Assembly (NCBI RefSeq): GCF_034555375.1
Contig: NZ_CP140706.1
Location: 983,001 to 1,047,000, forward strand
From: Pseudomonas sp. B33.4
GTDB lineage: Bacteria; Pseudomonadota; Gammaproteobacteria; Pseudomonadales; Pseudomonadaceae
Direction of reading: 5' to 3'
Length of the DNA stretch: 64,000 bases
Shown here one piece after another: positions 1-64,000 of this stretch (the stretch's first letter is position 1; each line of letters opens with the position of its first letter). The translations under genes and the position numbers were made by a program. The notes beneath the pieces were generated by a model. It saw nothing but the letters and a program-made list of their open reading frames with translations. It was not told the DNA's origin and did no database searches.

Positions 1-1256
1 CCGCTGTCGGTGACTTGCTTCAGGCCGCGTTTTTCGATGATCTCGTCTGCGCTGCCTTCGCCGTTGGCCATCGCTTCGAACACCACTTTGGCAATCTTGC
101 CGGAGATGGTGTTGTCCTTGATGCGTTGTAGCATGCCGCCCAACAGTTCAGCGGAAACCGGCGACTCGTCGATGTCCAGGCCTTGCTTGTTGAGCAGGCT
201 GCCCAACTCGACCATCACCCAGTTCGCCGCCAGTTTGGCGTCGCCGCCGATGGCTGCGACTTTCTCAAAGTAGTCGGCTTGCTCGCGGCTGGTGGCCAGC
301 ACGCTGGCGTCATAGACCGACAGACCGAATTGCTCCTGGAAGCGCTCGCGTTTTTGCGGCGGCAGTTCCGGCAGGGTGGCACGCACCTCGCCGAGGAACG
401 ATTCCTCGATAACCACCGGCAGCAGGTCCGGATCAGGGAAGTAACGGTAGTCGTTGGCTTCCTCTTTCGAACGCATCGGACGGGTTTCGTCCTTGTTCGG
501 ATCGTACAGACGGGTCTGCTGGATCACTTTGCCGCCGTCTTCGATCAGCTCGATCTGACGCTGGATCTCGGAGTTGATCGCCTTCTCGATGAAGCGGAAC
601 GAGTTGACGTTCTTGATCTCGCAGCGCGTGCCGAATTCAACCTGGCCTTTCGGACGGATCGACACGTTGCAGTCGCAACGCAGCGAGCCTTCGGCCATGT
701 TGCCGTCGCAGATACCGAGGTAACGCACCAGTGCGTGGATCGCCTTGACGTAAGCCACGGCTTCCTTGGCGCTGCGCATGTCCGGCTCGGAAACGATTTC
801 CAGCAGCGGCGTGCCGGCGCGGTTCAGGTCGATGCCGGTGGCACCGTTGAATTCTTCGTGCAGGCTCTTGCCGGCGTCTTCTTCCAGATGCGCGCGGGTA
901 ATGCCGACACGTTTGACGGTGCCGTCTTCCAGGGCGATGTCCAGGTGACCCTTGCCGACGATCGGCAATTCCATCTGGCTGATCTGATAGCCCTTCGGCA
1001 GATCCGGATAGAAGTAGTTTTTACGGGCGAACACGTTGTGCTGACCGATCTCGGCGTCAATCGCCAGACCGAACATCACCGCCATGCGCACCGCTTCCTG
1101 GTTCAGCACCGGCAACACGCCGGGCATGCCCAGATCGATCAGGCTGGCCTGGGTGTTCGGCTCGGAGCCGAATGTGGTGGAACTACCGGAAAAGATTTTC
1201 GATCGGGTAGTGAGCTGAGTGTGAATCTCCAGCCCGATCACGACTTCCCATTGCAT
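1..1256 (-). CDS. gatB: Asp/Glu-tRNA amidotransferase subunit B (3' end beyond window)
   Basis: GatB activates the side-chain carboxylate of mischarged Asp-tRNA(Asn) or Glu-tRNA(Gln) and amidates it with ammonia channelled from GatA. The protein starts [15 protein letters not shown], the typical GatB N-terminus, at the ATG complementary to 1254-1256. About 418 of the usual ~480 residues are visible. The missing part is the C-terminal tRNA-binding tail beyond the left edge. It is the last gene of gatC-gatA-gatB. It is separated from gatA by about 146 bp holding a large palindrome, whereas gatC and gatA are only 16 bp apart. Pseudomonads generally lack an asparaginyl-tRNA synthetase, so the complex should be essential for Asn-tRNA formation (family knowledge). 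Confidence 0.97.
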
Positions 1257-1278
1257 GTGTGTCTCCTAGCCTTTTGCT

Positions 1279-1412
1279 GGGGATTTTGAAACGTCGCGAG
1301 CGAAGGTAGGGCAAGGCGAAAACTGGCGAGTAAGCGGAGTTGACTTTAGTCAATGAGCATTACGAGCCAGTTTTCAACGCAGCATTACCGAGCGCAGCAG
1401 TTTCAAAACCCC
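1279..1412. repeat. Imperfect palindromic intergenic element between gatA and gatB
   Basis: Nested inverted repeats fill the gatA-gatB gap. The outer arms are GGGGATTTTGAAAC (1279-1292) and GTTTCAAAACCCC (1400-1412). The inner arms are GAAAACTGGC (1318-1327) and GCCAGTTTTC (1366-1375). A small TTGACT/AGTCAA hairpin lies in the centre. The outer right arm overlaps the gatA stop codon (TGA complementary to 1403-1405). In the gatCAB mRNA it would fold into one long stem. It looks like a dispersed ERIC/IRU-type palindrome, but no second copy lies in this window, so its class is inferred. Confidence 0.6.
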
Positions 1413-2854
1413 TGCGGGGTGCGGGTGTGCCAGTCAGTGTGTAACTGATACTGGTGGGCAACGTTGAGCAAACGGCCTTCCTGGAAATACGGCGCGAGCA
1501 ATTGCACGCCAACCGGCAAACCGTCGACAAAACCGGCCGGCATCGACAGGCCCGGCAGGCCCGCGAGGTTGGCGGTGATGGTGTAGACGTCTTCCAGATA
1601 GGCTGCGACCGGGTCGCTGTTCTTGGCGCCAAGCTTCCAGGCCGGGTTCGGCGTGGTTGGGCCGAGGATGACGTCGACTTCATTAAAGGCCGCCATGAAG
1701 TCGTTCTTCACCAGGCGACGGATCTTCTGCGCTTTCAGGTAGTAGGCGTCGTAGTAACCGGCGGACAGCGCGTAGGCACCGACCATGATCCGGCGCTGGA
1801 CTTCCGGGCCGAAGCCTTCGCCACGGGAGCGTTTGTACAGGTCGATCAAGTCTTTCGGTTGCTCGCAGCGATGGCCGAAACGCACGCCGTCGAAACGCGA
1901 CAGGTTGGAAGAGGCTTCTGCCGGCGCGATCACGTAGTACGCAGGGATCGCGTGCTGCATGTTCGGCAGGCTGATTTCCTTGATCACGGCACCGAGCTTC
2001 TGCAGCTCTTTAATGCTGTTCTGGATCAGCTCGGCGATGCGCGGGTCGAGACCGGCGCTGAAGTATTCCTTCGGCACGCCGATGCGCAGGCCTTGCAGCG
2101 AATCGCCGAGGCTTGCGGAGTAATCCGGCACCGGCTCATCGATGCTGGTGGAGTCGTTCTGATCGAAGCCGGCCATACCTTGCAACAAAATTGCACAGTC
2201 TTCGGCCGTGCGCGCCAACGGACCGCCCTGATCGAGGCTGGAGGCGTAAGCGATCATGCCCCAGCGCGAAACACGACCGTAGGTCGGTTTCAGGCCGGTG
2301 AGGTTGGTGAATGCTGCCGGCTGACGAATCGAACCACCAGTGTCGGTGGCCGTCGCCGCGGGCAACAGACGAGCGGCAACTGCCGCCGCCGAACCACCGG
2401 ACGAGCCACCCGGAACGTGTTCCAGGTTCCACGGGTTTTTCACCGCGCCGTACCAGCTCGACTCGTTGGCCGAACCCATGGCGAATTCGTCCATGTTGGT
2501 CTTGCCCAGGGTCACAGCGCCGGCAGCCGCCAGTTTTGCAACCACGGTGGCGTCGTACGGAGCCTTGAAGTTGTCGAGCATCTTCGAGCCGCAGCTGGTG
2601 CGAATGCCCTGGGTGCAGAACAGGTCTTTGTGAGCGATCGGCGCACCGAGCAGGGCGCCGCTCTCACCGTTGGCGCGGCGTGCATCGGCGGCTTTCGCCT
2701 GCTCGAGGGCCAGCTCTTCGGTGAGGCTGATGAAACTGTTGAGCTGCGGATCAAGCTGGGTAATACGCGCCAGCAGGACCTTGGTCAGCTCTTCGGAGGA
2801 AAACTTTTTATCGGCGAGACCGCGGGCGATCTCGGCCAGAGTCATTTGATGCAT
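1403..2854 (-). CDS. gatA: Asp/Glu-tRNA amidotransferase subunit A (glutaminase)
   Basis: GatA hydrolyses glutamine and passes ammonia to GatB. The 483-residue protein has the amidase signature: a catalytic Lys region around AHKDLF near residue 77, the Gly/Ser-rich [14 protein letters not shown] stretch near 150, and the [13 protein letters not shown] segment carrying the catalytic Ser about 20 residues further on. Length is normal. The ATG at 2854 has a GGGAAAGAG purine tract just upstream. A second in-frame ATG lies three codons later. The stop codon lies inside the palindromic element that separates it from gatB. Confidence 0.97.
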
Positions 2855-2870
2855 TGCAGGCTCTTTCCCT

Positions 2871-3158
2871 TTAGTCGATGACTTTCGGAACCAGATACAG
2901 GCCGTTTTCGACCGCTGGTGCGATGGACTGGTAGGCCTCGCGGTGATTGCTCTCGGTCACGACGTCGACGCGCAGGCGCTGACTGGCTTCCAGCGGGTGG
3001 GCCAGAGGCTCGATTCCGTCGGTATTAACAGCCTGCATTTCGTCGACCAGACCGAGAATGCTGTTGAGAGCGGAAGTAATGTGTGGAAGATCGGCATCAT
3101 TGAGGCCAAGGCAGGCCAGATGAGCGATTTTTTCCACGTCGGAGCGTTCTAGCGCCAT
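2871..3158 (-). CDS. gatC: Asp/Glu-tRNA amidotransferase subunit C
   Basis: GatC is the small (95 residue) stabilising subunit that wraps around the GatA-GatB interface. The N-terminus [19 protein letters not shown] and the later [19 protein letters not shown] segment match the family. It is first in the minus-strand gatCAB operon, 16 bp from gatA. It is divergent from mreB across about 210 bp that must carry both promoters. Confidence 0.97.
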
Positions 3159-3357
3159 CGGGATTCTCCAGTGGAAAACAGAACGGACGGCGTCCGTGTG
3201 TTAGATTGTCGGAACACTACCGCACTTCTACGGTCATAAGGCCGCGATTGTGGGGCTTGGTGCACAGAAAAGCGGCCAATTTAACATATTGGCGCCTTGC
3301 CCAAAATCCCTGTCGTTGTTAGAGTTTGCCGCACTTTTTTACCCACGCGTTGCCTAG

Positions 3358-4407
<1,050 letters not shown>

Positions 4408-4437
4408 GTCGCCGAGTGCAATACGTGGGTGAACGCG

Positions 4438-4463
4438 CAGGCAGCACTTTGCAGTGCTGCCTG
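4438..4463 (+). terminator. Hairpin between mreB and mreC (attenuator or processing site)
   Basis: Perfect 11-bp stem CAGGCAGCACT / AGTGCTGCCTG with a TTGC loop. It is followed by TTGGCGTTTATC rather than a clean T-run, so it would be a weak terminator at best. It could stabilise mreB mRNA or lower mreCD expression. Confidence 0.5.
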
Positions 4464-4548
4464 TTGGCGTTTATCTTCTGTCAGTCTTCATCCAGGCCGG
4501 TTTGATGCCGTATGAATAAACAGAACATTTGCCTGGGAGGAGCGGCTT

Positions 4549-5685
4549 ATTAAACCGCTTTTCGCCAAAGGCCCTTCGTTGGGTGTGCGCCTGTTGGTGC
4601 TGGCCGTGCTGTCGGTCGCGCTGATGGTGGTCGATGCCCGCTTCGACTTGCTCAAGCCCGCGCGCAAACAAGCGTCGCTGGTGTTGATGGACGCCTACTG
4701 GATTACCGACCTGCCGGGACGCCTGTGGGAAGGGATTGCCAGCCAGTTCGGCAGTCGCACCGAACTTGTCGCCGAAAACGAAAAACTCAAAACCGAAAAC
4801 CTGCTGTATCAGGGTCGCATGCAAAAGCTTGCCGCCCTTACCGAGCAGAATGTTCGGCTGCGCGAGTTGCTCAATTCCTCTGCGCTGGTCAACGAAAAGG
4901 TCGAAGTGGCCGAGCTGATCGGCATGGACCCTAATCCCTTCACCCATCGCATCATCATCAATAAAGGTGAGCGCGATGGCGTGGTGCTCGGGCAGCCGGT
5001 GCTCGATGCGCGCGGTCTGATGGGTCAGGTAGTCGAGTTGATGCCTTACACCTCCCGTGTATTGCTGTTGACCGATACCACCCACAGCATTCCTGTACAA
5101 GTCAACCGTAACGGTCTGCGGGCTATTGCCAGCGGCACCGGTAACCCGGAGCGCCTGGAACTGCGTCACGTCGCCGACACGGCCGATATCAAGGAAGGCG
5201 ATCTGCTGGTCAGTTCCGGTCTCGGCCAGCGCTTCCCGGCCGGTTATCCAGTCGCCACGGTGAAGGAAGTCATCCACGATTCCGGCCAGCCGTTCGCGAT
5301 CGTACGCGCCGTGCCGACTGCCGCACTCAACCGTAGCCGCTACCTGCTGCTGGTGTTCAGCGACAACCGCACCGCCGAAGAGCGCGCCAACGATGCTGCG
5401 CAAGCCCAGGAAAATCTTGATGCCTTTGGCGGTGGCCCGATTATTCCGGCCACCGTGCCGAAGACCGTAACCCCACCTGGCGCGACGGCGGCGCCAGTCA
5501 CTGCCACGCCGGCAGTGCCTGCGGCCAGTGCGGCGCCGGCCAAACCGGCTGCGAGCAAACCGCCAGCGGCAGCCAAACCACCGGCGACGCCGGCGGCAAG
5601 TAAACCTCCAGCTGCCCAGCCCGCTGCACGACCTGCGGCCAAACCGCCTGTCGGCGCACCGGCGACAACCGGGAGACAAGAATAA
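4549..5685 (+). CDS. mreC: Rod shape-determining protein MreC, probable ATT start
   Basis: MreC is a periplasmic coiled-coil protein anchored by one N-terminal helix. It links MreB filaments to PBP2/RodA. The frame has no ATG or GTG near its N-terminus. The first conventional start is TTG at 4579 (GVRLLVLAVLS onward). Family-like residues IKPLFAKGPS lie upstream in frame, and the ATT at 4549 is preceded by a strong GGGAGGAG (4535-4542) at ideal spacing, so I place the start there. Order: transmembrane helix (~residues 12-30), coiled coil (~65-105), beta-rich MreC core (~110-275), then a ~75-residue Pro/Ala/Lys-rich, probably disordered C-tail. It overlaps mreD by one base. Confidence 0.9.
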   Translation: MKPLFAKGPSLGVRLLVLAVLSVALMVVDARFDLLKPARKQASLVLMDAYWITDLPGRLWEGIASQFGSRTELVAENEKLKTENLLYQGRMQKLAALTEQNVRLRELLNSSALVNEKVEVAELIGMDPNPFTHRIIINKGERDGVVLGQPVLDARGLMGQVVELMPYTSRVLLLTDTTHSIPVQVNRNGLRAIASGTGNPERLELRHVADTADIKEGDLLVSSGLGQRFPAGYPVATVKEVIHDSGQPFAIVRAVPTAALNRSRYLLLVFSDNRTAEERANDAAQAQENLDAFGGGPIIPATVPKTVTPPGATAAPVTATPAVPAASAAPAKPAASKPPAAAKPPATPAASKPPAAQPAARPAAKPPVGAPATTGRQE

Positions 5686-6176
5686 TGGTCGGGGCTACCG
5701 CATCGCGAAACGGCTGGATTGTCTGGCTGACGTTTCTTGTTGGCCTGTTGCTCAGCGTGTCACCGTTGCCGATTTTCATGGAGATCCTGCGCCCGTTATG
5801 GCTGGCCTTGCTCCTGACATTCTGGGCTCTGTACATGCCGCACACGGTCGGCATGGTCACCGCGTTCTGCCTGGGCCTGGCCGAAGACGTGCTGCAGGGC
5901 GACTTGTTCGGTCAGAACGCGCTGATCCTGACCTTGATCACGTTCCTGGTGCTGTCGTTGCAGCAACGCCTGCGAATGTTCCCCATGTGGCAGCAGTGCC
6001 TGGTGATTCTGGTGATCTTCGGCCTCGCGCAACTGGTGCAATTGTGGCTCAGCGCCTTGACCGGCAACCGTCAGCCAACGTTGGCACTGGTGCTTCCGGC
6101 GCTGGTCAGTGCCTTGCTCTGGCCTTGGGTCAGCTTTGCCCTACGCGGATTGCGCCGACGCTACAAAATCAATTGA
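5685..6176 (+). CDS. mreD: Rod shape-determining membrane protein MreD
   Basis: A 163-residue, highly hydrophobic protein with about five predicted membrane helices. MreD is the integral inner-membrane partner of MreC in the elongasome. The start overlaps the last base of the mreC stop codon (TAATG), implying translational coupling. Size and position are standard for the family. Confidence 0.95.
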
Positions 6177-6213
6177 GCCGGTGAAGCAGGGCACTGAACA
6201 GGGAGATGTTTTG

Positions 6214-6810
6214 ATGAAGCCGCTTTACCTCGCCTCCGGATCGCCGCGTCGCCGTGAATTGCTCACGCAGATCGGCATTGCGTTTACCGCCATCAGTGCG
6301 GATATCGACGAAACCCCATTAACTGACGAATCGCCGTCGGCCTATGTCGAACGGCTGGCGCGCGGCAAGGCCGAGGCCGGGCGCCGTAGCGTCGTGTCTG
6401 CTCAGCCATTCTGCGTGCTGGGTGCCGACACCGCCGTGGTGCTGGACGGCAAAATTCTTGGCAAACCGGTGGACGAAGCCGATGCATGCGCCATGCTGAT
6501 GATGTTGTCCGGCAAGGAGCATGAAGTGCTGACCGCCATCGCCGTGCTCGAAGGCGAGCGTTGCGAGTCACGGGTGGTGCGCAGTCTGGTGCGGTTCCGG
6601 CCGATCAACGGCGATGAAGCTGCCGCCTATTGGGCCAGCGGTGAACCGCATGACAAGGCCGGCGGCTATGGTATTCAGGGGCTCGGTGCGGTGTTTGTCG
6701 CCGGGCTCAATGGCAGTTACTCGGCAGTCGTCGGGCTGCCTGTTTGCGAAACCGCAGAACTGTTGGGCCATTTCGGCATACCCTGTTGGCAAAACCTGAA
6801 CGCGCAATAA
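6214..6810 (+). CDS. maf: Maf-like nucleoside triphosphate pyrophosphatase
   Basis: Maf proteins hydrolyse non-canonical or modified NTPs and dTTP/UTP to monophosphates (house-cleaning). The 198-residue protein starts [17 protein letters not shown], with the SxSPRR substrate-binding motif at residues 8-13. It contains [12 protein letters not shown] (the catalytic Asp region) and the GGYGIQG motif near residue 150. The ATG at 6214 is preferred over upstream in-frame codons because of the motif position and the AGGGAG purine run about 8 bases before it. It sits between mreD and rng, the usual Pseudomonas order. Confidence 0.95.
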
Positions 6811-6868
6811 GCGTCGTACGAATCCAGATGCGGCCATTATCGTGAACATGCCTGAACGAGATCCTGCC

Positions 6869-8326
6869 ATGAGTGAAGAGATTCTGATCAACATCACGCC
6901 GATGGAGTCGCGCGTGGCGGTGGTCGAAAACGGTGTGCTGCAAGAAGTCCACGTCGAGCGCACGCAAAAACGCGGGATCGTCGGCAACATCTATAAAGGC
7001 AAGATTGTTCGGGTACTGCCGGGCATGCAGGCCGCGTTCGTCGACATCGGCCTGGATCGCGCGGCATTCATTCACGCCGCCGAAATCTCCCTGCGCGAAG
7101 GCCCAGCGGTGGAAAGCATCAGTGCACTGGTGCACGAAGGCCAGAGCCTGGTGGTGCAAGTCACCAAGGATCCGATCGGTTCCAAAGGCGCGCGCCTGAC
7201 TACGCAGTTGTCGATTCCGTCGCGCTATCTGGTCTATATGCCACGTACCGCTCACGTCGGTATCTCGCTGAAAATCGAAGACGAAGCCGAACGCGAACGC
7301 CTCAAGCAGGTGGTCAGCGATTGTGTGGCCAAGGAAGGGATCAAGGAGGCGGGCGGTTTCATTTTGCGCACCGCCGCCGAAGGCGCTGGCGCCGATGAAA
7401 TCCTCATGGACATCCGTTATCTGCGACGCCTGTGGGATCAGATCAACGAGCAGATCAAAACCATCGGCGCGCCGAGCGTGATTTACGAAGACCTCGGTCT
7501 GGCGTTGCGTACGTTGCGTGACCTGGTCAACCCGAAAATCGAGAAGATCCGTATCGACTCGCGGGAAACCTTCCAGAAAACCACGCAGTTCGTCGCCGAA
7601 CTGATGCCGGAAATCGCCGATCGTCTGGAACACTACCCGGGTGAACGACCGATTTTCGACCTGTACGGCGTCGAAGACGAAATCCAGAAAGCCCTCGAAC
7701 GCAAGGTGCCGCTGAAATCCGGTGGCTATCTGGTGGTGGATCCGGCGGAAGCCATGACTACCATCGATGTGAACACCGGCGCGTTCGTTGGTCATCGCAA
7801 CCTTGAAGAAACCATCTTCAAGACCAATCTCGAAGCCGCTACCGCGATTGCCCGACAAATGCGCCTGCGCAATCTGGGCGGGATCATCATCATCGACTTC
7901 ATCGACATGGAAGATGAAGAGCACCAGCGCCAGGTGCTGCGCACTTTGGAAAAACAACTGGAGCGCGATCACGCCAAGACCAACATCATCGGCATTACCG
8001 AGTTGGGCCTGGTGCAGATGACCCGCAAGCGCACCCGCGAAAGTCTCGAACAAGTGCTGTGTGAACCGTGCAGCAGCTGTCAGGGGCGCGGCAAGCTGAA
8101 AACCCCGGAAACCATCTGTTACGAGATCTTCCGCGAGATCTTGCGTGAAGCTCGCGCCTATCAGGCCGAGGGGTATAGGGTGTTGGCGAATCAGAAAGTG
8201 GTCGATCGTTTGCTGGATGAAGAATCCGGTAACGTCGCCGAGCTTGAAGGGTTTATCGGTCGCACCATACGCTTCCAGGTGGAAACCATGTATTCCCAGG
8301 AACAATATGACGTGGTGCTGCTCTGA
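6869..8326 (+). CDS. rng: Ribonuclease G
   Basis: RNase G is a 5'-end-sensing endoribonuclease that matures the 16S rRNA 5' end and degrades some mRNAs. The 485-residue protein starts MSEEILINITPMESRVAVVE. Next comes an S1 RNA-binding insert (about 38-125), then the catalytic domain with TIDVNTGAFVGHRNLEET and GGIIIIDFIDM carrying the metal-binding Asp residues. The Zn-link motif CEPCSSCQGRG lies near residue 400. An upstream in-frame GTG (6842) exists, but the family N-terminus is at 6869. Confidence 0.97.
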   Translation: MSEEILINITPMESRVAVVENGVLQEVHVERTQKRGIVGNIYKGKIVRVLPGMQAAFVDIGLDRAAFIHAAEISLREGPAVESISALVHEGQSLVVQVTKDPIGSKGARLTTQLSIPSRYLVYMPRTAHVGISLKIEDEAERERLKQVVSDCVAKEGIKEAGGFILRTAAEGAGADEILMDIRYLRRLWDQINEQIKTIGAPSVIYEDLGLALRTLRDLVNPKIEKIRIDSRETFQKTTQFVAELMPEIADRLEHYPGERPIFDLYGVEDEIQKALERKVPLKSGGYLVVDPAEAMTTIDVNTGAFVGHRNLEETIFKTNLEAATAIARQMRLRNLGGIIIIDFIDMEDEEHQRQVLRTLEKQLERDHAKTNIIGITELGLVQMTRKRTRESLEQVLCEPCSSCQGRGKLKTPETICYEIFREILREARAYQAEGYRVLANQKVVDRLLDEESGNVAELEGFIGRTIRFQVETMYSQEQYDVVLL

Positions 8327-8401
8327 TCCCCTGCGTCACGTTTATTCCACCGCGGCTGGCCTCAGCTTTTCGCAGTATTTTTGCCATGGGAGCCATCTGA
8401 C

Positions 8402-11400
8402 ATGGAGCGTCTGACACGCATTCTGGCCGCACTCACCCGTTGGGGGCTGGGCCTGTGCGCGTTGGTTCTGGTGTTGATGGCGTTGTACGTCAGTCTTGGC
8501 CGTGAGCTGACCCCGCTGGTGGCCGAATATCGTGCCGATATAGAAGACAAGGCCAGCGCCGCCCTCGGCATGCCGTTGCAGATCGGCGAACTGGAAGGCA
8601 ACTGGAGCGGTTTTGCGCCGATCCTGCTGGCCCATGATGTGATGGTCGGCGACGGCGCCAATGCCTTGCGTCTGGACCGCGTGCGAGCGGTACCGGACCT
8701 CTGGGCCAGTCTGTTGGCTCGCGAAGTGCGTATTGCCCACCTTGAACTCAACGGTCTGAAAATCAGCCTTAAAGAGGCAGAAGACGGCAGTTGGGCGCTG
8801 GAAGGTTTGCCGGTGCAGAACGACCAGCCGCTCGATCCGCAGCAGTTGTTCAATCGCTCGCAGATGATTCAGCAACTGTCGGTGCTCGACAGTCAGGTGA
8901 CCTTGCAGCCGCAGGATCACGCGCCGCTGACGCTCACGTATGTCGGTCTTAATCTGAAAACCGGCGCCAGCCGGCAGCGGCTCGATGCCCGTTTGACCCT
9001 GCCGGATGGCCAGCCTGTTGCACTGAGCCTGCGCACGCGAATTCGCCCTGAGCAATGGCAGGACAGTGTGATCGATGGCTATGCCAGCCTGCCGCAAAGC
9101 GACTGGTCGAAGTGGCTGCCGGAACGCCTTACTCAGCAATGGAATTTTTCCGAGATCAAGGCCGGTGGTGAACTCTGGGTCAACTGGGCCAAGGGCACAC
9201 TGCAAAGTGCGGCGCTTCGTTTGAATGCGCCGCAATTGACCGGCGCGTATGCCGATCGCAAGCCGATCCAGATCAATAATCTGGCGCTTAATGCCTACTA
9301 CGAGAACAGTGCCGAGGGCGCGACCCTCACCCTCGATTCGCTGGCGATGAATTTCGCTGAAAACCGTTGGGAGTCTCATGTACAGCTGAAGCAGACGCGC
9401 GCGACCGACAAGGTGGCCGAGCTCTGGCACTTGCAGGCGGATCGTCTCGATCTGACCCCGATCACTCCACTGCTGAATGCCTTGGGGCCGTTACCACAAG
9501 GTTTCGCCACGGCCGTTGATCATTTGAACGTCACTGGTGGTCTGCGCAACGTGCTGCTGGATTTTCGCCCCAACGCCACCGATGGCAACAAATTCAGCTT
9601 CGCGACCAATCTGGACAATGTCGGTTTCGACGCCTACCACGGCGCTCCGGCAGCACGAAACGTCAGCGGCAGCCTCAGCGGCAACCTCGACGGTGGCGAA
9701 TTGCGCATGGACAGCAAGGATTTTGTCCTGCACCTCGACCCGATTTTCGCCAAGCCATGGCGGTACATTCAGGCCAACGCCCGCCTGACCTGGAAACTCG
9801 ATAAAGACGGCTTCACCCTGATCGCGCCGTACCTGAAGGTGCTCGGCGAAGAGGGCAAGATTGCCGGTGATTTCCTGATTCGTCTGCATTTCGACCATAG
9901 CCAGGAAGATTACATGGACCTGCGGGTCGGTCTGGTCGAGGGCGACGGTCGCTACACCGCCAAATACCTGCCCGAAGTCCTCAGTCCGGCGCTCGATGAG
10001 TGGCTGCGTACCGCGATCCTCAAAGGCGCAGTCGATCAGGGTTTCTTCCAGTATCAGGGCTCGCTGAACAAGAACGCCGGGGAGGCCGACCGCAGCATCA
10101 GTCTGTTCTTCAAAGTGCATGACGCTGAACTGGCCTTCCAGCCAGGCTGGCCGCACGTGAGCAAGGTCAGTGGTGACGTGTTCATCGAAGACAGCGGTGT
10201 GCGGATCTGGGCCGACAAGGGCCAGTTGCTCGACACGCAGGTCAGCGATGTCTTCGTCAATATTCCCCACGTACCGGCCGGGCAACACACGCACATGTAT
10301 CTCGATGGCGGCTTTGCCGGCGGCCTCGGCGATGGCCTGAAAATTCTTCAGGACGCCCCGATCGGCACCGGTGAAACCTTCGCCGGTTGGGAAGGCGCGG
10401 GCGATCTGCAAGGCAAGCTTAAACTCGATATCCCGCTGGACAAGGGCGGCGACCAGCCAAAAATCCTCGTCGACTTCAAAACGGCCAACGCGCGCCTGAA
10501 ACTGGTTGAGCCGAAGCTGGAACTGACTCAGCTCAAAGGCGATTTCCGCTTTGATAGTGCCAAAGGACTCAGCGGGCAGAACATCGCGGCGCGTGCATTC
10601 GACAAGCCCGTGACTGCGCAAATTTTCGCTGATGGCAGCCCCGGCAAACTGAAGACACGGGTTGCGGCATCCGGTCAGGTCGAAGTGAAGAAACTCACCG
10701 ACTGGCTGGGTGTGACGCAACCATTGCCGGTTTCCGGAACCATTCCTTACCAGTTGCAGTTGAATCTGGACGGCGCCGACAGCCAGTTGATGGTCAGTTC
10801 CAGCATGAAAGGCGTGGCGGTGGATCTGCCGGCGCCGTTCGGCATGGCGGCAGATGTCGGTCGCGACACGGTGTTTCGCATGACCCTGCAGGGGCAGGAG
10901 CGGCGTTACTGGGTCAATTACGATCAACTGGCCAATTTCACCTTTGCCGCGCCGCCGAGCAATTTTGCCGATGGCCGTGGCGAGTTGTTCCTTGGAGCCG
11001 GCGAAGCGGTGCTGCCGGGCGCCAAAGGCTTGCGGATTCGCGGTGTGCTCTCGGAGCTGGACGTCGCGCCGTGGCAGGATCTGGTCAATAAATACGCCGG
11101 ACAGGATCCGGGTGGCAGCGCCAAGCAATTGCTCAACAGTGCTGATTTCAAGGTCGGCAAACTCACGGCATTCGGGACTACGCTGGATCAGGCGTCGATG
11201 CAGCTCAATCGCAAGCCGGGTACATGGAATCTGTCCCTCGACAGTCAACAGGCGAAAGGCTCGGCGAGCCTGCCGGACGCCAAGGGCGTGCCGATTGCCG
11301 TCAATCTGCAGTACGTGAAACTGCCAGCGCCGGACCCGACGGTTCAGGCTGACGAGAATTCGCCGGATCCGTTGGTTTCGGTCGATCCGACGAAAATTCC

Positions 11401-12208
11401 GGCGCTGGATATCACCATCAATCAACTGTTCCTCGGCCCGGATCTGGTTGGCGGCTGGTCGCTGAAGGTGCGCCCCACCGCCAAAGGCATCGCCCTGAAC
11501 AACCTGGACATGGGCCTCAAAGGCATCCTTTTGCAGGGTAATGGCGGCTGGGAAGGCTCGCCGGGTGCGACCAACAGTTGGTTCAAAGGCCGGATTGGCG
11601 GCAAGAACCTCGCTGATGTCCTCAAGGGCTGGGGCTTTGCCCCGAGCGTGACCAGCGAAGAATTCCACATGGACGTCGATGGCCGCTGGCCCGGCTCGCC
11701 GGCATGGCTGGCGACCAAGCGCTTCTCCGGTACGCTCGATGCGTCGTTGAACAAAGGCCAGTTTGTTGAAGTGGAGGGTGGCGCGCAGGCATTGCGGGTG
11801 TTCGGTCTGCTTAACTTCAACTCCATCGGCCGGCGGCTGCGTCTGGATTTCTCTGATCTGTTTGGCAAAGGCTTGAGCTACGACCGGGTCAAAGGCCTGT
11901 TGGTGGCAAACAACGGCGTGTATGTGACTCGCGAGCCGATTCGCCTGACCGGTCCTTCGAGCAACCTGGAACTGGATGGCACGCTGGATCTGGTCGGCGA
12001 CAAGGTCGACGCCAAATTGCTGGTGACGTTACCGGTGACCAACAACCTGCCGATCGCTGCGCTGATCGTTGGCGCACCGGCAGTTGGCGGCGCACTGTTC
12101 CTGATCGACAAGCTCATCGGTGATCGTGTGGCGCGCTTTGCCAGTGTGAAATACACCGTCAAAGGTCCATGGAAAGAGCCGAAAATCACCTTCGACAAGC
12201 CTTTTTAA
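8402..12208 (+). CDS. yhdP: AsmA-like giant protein YhdP (DUF3971/DUF3394 type)
   Basis: A 1268-residue protein with one N-terminal membrane helix (LGLCALVLVLMALYVSLG) and a very long beta-strand-rich periplasmic body. YhdP-family (TIGR02099) proteins are thought to bridge inner and outer membranes and move phospholipid; TamB and YdbH are relatives. The C-terminal region (LLVTLPVTNNLPIAAL, ALFLIDKLIGDRV) is the conserved AsmA_2-like end. The ATG at 8402 has GGGAG nine bases upstream. It follows rng by 75 bp, as in many gammaproteobacteria. A REPIN follows the stop. Confidence 0.93.
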   Translation: MERLTRILAALTRWGLGLCALVLVLMALYVSLGRELTPLVAEYRADIEDKASAALGMPLQIGELEGNWSGFAPILLAHDVMVGDGANALRLDRVRAVPDLWASLLAREVRIAHLELNGLKISLKEAEDGSWALEGLPVQNDQPLDPQQLFNRSQMIQQLSVLDSQVTLQPQDHAPLTLTYVGLNLKTGASRQRLDARLTLPDGQPVALSLRTRIRPEQWQDSVIDGYASLPQSDWSKWLPERLTQQWNFSEIKAGGELWVNWAKGTLQSAALRLNAPQLTGAYADRKPIQINNLALNAYYENSAEGATLTLDSLAMNFAENRWESHVQLKQTRATDKVAELWHLQADRLDLTPITPLLNALGPLPQGFATAVDHLNVTGGLRNVLLDFRPNATDGNKFSFATNLDNVGFDAYHGAPAARNVSGSLSGNLDGGELRMDSKDFVLHLDPIFAKPWRYIQANARLTWKLDKDGFTLIAPYLKVLGEEGKIAGDFLIRLHFDHSQEDYMDLRVGLVEGDGRYTAKYLPEVLSPALDEWLRTAILKGAVDQGFFQYQGSLNKNAGEADRSISLFFKVHDAELAFQPGWPHVSKVSGDVFIEDSGVRIWADKGQLLDTQVSDVFVNIPHVPAGQHTHMYLDGGFAGGLGDGLKILQDAPIGTGETFAGWEGAGDLQGKLKLDIPLDKGGDQPKILVDFKTANARLKLVEPKLELTQLKGDFRFDSAKGLSGQNIAARAFDKPVTAQIFADGSPGKLKTRVAASGQVEVKKLTDWLGVTQPLPVSGTIPYQLQLNLDGADSQLMVSSSMKGVAVDLPAPFGMAADVGRDTVFRMTLQGQERRYWVNYDQLANFTFAAPPSNFADGRGELFLGAGEAVLPGAKGLRIRGVLSELDVAPWQDLVNKYAGQDPGGSAKQLLNSADFKVGKLTAFGTTLDQASMQLNRKPGTWNLSLDSQQAKGSASLPDAKGVPIAVNLQYVKLPAPDPTVQADENSPDPLVSVDPTKIPALDITINQLFLGPDLVGGWSLKVRPTAKGIALNNLDMGLKGILLQGNGGWEGSPGATNSWFKGRIGGKNLADVLKGWGFAPSVTSEEFHMDVDGRWPGSPAWLATKRFSGTLDASLNKGQFVEVEGGAQALRVFGLLNFNSIGRRLRLDFSDLFGKGLSYDRVKGLLVANNGVYVTREPIRLTGPSSNLELDGTLDLVGDKVDAKLLVTLPVTNNLPIAALIVGAPAVGGALFLIDKLIGDRVARFASVKYTVKGPWKEPKITFDKPF

Positions 12209-12227
12209 CTAGCAGACACTACCCCTG

Positions 12228-12309
12228 GTAGGAGCTGCCGAAGGCTGCGATCTTTTGATTTTGTTTTTAAGCGCCAGATCAAAAGATCGCAGCTTGCGGC
12301 AGCTCCTAC
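12228..12309. repeat. REPIN, family A
   Basis: Inverted pair of the Pseudomonas REP whose core reads GTAGGAGCTGCCGAAGGCTG, with arms separated by a short AT-rich spacer. Cores are the same family as at 14659, 41594, 45221 and 49762. Located 20 bp after yhdP and directly before the nitrilase gene. Confidence 0.9.
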
Positions 12310-12339
12310 ACAGTTATGCGCAGATTCCGAGGAGTAGCC

Positions 12340-13200
12340 ATGTCTTTAGCGGTGATTCAAATGGTCAGCCAGAGCGACGTGCTGGCCAATCTGGCTCAGG
12401 CCCGACGCCTGCTCGAACAGGCTGCTGCCGGCGGCGCGAAGCTGGCGGTGCTGCCGGAAAACTTCGCCGCCATGGGCCGTCGTGACGTTGCTGACATCGG
12501 CCGTGCCGAGGCGCTCGGCGAAGGACCGATCCTGCCGTGGTTGAAACAGACTGCCCGCGACCTCAAGTTATGGATAGTGGCCGGCACTTTGCCGTTGCCG
12601 CCGGTCAATCAACCGACGGCCAAGGCCAATGCCTGCTCGCTGCTGGTCAATGAGCATGGCGAAATCGTTGCACGCTATGACAAGTTGCATCTGTTTGATG
12701 TCGATGTGGCGGACAATCGCGGCCGTTATCGCGAATCCGATGACTATGCTTATGGCAGTGGCGTGGTGGTTGCCGACACGCCGGTGGGCAAGCTCGGTCT
12801 GACCGTGTGTTATGACCTGCGCTTTCCCGAGCTGTACAGCGAATTGCGTGCCGCCGGTGCCGAGTTGATCACCGCACCGTCGGCCTTTACTGCGGTGACC
12901 GGCGCAGCGCATTGGGATGTGCTGATTCGCGCGCGGGCCATCGAGACCCAGTGTTATGTGCTGGCCGCCGCGCAAGGCGGGACCCATCCGGGACCGCGCG
13001 AAACCTTCGGCCATGCGGCGATTATCGACCCGTGGGGCCGCGTGCTGGCGAGTCAGGATCAAGGCGAAGCGGTGTTGTTGGCCGAACGCGACAGTATTGA
13101 ACAAGCGTCCATCAGGGCGCGAATGCCGGTGACCAGTCATCGGCGGTTTTTCTCGCAGGGCGCCCAGCGGCCTGCTTCAGAACACGAATTTAAGGCGTAA
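12340..13200 (+). CDS. Nitrilase-superfamily carbon-nitrogen hydrolase
   Basis: A 286-residue amidohydrolase with the Glu-Lys-Cys triad visible: Glu in [11 protein letters not shown] (about residue 44), Lys in [10 protein letters not shown] (about 115) and Cys in [13 protein letters not shown] (about 155). Closest in character to the Nit1/YbeM branch, which repairs deaminated glutathione; the substrate here is inferred only. GAGGAG lies five bases before the ATG at 12340, which rules out the upstream ATG at 12316. Four bases separate it from tldD, so the two are probably co-transcribed. Confidence 0.93.
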
Positions 13201-13204
13201 ACCT

Positions 13205-14647
13205 ATGAGCGAGTTGTTGTCCTCAGTCAGTGATCACCTGTTGGCGCCCGGCGGCGTGACGATCGAGAGCCTGCAAGGCGTGCTCGGCGATCTGGCCGGC
13301 CCGGGCATTGATGCCGCCGACCTGTATTTCCAAGGCCAGATCTCCGAGTCGTGGGCGCTGGAAGATGGCATCGTCAAGGAAGGCAGCTTCAACCTCGACC
13401 AAGGTGTCGGCGTACGTGCGCAGTCCGGTGAAAAAACCGGTTTCGCCTACAGCAACGCGATCACCCTCGAAGCCCTCGGCGCAGCGGCCCGTGCCGCGCG
13501 TTCGATCTCCCGCGCCGGCCAGAACGGCACGGTGCAAGCGTTCACCACGCAGGATGTCGCGCAATTGTACGCGCCGGACAACCCGCTGGAAGTGCTGAGC
13601 CGCGCCGAGAAGGTTGAACTGCTCAAGCGTATCGATGTGGCTACCCGCGCACTCGACCCGCGTATCCAGCAAGTCAGCGTCAGCATGGCTGGCGTCTGGG
13701 AACGCATTCTGGTGGCGTCCACCGACGGCGGCCTGGCGGCGGATGTGCGCCCGCTGGTGCGTTTCAACGTCAGTGTGATTGTTGAGCAGAATGGCCGTCG
13801 CGAGCGTGGCGGGCATGGCGGCGGCGGGCGTACCGACTACCGTTATTTCCTCGCCGAAGACCGCGCCATGGGTTATGCCCGCGAAGCCTTGCGCCAAGCG
13901 CTGGTGAATCTGGAAGCAATTCCGGCACCGGCCGGTACGTTGCCGGTGGTGTTGGGTTCGGGCTGGTCCGGTGTGCTGTTGCACGAAGCCGTCGGCCACG
14001 GTCTCGAAGGCGACTTCAACCGCAAGGGCAGTTCGGCCTACAGCGGGCGCATGGGCGAAATGGTTGCCTCGAAACTTTGCACTATCGTCGATGACGGCAC
14101 ATTGAGCGGCCGCCGCGGTTCGCTGAGCGTCGACGACGAGGGCACCCCGACCGAGTGCACCACGCTGATCGAAAACGGCGTACTCAAGGGCTACATGCAG
14201 GACAAGCTTAATGCGCGTCTGATGGGGGTGGCTCGCACCGGTAACGGTCGTCGCGAGTCTTACGCGCATCTGCCAATGCCACGCATGACCAACACCTACA
14301 TGCTCGGCGGCGAAAGCGATCCGGCGGAAATCATTGCTTCGGTGAAGAAGGGCATCTACTGCGCCAACCTCGGCGGCGGTCAGGTCGACATCACCAGCGG
14401 CAAGTTCGTGTTCTCCACCAGCGAGGCGTACCTGATCGAAGACGGCAAGATCACCGCGCCGGTCAAAGGCGCGACGTTGATTGGCAACGGCCCTGAGGCA
14501 ATGAGCCGGGTGTCGATGGTCGGTAACGATCTGGCGCTGGACAGCGGTGTGGGCACGTGCGGTAAGGATGGGCAGTCGGTGCCGGTAGGCGTGGGTCAGC
14601 CGACGCTGAAAATCGATGCGATCACCGTGGGTGGCACGGGCGCATAA
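13205..14647 (+). CDS. tldD: Metalloprotease TldD
   Basis: TldD forms a heterodimer with PmbA (TldE). It degrades unfolded peptides, contributes to CcdA antitoxin turnover and trims microcin-type precursors. The 480-residue protein carries the Zn motif [11 protein letters not shown] near residue 262 and the C-terminal [16 protein letters not shown] signature. Its partner pmbA lies 0.7 kb downstream, separated by the opposing yjgA. Confidence 0.97.
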
Positions 14648-14658
14648 ATGAACCAGCT

Positions 14659-14729
14659 GTAGGAGCTGACGAAGGCTGCGATCTTTTAACAATCAAAGTC
14701 AAAAGATCGCAGCCAGCGGCAGCTCCTAC
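14659..14729. repeat. REPIN, family A
   Basis: Inverted pair of GTAGGAGCTGACGAAGGCTG cores facing each other across a short ATCTTTTAACAATC spacer. It fills the gap between convergent tldD and yjgA and may act as a bidirectional mRNA 3' end. Confidence 0.88.
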
Positions 14730-14742
14730 AAGTGGCGATATC

Positions 14743-15267
14743 TCAACGCAGACCGCGTTGAGTCTCGTCCAGCTCACGGATGTACTTGAAGATCTTGCGG
14801 CTGGAAGCAGGAGGTTTGTTTTGCGCAACCTCGTGCTGAGCCTGACGGATCAGGGAGCGTAGTTGTTGGCGATCGGCGTCCGGGTACTCGACGACGAACT
14901 TCTCCAGCACGGCATCGTCGCCTGCGATCAGGCGATCACGCCAGCGTTCGAGATTGTGGAAACGCTCGTTGTACTGACGAGTAGAGGCATCGAGTTGATC
15001 GAGCAACGTGAGAATGGCGTCCGTGTCCTGGTCGCGCATCAGTTTGCCGATGAACTGCAAATGCCGTTTACGCGCGATGTTCGCGGTGTGCTTGGGCGCA
15101 TCGGCCAAAGCCCGGCGCATGGCGTCGGTCAGCGGCAGTTTTGCGATCAAGTCAGGCTTGAGTGTTGTCAGGCGCTCGCCGAGGTCAACCAGAGCATGCA
15201 GCTCGCGTTTGACCTGAGATTTGCTTTTTTCTCCCGTATCGAGGGAGTCGTCGTAAGAATCAACCAT
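14743..15267 (-). CDS. yjgA: Ribosome-associated protein YjgA (DUF615)
   Basis: A 174-residue, charged, all-alpha protein of the DUF615 family (also called DarP), which associates with late 50S ribosome assembly intermediates. Conserved pieces are [19 protein letters not shown] near the N-terminus and [14 protein letters not shown] in the middle. The ATG at 15267 ([10 protein letters not shown]) is the family start; the longer open frame upstream is not conserved-looking. It lies between, and opposite to, tldD and pmbA. Confidence 0.95.
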
Positions 15268-15375
15268 GGTGGCAGTCCGCAAAGAAACGCCGCCATGATA
15301 ACCAGTCGGGGGCCGCTTGTCCGGCCCGGTCGCTCGATGACCCCAGCCGAAAGCAGAATTTGAGTGGAGATGAGC

Positions 15376-16722
15376 ATGAGTGCAGTTCAAAGCGTCGGCC
15401 CGCAGGCATTGCCGGCACTGCAGGAACAAGTCGAGCAGATCATCGCCGAAGCCAAGCGTCAGGGCGCCAGTGCCTGCGAAGTCGCAGTATCGCTGGAGCA
15501 GGGTTTGTCGACATCAGTGCGTCAGCGTGAAGTCGAAACCGTCGAGTTCAACCGCGATCAGGGTTTTGGCATCACGCTGTATGTGGGTCAGCGCAAAGGC
15601 TCGGCCAGCACCTCGGCGACCGGCCCGGATGCAATTCGCGAAACCGTCGCTGCGGCTCTGGCCATCGCTAAACATACTTCAGAAGACGAGGCTTCGGGTC
15701 TGGCCGATGCGGCGTTGATGGCCAAGGAACAGCACGATTTCGACCTGTTTCACGAGTGGGACATTACGCCAGAGCAAGCGATCGAGAAGGCCTTGCTCTG
15801 TGAAGCGGCGGCGTTCGACGCCGATGCGCGGATCAAGAACGCCGACGGCACGACCCTCAGCACCCATCAGGGCTGCCGGGTTTACGGCAACAGCCACGGT
15901 TTCATTGGTGGCTACGCATCGACCCGGCACAGCCTGAGCTGCGTGATGATCGCCGAGGCCGATGGCCAGATGCAGCGTGATTACTGGTACGACGTGAGCC
16001 GTCAGGGCGAATTGCTGGCCGATCCGGTGAGCATTGGTCAGCGTGCCGCGCAACGCGCAGCGAGCCGGCTGGGCGCGCGGCCGGTGCCAACTTGCGAAGT
16101 GCCGGTGCTGTTTTCCGCAGAGCTGGCGGGCGGTCTTTTCGGCAGCTTCCTCTCGGCGGTGTCCGGCGGCAGTCTGTATCGCAAATCGTCGTTCCTTGAA
16201 GGCACTTTGGGGCAGAAGCTGTTCCCGGAATGGCTGACGATTGATGAACGCCCGCACTTGATGCGCGCGATGGGCAGCGCCTCCTATGACGGTGACGGCC
16301 TGGCGACGTACGCCAAACCGTTCGTCGAAAAGGGCGAGTTGGTCTCGTACATCCTTGGCACGTACTCCGGGCGCAAGCTCGGTATGCCGAGCACGGCGAA
16401 CGCCGGCGGAGTGCATAACCTGTTCGTCACCCATGGTGATGAAGACCAGGCGGCGCTGTTGAAGCGTATGGGCCGTGGCTTGCTGGTCACCGAATTGATG
16501 GGCCATGGTCTGAACATGGTCACCGGCGACTACTCGCGTGGTGCGGCGGGTTTCTGGGTCGAGAACGGCGAAATCCAGTTCGCGGTGCAGGAAGTGACCA
16601 TCGCCGGCAACATGCGTGACATGTTCAAGCAGATCGTTGCCGTGGGTAATGACTTGGAACTGCGCAGCAACATTCGCACCGGCTCGGTATTGATTGAACG
16701 GATGACTGTCGCGGGCAGCTAA
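15376..16722 (+). CDS. pmbA: Metalloprotease PmbA (TldE)
   Basis: The partner subunit of TldD. The 448-residue protein has the modulator-of-DNA-gyrase fold and lacks the HExxxH Zn site. Conserved pieces are [16 protein letters not shown] near residue 55 and the C-terminal [22 protein letters not shown] at 15366-15369, six bases before the ATG at 15376, favours this start over the in-frame GTG (15364) and ATG (15370). A strong terminator follows. Confidence 0.96.
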
Positions 16723-16740
16723 ACGCCAGTCGTCATACAC

Positions 16741-16779
16741 AAAAGGCGCGCCACCTCATCGGGTGGCGCGCCTTTTTTA
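16741..16779 (+). terminator. Rho-independent terminator after pmbA
   Basis: Near-perfect stem AAAAGGCGCGCCACC / GGGTGGCGCGCCTTTT with a TCATC loop and a run of six T. Confidence 0.93.
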
Positions 16780-16800
16780 TTGGCTCCATACAAAACCAAT

Positions 16801-16888
16801 GTGGGAGCGAGCCTGCTCGCGAAAGCGATTTCACTGCCGACCGCAGTGGTGACCGGCACGACGCCTTCGCGAGCAGGCTCGCTCCCAC
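16801..16888. repeat. REPIN, family B
   Basis: Inverted pair of the GTGGGAGCGAGCCTGCTCGC core, with a spacer of about 45 bp. Same family as 54503-54589 and 57085-57172. Confidence 0.9.
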
Positions 16889-16923
16889 AATGGACTCTGT
16901 GTAACTCGGTGCTCTTGTTTTGG

Positions 16924-16957
16924 TTCTCATTATCATCTAATAATAAATCTCATTATC
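16924..16957 (-). promoter_or_regulatory. Fur box(es) controlling fagA-fumC-orfX-sodA
   Basis: The complement of 16939-16957 reads GATAATGAGATTTATTATT and matches 15 of 19 positions of the Fur consensus GATAATGATAATCATTATC. An adjoining GATGATAATGAGAA (complement of 16924-16937) looks like an overlapping second site. The site ends 16 bp before the fagA ATG, so bound Fe-Fur would cover the promoter. The homologous P. aeruginosa operon is known to be Fur-repressed. Confidence 0.82.
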
Positions 16958-16973
16958 GGATGAGCCCCGGATC

Positions 16974-17361
16974 ATGAGTTCTGCCTTGCACGAGCAGCCG
17001 TACCTCGAAAGCTGGCGCTGGATGAGTCGCCAGATCCGTTGCGCGATTGATCCCGACGAGCCGCGCCTGATCGAACATTACCTCGCCGAAGGCCGGTATC
17101 TGTCTTGTTGCACTGCGACTTCTCCCTGGACCATCGCTGAAACCTCCTTCCGTCTGCTGCTCGACACGGCCACCGACATCGCCTTGCCGTGGCACTGGCG
17201 GAGCATCTGCCTCGATCAAGCCTGGCGCCCGTTGCGTGAAATGGAGCGCCTGTCTTTGTGCAACTGCCGGCTCAAACGCTGGCAACGCTACACCTGGCAG
17301 CTCGCCACTTGCGAATTGCTTCCCTCGATTCCCCTTATTGAACTGGTGCAAGGATTTTCAG

Positions 17362-17381
<20 letters not shown>
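16974..17381 (+). CDS. fagA: Fur-associated protein FagA
   Basis: First gene of the classic Pseudomonas fagA-fumC-orfX-sodA operon. The 135-residue protein is Trp- and Cys-rich (YLSCCTATSPW near residue 43, LCNCRLKRW near 97). No enzyme fold is recognisable and its function is unknown in the family. The start follows the Fur box by 16 bp, so the leader is very short. Its 3' end overlaps the fumC start by 20 bases, suggesting translational coupling. Confidence 0.9.
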
Positions 17382-18738
<1,357 letters not shown>

Positions 18739-18765
18739 ACCCCGCTACCGCTTTGGAGGCTCACC

Positions 18766-19206
18766 ATGGAGCACTGGAAACGCACGATCGAACGGGCCAA
18801 TCGCTGCTTCATGCTGGGCGAATTGATCGACGCCCGCGAGGCTTACCTGCAAGCCCTGGCCTTGGCGCAAGTGTTGTTCGAACGCTGGGCGGATGCCGAC
18901 GAAGCGGTGGCGGCCTGCGTCATCTCCCACCACAACCTGGCTGACTTGCACCTGCGCTTGAATCAGCCGGAGGAGAGCGCTGAATACCTCTGCGCCATCC
19001 ACCAACGGCTGCTGCAGACCATGCAGGACGAACGCCAGCGTCTGGCATTGCGTGAAGCGGCGCTGCGCCAGAGCAGCAAGACCTACGTCGAGCTGCTGAA
19101 TTTTATCAGCGAACACGGCGAATACCCGCGGACCCAGCGTTTGCTGCACCCGGATACCGGCAATGCGCGCCGCGCGCCTGCCCCAAACCACCATGGAGTC
19201 CATTGA
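18766..19206 (+). CDS. OrfX of the fagA-fumC-sodA operon (helical-repeat protein)
   Basis: A 146-residue, mostly alpha-helical protein, with TPR-like helices such as [17 protein letters not shown] and [18 protein letters not shown]. It corresponds by position and size to orfX of P. aeruginosa; no function is established. It lies 27 bp after fumC. TTTGGAGG at 18751-18758 serves as SD. Its stop is one base before the sodA ATG, so translation is tightly coupled. Confidence 0.85.
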
Positions 19207-19207
19207 A

Positions 19208-19819
19208 ATGGCTTTTACCTTGCCTGCCTTGCCTTACGCCTACGACGCTCTCGAGCCGCATATCGATGCGCAGACCATGGAGATTCACTACACCAAGCAT
19301 CACCAGACCTACATCAACAACTTAAACGCCGCCGTAGAAGGCACCGAATACGCTGAGTGGCCGGTGGAAAAGCTCGTCGCCAGCGTTCAGCAATTGCCGG
19401 AAAAACTCCGCGCGGCGGTAATCAATCAGGGCGGCGGTCACGCCAACCACTCGCTGTTCTGGGAAGTGATGGTGCCGAGTGGTGGCGGTAAGCCGGACGG
19501 CGCGCTGGGCAAGGCCATCGATGAGCAACTGGGTGGTCTCGACAGTTTCAAGGAAGCCTTCACCAAAGCCGCTCTGACTCGCTTCGGCAGCGGCTGGGCC
19601 TGGCTCAGCGTGACCCCGGAGAAAAAGCTGATCGTGGAAAGCAGTGGCAATCAGGACAGCCCGCTGATGAACGGCAACACGCCGATTCTCGGTCTCGATG
19701 TCTGGGAACACGCCTATTACCTGCGCTATCAGAACCGTCGCCCGGAATACATCAACGCGTTCTACAACGTAATTAACTGGCCTGAAGTGGCTGCGCGCTA
19801 TCAGGCCGCACTGGTTTAA
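19208..19819 (+). CDS. sodA: Manganese superoxide dismutase
   Basis: SodA dismutates superoxide to H2O2 and O2 with manganese, replacing Fe-SOD when iron is scarce. The 203-residue protein begins [20 protein letters not shown]. Metal ligands are visible: His in YTKHHQTY (about residue 27), His in HANHSLFW (about 81), and Asp and His in the DVWEHAYY signature (about 167-171). The QGGGHANHS and GSGWAWL pieces fit the Mn-type. It is the last gene of the Fur-controlled operon. Confidence 0.97.
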
Positions 19820-19849
19820 GTCTTTTATAAAAACAATCCAAGGCTGACT

Positions 19850-20743
19850 ATGGGCACTGAAACACTGGCGATCGGAAGTGGGCGTATGTTTCGTTACGCA
19901 GTGGGATCGCTGTTGCTGTTGGCGGGCATGACCTTGCTGGTCGCCCACGGGCTGGAATGGCTGAATCTGGAGCCGAGGCTGTTGCGGGCGTTGCAAGGCG
20001 GTGCGATCTGCGCCCTCGGCACGGCGCTTGGCGCTGTGCCGGTGCTGGTGATTCGGCGTATGCCGCAAGCGCTCAGCGATACGTTGCTGGGGTTTGGCGC
20101 CGGCGTGATGCTGGCGGCGACGGCGTTTTCGTTGATCGTGCCGGGCATTGCCGCCGCTGAAAACCTGGGCCTGACACCGTGGGGCGCCAGTGGGCTGATT
20201 TGCTTCGGCATCATGCTCGGAGCTTTCGGACTGTATCTGGTCGATCGCAAAGTTTCCGGCGCTTCACCGGAAATGCTCGTCGGCACTGTCGAGCATCCGG
20301 TGATCCCGCCGCGAATCTGGCTGTTCGTCTTCGCCATCATTGCCCACAACATCCCTGAAGGCATGGCGGTTGGTGTTTCTGCAGGCGGCGGCATGCCGGA
20401 TGCGGACAGCTTGGCCATGGGCATTGCTTTGCAGGATGTGCCGGAAGGTCTGGTGATTGCGCTGGTATTGGCCGGGGCGGGGATGTCGCGGGTCAAAGCG
20501 TTTTTGATCGGCGCGGCGTCTGGTCTGGTCGAACCGGTGTTTGCCCTGCTTTGTGCGTGGCTGGTCAGCCTTGCGCAGGTGTTGTTGCCATTAGGGTTGG
20601 CACTGGCGGCAGGGGCAATGTTGCTGGTGGTGACCCACGAGGTCATTCCCGAGTCGCGACGCAATGGTCATGACAAACTGGCCAGTCTTGGCTTGTTGAT
20701 CGGGTTTTGTTTGATGATGGTGATGGATACCGCGTTGGGCTGA
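19850..20743 (+). CDS. ZIP-family divalent metal transporter
   Basis: A 297-residue inner-membrane protein with about eight hydrophobic helices. The ZIP metal-binding helices are visible: AHNIPEGMAVGVSAGG near residue 165 and LQDVPEGLVIALVLAG near 195, each with the H/D-x-x-PEG motif. It resembles GufA/ZupT-type importers of Zn, Mn or Fe. It lies 30 bp after sodA, so it could supply Mn to SodA if co-transcribed; that link is inference. Confidence 0.88.
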   Translation: MGTETLAIGSGRMFRYAVGSLLLLAGMTLLVAHGLEWLNLEPRLLRALQGGAICALGTALGAVPVLVIRRMPQALSDTLLGFGAGVMLAATAFSLIVPGIAAAENLGLTPWGASGLICFGIMLGAFGLYLVDRKVSGASPEMLVGTVEHPVIPPRIWLFVFAIIAHNIPEGMAVGVSAGGGMPDADSLAMGIALQDVPEGLVIALVLAGAGMSRVKAFLIGAASGLVEPVFALLCAWLVSLAQVLLPLGLALAAGAMLLVVTHEVIPESRRNGHDKLASLGLLIGFCLMMVMDTALG

Positions 20744-20771
20744 ACAAAAGTGAGGGAGCAAGCTCCCTCAC
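20744..20771 (-). terminator. Rho-independent terminator of the rpoN-ptsO operon
   Basis: Perfect 10-bp stem GTGAGGGAGC / GCTCCCTCAC with a two-base loop. On the minus strand it is followed by CTTTTGTT. It lies just after ptsO and between convergent transcription units. Confidence 0.85.
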
Positions 20772-20778
20772 CGGCGGA

Positions 20779-21054
20779 TCAACCGCCCTCGTCGAAATAG
20801 TTGTTGATCAGCGCCACCAGCGCATCCAGCGCCTCCTGATCCTGATGCCCTTCAGTACTCAGATAGATCCTGGTGCCCTTGCCAGCTGCCAGCATCATCA
20901 TCGCCATGATGCTTTTGCCATCGACGGTAGTCTCTGGCGTGCGTCCCACTCTGATCGTGCAATCCGGATACTGCCCGGCCACTCCGACAAACTTGGCCGA
21001 TGCGCGGGCATGCAGGCCCAGCTTGTTGATGATTTCGATTTCCAGAGCAGGCAT
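20779..21054 (-). CDS. ptsO: Nitrogen-PTS phosphocarrier protein NPr
   Basis: PtsO carries phosphate from EI-Ntr (PtsP) to PtsN. The 91-residue HPr-like protein has the phospho-acceptor His in GLHARASAKF (residue 16) and the conserved SIMAMMML stretch. It is the last gene of the rpoN-hpf-ptsN-rapZ-ptsO block, 15 bp after rapZ, followed by a terminator. Confidence 0.96.
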   Translation of the reverse strand: MPALEIEIINKLGLHARASAKFVGVAGQYPDCTIRVGRTPETTVDGKSIMAMMMLAAGKGTRIYLSTEGHQDQEALDALVALINNYFDEGG

Positions 21055-21069
21055 CGCGGTGTGAATCCT

Positions 21070-21927
21070 TTAAGTGAGGTCGCGGTGGCGAACCTGGACA
21101 TTCTTCAGGGTTTTCTGCAGGGCCTGACCCAGGCGTTCGGTCAGGTAGACGGAGCGGTGATGCCCGCCGGTGCAGCCAATGGCAATGGTGACATAGGCAC
21201 GGTTGCTCGCGGCGAAGCGCGGCAGCCACTTGTGCAGGTAGGTGAAGATGTCCTGGAACATTTCTTCGACTTCCGGCTGCGCCGCGAGGTATTCGGCCAC
21301 TGGCGCATCGAGACCTGATTGCGCACGCAGTTCCGGCTTCCAGTACGGATTGGGCAGGCAGCGCACATCGAACACCAGATCCGCGTCTACCGGCATGCCG
21401 CGCTTGAAGCCGAATGACTCGACCAGAAACGCGGTACCCGGCTCCGGCTGATTCAGCAGGCGCAGCTTGATGGTGTCGCGCAACTGGTACAGGTTCAGAT
21501 TGGTGGTGTTGATTTTCAGATCGGCGAGGTCGGCGATCGGGCCAAGCAGGGCGGTTTCATCCTGAATCGCCTCGGCCAGCGAGCGATTGGCGTTGCTCAG
21601 CGGATGGCGACGACGGGTTTCGGAGAAACGCTTGAGCAGGGTTTCTTCGTCGGCGTCCAGATACAGGACATCGCACTGGATGTGCTTGGCCCGGACATCT
21701 TCAAGGAGTTCGGGAAAGCGCGTCAGATGACTCGGCAGGTTGCGCGCATCGATCGATACGGCCACCAGCGGTTGCGCCAGCTCAGTGTGAATCAGCGCGC
21801 GTTCGGCCAATTCCGGCAGCAAGCCTGCAGGCAGGTTGTCGATGCAGTAATAGCCGTTGTCCTCAAGGACATCCAGAGCCGTACTTTTACCCGAGCCGGA
21901 ACGGCCGCTGACGATGATCAAGCGCAT
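21070..21927 (-). CDS. rapZ: RNase adapter protein RapZ
   Basis: RapZ is an RNA- and nucleotide-binding adapter. In enterobacteria it targets GlmZ sRNA to RNase E. The 285-residue protein has a Walker A motif (GRSGSGKST, residues 8-16) and the C-terminal substrate/RNA domain with [18 protein letters not shown] near residue 245. The three-base gap to ptsN indicates tight coupling. Confidence 0.96.
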
Positions 21928-21929
21928 GA

Positions 21930-22394
21930 TTAGTGCCCGTTCTGCTCGTCCAGGACAACCTGATACAAGGCTTCGTTGCTCGCGGCACTACGCAGTTTAT
22001 CGCGAACATCCTTGCGGTCGAGCATGCTGGCGATCTGACGCAGCAACTCCAGGTGCGCATCGGTGGCGGCTTCCGGGACCAGCAATACGAACAGCAGATC
22101 AACCGGCGCACCGTCGATGGCGTCGAAATCAATAGGTGCTTCAAGGTGCATCAGCGCACTGATAGGCGCTTCGCAACCCTTGAGGCGGCAGTGAGGAATG
22201 GCGATGCCGTTGCCAAAACCGGTGGAACCGAGTTTTTCACGGGCAATCAGGGCCTCGAAGACATCTTGCATCTCCAGATCCGGCACTTCGCGGGCGATCA
22301 GGTTGGCAATTTGTTCGAGGGCTTTCTTTTTACTGCCGCCCGGCACGTTCACGAGAGAACGGCCGGGGGTCAGGATACTTTCAAGTCGGATCAT
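21930..22394 (-). CDS. ptsN: Nitrogen-PTS EIIA component PtsN
   Basis: PtsN (EIIA-Ntr) accepts phosphate from NPr and regulates potassium uptake, carbon/nitrogen balance and envelope functions. The 154-residue EIIA fold has the phospho-His in [11 protein letters not shown] near residue 68. It lies 11 bp after hpf. Confidence 0.96.
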
Positions 22395-22405
22395 GGGGTG
22401 GGGGG

Positions 22406-22714
22406 TTATCGACCGGTCGCGCCCTGGAGCAGGCTCTGGGTCTTTTCCTTATGCTTTTTGAGTTGTTTATCCAGCTTGTCGGTCAAGGCGTCGATCGCCG
22501 CGTACATATCGGTATGTTCCGCGTTGGCGACCACTTCGCTGCCGGGTATATGCAAGGTGGCTTCGATTTTCTGCTTCAGCTTTTCGACGCACATCGTGAC
22601 CTGCACGTTGGTGATCTTGTCGAAATGTCGCTCCAGTCGTTGGAGTTTTTCCTCGATATAGGAACGCAGAGGTTGGGTCACTTCCAGTTGGTGTCCACTG
22701 ATGTTGACTTGCAT
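22406..22714 (-). CDS. hpf: Ribosome hibernation promoting factor (short HPF)
   Basis: HPF binds the 30S subunit and drives formation of inactive 100S dimers in stationary phase. The 102-residue protein begins MQVNISGHQLEVTQPLRSYI, and VTMCVEKLKQKIEATLHIPG is conserved. The start at 22714 is preferred over longer frames on motif grounds. It is the short form, without the C-terminal dimerisation domain. Confidence 0.95.
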   Translation of the reverse strand: MQVNISGHQLEVTQPLRSYIEEKLQRLERHFDKITNVQVTMCVEKLKQKIEATLHIPGSEVVANAEHTDMYAAIDALTDKLDKQLKKHKEKTQSLLQGATGR

Positions 22715-22787
22715 ACAGCTTCTCCTTCGTTGCCAGTGCATAAAGCGGCAGGCTGGATAGCCTGCCACTGGAACGCTGTAACGTGGC

Positions 22788-24281
22788 TTACATCAACCGC
22801 TTGCGTTCGCTCGAAGGCGCGATCCCGAGGGATTCGCGGTACTTGGCGACGGTGCGGCGAGCCACCTGAATGCCTTGTGCCTCCAGTAAACCAGCGATCT
22901 TGCTGTCACTCAACGGCTTTTTCTGATTTTCCGCGGCAACCAGTTTTTTGATGATCGCGCGGATCGCCGTGGACGAGCATTCGCCGCCTTCGGAGGTGCT
23001 GACGTGGCTGGAGAAAAAGTATTTCAGCTCATAAATACCGCGCGGGGTATGCATGAATTTCTGCGTGGTCACCCGCGAAATCGTCGACTCGTGCATGCCG
23101 ACCGCTTCGGCGATGTCGTGCAGGACCAGCGGCTTCATGGCTTCGTCGCCGTATTCCAGAAAACCGCGCTGATGCTCGACGATCTGGGTGGCAACTTTCA
23201 TCAGGGTTTCGTTGCGGCTCTGCAGGCTCTTGATGAACCAGCGGGCTTCCTGCAACTGGTTACGCATGAAGGTGTTGTCGGCGCTGGTGTCGGCGCGACG
23301 GACGAAACCCGCGTACTGGGCGTTGACGCGCAGGCGTGGCACCGATTCCTGGTTCAACTCGACCAGCCAGCGCTCATTGTCCTTGCGCACAATGACGTCT
23401 GGCACAACGTATTCGGCTTCGGTGGATTCGATCTGCGAACCTGGACGCGGATTAAGGCTCTGCACCAGTTCGATGACCTGACGCAGTTCATCTTCCTTGA
23501 GCTTCATGCGGCGCATCAACTGGCTGTAGTCGCGGCTGCCCAGCAGGTCGATGTAGTCGGTAACCAGACGTTTCGCTTCAGCCAGCCAAGGTGTCTTGGC
23601 CGATAGCTGGCGCAATTGCAGCAACAGGCATTCGCCGAGGTTGCGCGCACCGATGCCGGCTGGTTCGAACTGTTGAATGCGGTGCAGGACGGCTTCGATT
23701 TCGTCCAGTTCGATGTCCAGTTCCGGGTCGAACGCCTCAAGAATTTCTTCGAGGGTTTCGTCGAGGTAGCCCTGATTGTTGATGCAATCGATCAGGGTCA
23801 CGGCGATCAGGCGATCGGTGTCGGACATCGGTGCGAGATTCAGTTGCCACAGCAAATGGCTTTGCAGGCTCTCGCCGGCAGAGGTGCGGGTGGTGAAGTC
23901 CCACTCGTCATCATCGTTGCTGGGCAGGCTGCTGGCGCTGGTCTGGTAGACGTCTTCCCAGGCGGTGTCGACCGGAAGTTCGTTGGGGATGCGCTCGTTC
24001 CATTCGCCGTCCTCGAGGTTGTCGACCGTCGGGGCGGTTTCCTGATAGGAAGGTTCCTGGATCTCGGTGTTGGGCTTCTGTTCGGCGTTGTCGGCCATAG
24101 GGTCGGAATTGTCGAAGTCTTCGCCTTCTTCCTGGCGTTCGAGCATCGGATTGGATTCCAGCGCCTCCTGGATTTCCTGTTGCAGATCCAGGGTCGACAA
24201 TTGGAGCAGGCGGATGGCCTGTTGCAGCTGCGGTGTCATCGTCAGCTGCTGGCCCATTCTCAAGACTAGCGATGGTTTCAT
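22788..24281 (-). CDS. rpoN: RNA polymerase sigma-54 factor RpoN
   Basis: Sigma-54 recognises -24/-12 promoters and needs AAA+ activators (nitrogen, flagella, carbon use). The 497-residue protein has region I ([21 protein letters not shown], Gln-rich), an acidic linker (about 45-120), the core-binding domain and the C-terminal RpoN box [14 protein letters not shown]. It lies 187 bp downstream of lptB on the same strand and heads the hpf-ptsN-rapZ-ptsO block. Confidence 0.98.
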
Positions 24282-24468
24282 GGCAGGGGCTTAACACCTT
24301 ATTCGCCGGCGCTATGCGCCATCCACTACAGGGCGCCGAAGCGCCAAACTTAAGCAAATTATATGCCTGAAACTGAAGTGTTTGCCTAGAGCGCTGTAAC
24401 AATTAAAGCGTATTAAATCCTGCTTGAATCGATACAGCGCCCCGGCGGCGCACCGGGCACTGTTGCGC

Positions 24469-25194
24469 TTACAGGCGGAACTCGTGGCCCAGATACACTT
24501 CCTTGACCAGATCGTTGGCCAGGATGGTTTCTGCGTCGCCTTCGGCGATCAGTTGACCATCGTTGACGATGTAAGCGGTTTCGCAGATGTCCAGCGTCTC
24601 ACGGACGTTGTGGTCGGTGATCAGCACACCGATACCCTTGGCCTTGAGGTGGTGGATAATCTGCTTGATGTCGCCGACCGAAATCGGGTCGACACCGGCG
24701 AACGGTTCGTCGAGCAGGATGAATTTCGGTGCGGTCGCCAGTGCGCGAGCGATTTCCACCCGGCGGCGTTCACCGCCGGAAAGGCTCATGCCGAGGTTGT
24801 CGCGGATGTGGCTGATGTGGAATTCCTGCAGCAGGCTTTCCAGCTCCTTGCGACGGCCGGCCTTGTCGAGTTCCTGACGGGTCTCGAGGATGGCCATGAT
24901 GTTATCGGCCACCGACAGTTTGCGGAAGATCGACGCTTCTTGCGGCAGATAGCCGATACCGGCCTTGGCGCGACCGTGCATTGGCTGATGGCTGACGTCC
25001 AGATCGTCGATCAGCACGCGGCCCTGATCGGCCTGTACCAGGCCGACGATCATGTAGAAGCACGTGGTCTTGCCGGCACCGTTCGGGCCGAGCAGGCCGA
25101 CGATCTGGCCGCTGTCGATCGACAGGCTGACGTCACGCACGACCTGGCGGCTTTTATAGGCCTTGGCCAGGTGCTGAGCTTTCAGAGTTGCCAT
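24469..25194 (-). CDS. lptB: LPS export ABC transporter ATPase LptB
   Basis: LptB is the cytoplasmic ATPase of LptB2FG, which extracts LPS from the inner membrane. The 241-residue protein has Walker [13 protein letters not shown] (about 36-47), the signature [15 protein letters not shown] and Walker [15 protein letters not shown]. Its start overlaps the lptA stop. Confidence 0.98.
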
Positions 25195-25739
25195 TACTGG
25201 GTTTTCTCGTCGGTTTTCTTCTTCGGCTGGATCACCATGTCGATGCGTGGACGCGCCTCGGTGACCTTGCTGCCGGTAGCGCGACCGGCGCTGGCCAGTT
25301 TCTTCACGGTGTCATAGACGATTTTCTCGCCCTGAGTCGTGTTGTTGTCCTTGTCGACCACCTTGGCCTTGTCGATCAGTACGACGCGGTTTTGCGCGGC
25401 GTGGTACTGGATCGTCACGCCCCAGCCCTGAACCGGCTTGGTGTCGCCAGCGGTCTGCAGTTGTTCGAAGTAGGCAAGGTTGCCTACCGAAGTCACCACG
25501 TCGATATCGCCGGCCGGGGTACGAGTGATGGTCACGGTATTGCCGGTGACCTTCATCGAGCCCTGGGTGATGATCACATCACCTTTATAAGTGGCGATGC
25601 CGTTCTTGTCGTCCAGTTGGGCGTCGTCGGCCTGAATGCGGATAGGTTGCTGCTGATCGTTCGGCAGAGCCCAGGCGCTCACGCTTCCCAGTGCTGCGCC
25701 CAGACTGAGCAAAATAGGGAGGGTTTTAACGAGCCTCAT
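25194..25739 (-). CDS. lptA: LPS transport periplasmic protein LptA
   Basis: LptA is the OstA-fold periplasmic bridge that carries LPS to LptD. The 181-residue protein has a signal peptide ([18 protein letters not shown]) and the core [20 protein letters not shown]. The lptA start region overlaps the lptC end by 14 bases. Confidence 0.95.
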
Positions 25740-26298
25740 ACTGTCCTCTTACGTTCGATAGCAGGTGTATCCTGCTTTCCTTCAGGTACGCTTTCATTCC
25801 AACGCCAGTCGATACACCGCCAGCGCCGTCGATTCTAACGGGTTGCTCGGTCTGCGCATATTCCTGCTGCGGGAACACGGTCATGCGAGTGGAAGTGATC
25901 AGGATGTCACGCTTCTTTTCATCGGTGCGCGCAACGCGTACCGAGTCGATCAGTTCGACTTCGGTACCGCCTGAGTTCACTTCGCCGCGCTCACTGGTCA
26001 CGTGCCACGGAAATTCCGTTCCGCGGTACATGTTCAGATCGGGTTTGGTCACGAGGGTGATATCGGTTGCCTTCACGTGCTCGGCCTTTTCCGACGTCAT
26101 TTCATATTGCACCTTGCCATCCGGCAGGTATTGCAGGGTGTGCGTGTTGGTCGCATACCAGTCGATAGGCGTTTCCACCGAGGTGACTGGTGGTTTGTCG
26201 AGAAAGCGTTCCGGACTGATATTCCAATAGCCGACCGCGGCGAAAATCGCAGCGATGCAGCCGAACAGCAGGACGTTACGAAATTTTTTGCTGAACAT
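25726..26298 (-). CDS. lptC: LPS export system protein LptC
   Basis: LptC is a bitopic inner-membrane protein that passes LPS from LptFG to LptA. About 190 residues: one N-terminal helix (VLLFGCIAAIFAAVGYW), then the periplasmic LptC beta-jellyroll (WYATNTHTLQYLPDG onward). Two starts are possible. The ATG at 26298 gives MFSKKF. A GTG at 26310 gives MSQTMF and overlaps the kdsC stop. Neither has a strong SD; I prefer the ATG. Confidence 0.93.
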   Translation of the reverse strand: MFSKKFRNVLLFGCIAAIFAAVGYWNISPERFLDKPPVTSVETPIDWYATNTHTLQYLPDGKVQYEMTSEKAEHVKATDITLVTKPDLNMYRGTEFPWHVTSERGEVNSGGTEVELIDSVRVARTDEKKRDILITSTRMTVFPQQEYAQTEQPVRIDGAGGVSTGVGMKAYLKESRIHLLSNVRGQYEAR

Positions 26299-26306
26299 GG
26301 TTTGGC

Positions 26307-26831
26307 TCACAGGTACGCGGCGTTGGCCGCATCGAGGCGGCCCTGGGCGCGCAGGATCAATTCGCAGAATTCGCGGGCGGCACCTTCGCCACCGCGAGCG
26401 CGGGTCACGCCATGGGCGTGTTCGCGGACGAAGTCGGCAGCGTTGGCCACGGCCATGCCTAGACCTACGCGGCGAATCACCGGCAGATCGGGCAGGTCGT
26501 CACCGAGATAGGCCACCTCTTCATAGCTTAGGCCCAGTTGCTCGAGAAGACCGTCGAGAACAACCAATTTGTCTTCACGCCCCTGAAACAGGTGCGGGAT
26601 GCCGAGGTTTTTCGCGCGACGTTCGACCACCGGTGTCTTGCGACCGCTGATGATGGCGGTCTGCACGCCGGCGTTCATCAGCATTTTGATGCCCTGGCCG
26701 TCGAGGGTATTGAAGGTCTTGAATTCGCTGCCGTCTTCAAGGAAATACAGGCGTCCGTCGGTGAGAACACCGTCGACGTCGAAAACCGCCAGTTTGATCG
26801 CTTTGCCGCGTTGCAGCAGATCGTTGCTCAT
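26307..26831 (-). CDS. kdsC: 3-deoxy-manno-octulosonate-8-phosphatase KdsC
   Basis: KdsC dephosphorylates Kdo-8-P to Kdo for LPS inner core. The 174-residue HAD phosphatase (no cap domain) has the nucleophile motif VFDVDGVLTDG (residues 17-27) and the late YLGDDLPDLPVI Asp motif. Its ATG overlaps the kdsD stop by one base (TAATG). Confidence 0.97.
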   Translation of the reverse strand: MSNDLLQRGKAIKLAVFDVDGVLTDGRLYFLEDGSEFKTFNTLDGQGIKMLMNAGVQTAIISGRKTPVVERRAKNLGIPHLFQGREDKLVVLDGLLEQLGLSYEEVAYLGDDLPDLPVIRRVGLGMAVANAADFVREHAHGVTRARGGEGAAREFCELILRAQGRLDAANAAYL

Positions 26832-27805
26832 TACATGACTCCTGCGCGCAGCAGATCGGAGAGGTTGAAGGCGCCGACCGGGCGATCTTCTTCGTCTACG
26901 ACTACCAATGCGTTGATTCGGTGGTCTTCCATGATTTTCAGGGCTTCGGCGGCCAGCATTTCGGGGCGGGCAGTCTTGCCGTGAGCGGTCATGACCTGAT
27001 CGATGGTGGCGCTGCGAATATCGATGCTGCGATCCAGCGTGCGGCGCAGATCGCCGTCAGTGAAGATCCCGGCGAGTTTGCCATCGGTTTCAAGGATGAC
27101 GGTCATGCCCAGACCTTTACGGGTCATTTCCATCAGTGCGTCCTTGAGCAGCGTACCGCGTTGTACTTGTGGCAGCTCCTGTCCGGCGTGCATGACGTTT
27201 TCCACTTTCAGCAGCAGGCGACGGCCCAAGGCTCCGCCCGGGTGCGAGAACGCAAAGTCTTCAGCGGTGAAGCCGCGTGCTTCCAGCAACGCTACGGCCA
27301 GCGCGTCACCCATTACCAGTGCCGCTGTCGTCGATGAGGTCGGCGCCAGGTTCAGCGGGCAGGCTTCATGCTCGACGTGAACGTTGAGATTGACCTCGGC
27401 CGCCTTCGCCAGCGGTGACTGCGGGTTGCCGGTTACGCTGATCAACTGGATGCCCAGACGCTTGATCAGCGGCAGCAAGGTGACGATTTCGTTGGTCGAG
27501 CCAGAATTCGACAGGGCCAGGATCACGTCATCGCGAGTGATCATGCCCATGTCGCCATGGCTGGCTTCGGCCGGGTGGACAAAAAAGGCCGGGGTGCCGG
27601 TGCTGGCCAGGGTCGCGGCGATCTTGTTGCCGATGTGCCCGGATTTGCCCATGCCGACCACGACTACACGGCCCTTGCTGGCCAGAATCATCTCGCAAGC
27701 ACGTACGAAATCGGCGTCGATATGGGGCAACAAGCCTTGTACGGCTTCCACTTCGAGTTGGATGGTGCGTTGTGCCGATTGAATCAGGTCGCTGGATTGG
27801 CTCAT
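26831..27805 (-). CDS. kdsD: Arabinose-5-phosphate isomerase KdsD
   Basis: KdsD converts ribulose-5-P to arabinose-5-P, the first step of Kdo synthesis. The 324-residue protein has a SIS sugar-isomerase domain (VVVVGMGKSGHIGNKIAATL near residue 45, HPAEASHGDMGMI near 85) and two C-terminal CBS domains. The start at 27805 (MSQSSDLIQSAQ) is the family N-terminus; the longer open frame upstream is not. It leads kdsD-kdsC-lptC-lptA-lptB and is divergent from mlaF across 275 bp. Confidence 0.97.
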   Translation of the reverse strand: MSQSSDLIQSAQRTIQLEVEAVQGLLPHIDADFVRACEMILASKGRVVVVGMGKSGHIGNKIAATLASTGTPAFFVHPAEASHGDMGMITRDDVILALSNSGSTNEIVTLLPLIKRLGIQLISVTGNPQSPLAKAAEVNLNVHVEHEACPLNLAPTSSTTAALVMGDALAVALLEARGFTAEDFAFSHPGGALGRRLLLKVENVMHAGQELPQVQRGTLLKDALMEMTRKGLGMTVILETDGKLAGIFTDGDLRRTLDRSIDIRSATIDQVMTAHGKTARPEMLAAEALKIMEDHRINALVVVDEEDRPVGAFNLSDLLRAGVM

Positions 27806-28080
27806 GTCAGAAATCGTATAGCCCGATGAAAAGGCGGCGATTATAGCGGTTATGTTGCAAAGCCTCACGCAAGTTCGTCGTGCTTTGTCATTCCTCGTTA
27901 CCAAAACCGGGAAAAACAACCCGCAGACCTGTCATATCGCCGAACACAGGCTGGCACAAGCCTTGGGCGCGTCGCCTTTGCAGTGATATAGTTCGCCGCC
28001 AGTTCGGCCTGCCCGGGGTGTACGTACTTTTTAAGTAAAGACAGGCGTCCGAGTGAGAGGCTGCATCGCAAGGAGTTTAG

Positions 28081-28890
28081 ATGAGTGCCGATAACGCCTA
28101 CGCGGTCGAGCTGAAGGGAGTCTCCTTCAAGCGCGGTGCGCGCAGCATTTTCAATAACGTCGATATTCGCATCCCGCGCGGCAAGGTTACCGGCATCATG
28201 GGGCCTTCCGGGTGTGGCAAGACCACATTGCTGCGATTGATGGGCGCGCAACTGCGTCCTTCCAGCGGCGAAGTCTGGGTCAACGGTCAGAACCTGCCTG
28301 CGCTTTCGCGCAGCGATCTGTTCGATGCGCGAAAGCACATGGGTGTGCTGTTTCAAAGCGGCGCGCTGTTCACCGATCTCGATGTGTTCGAGAACGTGGC
28401 TTTCCCCCTGCGTGTTCATACCGATTTGCCGGAAGAAATGATCCGCGACATCGTCCTGCTCAAATTGCAGGCGGTCGGTCTGCGTGGCGCAATCGAATTG
28501 ATGCCCGATGAGCTGTCCGGCGGCATGAAGCGTCGCGTTGCTCTGGCGCGGGCCATTGCGCTCGATCCGCAGATTCTCATGTACGACGAACCGTTCGTCG
28601 GGCAGGACCCGATTGCCATGGGCGTGCTGGTCCGTCTGATCCGTTTGCTCAATGATGCGCTGGGGATCACCAGTATCGTGGTGTCCCACGATCTGGCGGA
28701 AACTGCGAGCATTGCCGACTATATCTATGTCGTCGGTGACGGTCAGGTGCTGGGGCAGGGGACGCCGGACGAGTTGATGAACTCGGACGAGCCGCGTATC
28801 CGTCAGTTCATGACCGGCGATCCCGATGGCCCGGTGCCGTACCATTTTCCAGCGACGGATTACCGCGCAGATCTTCTGGGGAAGCGCTGA
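28081..28890 (+). CDS. mlaF: Phospholipid ABC transporter ATPase MlaF
   Basis: MlaF powers the Mla system, which keeps phospholipids out of the outer leaflet of the outer membrane. The 269-residue ATPase has Walker [16 protein letters not shown] (about 41-55), signature [15 protein letters not shown] and Walker [21 protein letters not shown] lies about 7 bases before the ATG. First gene of mlaFEDCB. Confidence 0.97.
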
Positions 28891-29687
28891 TGCGCAGAAT
28901 TTCATTAATAGAACGCGTGCGCCGGTTCGGCGAGGCGGCGGTCGACGCCGTTGCGGTGTTCGGTCGGGCGACGCTGTTCCTGTTTCATGCCCTGTTGGGG
29001 CGTGGCGGTATCAGCGGCGGTTTCAGTCTGCTGGTCAAACAGTTGCACTCGGTCGGCGTGATGTCGCTGGTGATCATCGTCGTTTCGGGGATTTTCATTG
29101 GCATGGTGCTGGCCCTGCAGGGCTTCAGCATTCTGTCGAGCTACGGTTCGGAGCAGGCGGTGGGGCAGATGGTTGCGCTGACCCTGTTGCGTGAGCTGGG
29201 GCCGGTGGTGACTGCGCTGTTGTTTGCCGGTCGTGCCGGGTCGGCGCTGACCGCAGAGATCGGCAACATGAAGTCCACCGAACAGCTTTCCAGCCTCGAA
29301 ATGATCGGCGTCGATCCGCTCAAATACATTATTGCCCCGCGCCTGTGGGCCGGCTTCATTTCCCTGCCGGTGCTGGCAATGATTTTCAGCGTGGTCGGCA
29401 TCTGGGGCGGTTCGTGGGTGGCTGTCGACTGGCTGGGTGTGTATGAAGGCTCTTATTGGGCAAACATGCAGAACAGCGTGAATTTCACCAGTGACGTGCT
29501 CAATGGCGTGATCAAAAGTATCGTTTTCGCCTTTGTAGTGACCTGGATCGCCGTATTCCAAGGCTATGACTGTGAGCCCACTTCCGAGGGCATCAGTCGC
29601 GCCACCACCAAGACCGTGGTGTTTGCCTCGCTGGCAGTGCTCGGCCTCGACTTTATTCTGACCGCTTTGATGTTTGGAGATTTCTGA
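28890..29687 (+). CDS. mlaE: Phospholipid ABC transporter permease MlaE
   Basis: A 265-residue inner-membrane permease of the MlaE family with five to six helices. [22 protein letters not shown] is the conserved EQ-loop-like coupling region. Start and stop overlap the neighbouring genes by one base each, a tightly coupled mlaFED arrangement. Confidence 0.96.
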
Positions 29688-30154
29688 TGCAAAACCGCAC
29701 CCTGGAAATCGGTGTCGGCCTGTTCCTGCTGGCAGGGATCCTGGCCTTGTTGCTGCTTGCGTTGCGGGTCAGTGGCCTGTCTCCGACGTCGACCACCGAC
29801 ACCTATAAACTGTATGCCTACTTCGACAATATCGCCGGTTTGACGGTCAGAGCCAAAGTGACCATGGCCGGTGTGACCATCGGCAAGGTCACGGCGATCG
29901 ATCTGGATCGCGACAGCTTTACCGGTCGAGTCACCCTGCAAGTGGATAAAAAGGTCGACAACCTGCCGACTGACTCTACAGCGTCTATCCTGACCGCTGG
30001 TCTGCTGGGCGAGAAGTACATCGGTATCAGCGTAGGCGGAGAAGACAAACCGCTGAAGGATGGTGGAACCATCCACGACACGCAGTCGTCTCTGGTACTG
30101 GAAGACCTGATCGGTAAATTCCTGCTCAATACCGTTAGCAAAGACGCCAAATGA
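29687..30154 (+). CDS. mlaD: Mla system MCE-domain protein MlaD
   Basis: MlaD is a membrane-anchored MCE protein that forms a hexameric ring through which lipids pass. The 155-residue protein has an N-terminal helix (VGLFLLAGILALLLLAL), the MCE domain (YAYFDNIAGLTVRAKVTMAG) and the GLLGEKYIGIS motif near residue 104. Confidence 0.96.
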   Translation: MQNRTLEIGVGLFLLAGILALLLLALRVSGLSPTSTTDTYKLYAYFDNIAGLTVRAKVTMAGVTIGKVTAIDLDRDSFTGRVTLQVDKKVDNLPTDSTASILTAGLLGEKYIGISVGGEDKPLKDGGTIHDTQSSLVLEDLIGKFLLNTVSKDAK

Positions 30155-30165
30155 GGAGCTTTTGA

Positions 30166-30819
30166 ATGATCTCTACCTTGCGACGTGGCCTGTTGGTGTT
30201 GCTCGCGGCATTGCCACTGATGGGTAACGCTGTGGCGGCACAGTCTGCGCATGATCTGGTTCAGGACACCACGAACCGGATGCTTGCCGACTTGTCGGCC
30301 AACAAAGAGAAGTACAAGCAGGATCCGCAGGATTTCTACACGGCGCTGAACACCATCGTCGGTCCGGTGGTGGATGCTGAGGGCATTTCCAAAAGCATCA
30401 TGACGGTCAAGTATTCGCGCAAGGCTACGCCTGCGCAGATGCAGACCTTCCAGGAAAACTTCAAGAAAGGCCTGTTCCAGTTCTACGGCAACGCCTTGCT
30501 CGAGTACAACAATCAGGGCATTACTGTTGATCCGGCCAAGGATGAGTCGGGCGATCGCACCAGCGTCGGCATGACCGTCAAGGGCACTAACGGTGCGATC
30601 TACCCTGTGCAGTACACGCTCGAGAAGATCAACGGCGAGTGGAAACTGCGCAACGTGATCATCAACGGCATCAACATCGGCAAGCTGTTCCGTGATCAGT
30701 TCGCCGACGCCATGCAGCGCAATGGCAATGACCTGGACAAGACCATCAACAATTGGGCTGGTGAAGTCGCCAAGGCCAAGGAATCCACGGATAAAGCTGC
30801 CGAGAAGCCAGCGCAATGA
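30166..30819 (+). CDS. mlaC: Periplasmic phospholipid carrier MlaC
   Basis: MlaC shuttles phospholipid between the outer-membrane MlaA-porin complex and MlaFEDB. The 217-residue protein has a signal peptide (LLVLLAALPLMGNAVAA, cleaved after about residue 25) and the Ttg2D/MlaC fold (TVKYSRKATPAQMQTFQENF; WKLRNVIINGINIGKLFRDQF). GAGGAG lies before the ATG. Its end overlaps mlaB by 4 bases. Confidence 0.96.
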   Translation: MISTLRRGLLVLLAALPLMGNAVAAQSAHDLVQDTTNRMLADLSANKEKYKQDPQDFYTALNTIVGPVVDAEGISKSIMTVKYSRKATPAQMQTFQENFKKGLFQFYGNALLEYNNQGITVDPAKDESGDRTSVGMTVKGTNGAIYPVQYTLEKINGEWKLRNVIINGINIGKLFRDQFADAMQRNGNDLDKTINNWAGEVAKAKESTDKAAEKPAQ

Positions 30820-31121
30820 ACGAGGCCGCAGTTCGTATGAGTGATGTCGACGAGCTTCTGCTCAGCGGAGTGCTGGATTACCGTACCGGCGCTGACTTGC
30901 GCAAGGAAGGCCAGGCGCTGATCAAGTCCAGCAAGGCGTCTTCGCTGGTGATCGACTGCTCGGCGGTGAAGAAGTCCAGCAGCGTCGGTTTGTCGTTGCT
31001 GCTGTGCTTCATGCGCGATGCCAATGCGGCCGGCAAGGCTGTCAGCATCCGCGCGATGCCCGAAGACATGCGCGAAATCGCTCAGGTCAGTGAGCTGACC
31101 GAACTGTTGGCGCACCCCTGA
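30816..31121 (+). CDS. mlaB: Mla system STAS-domain protein MlaB
   Basis: MlaB is a small cytoplasmic STAS protein that binds and activates MlaF. The 101-residue protein contains LVIDCSAVKKSSSVGLSLLL, where the STAS Ser/Thr region lies. The ATG at 30816 overlaps the mlaC stop (ATGA); an alternative ATG lies at 30837. A terminator follows. Confidence 0.93.
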   Translation: MNEAAVRMSDVDELLLSGVLDYRTGADLRKEGQALIKSSKASSLVIDCSAVKKSSSVGLSLLLCFMRDANAAGKAVSIRAMPEDMREIAQVSELTELLAHP

Positions 31122-31137
31122 ACCCGCATCAATAAAG

Positions 31138-31190
31138 AAGCCCCCCGTCAGAGTCCTGCCTTGCGGGGTTCGCAGGCGCGGGGCTTTTTT
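31138..31190 (+). terminator. Terminator after mlaFEDCB
   Basis: AAGCCCC (31138-31144) pairs with GGGGCTT (31180-31186), with further pairing inside (CCTGC/GCAGG), followed by TTTT. It separates the mla operon from ibaG-murA. Confidence 0.8.
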
Positions 31191-31236
31191 GTATGATGTC
31201 CGACCCGTGCGCACAGGGCGCCGATTGAGGTTGAGC

Positions 31237-32764
<1,528 letters not shown>

Positions 32765-32811
32765 TTGCTGCATCGGGACACAGGGACGTGTCCACTGAAT
32801 TCGTTTTGAGT

Positions 32812-32832
32812 CGAGCCGGTTTCCGGCTCGAT
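32812..32832. other. Perfect hairpin in the murA-hisG leader
   Basis: TCGAGCCGG / CCGGCTCGA with a TTT loop, no T-run after it. A second stem GGACA/TGTCC lies just upstream (32776-32793). Not a standard terminator; perhaps an mRNA stabiliser or processing site between murA and hisG. Confidence 0.45.
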
Positions 32833-32891
32833 GTGTGTCCGGCGCCGATTGCGACCGGACATGAGTACCTTGATAAGGACTGACGTTTCCC

Positions 32892-33527
32892 ATGTTGACC
32901 ATCGCACTGTCCAAGGGCCGCATCCTTGACGACACCCTGCCGCTTCTCGCCGAAGCGGGCATCGTGCCGACCGAGAATCCGGACAAGAGCCGCAAGCTGA
33001 TCATTCCCACGACGCAGGACGATGTTCGTCTGCTGATCGTGCGTGCCACCGATGTGCCGACGTATGTCGAGCATGGCGCGGCTGACCTCGGCGTTGCCGG
33101 TAAAGACGTGTTGATGGAATACACCGGCCAGGGCCTGTACGAGCCACTGGATCTGCAGATTGCCCAGTGCAAGCTGATGACCGCCGGCAAGATTGGCGCG
33201 CCGGAACCCAAGGGCCGTCTGCGCGTGGCGACCAAGTTCGTCAACGTCGCCAAGCGTTACTACGCCGAGCAGGGCCGTCAGGTCGACATCATCAAGCTGT
33301 ACGGCTCGATGGAGCTGGCACCGCTGATCGGTCTGGCCGACAAGATCATCGACGTGGTCGACACCGGCAACACCCTGCGCGCCAACGGCCTGGAACCTCA
33401 GGAACTGATCGCCACGATCAGCTCGCGCCTGGTCGTCAATAAAGCTTCGATGAAAATGCAACACGCCCGAATCCAGGCGTTGATCGATACCCTGCGCAAC
33501 GCAGTGGAATCGCGACACCGCGGCTGA
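32892..33527 (+). CDS. hisG: ATP phosphoribosyltransferase, short form HisG
   Basis: HisG condenses ATP with PRPP, the first step of histidine synthesis. At 211 residues it is the short catalytic form (HisGS), which lacks the regulatory domain and needs HisZ, encoded elsewhere. It begins [19 protein letters not shown] and contains the PRPP-binding [14 protein letters not shown]. It is followed by a terminator-like hairpin before hisD. Confidence 0.97.
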
Positions 33528-33579
33528 TTTACCTGCGCGACCCCAGGTCGCGCCGTCTATCCGCCTCATAGCCAGAATT

Positions 33580-33629
33580 CTCAGGTGCCTAAGCGGATCG
33601 AATGATAGTTTCGGGCGCCTGAGTTTTTT
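33580..33629 (+). terminator. Intrinsic terminator between hisG and hisD
   Basis: CTCAGGTGCC (33580-33589) pairs with GGCGCCTGAG (33614-33623) with one G-U, followed by TTTTTT. It would separate hisG from hisDC or attenuate readthrough. Confidence 0.78.
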
Positions 33630-33652
33630 GCCATTCCTATGAGGCTCTCGCT

Positions 33653-34990
33653 ATGACCGCAACGACTGCAATTCGCCGACTCAACGCTGCTGACCCGGAT
33701 TTCGCGCATCATCTGGATCATCTGCTGAGCTGGGAAAGTGTGTCTGACGACTCGGTCAATCAGCGGGTGCTGGACATCATCAAGGCTGTGCGCGAGCGCG
33801 GTGACGCGGCGCTGGTCGAGTTCACCCAGAAGTTCGACGGTCTTGAAGTCGCTTCGATGGCTGATCTGATCCTTCCGCGCGAGCGTCTGGAACTGGCCCT
33901 GACCCGCATCACCGTGGCGCAGCGCGAAGCACTGGAAAAAGCCGCGGCCCGCGTACGCAGCTACCACGAAAAACAGAAGCAGGATTCCTGGAGCTACACC
34001 GAAGCCGACGGCACCGTGCTCGGCCAGAAGGTCACGCCACTGGATCGCGCCGGTCTGTACGTGCCGGGCGGCAAGGCGTCGTACCCGTCGTCGGTGTTGA
34101 TGAACGCGATTCCGGCCAAGGTCGCCGGCGTGACCGAAGTGGTCATGGTTGTGCCGACGCCGCGCGGTGAGATCAATGAGTTGGTGCTGGCGGCCGCATG
34201 CATCGCTGGCGTTGACCGGGTATTCACCATCGGTGGCGCGCAAGCGGTAGCCGCGTTGGCTTACGGCACCGAAAGCGTGCCGAAAGTCGATAAGGTGGTT
34301 GGTCCGGGCAACATCTATGTCGCCACGGCCAAGCGCCACGTGTTCGGCCAGGTCGGCATCGACATGATCGCCGGCCCTTCGGAAATCCTCGTGGTGTGCG
34401 ATGGCCAGACCGATCCGGACTGGATCGCCATGGACCTGTTCTCGCAAGCCGAACACGACGAAGACGCGCAGGCGATTCTGGTCAGCCCGGACGCCGAGTT
34501 CCTCGACAAGGTTGCCGCGAGCATCGACAAACTGCTGCCGACCATGGATCGCGCAACGATCATCGAAACCTCGATCAATGGTCGTGGTGCGCTGATTCAT
34601 GTGAAAGACATGGCGCAAGCGATCGAAGTCGCCAACCGCATCGCTCCGGAACACCTGGAGTTATCGGTCGCTGACCCGCAAGCCTGGCTGCCGCAGATCC
34701 GCCACGCCGGCGCGATCTTCATGGGCCGTCACACCTCGGAAGCACTGGGCGACTATTGCGCAGGCCCGAACCACGTGCTGCCGACCTCTGGCACCGCGCG
34801 GTTCTCTTCGCCGCTGGGCGTGTACGACTTCCAAAAACGTTCGTCGATCATCTTCTGCTCCGAAGCTGGCGCATCCGAACTGGGTAAAACCGCCTCCGTG
34901 CTGGCCCGTGGCGAATCGCTGAGTGCCCACGCGCGCAGCGCCGAATACCGCATCAAAGACGAAGACTTTCTTCAAGGGCAGGGGAACTGA
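33653..34990 (+). CDS. hisD: Histidinol dehydrogenase HisD
   Basis: HisD oxidises histidinol to histidine in two NAD-dependent steps. The 445-residue protein contains the signature around [17 protein letters not shown] and the Zn-binding [13 protein letters not shown]. The ATG at 33653 lies 23 bp after the T-run of the hisG terminator. It is 4 bp from hisC. Confidence 0.97.
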
Positions 34991-34993
34991 GCG

Positions 34994-36046
34994 ATGAGTA
35001 AATTCTGGAGCCCGTTCGTCAAGGATCTGGTGCCGTACGTGCCGGGCGAACAGCCGAAGCTGACCAAACTGGTCAAGCTCAACACCAACGAAAACCCGTA
35101 CGGCCCATCGCCAAAAGCCTTGGCGGCGATGCAGGTCGAACTCAACGATAACCTGCGTCTGTACCCGGATCCGAACAGCGATCTGCTGAAAACAGCGGTT
35201 GCCAACTACTACGGCGTGCAGAGCAATCAAGTGTTCCTCGGTAATGGTTCGGATGAAGTGCTCGCGCACATTTTCCACGGCTTGCTGCAACACGATAAGC
35301 CGCTGTTGTTCCCGGACATCAGCTACAGCTTCTATCCGGTTTACTGTGGTTTGTACGGCATCAAATACGATGCGGTGCCACTCGACGCACAGTTCCAGAT
35401 TGATCCGGCCGACTACGCCAAGCCGAACGGCGGGATCATCTTCCCTAACCCGAACGCACCGACTGGCTGCCTGATGGCGCTGGACGCGGTCGAGCAAATC
35501 CTCAAGGCCAACCCGGATTCAGTTGTGGTTGTTGATGAGGCGTACATCGACTTCGGCGGCGATACGGCGATCAGTCTGGTCGATCGTTATCCGAACCTGC
35601 TGGTGACGCAGACGCTGTCCAAGTCGCGTTCGTTGGCGGGTTTGCGCGTTGGTCTGGCGGTGGGGCATCCGGATCTTATCGAAGCGCTGGAGCGGATCAA
35701 GAACAGCTTTAACTCGTATCCGCTGGATCGTCTGGCGATTGTCGGTGCTGCTGCTGCGTTCGAAGATCGCGAGTATTTCGACAAGACCTGCCGATTGGTG
35801 ATCGAGAGCCGTGAGTGGGTGATTGCGCAGTTGCAGGCTAAGGGTTTTGAAGTGCTGCCGTCGGCGGCGAACTTCATTTTTGCGCGGCACCCGCAGCATG
35901 ATGCGGCGGGACTTGCGGCTAAATTGCGTGAGCAGGGCGTGATCGTGCGGCACTTCAAGCAGGAGCGGATCGCGCAGTTCCTGCGGATTTCGATTGGCAC
36001 GCCGGAGCAGAATCAGGCGCTGATCGATGGGCTTGGCGAGCTTTAA
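34994..36046 (+). CDS. hisC: Histidinol-phosphate aminotransferase HisC
   Basis: A PLP-dependent class I/II aminotransferase that makes histidinol phosphate. The 350-residue protein contains [15 protein letters not shown] near the N-terminus, [11 protein letters not shown], and the PLP-Lys segment [15 protein letters not shown] near residue 210. Last gene of the hisDC unit; a tandem repeat array follows. Confidence 0.96.
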
Positions 36047-36055
36047 AGGCAAGAG

Positions 36056-36629
36056 CCCCTCACCCTAACCCTCTCCCAAAGGGAGAGGGGACTGATTGGG
36101 GGATGCTGTTGAATTGCACCGACCTGATGCTGCTTTACCGAATCCATAATCGACTCGGTCTTTCAGGTCGATGTACCTCACAAGACAACTCGGTCGGCTC
36201 CCTCTCCCAAAGGGAGAGGGGACTGATTGGGGGATGCTGTTGAATTGCACCGACCTGATGCTGCTTTACCGAATCCATAATCGACTCGGTCTTTCAGGTC
36301 GATGTGCTTCGCAAGACAACGCGGTCGGCCCCCTCTCCCAAAGGGAGAGGGGACTGATTGGGGGATGCTGTTGAATTGCACCGACCTGATGCTGCTTTAC
36401 CGAATCCATAATCGACTCGGTCTTTCAGGTCGATGTGCTTCGCAAGACAACGCGGTCGGCCCCCTCTCCCAAAGGGAGAGGGGACTGATTGGGGGATGCT
36501 GTTGAATTGCACCGACCTGATGCTGCTTTACCGAATCCATAATCGACTCGGTCTTTCAGGTCGATGTGCTTCGCAAGGACAACGCGGTCGGCCCCCTCTC
36601 CCTCCGGGAGAGGGCTGGGGTGAGGGTCT
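36056..36629. repeat. 131-bp tandem repeat array with palindromic modules
   Basis: Four head-to-tail units start at 36069, 36200, 36331 and 36462 (period 131, the last 132) and a terminal half-unit starts at 36594. Each unit has a CCCTCTCCC/GGGAGAGG hairpin and a longer stem whose arms are CGACCTGA and TCAGGTCG. The array is bounded by CCCTCACCCTAACCCTCTCC on the left and GGAGAGGGCTGGGGTGAGGG on the right, in inverted orientation. Units differ at only a few bases (e.g. GTACCTC versus GTGCTTC), so the expansion is recent. The whole 587-bp hisC-DUF4198 gap is this array; I see no gene in it. Confidence 0.95.
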
Positions 36630-36633
36630 GCTC

Positions 36634-37353
36634 TTATTCGTGATGCGGCTCGCCAAGGAATGTCAGCGAGCTGAACAGCCCACGACTATTCACATCACCA
36701 CTGTCCTTCACCGGCACCTCAACCTGCGCCGCAATCACATTCAACCCTTCATTCCTGACCAACACCTGCGCCCGGCCATCCTTGTCAGTTTCGGTGCTCA
36801 GCGTGTTCGGCGCGCTGCGATAGTCGCCGATCAACTTCACCCCCGCCGCCGGTTTGCCGTCGAGCAACACCCGCACCGGCAATGACTTGCCGGGCCCCAC
36901 GGTCAACGGATCAACCTCCGGCAGAATCAGCAATTTGAGTTGATCGAGCTTGGGCAACTTCGCTCCCGGCTGGTAAATCGCCAGGCTGTATTTGAACGTC
37001 TCGGTCGCCTCGACAGCGCCCGGCACTTTGCTGCGGCCCTGGTTGATCCACTTCTTGTCAGCGGTTTGCGACCACATGCCATTGTTCAGTGCCACGGCCA
37101 TCACTGCGGGCGACTTCAGCGGCTTCAAACGGGCGTGATCCGCCAGACGCTCGACGCTGACCGGAATCATCTTGCCGCCCACATCGTAGGCCCAGGCACC
37201 GCTGATTTTCTGTGCCTTGAAGGCGTTGTCTTCGGCGCCATGGCCGTAAATCACTTCGATGTTGCCGCGCCGTTGTTCCGTCCACAGGCCATGAGCCGAG
37301 GCCTGGCCGGCGAACAGTGCGGCGATGAGCACAAGGGTTTTGCCGTATTGCAT
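36634..37353 (-). CDS. DUF4198 periplasmic protein, partner of TonB receptor
   Basis: A 239-residue protein with a clear signal peptide (TLVLIAALFAGQASA, cleaved before HGLWTEQ). The mature N-terminal His after AHG is a common feature of DUF4198/NikM-like proteins tied to metal uptake. The C-terminal part resembles a beta-sandwich (KPAAGVKLIGDYRSAP). It starts 12 bp after the TonB receptor stop, so the two form an operon. Metal-related function is inferred from family and context. Confidence 0.85.
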   Translation of the reverse strand: MQYGKTLVLIAALFAGQASAHGLWTEQRRGNIEVIYGHGAEDNAFKAQKISGAWAYDVGGKMIPVSVERLADHARLKPLKSPAVMAVALNNGMWSQTADKKWINQGRSKVPGAVEATETFKYSLAIYQPGAKLPKLDQLKLLILPEVDPLTVGPGKSLPVRVLLDGKPAAGVKLIGDYRSAPNTLSTETDKDGRAQVLVRNEGLNVIAAQVEVPVKDSGDVNSRGLFSSLTFLGEPHHE

Positions 37354-37365
37354 GGTGACGTCCTT

Positions 37366-39471
37366 TTACAGGTTGAGAGTCAGGCTGACGGTGAAATTGC
37401 GCGGCTCGCCTGGGTTGACCCAGTAGTTGCTGTAGGAGCGCTCGTAGTATTTTTCGTCGAAGAGATTGTTCAGGTTGAGGCCGACGGTGACGTTGTCACT
37501 GGCTTTGTAATGAGCCAGCAGGTCGACGGTGTGATAGGCCGGCAACTCGAAGTCGCTGCCGGACTCACCGGAGCGATCGCCGACATAAGTGAACGCTGCG
37601 CCGACGTCCGAGCCGCGCAAATGGCCATCCTGAAATTCATAAACCCCGAGCAGACTGCCGCTGCGTTTGGCCACGCCAAGAATGCGGCTGCCGGTGGGGA
37701 TCACTGCGTCGCCCTTGGTCACTTCAGCATCGATGTAGGCGAAGGCGCCGATGACTCGCACCGCATCGGTGATTTGCCCGCTGACCTGCCAATCGAAACC
37801 GCGACTGCGCGCCTTGCCCATCGCACGGCTGGTGTCGGTGGCCGGATCGAGGGCGAGGACGTTTTCCTTGTCGATGTGGAAGAAGGCGAGGGTGCTGCTC
37901 AGGCGGTCGTCGAACAGTTCGCTCTTGATCCCGATTTCGTAACCGACGCCTTCTTCCGGATCGAAGGATTTGCCGGACGCGTCGAGGCCATTGTTCGGTT
38001 TGAACGAGGTTGAGGCGTTGGCGAACAGGCCGGTTTCCGGCGTCAGTTGATAGAGCAGGCCGGCACGTTGGGTGAGGGCGTCATGCCGTTGGTTGCTTGT
38101 GGCGTTGCGGCTGTGGTCGTCGATGTGTTGATCAAAATGCTCGAAACGCGCGCCGATCATTCCGCGCAGTTTGTCGGTGAAGATGATCTGATCCTGCAGG
38201 TTCAGTGCATGACTTTCGACGTGTTCGAAAAAGTCGCTGCCTGAGCGTGCACCATTGGGTTTCGGCTGGCCGTAGATCGGCTTGTAGATGTCGATGGCGT
38301 AAGGGCCGCCGGCGATGCTGGTGACGCGCTCGTTCTTGCGGAAGTTTTCGTATTCGGTGCCGATCAGCAGTTCGTGTTGCCACGGGCCGAGGTCGAACAG
38401 ACCGCGCAGCTCGAGCTGGGTGATGCTGTCGTGCCAACGGGTATCGCGTTCGCGATAGCGACGGTTGTCGGTGCGGTCATCAGCGCTCAGCGGGCGGTTT
38501 TCCGAGGCGTAACCCCAGAGTTTGCCTTCCTTGTAGTGGCTGGCCAGACGCAGCTTCCAGCTGTCATTGAGGTGATGTTCGAGGGTCGCTTGCAGCAGAT
38601 TGTTGTGGTTGTCGATGTTGCCGTCGTTGGGTTCGCCGAGGAAGGTCGAGCGCGACACACCGCTCCATTTGTTGTTCGGCGCGACGATGCCGCGATCGAA
38701 CGTGGAACTGTGGCGGACGATTTCGCTTTCCACCAGCAGCGAGGTATCCGGGTTCAGTTGCCAACTGATCGAAGGCGCGACGAACACACGCTGACTGTCG
38801 ACGTGATCGCGAAAGCTGTGGTTGTCCTCGACTGCGAGGTTGATCCGCGAAAGCACATCGCCCTGATCATCCAGCGGTGTGTTGACGTCCAGTGCGGTGC
38901 GATAGCGATCCCAGCTACCGGCGCTGGTTTGCAGGGTAGTAAACGCTTCGGGCTGCGGCTTTTTGGTGACGATGTTCACCGTGCCACCCGGATCGCCTCG
39001 ACCATAGAGGCTGGCGGCCGGGCCTTTGAGTACTTCGATGCGCTCGATGTTGGCCGCGTCGGGCGTGCTCGGATAGCCGCGGTTGGCGCTGAAACCGTCC
39101 TTGTAGAACTCCGAAGTGGTGAAGCCGCGCACGCTGTATTCGTACAGCGTCAGGCCGCCGAAGTTGTTTTGCTTTGATACGCCACCGGCAAAATCCAGCG
39201 CGCGCTCGACACTGGTGCTGCCCAAATCCTTGAGCACACTGGCGGGCACCACGCTGATTGCTTGCGGGATATCGCGAATAGCGGTGTCGGTCTTGGTCGC
39301 GCTGGACGAGCGCGTGGCACGATACCCTTTGACCGGGCCGGTCGGCGACTCGTAGTCGGAGATGACGCTGATGGCGTCCAGTTCGAGGGGTTTGGGTTCT
39401 TCGGCGAAGGCTGGGTCCACCAGCAGACCAAGGCTCAGGCCGAGCAGTGAAGCCTTTGTTCGAGACGACAT
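37366..39471 (-). CDS. TonB-dependent outer-membrane receptor (siderophore/metal type)
   Basis: About 701 residues. A signal peptide (SLLGLSLGLLVDPAFA) is followed directly by the plug domain: TAIRDIPQAISVVPASVL, then RIEVLKGPAASLYGRGDPGG, and NIVTKKPQ. The 22-strand barrel ends in the aromatic-type C-terminus NFTVSLTLNL. There is no N-terminal signalling (STN) domain, so it should not control its own sigma factor. The ATG at 39471 is chosen over an upstream TTG that lies inside the operator-like palindrome. The ligand is unknown. It is co-transcribed with DUF4198. Confidence 0.92.
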   Translation of the reverse strand: MSSRTKASLLGLSLGLLVDPAFAEEPKPLELDAISVISDYESPTGPVKGYRATRSSSATKTDTAIRDIPQAISVVPASVLKDLGSTSVERALDFAGGVSKQNNFGGLTLYEYSVRGFTTSEFYKDGFSANRGYPSTPDAANIERIEVLKGPAASLYGRGDPGGTVNIVTKKPQPEAFTTLQTSAGSWDRYRTALDVNTPLDDQGDVLSRINLAVEDNHSFRDHVDSQRVFVAPSISWQLNPDTSLLVESEIVRHSSTFDRGIVAPNNKWSGVSRSTFLGEPNDGNIDNHNNLLQATLEHHLNDSWKLRLASHYKEGKLWGYASENRPLSADDRTDNRRYRERDTRWHDSITQLELRGLFDLGPWQHELLIGTEYENFRKNERVTSIAGGPYAIDIYKPIYGQPKPNGARSGSDFFEHVESHALNLQDQIIFTDKLRGMIGARFEHFDQHIDDHSRNATSNQRHDALTQRAGLLYQLTPETGLFANASTSFKPNNGLDASGKSFDPEEGVGYEIGIKSELFDDRLSSTLAFFHIDKENVLALDPATDTSRAMGKARSRGFDWQVSGQITDAVRVIGAFAYIDAEVTKGDAVIPTGSRILGVAKRSGSLLGVYEFQDGHLRGSDVGAAFTYVGDRSGESGSDFELPAYHTVDLLAHYKASDNVTVGLNLNNLFDEKYYERSYSNYWVNPGEPRNFTVSLTLNL

Positions 39472-39510
39472 GTTATGTTGTTCCAATTCTTAGAATTGAA
39501 ACAATATAAC
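39472..39510 (-). promoter_or_regulatory. 39-bp palindromic operator candidate (Zur-like half-sites)
   Basis: Two 19-base arms around a single central base at 39491: GTTATGTTGTTCCAATTCT against AGAATTGAAACAATATAAC, with 17 of 19 pairs matched. It abuts the receptor ATG. The distal arm on the minus strand contains ATGTTATATTGTT, matching the left half of the Zur consensus TGTTATANTATAACA. Fur consensus does not fit. Regulator identity is inference. Confidence 0.6.
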
Positions 39511-39559
39511 ATGCCTGTTGAGAATGTCTTTTATTCGCGCGCTTTACGCGAAGAAAGTC

Positions 39560-40717
<1,158 letters not shown>

Positions 40718-40820
40718 TAAGCACGTCCTGGAAGAGTTGCAGGCGGGGTCAGACCGCCCATAATGTCGCGCATTATACGAGGCCGCGCGTGCCTCTGAAC
40801 GGGATATTTAGGAGTCTTTC

Positions 40821-41579
40821 ATGGCCGTTGCCCTCAGCACCCTCGTCGAAGAAGCCGATCGTTACCTTGGCAGTGCGAAAATTGCCGATTATTGCCCCAA
40901 CGGCTTGCAGGTCGAGGGCCGTCCGCAGGTCATGCGGATCGTTAGCGGCGTCACGGCCAGTCAAGCCTTGCTGGATGCCGCCGTTGAGGCCGGGGCCGAT
41001 CTGGTGCTGGTGCATCACGGTTACTTCTGGAAGGGCGAGAATCCGTGCATTACCGGCATGAAGCAGCGTCGACTGAAGACGTTGCTCAAGCACGACATCA
41101 GCTTGCTCGCCTATCACTTGCCGCTGGATCTGCACCCGGACGTGGGCAATAACGTGCAACTGGCGCGTCAGTTGGACATCACGGTGGAAGGGCCGCTGGA
41201 TCCGGATAATCTGAAAATCGTCGGCCTGGTCGGCTCGTTGAAAGACCCGATGACCGCCCGCGATTTCGCCCGCAAAGTGCAGGAAGTCATGGGCCGTGAG
41301 CCGCTGCTGATTGAAGGCAACCCGATGATTCGTCGGGTCGGTTGGTGCACTGGCGGTGGCCAAGGCTACATCGATCACGGCGTCGCGGCGGGCGTCGATT
41401 TGTTCCTCAGTGGCGAAGCGTCCGAGCAGACTTTCCACAGTGCTCGCGAAAACGACATCAGCTTCATCGCCGCCGGCCACCACGCCACCGAACGCTACGG
41501 AGTGCAGGCACTGGGCGACTACCTGGCAAAACGCTTCGCCCTCGAACACATCTTCATCGACATCCCCAACCCGATCTGA
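40821..41579 (+). CDS. Nif3-like dinuclear metal centre hexameric protein
   Basis: A 252-residue YbgI/Nif3 family protein. Metal-binding His residues appear in LVLVHHGYFWKGENP, AYHLPLDLHPDVGNN and the C-terminal AAGHHATERYG. The family forms toroidal hexamers with two metals; its biochemical role is unsettled (GTP cyclohydrolase-like fold is debated). It is divergent from algW. Confidence 0.93.
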   Translation: MAVALSTLVEEADRYLGSAKIADYCPNGLQVEGRPQVMRIVSGVTASQALLDAAVEAGADLVLVHHGYFWKGENPCITGMKQRRLKTLLKHDISLLAYHLPLDLHPDVGNNVQLARQLDITVEGPLDPDNLKIVGLVGSLKDPMTARDFARKVQEVMGREPLLIEGNPMIRRVGWCTGGGQGYIDHGVAAGVDLFLSGEASEQTFHSARENDISFIAAGHHATERYGVQALGDYLAKRFALEHIFIDIPNPI

Positions 41580-41593
41580 CTGACACGACCCCT

Positions 41594-41670
41594 GTAGGAG
41601 CTGCCGAAGGCTGCGATCTTTTGATCTTTAAAAACAAGATCAAAAGATCGCAGCCTTCGGCAGCTCCTAC
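41594..41670. repeat. REPIN, family A
   Basis: Inverted pair of GTAGGAGCTGCCGAAGGCTG cores with the short spacer TGATCTTTAAAAACAAGATCA. It lies between the Nif3-like gene and cysD. Confidence 0.92.
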
Positions 41671-41812
41671 AGGCGGGTTGGCCGAACTGGCAGGCATATT
41701 CATATACCCTTTCGATCTAGTAGGCGTCCTGATTAGAAGAGGCCGCTGTGCTAGGATTTCCCGCTCGAACACGGCCCGCTGGCCGTTCATAAGAAAGTTT
41801 TCGTGAGTAGCC

Positions 41813-42730
41813 ATGGTCGACAAACTGACGCATCTGAAACAGCTGGAGGCGGAAAGCATCCACATCATCCGCGAGGTGGCCGCCGAGTTCGATAACCCGG
41901 TGATGCTGTACTCCATCGGTAAAGACTCCGCCGTGATGCTGCACCTGGCACGCAAGGCGTTCTTCCCGGGCAAACTGCCGTTTCCGGTGATGCACGTCGA
42001 CACCCGCTGGAAATTCCAGGAGATGTACAAGTTCCGCGACAAGATGGTCGAAGAACTGGGCCTGGACCTCATCACTCACATCAACCCGGACGGCGTGGCG
42101 CAGAACATCAACCCGTTCACCCACGGCAGCGCCAAGCACACCGACATCATGAAAACCGAAGGCCTGAAACAGGCACTCGACAAACATGGTTTCGACGCAG
42201 CATTCGGCGGCGCCCGTCGCGATGAAGAGAAATCCCGCGCCAAAGAGCGCGTGTACTCGTTCCGCGACAGCAAGCACCGCTGGGACCCGAAAAACCAGCG
42301 CCCAGAGCTGTGGAACGTCTACAACGGCAAGGTCAACAAGGGCGAATCCATTCGTGTGTTCCCGCTGTCGAACTGGACCGAACTGGACATCTGGCAGTAC
42401 ATCTACCTTGAAGGCATCCCGATTGTGCCGCTGTACTTCGCCGCCGAACGTGAAGTGATCGAGAAGAACGGCACGCTGATCATGATCGACGACGAGCGCA
42501 TCCTCGAACACCTGTCCGATGAAGACAAAGCGCGCATCGTCAAAAAGAAAGTGCGTTTCCGCACCCTTGGCTGCTACCCGTTGACGGGCGCGGTGGAGTC
42601 CGAAGCCGAGACGCTGACGGACATCATCCAGGAAATGCTCCTGACGCGAACTTCCGAGCGCCAGGGCCGGGTCATCGACCACGATGGCGCAGGCTCGATG
42701 GAAGACAAAAAACGTCAGGGGTACTTTTAA
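41813..42730 (+). CDS. cysD: Sulfate adenylyltransferase subunit 2 CysD
   Basis: CysD makes adenylyl-sulfate (APS) from ATP and sulfate, driven by the CysN GTPase. The 305-residue protein has the PP-loop [15 protein letters not shown] (about residue 40) and the later [20 protein letters not shown]. Normally cysNC follows directly; here 499 bp with a foreign-looking small gene intervene. Confidence 0.97.
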
Positions 42731-42762
42731 GCTTCGAGTTACAAGCGGCAAGCTGCAAGTTA
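42729..42762. repeat. REP-like element, family D (left flank of insert)
   Basis: AAGCTTCGAGTTACAAGCGG followed by CAAGCTGCAAG, beginning at the cysD stop. The complementary orientation appears at 43187-43222, so the pair brackets the four-helix-bundle gene. Confidence 0.65.
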
Positions 42763-42834
42763 AAGGCGGTATGCGTAACTTTGCGGTTTGGCGCTTGCGG
42801 CCGGTTGCTGCGAGCCGGAATCGGATGACTCGTA

Positions 42835-43176
42835 ATGGATTTCGAGAAACTGGTTGTTTGGCAGCGAAGCAAATGCTTGGCGGTGGGGATTTTTAGAGAG
42901 TTTGCGCGATGCGGGGATTTTGGATTCAAGGATCAGATCACCCGCTCTGCAATGTCAGTGCCTTCCAATATTGCTGAAGGCATGGAGCGTCGGAGTTGCA
43001 AAGAAAAGGTGCACTTTCTTTGGATCGCGAAGGCTTCTTGCGGAGAGTTGCGAACCCAGATCCTGATAGGCCGAGATATCGCTTACATCGCAGAACCGCT
43101 GGCTGAAAATTGGATTATGGAAACCCGTGAGCTTTCTAGAATGCTGGGCGGGTTGATCAACAAAATTTCTGACTAG
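42835..43176 (+). CDS. Four-helix-bundle protein (S23/Avd-like) inserted in cys locus
   Basis: The 113-residue protein begins [20 protein letters not shown] and contains [18 protein letters not shown], the hallmark of the family named after proteins encoded in 23S rRNA intervening sequences and related to DGR accessory protein Avd. Family members form pentameric helical barrels that bind nucleic acid; the role of free-standing copies is unknown. Codon use looks more AT-rich than cysD and cysNC. No clear SD precedes the ATG. It is flanked by inverted REP-like elements. Confidence 0.88.
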
Positions 43177-43186
43177 CTGTACGCCG

Positions 43187-43222
43187 ACAAGCTTGCCGCT
43201 TGAAGCTTACAGCTCGGAGCTT
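43187..43222. repeat. REP-like element, family D (right flank of insert)
   Basis: CAAGCTTGCCGCTTGAAGCTTACAGCT, the inverted counterpart of 42729-42762. It runs into the cysNC ribosome binding region: GGAG at 43216-43219 is ten bases before the cysNC ATG. Confidence 0.65.
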
Positions 43223-43229
43223 GAATGCA

Positions 43230-45128
43230 ATGAGCCACGTATCTGATTTGATCAGCGAGGACATCCTCGCCTACCTGGGCCAGCACGAACGTAAAGAGCT
43301 GCTGCGCTTTTTGACCTGCGGTAATGTCGATGACGGCAAGAGCACCCTGATCGGGCGCCTGCTGCACGACTCGAAAATGATCTACGAAGATCACCTCGAA
43401 GCGATCACCCGCGATTCGAAGAAAGTCGGCACCACCGGTGACGACATCGACCTGGCGTTGCTGGTCGACGGCTTGCAGGCCGAGCGCGAGCAGGGCATCA
43501 CCATCGATGTTGCCTACCGCTATTTCTCCACCGCCAAACGCAAATTCATCATCGCCGACACTCCCGGCCATGAGCAGTACACCCGCAACATGGCCACCGG
43601 TGCGTCCACCTGTGACCTGGCGATCATCCTCGTCGACGCCCGTTACGGCGTGCAGACCCAGACCCGTCGCCACAGCTTCATCGCCTCCCTGTTGGGGATC
43701 AAACACATCGTCGTCGCCATCAACAAGATGGATTTGAAGGGCTTCGATGAAGGCGTGTTCGAGTCGATCAAGGCCGACTACCTGAAGTTCGCCGAAGGCT
43801 TGAAAATGAAGCCGACCAGCATGCACTTCGTGCCGATGTCTGCCCTCAAAGGCGACAACGTGGTGAACAAGTCCGAGCGCTCGCCTTGGTACACAGGCCA
43901 GTCGCTGATGGAAATCCTCGAGACCGTGGAAGTCGCGGGCGATCGCAACTTCACCGATCTGCGTTTCCCGGTGCAGTACGTCAACCGTCCGAACCTGAAC
44001 TTCCGTGGTTTCGCCGGTACGCTGGCCAGCGGCATCGTCAAGAAGGGCGACGAAGTCGTGGTGCTGCCGTCGGGCAAAAGCAGCCGGGTGAAATCCATCG
44101 TCACCTTCGAAGGTGAGCTGGAACACGCAGGTCCAGGTCAGGCCGTAACACTGACCATGGAAGACGAAATCGACATCTCCCGTGGCGACCTGTTGGTGCA
44201 TGCCGACAACGTGCCGCCGGTCACCGACAGCTTCGAAGCGATGCTGGTGTGGATGGCTGAAGAGCCGATGCTGCCGGGCAAGAAATACGATATCAAACGC
44301 GCCACCAGTTACGTGCCGGGCTCGATTGCCAGCATCGTCAACAAGGTCGACGTGAACACCCTTGAAGAAGGCCCGGCGAGCGCGTTGCAGCTCAACGAAA
44401 TCGGCAAGGTGAAGATCGCGCTCGACGCGCCGATCGCCCTCGACGGTTACGAAAGCAACCGCACCACCGGCGCGTTCATCATCATCGATCGCTTGACCAA
44501 CGGCACCGTCGGCGCTGGCATGATCGTCGCGCAGCCTGTGTCGCATGGCACTGCCACACACCACGGCAAACTGGCGCACGTCGCCACTGAAGAACGCGCG
44601 CAGCGCTTCGGCCAGCAACCGGCTACCGTGCTGTTCAGCGGCCTGTCGGGCGCAGGCAAGAGCACGCTGGCTTATGCGGTCGAGCGCAAGCTGTTCGACA
44701 TGGGCCGTGCGGTGTTTGTGCTGGATGGGCAGAACCTGCGTCACGATCTCAACAAAGGTCTGCCACAGGATCGCGCCGGTCGTACCGAGAACTGGCGTCG
44801 TGCCGCCCACGTTGCGCGTCAGTTCAACGAAGCCGGCCTGGTGACGTTGGCTGCGTTCGTTGCGCCGAGTGCTGAAGGCCGCGAGCAGGCCAAGGATCTG
44901 ATCGGCAAGGATCGTCTGCTGACGGTCTACGTGCAGGCCTCGCCGGCCGTGTGCGCCGAGCGTGATCCACAAGGTCTGTACGCCGCTGGTGGCGACAACA
45001 TCCCGGGCGAATCCTTCCCGTACGACGTGCCGCTGAATGCCGATCTGGTGATCGACACGCAGACGCTGAGTCTGGAAGAAAGCGTCAAGCAAGTGCTGGA
45101 TCTGCTGCGTCAGCGTGGCGCGATCTAA
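43230..45128 (+). CDS. cysNC: Bifunctional sulfate adenylyltransferase subunit 1 / APS kinase CysNC
   Basis: A fused 632-residue enzyme. CysN is an EF-Tu-like GTPase: G1 [15 protein letters not shown] (about 30), G3 DTPGHEQY, G4 NKMD. Together with CysD it forms APS. The C-terminal CysC domain (from about residue 460; P-loop [15 protein letters not shown]) phosphorylates APS to PAPS. The start [18 protein letters not shown] is the family N-terminus. The SD region overlaps a REP-like sequence. Confidence 0.97.
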
Positions 45129-45136
45129 GCCATAAA

Positions 45137-45168
45137 GCAGCGGCAAGCTGCTAGCTTCAAGCTGCAAG
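45137..45168. repeat. REP-like element, family D
   Basis: AGCAGCGGCAAGCTGCTAGC followed by TTCAAGCTGCAAG, 8 bp after the cysNC stop and just before its terminator. Same motif family as 42729, 43187 and 55258. Confidence 0.6.
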
Positions 45169-45207
45169 AAAAAGCCCGCCGATGAGTGATCATCGGCGGG
45201 CTTTTTT
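45169..45207 (+). terminator. Terminator after cysNC
   Basis: Perfect stem AAAAAGCCCGCCGATGA / TCATCGGCGGGCTTTTT with a four-base loop and T-run. Confidence 0.94.
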
Positions 45208-45220
45208 GTGACCTTTAAAA

Positions 45221-45305
45221 GTCAAAAGATCGCAGCCTTCGGCAGCTCCTACAGGATATACGCCGATCCATTGTAGGAGCTGCCGAAGGCTGCGATCTTT
45301 TGATC
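45221..45305. repeat. REP pair, family A (outward orientation)
   Basis: Two family-A cores in inverted order to other copies: the complement-type CAGCCTTCGGCAGCTCCTAC first, then GTAGGAGCTGCCGAAGGCTG. It lies between cysNC and the convergent acyltransferase gene. Confidence 0.88.
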
Positions 45306-46208
45306 TTAATGCTTCGGATATTCGCGGTGCATCTGTTCCAGCAGCGCATCCTTGTCCAGCCACAGCTGATTGATCCAGCCCTGGAACTGCAAACGATACT
45401 CACCGTCCTGATCGTAATTCTTGCCAATGAACTGCTGAGGGATCTTCAGCTCTTCAAAGTGCACCACCACATCGCGCACATTGCCGCAGAGCAAATCCCA
45501 AAACCCCGGACGCCCGGCCGGGTAGTGAATCGTCACGTTGACGATCGACTCCAATTGTTCGCCCATCGCATCCAGCACAAAGGCAATCCCGCCAGCCTTC
45601 GGCTTGAGCAAGTATTTGAACGGTGACTGCTGCTGCGCATGCTTTCCATCGGTAAACCGCGTGCCTTCGACGAAGTTGAAAATCCCCACCGGGTTATTGC
45701 GAAACTTCGCGCAAGTCTTGCGCGTGGTTTCGAGGTCTTTGCCTTTCTTCTCCGGGTGCTTGGCCAGGTACGCCTTGGAGTAGCGCTTCATGAACGGAAA
45801 GCCCAGCGCCCACCAGGCCAGACCAATCACCGGGACCCAGATCAGCTCCTGCTTGAGGAAGAATTTCAGCGGCTGAATACGACGGTTGAGCACGTATTGC
45901 AGCACCAGAATATCGACCCAGCTCTGGTGGTTGCTGGTGATCAGGTACGAGTGCTGATAGTCGAGGCCTTGCAAGCCGCTGATGTGCCAGCGAGTGCGGC
46001 GCACCAGATTCATCCAGCCCTTGTTATTGCTGATCCACGCTTCATGGGTGTGGCTCATCAGCCAACCGGCGATGCGTTGGGTCAAGGCAAACGGCAGCGC
46101 CTTGACCAGCGCCACGCAAAACAGAAATGAGCAGAGCAGAATCGTGTTGAGCGCCAACAGTAGCGAGGCGATCACGCCGCGCACGGGTGCAGGTAGAAAA
46201 TCCAGCAT
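45306..46208 (-). CDS. PlsC-family acyltransferase
   Basis: A 300-residue lysophospholipid-type acyltransferase of the YihG/LCLAT branch. N-terminal membrane segments (VIASLLLALNTILLCSFLFC) precede the catalytic HX4D motif in ITSNHQSWVDILVLQ (about 91-105) and the glycerol-phosphate-binding FVEGTRFTDGKH (about 175). It follows the pta stop with no gap, so the two are coupled. Confidence 0.9.
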   Translation of the reverse strand: MLDFLPAPVRGVIASLLLALNTILLCSFLFCVALVKALPFALTQRIAGWLMSHTHEAWISNNKGWMNLVRRTRWHISGLQGLDYQHSYLITSNHQSWVDILVLQYVLNRRIQPLKFFLKQELIWVPVIGLAWWALGFPFMKRYSKAYLAKHPEKKGKDLETTRKTCAKFRNNPVGIFNFVEGTRFTDGKHAQQQSPFKYLLKPKAGGIAFVLDAMGEQLESIVNVTIHYPAGRPGFWDLLCGNVRDVVVHFEELKIPQQFIGKNYDQDGEYRLQFQGWINQLWLDKDALLEQMHREYPKH

Positions 46209-48308
46209 TTACACATCCATAGGTCGGTTGGCGGCTTGAATCGCGGTGAGGGCGATGGTGTAGACGATGTCGTCGACTTGCGCGCCGCGCGGCAAATCGT
46301 TCACCGGTTTGCGCAGGCCTTGCAGCATCGGCCCGAGGCTGACGCAATCGGCGCTGCGTTGCACGGCTTTGTGCGTGGTGTTGCCGGTGTTCAGATCGGG
46401 GAACACAAACACTGTGGCGCGACCGGCGACCTGACTGTTTGGCGCCAGTTGCCGGGCGACTTCTGCGTTGGCAGCGGCGTCGTATTGCAGCGGGCCGTCG
46501 ATCAGCAGCGAATGCTGTTGTTCATGGGCGAGGAGGGTGGCCTCGCGGACTTTTTCGACTTCTTCGCCGGTGGCCGATTCGCCGCTGGAATAACTGATCA
46601 TCGCCACGCGCGGGGTGATGCCGAACGCCGCTGCCGAGTCGGCGCTTTGCAGGGCGATTTCGGCAAGTTCGGTGGCACTCGGATGCGGGTTCATCACGCA
46701 GTCGCCGTAGACCAGCACTTCTTCCGGGAACAGCATGAAGAACACCGAAGACACCAGCGTGCAGCCCGGTGCAGTCTTGATCAACTGCAGGGCTGGACGG
46801 ATGGTGTTGGCGGTGGTGTTGATCACACCCGAGACCAAACCATCGACTTCATCCAGGGCAAGCATCATGGTGCCGATCACCACGGTGTCTTCCAGTTGCT
46901 GTTCGGCCATCGGCGCGTTAAGGCTTTTGGTTTTGCGCAGGGCAACCATCGGCTCGACGTAGCGCTCGCGGATCAGATCCGGATCGAGAATCTCCAGGCC
47001 CGGCGGCAAGATGATGCCTTGGGCGCGAGCGACCGCTTCGACGTCTTCCGGTTTGGCCAGCAACACGCAACGGGCGATACCGCGCTCCTGACAGATCGCC
47101 GCCGCTTGCACAGTGAACGGCTCGCTGCCTTCAGGCAGGACAATGCGCTTGTTCGCCGCTTGCGCGCGCTGAATCAACTGATAGCGGAACACTGCCGGCG
47201 ACAAGCGCATTTCCCGTGGCGTACCACAACGTTGGTGCAGCCACTTGGCGTCGAGATGGCTGGCGACGAAATCGGTGATGATCTCCGCGCGCTCGCGGTC
47301 GTCGATGGGGATTTCCTTGTTCAGACCGTTGAGCAGGTTGGCCGTGTCGTAGGAGCCGGTGCTCACCGACAACACCGGCAAACCGGCCTGCAACGCGCCG
47401 CGGCACAGATCCATGATGCGCGGATCGGGCAGGGTGTCGCTGGTCAGCAACAGGCCGGCCAGCGGCACGCCGTTAATTGCCGCGAGGCTGACGGCGAGGA
47501 TGATGTCGTCGCGATCGCCCGGCGTCACCACCAGCACGCCGGGCTTGAGCAGCTCGACGGTGTTGCGCATGGTCCGTGCGCAAATGATGATTTTGGTCAT
47601 CCTGCGGGTTTCGTAATCGCCGGCGTTGAGCACCTGCGCGCCCATCAGGTCGGCGACGTCGCGGGTGCGTGGCGCGTTGAGTTCAGGCTGGTACGGAATG
47701 CAGCCAAGCAGACGGAAATCACCGCTGCGCAACAACGGCGAATGCTCCTTCAGACGCGCAGCGAAGGCGTCCATGCTTTCTTCAGTCTTGACCTTGTTGA
47801 GGATCACGCCGAGAACTTTCGGATCCTTCGGGCCGCCGAACAATTGCGCCTGCAATTCGACGCGACCGGACAGCTCGGCAAGCACTTCGTTTTCCGGGGC
47901 CGAGACCAGAATCACCTCGGCATCGAGGCTCTTGGCCAAGTGCAGGTTGACCCGCGCGGCGTAGCTGGCGCTGCGGGTCGGCACCATGCCTTCGACGACC
48001 AGCACGTCTTTGCCGATGGCCGCTTGCTGATACAACGTGATGATTTCTTCGAGCAACTCATCGAGCTGACCGTCGCCGAGCATCCGCTCAACGTGGGCCA
48101 AACCCAGCGGCTGCGGCGGTTTCAGGCCGTGGGTACGTGCCACCAGTTCGGTGGAACGCTCAGGGCCGGTGTCGCCCGGGTGAGGCTGGGCAATCGGTTT
48201 GAAGAAGCCGACTTTCAGCCCGGCGCGCTCAAGCGTGCGCACCAGCCCGAGGCTGATGGAGGTCAGACCCACGCCAAAATCGGTGGGTGCGATAAAAAAA
48301 GTTTGCAT
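46209..48308 (-). CDS. pta: Phosphate acetyltransferase Pta (long form)
   Basis: Pta interconverts acetyl-CoA and acetyl-phosphate. The 699-residue long form has an N-terminal P-loop-like dethiobiotin-synthetase domain (FFIAPTDFGVGLTSISLGL), a DRTGG domain (about 215-330) and the C-terminal catalytic domain (FRYQLIQRAQAANKRIVLPE; FPDLNTGNTTHKAVQRSA). No ackA is adjacent in this window; acyltransferase follows directly. Confidence 0.96.
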   Translation of the reverse strand: MQTFFIAPTDFGVGLTSISLGLVRTLERAGLKVGFFKPIAQPHPGDTGPERSTELVARTHGLKPPQPLGLAHVERMLGDGQLDELLEEIITLYQQAAIGKDVLVVEGMVPTRSASYAARVNLHLAKSLDAEVILVSAPENEVLAELSGRVELQAQLFGGPKDPKVLGVILNKVKTEESMDAFAARLKEHSPLLRSGDFRLLGCIPYQPELNAPRTRDVADLMGAQVLNAGDYETRRMTKIIICARTMRNTVELLKPGVLVVTPGDRDDIILAVSLAAINGVPLAGLLLTSDTLPDPRIMDLCRGALQAGLPVLSVSTGSYDTANLLNGLNKEIPIDDRERAEIITDFVASHLDAKWLHQRCGTPREMRLSPAVFRYQLIQRAQAANKRIVLPEGSEPFTVQAAAICQERGIARCVLLAKPEDVEAVARAQGIILPPGLEILDPDLIRERYVEPMVALRKTKSLNAPMAEQQLEDTVVIGTMMLALDEVDGLVSGVINTTANTIRPALQLIKTAPGCTLVSSVFFMLFPEEVLVYGDCVMNPHPSATELAEIALQSADSAAAFGITPRVAMISYSSGESATGEEVEKVREATLLAHEQQHSLLIDGPLQYDAAANAEVARQLAPNSQVAGRATVFVFPDLNTGNTTHKAVQRSADCVSLGPMLQGLRKPVNDLPRGAQVDDIVYTIALTAIQAANRPMDV

Positions 48309-48368
48309 GCGAATTCTCTAAAGTTGCATGGCAATGGCGGTCGCTTATAGCTGACGACCTACCGAAAT

Positions 48369-48665
48369 TCAGTCGCCAAGGTTAGCGCTAACCGAGCCCT
48401 GAGCGCACCAACCGCAGGCAAAGGGTTGGCCTATTTTTTCAATACGTTGCGCCGGGTCGAGCACCCACGCGCGTGATTGCCACGGTGGCTGATGGCGCAG
48501 GTGTTGCGTGTGGCCACAGGAAAGCTCGACCACCCAGTGACCGTCTTCGTCCTGATGGAAGCCTGCAATCGTCGAAACCCGTTTGTCCGGGTTGTGTTCG
48601 CTTTCGCGCGATTGCTTCGCTAAACTTGGCCTTTCTATATTCTTCTGCAAAAGGTCTCGCCCCAT
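48369..48665 (-). CDS. DUF3565-domain protein (start uncertain)
   Basis: A small protein of up to 98 residues. The conserved part is AGFHQDEDGHWVVELSCGHT followed by QHLRHQPPW and the C-terminal FACGWCAQG. The Cys/His pattern (CGH...CxxC) suggests zinc binding. Function is unknown. The ATG at 48665 overlaps the slyD ATG on the other strand, and no SD is evident; an internal TTG at 48650 is an alternative and the frame also stays open to an ATG at 48695. Confidence 0.75.
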   Translation of the reverse strand: MGRDLLQKNIERPSLAKQSRESEHNPDKRVSTIAGFHQDEDGHWVVELSCGHTQHLRHQPPWQSRAWVLDPAQRIEKIGQPFACGWCAQGSVSANLGD

Positions 48666-49149
48666 GCTGATCGCCGCCAATAAGGCTGTCTCCATCGACT
48701 ATACCCTGACCAACGACGCTGGTGAGGTCATCGACAGCTCCGCCGGCGGCGCTCCGCTGGTCTACCTGCAAGGCGCAGGCAACATCATCCCGGGCCTGGA
48801 AAAAGCTCTGGAAGGCAAAGCTGTTGGTGACGAGCTGGAAGTTGCCGTTGAGCCGGAAGACGCTTACGGCGAATACGCCGCCGAGCTGGTCAGCACCCTG
48901 AGCCGCAGCATGTTCGAAGGCGTTGACGAGCTGGAAGTCGGCATGCAGTTCCACGCTTCGGCGCCGGACGGCCAGATGCAGATCGTCACCATCCGTGACC
49001 TCGACGGCGACGACGTAACAGTCGACGGCAACCACCCACTGGCCGGTCAGCGCCTGAACTTCAAAGTGAAGATCGTTGACATCCGTGATGCCAGCCAGGA
49101 AGAAATCGCTCATGGTCACGTCCATGGCGAAGGTGGCCATCACCACTGA
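48664..49149 (+). CDS. slyD: FKBP-type peptidyl-prolyl isomerase SlyD
   Basis: SlyD is a proline isomerase, chaperone and metal (Ni) donor. The 161-residue protein has an FKBP domain interrupted by the IF chaperone insert (about 70-120): MLIAANKAVSIDYTLTN, LVYLQGAGNIIPGLEKAL. The C-terminus HGHVHGEGGHHH is a short His-rich metal-binding tail. The start is divergent from, and overlaps, the DUF3565 start. A terminator follows. Confidence 0.94.
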   Translation: MLIAANKAVSIDYTLTNDAGEVIDSSAGGAPLVYLQGAGNIIPGLEKALEGKAVGDELEVAVEPEDAYGEYAAELVSTLSRSMFEGVDELEVGMQFHASAPDGQMQIVTIRDLDGDDVTVDGNHPLAGQRLNFKVKIVDIRDASQEEIAHGHVHGEGGHHH

Positions 49150-49178
49150 TTTTCTGCGCTAAGCTTCGAGTACTGGAG

Positions 49179-49201
49179 AGGCGCCTGCGGGCGCCTTTTT
49201 A
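49179..49201 (+). terminator. Terminator after slyD
   Basis: Stem AGGCGCC / GGCGCCT with a TGCG loop followed by TTTT. Confidence 0.9.
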
Positions 49202-49272
49202 GTCCGCGGCTGTCCTTGGTGATCTCGCCAAGTGGCTGTTTCGAGTAGAACATCGGAATCCTGGAGTTCGTC

Positions 49273-49755
49273 ATGAGTGCTTTTCACGACCTTAAGTTGA
49301 CAGCCCTGGATGGTCAGGCGCTACCGCTGGCGCCGTTCAAGGGCCAAGTCGTGCTGGTGGTCAACGTCGCCTCCAAATGCGGCTTGACGCCTCAGTACGC
49401 GGCGCTGGAAAACCTCCATCAGCAATTCAAAGGCAAAGGCTTCAGTGTGCTGGGCCTGCCGTGCAACCAGTTTGCCGGCCAGGAACCCGGTTCTGAAAAG
49501 GAAATTCAGGAGTTCTGCAGCCTTAACTATGGCGTGACGTTTCCGTTGTCGAGCAAGCTCGAAGTCAATGGTCACGAGCGGCATCAGCTTTACCGTCTGC
49601 TGGCGGGCGAGGGTGCGGAATTTCCCGGTGACATCACCTGGAATTTCGAAAAATTCCTGCTCGGCAAGGACGGCCGGGTGTTGGCGCGGTTCTCGCCGAG
49701 AACGGCGCCGGATGATCCGACCATTGTTCATGCGATTGAAAAAGCGCTGAGCTGA
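49273..49755 (+). CDS. Glutathione peroxidase (thioredoxin-dependent type)
   Basis: A 160-residue GPx-family thiol peroxidase. NVASKCGLTPQYAALE holds the peroxidatic Cys, LGLPCNQFAGQEPGS the Gln (and a second Cys) and ITWNFEKFLL the Trp-Asn. It uses Cys instead of selenocysteine, so it probably works with thioredoxin. No signal peptide. Confidence 0.93.
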   Translation: MSAFHDLKLTALDGQALPLAPFKGQVVLVVNVASKCGLTPQYAALENLHQQFKGKGFSVLGLPCNQFAGQEPGSEKEIQEFCSLNYGVTFPLSSKLEVNGHERHQLYRLLAGEGAEFPGDITWNFEKFLLGKDGRVLARFSPRTAPDDPTIVHAIEKALS

Positions 49756-49761
49756 AACAGC

Positions 49762-49824
49762 AAGATCAAAAGGTCGCAGCCTTCGGCAGCTCCTACAGGA
49801 GACTGTCGGTGCTGCGATCTTTTC
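49762..49824. repeat. Degenerate REP pair, family A
   Basis: A complement-type core (CAGCCTTCGGCAGCTCCTAC) is followed by a decayed second arm (GGTGCTGCGATCTTTT). Lies after the glutathione peroxidase gene. Confidence 0.75.
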
Positions 49825-49922
49825 GTTTCTGATCCTTGATCATTCAAATCAATAGTACTGTTCAAAGGCTTTGACCCTCCATATTATAGCCGTCATAAAG
49901 TCATTCCCTGTGGAGCCTTCCA

Positions 49923-51026
49923 ATGCCGGTTCAAGCCTTGTTCAAACCGTTCCACCTCGGTGCCCTCGAACTGCCGACCCGTGTGGTCATGGCGCCAATG
50001 ACCCGTTCGTTCTCCCCGGGTGGCGTGCCGAATTCGAAGGTCATCGAGTACTACCGCCGTCGTGCGGCCGCAGGCGTTGGCCTGATCATCACCGAAGGCA
50101 CCACCGTCGGTCACGTGGCCTCCAACGGTTACCCGAACGTGCCGCAATTCTTTGGCGACGCGCCATTGGTCGGCTGGAAAAAAGTCGTCGACGCCGTTCA
50201 CGCTGAGGGCGGCAAGATCGTGCCGCAACTGTGGCACGTCGGCAGTGTGCGCCGCATTGGCACCGAGCCGGACGCCAGCGTGCCGGGTTACGGCCCGTCG
50301 GAAAAGCTCAAGGACGGTAAGGTCGTGGTACACGGCATGAGCAAACAAGACATCCAGGACGTGATCGCAGCCTTCGCCCAAGCCGCCAAAGATGCGCAAA
50401 GCATCGGCATGGACGGCGTCGAGATCCACGGCGCGCACGGTTACCTGATCGACCAGTTTTTCTGGGAAGGCAGCAACCAGCGCAGCGACGAATACGGCGG
50501 CAGCCTTGCCAACCGCTCGCGTTTCGCCATCGAACTGATTCAGGCGGTGCGTGCGGCGGTCGGCGAAGGTTTCCCGATCATCTTCCGCTTCTCGCAGTGG
50601 AAGCAGCAGGATTACACCGCACGTCTGGTGCAAACCCCGGAAGCCTTGGGCGAGTTCCTCAAGCCGTTGTCTGACGCCGGTGTGGATATTTTCCATTGCT
50701 CGACGCGACGCTTCTGGGAGCCGGAGTTCGACGGTTCCGAACTGAACCTGGCGGGCTGGACACGCAAGCTCACCGGCAAGCCGACCATCACCGTCGGCAG
50801 TGTCGGCCTCGATGGCGAGTTCCTGCAATTCATGGTCAACACCGACAAGGTCGCGCAACCGGCCAGTCTGGAGAACCTGCTGGAGCGTCTGAACAAAGAG
50901 GAATTCGATCTGGTCGCGGTGGGCCGCGCGCTGCTGGTCGATCCGGATTGGGCGCAGAAAGTCCGCGAAGGGCGTGAGCAGGACATCCTGCCGTTCAGTC
51001 GTGAGGCGTTGATGACGCTGGTTTAA
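49923..51026 (+). CDS. Old Yellow Enzyme-family NADH:flavin oxidoreductase
   Basis: A 367-residue FMN TIM-barrel. MAPMTRSFSPGGVPN near residue 24, GVEIHGAHGYLIDQFFW near 175 and the GRALLVDPDW phosphate-binding end are typical; RSDEYGGSLANRSRF is the family signature. The usual HxxN pair at the active site reads LWHVGSVR here, i.e. only the first His is clear. It probably reduces activated alkenes; the substrate is unknown. Confidence 0.92.
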   Translation: MPVQALFKPFHLGALELPTRVVMAPMTRSFSPGGVPNSKVIEYYRRRAAAGVGLIITEGTTVGHVASNGYPNVPQFFGDAPLVGWKKVVDAVHAEGGKIVPQLWHVGSVRRIGTEPDASVPGYGPSEKLKDGKVVVHGMSKQDIQDVIAAFAQAAKDAQSIGMDGVEIHGAHGYLIDQFFWEGSNQRSDEYGGSLANRSRFAIELIQAVRAAVGEGFPIIFRFSQWKQQDYTARLVQTPEALGEFLKPLSDAGVDIFHCSTRRFWEPEFDGSELNLAGWTRKLTGKPTITVGSVGLDGEFLQFMVNTDKVAQPASLENLLERLNKEEFDLVAVGRALLVDPDWAQKVREGREQDILPFSREALMTLV

Positions 51027-51046
51027 GCGGCGCCCTTACTGACGCT

Positions 51047-51137
51047 ATCGCTGGCAAGCCAGCTCCCACAGGTTTTATGGGTGTTCACACGACCTGTGGT
51101 CACTGGAAATCCCTGTGGGAGCTGGCTTGCCAGCGAT
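51047..51137. repeat. REPIN, family C
   Basis: Outward pair of the CTGTGGGAGCTGGCTTGCCA core (complement first at 51047, direct copy ending at 51137). Found once here, between convergent OYE and glycosyltransferase genes. Confidence 0.88.
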
Positions 51138-51161
51138 GGCGGTTTCAAACGCAACAATAAT

Positions 51162-52337
51162 TCAGGGAAGTGTCTGTGCATTCGGGACAACCTGCTCGCC
51201 TACACAAGCCCCGCGCAAATGCTTTTCAAACTGCTCGATAACAGCCGGCCAGCCTTGGCGACTCGCATGCTGCCGCGCATTCAAGCGCACGCAACGCAAC
51301 GTCTCATCCTCTTCCAGCAACCACGCCGCCGCCTCGCAAAAGGCCTGCTCATCCCCGGGCATCGCCAACACGCCGTTGTAGCCATGGCGAATATGCTGCG
51401 CCGCCGCAGCCTGATCGTAAGCCACCACTCCGAGACCGGAAGCCAACGCCTCCAGCACCACATTGCCGAAGGTTTCGGTCAGACTCGGAAACAGAAATAC
51501 ATCGCCGGACGCATAGTGCGCCGCCAAAGCCTCACCGCGCTGTGCACCGCAGAAGATCGCCTCGGGCAAATCCTTTTCCAGCGCCAGCCGTTGCGGGCCG
51601 TCACCGACGACGATCAGTTTCAGATTGCGTTGTGGATAAGTCCTTTGCAGCGTTTCGAAACTGCGTTTGAGCAGACTGAGGTTTTTCTCCGGAGCGAGGC
51701 GTCCGACATGAATCACGGCAATATCGCGCTCTGACAAACCCCATTGCTCACGCAAAGCATTCAGCCGCTTGCTCGGATGAAACAACTGGCTGTCCACGCC
51801 TCGAGACAACAGCGCCAACCGCTCGAAATGCCGCCGCTCCAGCTCCAGGCGCTGGCTGACACTCGGCACCAAGGTCATGGCCGAGCGATTGTGAAACCAG
51901 CGCAGATAATGCGTGAGCATCCGCGTCAGCAGACCAAGTCCGTATTGACTGGTGTACTGCTGAAAGTTGGTGTGGAACCCGCTGACCACCGAAATCCCCA
52001 GACGCCGCGCAGCCCGCAGCGCCGACAACCCGAGCGGGCCTTCCGTGGCGATGTACAGCACGTCCGGGCGCTGACGCTTCCAGCGCCGCAACAGTTTATG
52101 CATCGACGACTGGCCCCATTGCAGCCCCGGATACCCCGGCAACGGCCAGCCACGGCACAACAGCAAGGCGTCATCTTCACTGCGCTGCGGATCGCCGGCC
52201 TGACGCGGGCGCACCAGTTCGACACGGTGCCCACGCGCGCGCAATCCATCGCACAAGCGGCCAAGGGTATTGGCCACGCCGTTGATTTCCGGTGGGAAGG
52301 TTTCGCTGATCAGGGTGATATGTAGAGCTGTCGTCAT
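51162..52337 (-). CDS. GT4-type glycosyltransferase
   Basis: About 391 residues, GT-B fold. The N-terminal acceptor domain has ISETFPPEINGVANTLGRL. The C-terminal donor domain has HVGRLAPEKNLSLLKRSFE and LFPSLTETFGNVVLEALASG (the EX7E motif). It resembles mannosyltransferases acting on diacylglycerol or phosphatidylinositol-like lipids; the actual acceptor is unknown. The ATG at 52337 (MTTALH) is preferred to 52361. Confidence 0.9.
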   Translation of the reverse strand: MTTALHITLISETFPPEINGVANTLGRLCDGLRARGHRVELVRPRQAGDPQRSEDDALLLCRGWPLPGYPGLQWGQSSMHKLLRRWKRQRPDVLYIATEGPLGLSALRAARRLGISVVSGFHTNFQQYTSQYGLGLLTRMLTHYLRWFHNRSAMTLVPSVSQRLELERRHFERLALLSRGVDSQLFHPSKRLNALREQWGLSERDIAVIHVGRLAPEKNLSLLKRSFETLQRTYPQRNLKLIVVGDGPQRLALEKDLPEAIFCGAQRGEALAAHYASGDVFLFPSLTETFGNVVLEALASGLGVVAYDQAAAAQHIRHGYNGVLAMPGDEQAFCEAAAWLLEEDETLRCVRLNARQHASRQGWPAVIEQFEKHLRGACVGEQVVPNAQTLP

Positions 52338-52403
52338 GACCTCAGTGTCGGCTGAGGCCATGTCGTGCTTGTGACGTTCGGATGATGGATTTGTGACGTC
52401 GCG

Positions 52404-53156
52404 TTAGCGCTGAGTCACCAGATTTTCGGCGCCGCGCTCACGCACCCAGAACAGCGTCGCGCCAGCGACAGCAGCGGGCATCATCAGAATGTTGACCACC
52501 GGAATCAGCAGCACCAGATAAACAATCCCGCCAAAACTCATGCTCTGCCAGCGCTTCTGCCGCAGCCAGGCGAGCATCTCGTTCCAGCCCAGTTTGTGGT
52601 TGTCCGCCGGATAGTCGATGTACTGGATCGCCATCATCCATACACCGAACAGCAGCCACAGCGGCGCGGCGATGATGTTCACCACCGGGATGAACGAAAG
52701 AATGAACAGGCCGATGGCGCGTGGCAGGAAATAGCCGAGTTTGCGCATTTCCCGGGCCAGGGTGCGCGGGACCATGGCGATCAGTTCGCCCCAACTGAAG
52801 GCTGGGAAGTCATCAGTGCCGCGCACCACCACTTCGACTTTTTCCGCGAGGAAACCATTGAACGGTGCGGCGATCACGTTGGCGAGCATGGTAAAGGTGA
52901 AAAACACCATCAGCGCCACCAACACCACAAACAAAGGCCAAAGGATGTAGCTGAGGAAACTCAGCCATTCGGGCAGCGACGGCATCAGCGTATCGACCCA
53001 CAGGCTGAACTGGTGGCCGGCCAGATAGATCAATCCGACGAACAGCACCAGATTGATTGCCAACGGCAACAACACGAACAGGCGCAGGCCGGGGCTGAGG
53101 ACCAGTTTCAGGCCTTCGCGCAGATATTGCGGGCCGGACAGAACGGGGGCGGGCAT
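52404..53156 (-). CDS. cysZ: Sulfate transporter CysZ
   Basis: A 250-residue inner-membrane protein of the CysZ/EI24 family with four or more membrane helices ([40 protein letters not shown]). CysZ imports sulfate for cysteine synthesis. It is divergent from trxB, a common Pseudomonas arrangement. Complements cysD/cysNC elsewhere in the window. Confidence 0.93.
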
Positions 53157-54430
<1,274 letters not shown>

Positions 54431-54441
54431 ATCGCAGATAC

Positions 54442-54469
54442 AAAAAAACCGGCTTCGGCCGGTTTTTTT
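54442..54469 (+). terminator. Terminator after trxB
   Basis: Stem AAAAAAACCGGC / GCCGGTTTTTTT closed by a TTCG tetraloop. Confidence 0.94.
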
Positions 54470-54502
54470 GTGCCCGTTATTCACAGCCACCACACATCCA
54501 AT

Positions 54503-54589
54503 GTGGGAGCGAGCCGCTCGCGAAAGCAGTATATCAATCGACATCAGTGTTGAATGTCAGTCCGTATTCGCGAGCAGGCTCGCTCCCAC
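54503..54589. repeat. REPIN, family B
   Basis: Inverted pair of GTGGGAGCGAGC...CTCGC cores. The spacer (TCGACATCAGTGTTGAATGT onward) is nearly the same as in 57085-57172, showing that the doublet moves as one unit. Confidence 0.92.
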
Positions 54590-54613
54590 AGGGGATTGTG
54601 GTTGGGTCTGGGA

Positions 54614-54952
54614 TCAGCGGCGAATCAGGGGCTGGGCGGTGAATTTCACGCCGGCCAGGCCTTGCTTGATCAACGCGCGGATATTGCCGTGATCGCTACC
54701 TTCAGGCGTCGCTACCACCGAACGGTAGTGCTCGCCGAACGCCAGCAGTGCCTCCTCATCGCTCAGGCCCTCCAGCAGCGCCAGACCCAAGCTCTTGCAC
54801 GAGCCTTCGTTCTGCCCGGCGGCGTTTTCCACGCCACCGTTGTTGAAGGCTTGCGGCTGGTAGTCGTAACCGGCGGCAATGAACGCCAGGGTGTCGGCGA
54901 AAGCGTGTTCGCCGCTCTTCAGGCTGGCGCGCAGGGTGTTCAGGTCACTCAT
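54614..54952 (-). CDS. HopJ-family protein
   Basis: A 112-residue protein of the HopJ type III effector family (MSDLNTLRASLKSGEHAFAD; FNNGGVENAAGQNEGSCKSL). The family was named from an effector screen, but it is widespread in non-pathogens and chromosomally conserved. There is no secretion context here. It starts inside the DUF1244 gene end (8-base overlap), so the two are co-translated. Biochemical role unknown. Confidence 0.88.
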   Translation of the reverse strand: MSDLNTLRASLKSGEHAFADTLAFIAAGYDYQPQAFNNGGVENAAGQNEGSCKSLGLALLEGLSDEEALLAFGEHYRSVVATPEGSDHGNIRALIKQGLAGVKFTAQPLIRR

Positions 54953-55241
54953 GGGTTTTTCCTTTGGCGAACGCTGCTTGTTGTTCGGCGTTGGCTTCTT
55001 GCTGAAATTGGGCTTTCCACTCGGCGTACGGCATGCCGTAAACCACTTCGCGGGCGTCATCGAGGCTGACCTCGATCTGACGCTCATCGGCTTCGGCCTT
55101 GTACCACTTCGACAGGCAGTTACGGCAGAAGCCGGCGAGGTTCATCAGGTCGATGTTCTGCACATCCTTGCGGCTGTCCAGGTGGGCGACCAGCCGGCGG
55201 AAGGCGGCGGCTTCGAGTTCGAGGCGTTGTTGCTCGTTCAT
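54945..55241 (-). CDS. DUF1244-domain protein
   Basis: A 98-residue, all-helical protein. The conserved AAFRRLVAHLDSRKDVQNID and NLAGFCRNCLSKWYK carry a CxxC pair; YGMPYAEWKAQFQ is the other family landmark. Function unknown. Overlaps HopJ by 8 bases. Confidence 0.88.
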   Translation of the reverse strand: MNEQQRLELEAAAFRRLVAHLDSRKDVQNIDLMNLAGFCRNCLSKWYKAEADERQIEVSLDDAREVVYGMPYAEWKAQFQQEANAEQQAAFAKGKTHE

Positions 55242-55257
55242 GGGAGTCTCTGCGAGA

Positions 55258-55349
55258 CAGCTTCAAGCGGCGGGCTTCAAGCTGCAAGTTTGGATTGTGG
55301 GTGGCGGTAGCTTAACGCTTGCAGCTCGCAGCTTGAAGCTCAGCGGCTT
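55258..55349. repeat. REP-like pair, family D
   Basis: Inverted copies: CAGCTTCAAGCGGCGGGCTT and CTTGCAGCTCGCAGCTTGAAG. The right arm runs into the folX stop codon (55340-55342). It separates DUF1244 from folX. Confidence 0.75.
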
Positions 55350-55711
55350 GCCGCGAGGGTGATCGATACCGACTCGGCAAATCGCAGCGCATGCGGCTTG
55401 TCGACTTCGACTTCGGCATACAGCACTGAACCGTTGCTCATCACCAGATCGAGCAGTTCCTGCGTCAGCCGTTCAAGCAGCGCGAAGCGGTTGCCCTCGA
55501 CGTGGGCGATGATCGCTTTGGTGATCGTGCGGTAGTTCAGCGCGTGGTCGATGTCGTTGTCACGCACCGCTTCCTGCGCGGCATACAGAATGGTCAGGTT
55601 GATCAGCACATCCTGCTTGTTGAGGATTTCGTCCTCGTTGATCCCGATAAAGGTGCGCAAGCGCAGATCCTTGACCCGGATGCGCGCCATTCCCGGTTGA
55701 AGTTGTGGCAT
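55340..55711 (-). CDS. folX: Dihydroneopterin triphosphate 2'-epimerase FolX
   Basis: FolX epimerises dihydroneopterin triphosphate to dihydromonapterin triphosphate. The 123-residue T-fold protein contains [20 protein letters not shown] and [17 protein letters not shown]. It is distinct from FolB by its context with folE and folM. The last codons (LAASR) are formed by REP-like sequence. One-base spacing to folE. Confidence 0.9.
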
Positions 55712-56272
55712 TTACTTGCTCCGTCCAATCAATTGCAGGAACTCCTGGCGGGTATTGCTCGACTCGCGGAACGCGCCGAGCATGACCGAGGTGTTCATGG
55801 TCGAATTCTGTTTCTCGACACCGCGCATCATCATGCACATGTGCCTGGCCTCGATAACCACGGCGACGCCGGCGGCTTCGGTGACCTGTTGCACCGCATC
55901 GGCGATTTGCCGGGTGAGGTTTTCCTGAATCTGCAGGCGCCGGGCGAACATGTCCACCAGCCGTGCGATCTTCGACAGACCCAGTACTTTGCCCGTCGGA
56001 ATATAAGCCACATGGGCCTTGCCGATGAAGGGCAACAGGTGATGTTCGCACAACGAGTACAACTCGATGTCGGCAACGATGATCATCTCGTCGCTGTCGG
56101 AGGCAAACAGCGCGCCATTGACGATCTCGTCGACGCTCTGTTCGTAACCGTGACACAGGTATTGCATGGCCTTGGCCGCGCGCACCGGGGTGTCGAGCAA
56201 TCCTTCGCGATCGGGATCCTCACCGAGGCCGATGAGGATTTCGCGGTAATTCTCGGGCAGTGAGCGGGCCAT
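55712..56272 (-). CDS. folE: GTP cyclohydrolase I FolE
   Basis: FolE opens GTP to dihydroneopterin triphosphate, the first pterin step. The 186-residue zinc enzyme has [20 protein letters not shown] (Cys-His ligands near 75) and [17 protein letters not shown]; the second Cys ligand is in [10 protein letters not shown]. It is part of folM-folE-folX. In P. putida folE is reported among light-induced genes, notable given the adjacent LOV/MerR pair. Confidence 0.95.
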
Positions 56273-56293
56273 GGAAATCCTCGCAGGCAGGCG

Positions 56294-57004
56294 TTATTTG
56301 ATGTGTCGTCCGCCGTTGACGGTCAGGGTCGTACCGGTGACATAAGGGTTGTCGAGCAGATAGCGCAAGCTCTGATAGATCACTTCGCTGCCGGGTTCGA
56401 TGCCCAGTGCGGATTTGGCCAAGGCCTTGGCGCGGTACGCCGCGTCGTCGTCGGGATTGAACAATAGCAGGGCTGGCGCGATGCCGTTGACCTTGATCGC
56501 TGGCGCATAGCGAGCGGCGAAGGACAGGGTCAGGCTGTCGAGCCCTGCCTTGGTGGCGCAATAGCCGATGTGCTTGCTGCTGCCTTTGCGGGTGACATCG
56601 TCGACGATATGAATGATGTCGGCGGGCGTCGAGCGCAGCAGCATTTCGCCGCAATGCAGGTTGATCAGGTACGGCGCGAGCATGTGCAGATTGAACATGC
56701 GCGTGAAGGCTTCGGCTTCGCTGTCCGGGGTTTCGGCCAGCCATTCGGAGGCGTTGTGCACGATGGCGCGCAGGCGGTCGGTGTGGTTTTTCAGTGTTTC
56801 GATGAAGGCGAGAATCCCGGCTTCGCTGGAGAAATCGGCGAACAGGCCGATGGCGCCCAGATCTCGCAGTGTCTGCACGCCGGGGCGTTCGCTGCGGTAG
56901 GTAAAGATGACGCGATAGCCTTCTTCGAGTAACCGCTGCGCGCAATGCAGACCGACACGCTGGCCGGCACCGGTAATGAGGATCGGGGCGGAGGAATCAG
57001 GCAT
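56294..57004 (-). CDS. folM: Dihydromonapterin reductase FolM
   Basis: FolM is an NADPH-dependent short-chain reductase that makes tetrahydromonapterin, the cofactor of phenylalanine hydroxylase in Pseudomonas. The 236-residue protein has the TGAGQRVGLHCAQRLL nucleotide motif (TGxxxRxG, residues 11-18) and the YCATKAGLD YxxxK pair. The ATG at 57004 gives MPDSSAPILITGAG. It leads folM-folE-folX. Confidence 0.93.
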   Translation of the reverse strand: MPDSSAPILITGAGQRVGLHCAQRLLEEGYRVIFTYRSERPGVQTLRDLGAIGLFADFSSEAGILAFIETLKNHTDRLRAIVHNASEWLAETPDSEAEAFTRMFNLHMLAPYLINLHCGEMLLRSTPADIIHIVDDVTRKGSSKHIGYCATKAGLDSLTLSFAARYAPAIKVNGIAPALLLFNPDDDAAYRAKALAKSALGIEPGSEVIYQSLRYLLDNPYVTGTTLTVNGGRHIK

Positions 57005-57084
57005 GAACGGCTCGCATCGCGGTGGGAGCAAAAACTATAACAGCGACATGGCTTGCCCACCTATTGTCGGCTTTCCCCATTACT

Positions 57085-57172
57085 GTGGGAGCGAGCCTGC
57101 TCGCGAAAGCGGTGTCTCAGTCGACATCAATGTTGAAGGTCAGTCCGTATTCGCGAGCAGGCTCGCTCCCAC
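57085..57172. repeat. REPIN, family B
   Basis: Inverted pair of GTGGGAGCGAGCCTGCTCGC cores, spacer TCGACATCAATGTTGAAGGT onward shared with 54503-54589. Confidence 0.92.
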
Positions 57173-57179
57173 ACAGAGA

Positions 57180-57749
57180 TCATCGATTCTGTGCAGAAGA
57201 CGTCACTGGCACCGGGCGCACCGGGGTGCTGTTCAGCCAGTTCGCCAGCAACCGCGTTGACAGCGGAATAAAGAAGTAAACCATCAGCGGCGTCAGGCAC
57301 GCCGTGCTGATCAACACACGCGGCAACAAACTCATGTCAGCGAGCAAGGGGCCGAGGACAAAGTTGAACAGCAACGACACCGGAAAGAACGCCAGCCAGA
57401 TTGCCACAGCCTGCTTCCAGCGCGGTGGACGCTGACCGGCTGCGCCGAACCAGCCTTCGATGCCGCTGACCCGGTGCTCTTTCGGGTGGGCGAACAGGTC
57501 GCTGCCACGATCCAGCCACGCCGTGCGCGAAGCCGAATGCTCCCACGCATGCAGCGTCTGTTCATCGACGAAACGGAAAATGATTTGAAACTCGTTATCA
57601 CCGGGGGGCGGAGCGAGCACGCCAGAGCCGAGATAACCGGGAAAGTCAGTGGCCAGTTGTTCGCCTTCGCGCAGCCAGGCGATCAAATCCTGATAACGGC
57701 CGTCGGCGACGCGACGGGCAACCATCAGCGTGACGGGGGAAGTAGACAT
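57180..57749 (-). CDS. ABM-domain protein with membrane tail
   Basis: A 189-residue protein. The N-terminal antibiotic-biosynthesis-monooxygenase (dimeric ferredoxin-like) domain has VTLMVARRVADGRYQDLIAW and FQIIFRFVDEQTLHAWEHS. The C-terminus has two hydrophobic helices (AVAIWLAFFPVSLLFNFVL; ISTACLTPLMVYFFIPL). The family is often called antibiotic biosynthesis monooxygenase, but the substrate is unknown. It is divergent from the MerR gene across 214 bp. Confidence 0.85.
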   Translation of the reverse strand: MSTSPVTLMVARRVADGRYQDLIAWLREGEQLATDFPGYLGSGVLAPPPGDNEFQIIFRFVDEQTLHAWEHSASRTAWLDRGSDLFAHPKEHRVSGIEGWFGAAGQRPPRWKQAVAIWLAFFPVSLLFNFVLGPLLADMSLLPRVLISTACLTPLMVYFFIPLSTRLLANWLNSTPVRPVPVTSSAQNR

Positions 57750-57963
57750 TTTGTATCTCCGTATTTCGAGTGCGTCACTCCGGGTAGGAATTTCGCCTGA
57801 CGCAAAGCCGGGGGTAGAGGCCTGCGTTTTTCAACAAGCAAGGATTATTCCGGTTTTTCACGATTAAACCAGCGACTTTCGTCGCATTTCATCACTTGAA
57901 TCCCATTGGGGCATAAGCGTTAGAATGGGATCCAATTGAACCGACATGGAAGTTGAACACCAT

Positions 57964-58923
57964 ATGCCTGTCATCACGGACGCAAGCCCCGCATCGCAGG
58001 CATCTGTCGCGCTCGAGCGCGCCGATCTGTTCCCTATTCGTGAGGTCGCACGCCTGACCGGTGTCAACCCGGTGACCTTGCGTGCCTGGGAGCGGCGCTA
58101 TGGTTTGATTCAGCCAACGCGCACCGAAAGCGGGCATCGGCTCTATTCGATGACCGATATCGAACGCGTGCGCAGCATTGTCGACTGGATTGATCGCGGT
58201 GTCGCCGTGAGCAAGGTCGGCAAGATTCTCGCCAGGACTGAACCCATGAAAGTGCTGGCGCACATCATCCCTGATGATCTGGTGCAGGCCGATTACCGGC
58301 AATGGCAGGAGCAGATTCAGCAGGCGGTCAGTGCATTCGATGATCAGCAGCTGGATCGGGTGTACGGCCAGATTTTCTCTTCTTACGCACAACCCGTGGT
58401 GTTTCAGGACATTCTGATGCCTTTGTGGCTGCAACTGTTGCAGCGCCAGGAGGCTTTCGGGCAAACCAGCGAGTGGCTGTTCTTTGATGGATTTCTGCGG
58501 GCGCGGGTGTTGCAACGGATCGTCATGCTGCGTGGCACGCAGCCGCGTCGGGTGGTCGTAAGCGCGCTGGCTGGGCAATGTCGGGAGCTGGAATTGCTGG
58601 TGGCGGCGCTGTTTCTCAGCGATAGCAATGCGGGGGTCAGGTTGTTGACCACGGGGCAGCCGTTCGATGAATTGACGCTGGTTTGCGAGAAAATCAAACC
58701 CCAAGCGCTGGTGCTGTTTTCCAATCACGCGCCCGGCGCCGATTTGCCTCGGCGTTTGAACCGGCTGGCGTTGAGCCTCGATTGTCAGTTGATGCTGGCG
58801 GGCGATGCGTCAGATCTGGCGCAGGACAGTCTGGCCGGATCCTCTGTTGCATGCCTTGGAAATGAAGGTGGCAACATGCGTCAACGCATGCTGCAGTTTC
58901 TCGCGGGAAATCTGGATACCTGA
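57964..58923 (+). CDS. LitR/PplR-type MerR transcriptional regulator (B12 site substituted)
   Basis: A 319-residue regulator. The N-terminal MerR winged helix (about 20-95) has FPIREVARLTGVNPVTLRAW and ERRYGLIQPTRTESGHRLYS. The rest follows the CarH/LitR layout: a helical bundle (about 100-190) and a Rossmann-like B12-binding domain (about 195-310). By eye, the CarH cobalamin residues are changed: the Glu-His pair reads Glu-Trp (TSEWLF) and the lower-ligand motif GExHxxG reads GQCRELE, i.e. His to Arg. This fits class II LitR (PplR), which is B12-independent and works with a short LOV protein; one lies 0.7 kb away. The ATG at 57964 has GGAAG upstream; 57946 is an alternative. Confidence 0.87.
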   Translation: MPVITDASPASQASVALERADLFPIREVARLTGVNPVTLRAWERRYGLIQPTRTESGHRLYSMTDIERVRSIVDWIDRGVAVSKVGKILARTEPMKVLAHIIPDDLVQADYRQWQEQIQQAVSAFDDQQLDRVYGQIFSSYAQPVVFQDILMPLWLQLLQRQEAFGQTSEWLFFDGFLRARVLQRIVMLRGTQPRRVVVSALAGQCRELELLVAALFLSDSNAGVRLLTTGQPFDELTLVCEKIKPQALVLFSNHAPGADLPRRLNRLALSLDCQLMLAGDASDLAQDSLAGSSVACLGNEGGNMRQRMLQFLAGNLDT

Positions 58924-58926
58924 AAC

Positions 58927-59532
58927 TCAGGTGTGCAGGGCAGGGTGGGTCAAGCGATGTTGTTGCAGGATGAATTGGCGCAGACGCTCGGTTTCGTCGG
59001 TGTCGGTCTGGCTCAGTTCGTAGGCGTAGAAACCGCTTTCGGTTTCCCGTTCGAAATTGCCCCGCAATGAAATCCGCTCGTAACCCGAAGGGCTGAACCA
59101 CAGCGCGAAATGCTTGGGTGGTTTGGTCTTGTTGCGCACTTCCAGCAGCACACCTTTGTGCGACACCTCGTGTACCCACAACATGCCCGGCTGACCTTTG
59201 GCGTTTTCCAGGGCTACCGGCTCTTCAAGCACCAGTCGCCATGGCCGCACCATCGGGCCGTCTTCGTAAATACTCGGCACGCCGAGACGCAGATGCAGTG
59301 CGTGAAACTCGTCTTCCACCAGATGCAGAGGGAAGGTCATTTGCTGGTTTTCGAAGTTGGCCTGAATGGTCACTTGCTCGTGCGCGGCCAGGCGCGTGAG
59401 CAAATCGCGGATCTGCGAACCGCCGTTAACCAGCAGACTCGACGTCGCATCCCGCACGTTCAGTTGCGGGTTGTGCTGCATGGTCTGGATGAAATCCAGC
59501 TCATCCTGAGTGAGGAGGGCGTCGCGCTGCAT
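58927..59532 (-). CDS. PilZ/YcgR-like protein
   Basis: About 201 residues. The N-terminal half resembles YcgR-N (GSQIRDLLTRLAAHEQVTIQ; FPLHLVEDEFHALHLRLG). The C-terminal half resembles a PilZ barrel (MLWVHEVSHKGVLLEVRN), where the D/NxSxxG motif appears as EVSHKG; I see no clear RxxxR, so c-di-GMP binding is doubtful. It is downstream of the LOV gene on the same strand: a GTG frame starts right after the LOV stop (59586) and the ATG at 59532 is 54 bases on. Probably one operon with LOV. Confidence 0.65.
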   Translation of the reverse strand: MQRDALLTQDELDFIQTMQHNPQLNVRDATSSLLVNGGSQIRDLLTRLAAHEQVTIQANFENQQMTFPLHLVEDEFHALHLRLGVPSIYEDGPMVRPWRLVLEEPVALENAKGQPGMLWVHEVSHKGVLLEVRNKTKPPKHFALWFSPSGYERISLRGNFERETESGFYAYELSQTDTDETERLRQFILQQHRLTHPALHT

Positions 59533-59586
59533 GGCTAACTCGAAAGATATAGTTACAAAGTCATTGGTGATTGTAGTTAATGACAC

Positions 59587-60063
59587 TTAGTTCGCGATTT
59601 TGTTTTGACCGTTTGTCGCTTTCAATGCTGCCAGTTCCGCCTCGAGGGCTGCGACCTGGGCTTCCAGCTGTGCCACACGCTGCTGAGCCTTGACCTGAAC
59701 AGTCACGTCCTTCTGCACGCCGACGAAATAAGTCTGCCCGTCATCGGCGTTTTTCACCGTTGAAAGCGACAGTTCATTCCAGAACGGCGTGCCGTCCTTG
59801 CGATAGTTGCGCAGGATTTCCCGGCACGATCCATTGTTGCGCAAGACCTCGCGAATCAGCTCCAGACTCTCCTGATCGCGATCACCGGCCTGCAGAAAAC
59901 GGCAGTCCTGATAGAGGATTTCCTCGCTGGTGTAACCGGTCAGGCGCTCAAAAGCCGGGTTCACATAAATCAGGATGTTGTCCTGCTCACCTTCCTTCTC
60001 GGCGACCACGATCCCGTCGTTCGACGCGTTGATCACCATTTGCAGCAAGCTTGCGTTGATCAT
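59587..60063 (-). CDS. Short LOV-domain blue-light photoreceptor
   Basis: A 158-residue protein that is a single LOV domain with an N-cap and a C-terminal helix. The flavin-adduct motif reads YQDCRFLQAGDRDQ with photoactive Cys54. Flavin contacts NYRKDGTPFWNEL (Asn86, Asn96) and GVQKD (Gln117) are present. Residues about 122-149 form a heptad-rich coiled coil (VAQLEAQVAALEAELAALKA). The sequence closely resembles the PpSB1-LOV group of P. putida. No output domain is fused; it is thought to signal through partner proteins. Grouped with a PilZ-like gene and a LitR-type regulator. Confidence 0.95.
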   Translation of the reverse strand: MINASLLQMVINASNDGIVVAEKEGEQDNILIYVNPAFERLTGYTSEEILYQDCRFLQAGDRDQESLELIREVLRNNGSCREILRNYRKDGTPFWNELSLSTVKNADDGQTYFVGVQKDVTVQVKAQQRVAQLEAQVAALEAELAALKATNGQNKIAN

Positions 60064-60216
60064 CTTTGAATCCTTTCAGAGTTGTCAGTGGCTCGCATTC
60101 TAGAAGAACCGCAGGCGCTGTCTACTGGCCATTATCGCCAGTTGAGATCCAATCGCAGCTTTGCGCTGGAGACTGTTACTATCGCCGCTCTTTTTTTCAG
60201 TTTCAGGATCAGATTG

Positions 60217-60672
60217 ATGAAAGTCGCCATCCTCTCCGGTTCGGTCTACGGCACCGCCGAAGAAGTCGCCCGTCACGCCCAGAACCTGTTGAAAGCCGCT
60301 GGCTTTGAAACCTTCTACAACTCGCGCGCCAGCCTGGCGGACATTCAAGCGTTCGGCCCTGAGGCGTTTCTGGCGGTGACTTCGACCACCGGCATGGGCG
60401 AGTTGCCGGATAACCTGCAACCGCTGTACTCGACCATTCGCGACCAGTTGCCGGCCGCGTGGCGCGGTTTGCCGGGTGCGGTGATTGCCTTGGGCGATGC
60501 CAGCTATGGCGATACCTTCTGTGGCGGTGGCGAGCAAATGCGTGAATTATTCGGCGAACTGGGCGTGCGCGAAGTGCAGGACATGCTGCGCATCGATGCC
60601 AGCGAAAGTGTCACCCCGGAAACCGACGCCGAGCCTTGGCTGGCACAGTTGATCGACGCGCTCAAGGGCTGA
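60217..60672 (+). CDS. MioC-type flavodoxin
   Basis: A 151-residue flavodoxin: FMN-phosphate loop ILSGSVYGTAEEVA (residues 5-18), then TSTTGMGELPDNLQ and ALGDASYGDTFCGGG. MioC-like proteins are electron carriers, e.g. for biotin synthase. The start MKVAILSGSVYG at 60217 is the family N-terminus. It is divergent from the LOV gene across 153 bp and convergent with (11-base overlap of) the LysR gene. Confidence 0.92.
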   Translation: MKVAILSGSVYGTAEEVARHAQNLLKAAGFETFYNSRASLADIQAFGPEAFLAVTSTTGMGELPDNLQPLYSTIRDQLPAAWRGLPGAVIALGDASYGDTFCGGGEQMRELFGELGVREVQDMLRIDASESVTPETDAEPWLAQLIDALKG

Positions 60673-61549
60673 TCGCCCGCTCGCGCAGCAAGCTCAGCCA
60701 CGCCTGCGCCGCTTTCGACAGATACGCGCCACGACGCCAGATGAACGCGATATCCCAACGCAGATAATCTGGCGCGCGCAAGGTCAGGCGCACTACGCCT
60801 GGCCGCACCAGACCGCGCGCGACCACGCTGGGCAACAGCACCACGCCTTGTCCGGCGGCCACCAGCGCCGCAAGAAAGTCTGCCTGACCGCTGCGTCCGC
60901 CTTCCTTCGGCGTGAAGCCCAATTGCTGGCATGCCTGCAGCAAGCGGTCGTTGAGCACGAAACTGCGCTGATAGAGCAGAAAAGGCGTTTCGGCCAATTC
61001 CTCCAGAGCAATCTCGCCGCGATCGGCCAGCGGATGATCCACTGGCAGCAGGGCGTCAAGTTGCTCATCGCAAAATGGCTGACAGTCGAATTGTGGATCC
61101 TTGGGCAACAGACTGCCGCCCAATTCCAGTTCCCCGCTCAACACCGCCTGCTCGATATTGCGACTGCCGCCCTCCAGCAATTGCACGCTGATATTCGGAT
61201 AGCGCCGCCGATATTCGGCAAACAGTCCAGCGAACAGCGCGTCACTGCCCAGCAGTGGCAGGCCGAGGCGCAGTTCACCACGTGCCAGATGACTGAGGTC
61301 GTCCAGTTCCGCGAGCAATTCGTTGCGCAAGCGCAGCATGCCCTCGGCCCGTTGCAGCACCACGCTGCCAGCGGCGGTCAGGCGCAACTGCGAACCGAGT
61401 CGTTCGAGCAACGGCGTGCCGAGGCTCTGCTCCAGTTGTGCGATTTGTTTGCTCACCGCAGATTGGCTGATGTGCAGGTTTTTTGCGGCTTGGGTGAAAC
61501 CGCCCTGATGCATGACTTCGACAAAACTGCGCAGCTGTTTGAATTCCAT
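60662..61549 (-). CDS. LysR-family regulator next to cidAB
   Basis: A 295-residue LTTR. The HTH is MEFKQLRSFVEVMHQGGFTQ with AAKNLHISQSAVSKQIAQLE. The effector domain follows (about 90-295). It is divergent from a CidA/LrgA-LrgB pair across about 96 bp, the CidR arrangement, so it probably controls holin-like lysis genes. The 3' end overlaps the flavodoxin gene by 11 bases. Confidence 0.92.
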   Translation of the reverse strand: MEFKQLRSFVEVMHQGGFTQAAKNLHISQSAVSKQIAQLEQSLGTPLLERLGSQLRLTAAGSVVLQRAEGMLRLRNELLAELDDLSHLARGELRLGLPLLGSDALFAGLFAEYRRRYPNISVQLLEGGSRNIEQAVLSGELELGGSLLPKDPQFDCQPFCDEQLDALLPVDHPLADRGEIALEELAETPFLLYQRSFVLNDRLLQACQQLGFTPKEGGRSGQADFLAALVAAGQGVVLLPSVVARGLVRPGVVRLTLRAPDYLRWDIAFIWRRGAYLSKAAQAWLSLLRERAISP

Positions 61550-61645
61550 GGCCTGATTCCATTCTGGAATGGCTTTGAGTCTAACAATTCGCTTCAGGGA
61601 TGGCAGGTCACTTCGTAAAATAGGCTTCTGTAAGGAGCCAACCTC

Positions 61646-62032
61646 ATGAACGCCGCCCGCTTCAAACATCTTTCCCGTCTCTTCGTCGAACTCGCCGTGT
61701 TACTCAGTCTCTACCTGCTCGGTTGCCAACTAGCCGCATGGCTAGCCTGGCCGATTCCCGGCGGCGTGATCGGCATGGCGCTGTTGCTGCTGGCTTTTGC
61801 CTTCGGCTGGGTCAACCCGGCGGCACTGCAATTGGGCGCGGGGTTGCTGATGGCCGAGATGCTGCTGTTTTTCATTCCGGCGCTGATGAGCTTGCTCGAT
61901 TACGGCGCGTTACTGCGCAATGACGGCTGGCGGATTTTGCTGGTGATCGCCGCCAGCACCTTGATGGTGATGCTGGTCACCGCGTTCACCGTGGAACTGG
62001 CCGTACGCGCGAGGCGCTCCCATGAAGCTTGA
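61646..62032 (+). CDS. CidA/LrgA holin-like protein
   Basis: A 128-residue membrane protein with four hydrophobic helices (LFVELAVLLSLYLLGCQLAA; GGVIGMALLLLAFAFGW). CidA/LrgA proteins are holin-like and modulate murein hydrolase release or small-metabolite export. Overlaps the lrgB-like start by 11 bases. Confidence 0.93.
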   Translation: MNAARFKHLSRLFVELAVLLSLYLLGCQLAAWLAWPIPGGVIGMALLLLAFAFGWVNPAALQLGAGLLMAEMLLFFIPALMSLLDYGALLRNDGWRILLVIAASTLMVMLVTAFTVELAVRARRSHEA

Positions 62033-62708
62033 ATGGATGCCGATGTTCTGGCTCGCCTTCACCTTGCTGGCGTACCTGTTCAGCCGCTGGATTTATCGGC
62101 GTACCGGTCGCTACGTATTGTCGCCGCTGATTCTGGTGCCGGCCTTGCTGCTGGCGCTCGCCGTGCCGCTGCACACGGCGTATGCCGAGTATTCGAGCAA
62201 CACCCACTGGCTGATGCTGGTGCTGGGCCCGGTGACCGTCGCGTTCGCCGTACCGATCTGGCAGCAACGCCGATTGTTGATGCGGCACTGGTCGGCACTG
62301 ATGCTGGGTATGGTTGTCGGCAGTGCGGCGTCGATTGGTACTTCGTTCGGATTGGCCAAGGCGTTGGCGTTGGACAGTTCGGTGACGATGTCGCTGGTAC
62401 CACGTTCGATCACCACACCGTTCGCTATGCCGTTGGCACAAAATCTCGGTGGCGTGCCGGAATTGACGGCGGTGTTCGTAATGTTCACCGGCGTGTTCGG
62501 TGCGATGCTCGGCGGCGTGCTCTTGAAGTGGTTGCCGTTGCGCAGTGCCTTGGCGCGCGGTGCGCTGTTCGGGGTTGGCGCGCACGGCGCAGGCGTCAGT
62601 CGCGCCCATGAAGTGGGGGGCGAAGAAGGCTCTGTCGCCGGGCTGGTGATGGTATTGACCGGCCTGCTCAATCTGTTTGCCGCGCCATTGTTGGCGTCGT
62701 TGCTTTGA
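62022..62708 (+). CDS. CidB/LrgB family membrane protein
   Basis: A 228-residue protein with six or more helices. The LrgB signature is visible in ALDSSVTMSLVPRSITTPFA and FGVGAHGAGVSRAHEVGGEE. It pairs with CidA/LrgA in holin/antiholin-like systems. Overlaps cidA by 11 bases. Confidence 0.94.
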   Translation: MKLEWMPMFWLAFTLLAYLFSRWIYRRTGRYVLSPLILVPALLLALAVPLHTAYAEYSSNTHWLMLVLGPVTVAFAVPIWQQRRLLMRHWSALMLGMVVGSAASIGTSFGLAKALALDSSVTMSLVPRSITTPFAMPLAQNLGGVPELTAVFVMFTGVFGAMLGGVLLKWLPLRSALARGALFGVGAHGAGVSRAHEVGGEEGSVAGLVMVLTGLLNLFAAPLLASLL

Positions 62709-62839
62709 CATGGATCCAAGCTGTTTGCATTGCTGACTCGATCAGTCATCAAGCTGGCTGCCAATGCAACTACGCGATCCTCTGCGCCTGACTAGACTGC
62801 TCACACGTGCAGAACAATAAGAACGCAGAGGTGCATACA

Positions 62840-63622
62840 GTGAGCGTAGCCCCCGTCCAATCGTCCCTTAATGTCAAAGACCAGGTCAGCGCCGCAGAGT
62901 GGCAGACCCGTGTCGATCTCGCCGCCTGTTATCGACTGGTCGCCGCCCATGGCTGGGACGACCTGATCTTCACCCATATTTCCGCCAAGGTGCCGGGCAC
63001 CGAAGATTTCCTGATCAACCCGTTCGGGCTGATGTTTCACGAGATCACGGCGTCGAGCCTGGTGAAGGTCGATCAGGCCGGCAACAAACTCATGGACAGC
63101 CCCTACGAGATCAACCCCGCCGGCTACACCATCCATAGCGCCGTGCATGAAGTGCGACACGACGTGGTTTGTGTGCTGCATACGCACACCGCGTCGGGTG
63201 TTGCGGTGTCGGCGCAAAAGCAGGGCGTGTTGCCGATCAGCCAGCAGTCGCTGTTCGTGCTGTCGAGCCTGGCTTATCACGCCTATGAAGGTGTGGCGCT
63301 GAACCACGAAGAAAAGGCGCGTTTGCAGGCCGATCTGGGCGACAACAATTTCCTGATGCTGCACAACCACGGTCTGCTGACCTGTGGTGGCACCATCGCC
63401 GACACTTTTCTGATGATGTTCACTTTCCAGCGCGCCTGCGACATTCAGGTCATGGCGCAAACCGGCGGGGCTGAACTCATCGCCATCGAACCGCAAATTC
63501 TGGCAGGCGCCAAAGCGATGATCGCCGGCGTCACCAAAAGCGCTCAAGGCATGGGTGGCGCGCTGGCCTGGCCGGCGCTGCTGCGCAAACTCGATAAACA
63601 AGACCCCGGATATAAACTCTAA
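62840..63622 (+). CDS. Class II aldolase/adducin-family protein
   Basis: A 260-residue protein of the class II aldolase/adducin fold. Zn-ligand-like His residues appear in LHTHTASGVAVSAQ (about 110) and LHNHGLLTCGG (about 180). HGWDDLIFTHISAKVPG is the typical N-terminal loop. The GTG at 62840 is preferred (GAGGTG six bases upstream) to a GTG at 62807. The stop overlaps the next ATG (TAATG), so it is coupled to the hydrolase. Substrate unknown. Confidence 0.85.
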   Translation: MSVAPVQSSLNVKDQVSAAEWQTRVDLAACYRLVAAHGWDDLIFTHISAKVPGTEDFLINPFGLMFHEITASSLVKVDQAGNKLMDSPYEINPAGYTIHSAVHEVRHDVVCVLHTHTASGVAVSAQKQGVLPISQQSLFVLSSLAYHAYEGVALNHEEKARLQADLGDNNFLMLHNHGLLTCGGTIADTFLMMFTFQRACDIQVMAQTGGAELIAIEPQILAGAKAMIAGVTKSAQGMGGALAWPALLRKLDKQDPGYKL

Positions 63623-64000
63623 TGCCTCTTGCCGAGATTCCTCTGTGTGTCTGGCGCAAACGCAGCCAGACGTTTGTCTTTCGTGGTCAGCCGATTCGCT
63701 ACTGGACGGCGGGGCAGGGTGAGCCGCTGTTGCTGATCCACGGCTTCCCGACCGCCAGTTGGGATTGGCATTACCTGTGGCAGCCGCTGGCCCAGCGATA
63801 CCGAGTGATAGCATGCGACATGCTCGGCTTTGGCGATTCGGCCAAACCGCTCAATCACACCTACAGCCTGCTGGAACAGGCTGACCTGCAGCAGGCCTTG
63901 CTCGCGCATTTGCAGGTCGAGCAACCGGTGCATGTGCTTGCGCACGATTACGGTGACAGCGTTGCGCAGGAACTGCTCGCCCGGCACTACGAAGACCTGA
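63622..64000 (+). CDS. Alpha/beta hydrolase (cut by right edge)
   Basis: 126 residues are visible. The oxyanion-hole motif LLIHGFPTASWDWHYLW and the DMLGFGDSAKP stretch are typical of the haloalkane-dehalogenase/epoxide-hydrolase-like branch. HDYGDSVAQELL holds the nucleophile elbow with Asp where Ser is more usual, which supports the dehalogenase/epoxide-hydrolase type. The rest lies outside the window. Co-translated with the aldolase-like gene. Confidence 0.85.
   Translation, partial: MPLAEIPLCVWRKRSQTFVFRGQPIRYWTAGQGEPLLLIHGFPTASWDWHYLWQPLAQRYRVIACDMLGFGDSAKPLNHTYSLLEQADLQQALLAHLQVEQPVHVLAHDYGDSVAQELLARHYEDL

Follow-up and report, generated by a model that had tools for sequence, protein, structure and literature searches.

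A short LOV protein and a class II LitR-type regulator as a probable blue-light anti-repressor switch of a published kind in Pseudomonas sp. B33.4

Organization of the locus

We analyzed a stretch of 64,000 nucleotides from the genome of Pseudomonas sp. B33.4, hereafter the window, and focused on a group of genes near its end. Coordinates are positions in the window.

55340..57004, minus strand: folM-folE-folX
57180..57749, minus strand: ABM-domain protein, divergent from the regulator
57964..58923, plus strand: class II LitR-type MerR regulator (PmlR2/PplR3-like), with an ORF readable from 57946
58927..59532, minus strand: PilZ-like gene, counterpart of PME15565 as judged by position
59587..60063, minus strand: putative short LOV blue-light receptor with Cys54
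60217..60672, plus strand: flavodoxin-like gene, divergent from LOV, a conserved flank of the locus

As the initial annotation had it, the LOV gene lies about 0.7 kb from the gene for a CarH/LitR-like MerR regulator: 663 bp separate the two stop codons, and the gap holds the PilZ-like gene, which is on the LOV strand and 54 bp from the LOV gene. The order regulator (plus), PilZ-like gene (minus), LOV (minus) and flavodoxin-like gene (plus) recurs in 118 of 149 Pseudomonas genomes and therefore reflects more than chance. In P. mendocina NBRC 14162, pmlR2, PME15565 and pmSB-LOV lie beside folM-folE-folX, and the available text of the report (Maruyama 2022, PMC9758184) describes these three genes as a conserved Pseudomonas cluster. 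With that text as the reference, the gene order in the window (LitR, one further gene, short LOV and folM-folE-folX) matches the published one, and by this measure the two are the same locus. The arrangement had been put forward as new, with the PilZ-like gene as an addition to it. The former is contradicted by the P. mendocina report, and the latter fails because the published cluster already has a gene between the regulator and LOV.

Between folM and the ABM gene lies an inverted repeat (57085-57173; GGGAGCGAGCCTGCTCGCGAA and its complement), which we take to be of the REP type. An Rfam scan of the window gave no match at the gathering score.

The regulator is predicted to keep a CarH-like fold with replaced cobalamin ligands

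The ORF of the regulator spans 57946-58923 on the plus strand and contains a second ATG at 57964, which is the likelier start because its relatives L120-L123 open with a matching MPV. The protein matches MerR_1 (2.4e-16) and Thermus thermophilus CarH (5c8d; 3.2e-16), and its match to the NCBIfam CarH model (8.7e-22) falls far below the equivalog cut-off. In HMMER alignments, the His that follows GER in T. thermophilus CarH aligns with Arg213 of the regulator (GQCREL), and the Glu-His pair of CarH aligns with Glu176-Trp177. The CarH residues at the replaced positions are His142 (Trp177 here) and His177 (Arg213 here). The ligand set of class I LitR/CarH proteins, namely the cobalt His and the Glu-His pair, is absent from the window regulator, which bears out the earlier reading of these motifs as a lost B12 site; with the ligands replaced, the protein is not expected to bind cobalamin.

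We compared 161 LitR rows and 165 LOV rows. Among them are the window itself, loci that overlap within one genome and numerous relatives that are nearly identical; LitR matches of 200 bits or less and LOV matches below 150 bits were set apart. The His142 position is occupied by Trp in 158 of the 161 rows, by a gap in two, by Gly in one and by His in none. At the His177 position, His is kept in 16 of the 161 partner-type rows, corresponding to 13 genomes or records (for example L124, L137 and L143).

The predicted structure, modelled from the window sequence and 49 of 64 relatives chosen from 78, retains the whole cobalamin-domain fold of CarH, which suggests that the B12 domain is an emptied fold and not a missing one. 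The HTH and this fold are common to the window regulator and class I LitR/CarH (T. thermophilus CarH, 5c8d/5c8e); the window regulator differs in its replaced ligands and in that its presumed light sensor is a separate LOV protein. A regulator with a CarH-like domain might instead still detect light on its own, by means of cobalamin or some other cofactor held in that domain, with LOV modulating it. We regard this as extremely improbable, given that both His residues are replaced here, that no row has His at the His142 position and that, as stated in PMC9758184, the light response of P. putida needs no B12. The available text of PMC11417400, contrary to PMC9758184, calls class II LitR adenosyl-B12-dependent.

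The short LOV protein carries an intact adduct motif

The LOV protein, 158 amino acids in length, has one PAS/LOV domain and is without an effector domain. Translation of the ORF confirmed the adduct motif that had been claimed for it, DCRFLQ, whose Cys is residue 54. The nearest solved chains are of the short LOV type (7yx0, E 7.6e-73; 7r5n, 3.8e-69; 3sw1, 1.5e-50), and the adduct Cys is kept in 164 of the 165 LOV sequences, the remaining one being frame-broken. As a short LOV receptor, the protein would be expected to bind FMN and form the adduct. Leu67 of the window LOV takes the place of Arg66 in PpSB1-LOV when the two are mapped by a one-residue offset, and a dark recovery faster than that of PpSB1-LOV may be guessed from this.

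A search of the whole host genome with the exact [ND]CRFLQ codon pattern, which catches that spelling alone, matched only the window LOV, and no BLUF domain was found in this genome. For these reasons, the window LOV is likely to be the sensor for both LitR-type regulators of the host, the second of which is PplR1 (see below). The host has two such regulators and one short LOV, whereas P. putida KT2440 has three (PplR1-3) and two (PpSB1-LOV and PpSB2-LOV), likewise a combination of class II LitR proteins with short LOVs (Sumi 2020, via PMC9758184 and PMC8508746).

LOV and the partner LitR are inherited together

We surveyed 149 genomes drawn evenly from the genus Pseudomonas, with "short LOV" defined as E 1e-30 or better and "partner LitR" as E of about 1e-57 or better, the next row among the matches listed being 2.8e-46. 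A few matches of LOV-histidine-kinase size pass 1e-30 as extra rows, and every counted genome has a better short one. Among the matches listed, a short LOV is present in 132 genomes and a partner LitR in 130; both occur in 130, LOV alone in two (G091 and G141), the partner LitR alone in none and neither in 17. The PilZ-like gene is present in 142 of the 149 genomes. It is kept in 15 of the 17 genomes that have neither LOV nor partner LitR, while five of the seven genomes that have no PilZ-like gene hold LOV and LitR; LOV, LitR and PilZ are all absent in two of the 149 (all among the matches listed).

At the locus itself, where LOV and LitR matches below 100 bits were dropped, all four genes are found in order in 118 genomes, PilZ-Fld (Fld, the flavodoxin-like gene) in 19, LitR-LOV-Fld in five and PilZ-LOV-Fld in five. 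Among the matches listed, a LOV-LitR pair is located elsewhere in four of the 19 PilZ-Fld genomes, and LitR is located elsewhere in three of the five genomes without a local LitR. Among the matches listed, all 13 copies of a second type of LitR form a head-to-head pair with a short LOV, the two being less than 200 bp apart, which leaves no room for a PilZ gene; three further short LOV copies among these matches have no adjoining LitR (G038:C22, G049 at 3507241 and G118 at 3425951).

On an inheritance tree of 147 rows, built from two short proteins by a quick method, LOV changes 10 times at the locus, LitR 11 times and PilZ twice. Nine independent pairs show a difference in LOV; LitR at the locus differs the same way in seven of them, the opposed way in none and does not differ in two (median p 0.016, range 0.016-0.031). 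When LitR is counted genome-wide, it follows LOV in seven of eight independent pairs. PilZ follows LOV in none of the nine pairs and goes the opposite way in none or one.

The pair can nevertheless come apart, as damaged or absent LOVs are seen near 5400-6000 in three of the named close relatives, which are the best 80 of 437 loci and not a fair sample: in L211, LitR is accompanied by a LOV remnant; in L215, LitR is present and LOV gives no match; and in L219, the LOV frame is broken. In G034, counted as holding both genes, the LitR match is in two overlapping pieces in different frames (G034:C1:1989944-1990902). In G057, the second-type LOV that is paired head to head with LitR (L144:4617-4931) is interrupted by an in-frame TAG following residue 104.

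The PilZ-like gene appears to be a neighbour of the switch

The PilZ-like protein is 201 amino acids long in most listed relatives, and the 219-amino-acid ORF is a longer frame. Pfam PF07238 gave no match to the protein of the window at E values as high as 5 and scored above its cut-off in three of seven scanned relatives (L125, L130 and L133). In a structure model built from 35 sequences, residues 84-200 match PilZ domains and form the C-terminal barrel fold common to PilZ/YcgR-like proteins; the N-terminal half is modelled with low confidence. The usual c-di-GMP motifs of PilZ domains are RxxxR and D/NxSxxG. The window protein differs from PilZ/YcgR-like proteins in being unrecognised by Pfam and in having the non-canonical RPWR and EVSHKG at these positions; DxSxxG is present in some of its relatives (L116, L126 and L115).

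LOV, the PilZ-like protein and c-di-GMP might form one module, in which the PilZ-like protein is the output of LOV and LitR a bystander. The shared strand, the 54-bp spacing, the order recurring in 118 of 149 genomes and the C-terminal PilZ fold would fit such a module. Against it, 15 of 149 genomes carry the PilZ-like gene and no short LOV, and five have LOV-LitR without that gene (among the matches listed); the gene does not change the same way as LOV in any of the nine independent pairs, the usual motifs are replaced, and LOV-LitR binding has been published for a relative (PMC9758184). We consider the module very unlikely. A PilZ/c-di-GMP output for LOV was rejected because the gene is inherited independently of LOV and its product has non-canonical motifs; the gene is probably a neighbour of the switch rather than its third component and can be discounted as part of the light response. 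Among the matches listed in our literature search, titles and abstract beginnings pointed to no work on this cluster's PilZ-like gene.

Operators point to likely output genes outside the window

The operator consensus derived from P. mendocina, TRTACA-N12-TGTAYA (PMC9758184), is found exactly at four places in the host genome, and the reversed control at none. Two exact operators precede the rudS-pplR1-phrB operon. The Pfam order behind them is 2-thiouracil desulfurase plus DUF1722 (rudS), MerR plus B12-binding_2 (pplR1) and photolyase (phrB), followed further on by a short-chain dehydrogenase, an FAD oxidoreductase, DUF1365 and a CMAS methyltransferase, the last of which we take to be ufaM-like. 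The gene rudS (L146:8823-9875) is the first of this predicted light operon, and the two operators upstream of it are spaced by 49 bp; the available text of PMC11417400 describes RudS as a tRNA 4-thiouridine desulfidase. TTGACT lies within the first rudS operator and is followed 16 bp downstream by TATGCT, a layout like that of the P. mendocina promoter P6650 (PMC9758184). The third exact operator stands upstream of a photolyase-related (DPRP) gene, here called cryB-like, with 66 bp between its end and the ATG. The fourth match, at C1:6259142, falls within a porin-like ORF and was attributed to chance; it shows that the pattern is not specific by itself. The operators thereby name the likely output genes.

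We searched the window with the pattern, allowing up to three mismatches, and with a matrix, and found no operator at folM, LitR or LOV. A light operator inside the window was accordingly rejected: there was no match upstream of these genes and the best matrix scores there were negative, with a top score of -5.3 before folM as against 22-36 for the sites from which the matrix was built. Over the whole window, 26 matches with up to three mismatches were counted versus 17.1 (sd 4.4) expected, and one of 100 shuffles reached 26. Since the window genes are without an operator, the genes switched by the window pair probably lie elsewhere in the genome. The lack of a recognisable operator before folM distinguishes the window strain from P. 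mendocina, where folM and folE are light-induced 1.6-3.3 fold (PMC9758184).

The HTH regions of the window LitR and host PplR1 (L146:9878-10816) are identical at 31 of 42 positions, and their later parts at 52 of 209. PplR1 passes B12-binding_2 with 34.5 bits (cut-off 23), and the window LitR has no match to this model.

The two regulators might share the work, LOV acting chiefly on PplR1 and the window LitR being a constitutive co-repressor or setting a dark threshold. The similar HTH regions and the operators at the pplR1 operon itself are compatible with this idea, as are G091 and G141, which keep LOV and a LitR match of PplR1 strength without the partner LitR (among the matches listed), and the cooperation of three PplRs in P. 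putida cited by PMC9758184. However, the genomes that lack LOV also lack the window-type LitR, whereas PplR1 is still present in 15 of these 17 short-LOV-less genomes (among the matches listed), and light-dependent binding has been demonstrated for PmlR2 (PMC9758184). We therefore regard a division of labour of this sort as unlikely, if by no means negligible, and favour direct action of the LOV protein on the window regulator.

A probable blue-light anti-repressor switch

The window pair very probably works as a blue-light anti-repressor switch like PmlR2/PmSB-LOV. As long as it is dark, the LitR-type repressor would occupy TRTACA-N12-TGTAYA operators, which overlap both the -35 hexamer and the start region of the promoters under its control. 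On exposure to blue light, a Cys54-FMN adduct would form in the LOV dimer, and the lit LOV would bind the helix-turn-helix half of the regulator and take it off the DNA. The output would lie elsewhere in the genome, at the rudS-pplR1-phrB operon with its two operators and the cryB-like gene with its one, and the window LOV probably also serves the second regulator, PplR1. By analogy with P. mendocina, LOV most likely releases the repressor in the light and thereby turns on DNA-repair genes.

The biochemistry behind this model comes from P. mendocina (Maruyama 2022, PMC9758184), where interaction, DNA-binding and in vitro transcription assays were used. According to the available text of that report, PmlR2 represses light-inducible promoters; once illuminated, PmSB-LOV binds PmlR2 at the latter's N-terminal half and inhibits its DNA binding, so that repression is relieved, and the Cys of PmSB-LOV is required for this effect. 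Gel shift and BIAcore gave conflicting answers as to whether the complex remains DNA-bound, and the authors give preference to BIAcore. The window strain and P. mendocina have in common a short LOV, a class II LitR, one further cluster gene, folM-folE-folX alongside, the adduct Cys and the operator consensus of the phrB operon. The window LOV is 158 amino acids long and PmSB-LOV 148, their likeness being judged from published descriptions. Our own evidence consists of sequence, predicted fold, operators and co-inheritance, and by analogy the proteins of the window strain would behave as those of P. mendocina do. In P. putida KT2440, PplR and short LOV proteins control phrB, cryB, ufaM and folE (via PMC9758184 and PMC8508746). 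The initial proposal of a PplR/PpSB-LOV type of system, with LOV as the sensor and LitR as the DNA-binding output, is thus upheld by the same cluster and biochemistry in P. mendocina. The switch is already known as a system and the locus itself is ordinary; it is a clear instance of the published switch, and the useful additions are comparative.

PplR1 in genomes without a short LOV

PplR1 is present in 15 of the 17 short-LOV-less genomes (among the matches listed), and rudS and phrB flank it in all 15. An exact operator lies upstream of the pplR1 operon in 14 of them, the remaining one having a single mismatch, and two sites with up to two mismatches stand 46-50 bp apart in 12. No BLUF domain was found in these 15 genomes. 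An [ND]CRFLQ site occurs in 11, lying inside a match of the LOV search in 10 and outside one in G026; G020, G103, G109 and G126 have no exact site.

We tentatively suggest, while thinking it somewhat less probable than its opposite, that PplR1, the regulator of the photolyase operon, has an input other than a short LOV. If so, the input to a class II LitR in such species would come from a different sensor, from a cofactor lodged in the cobalamin-type fold that it retains, or from damage to DNA. Titles and abstract beginnings among the matches listed in our literature search contained nothing on class II LitR without LOV. Species with the photolyase regulator and without the LOV-LitR pair raise a testable question, namely what a class II LitR senses alone. 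In P. cichorii JBC1, the available text of PMC13274461 reports that phr goes up with UV-C plus blue light and not with blue light alone.
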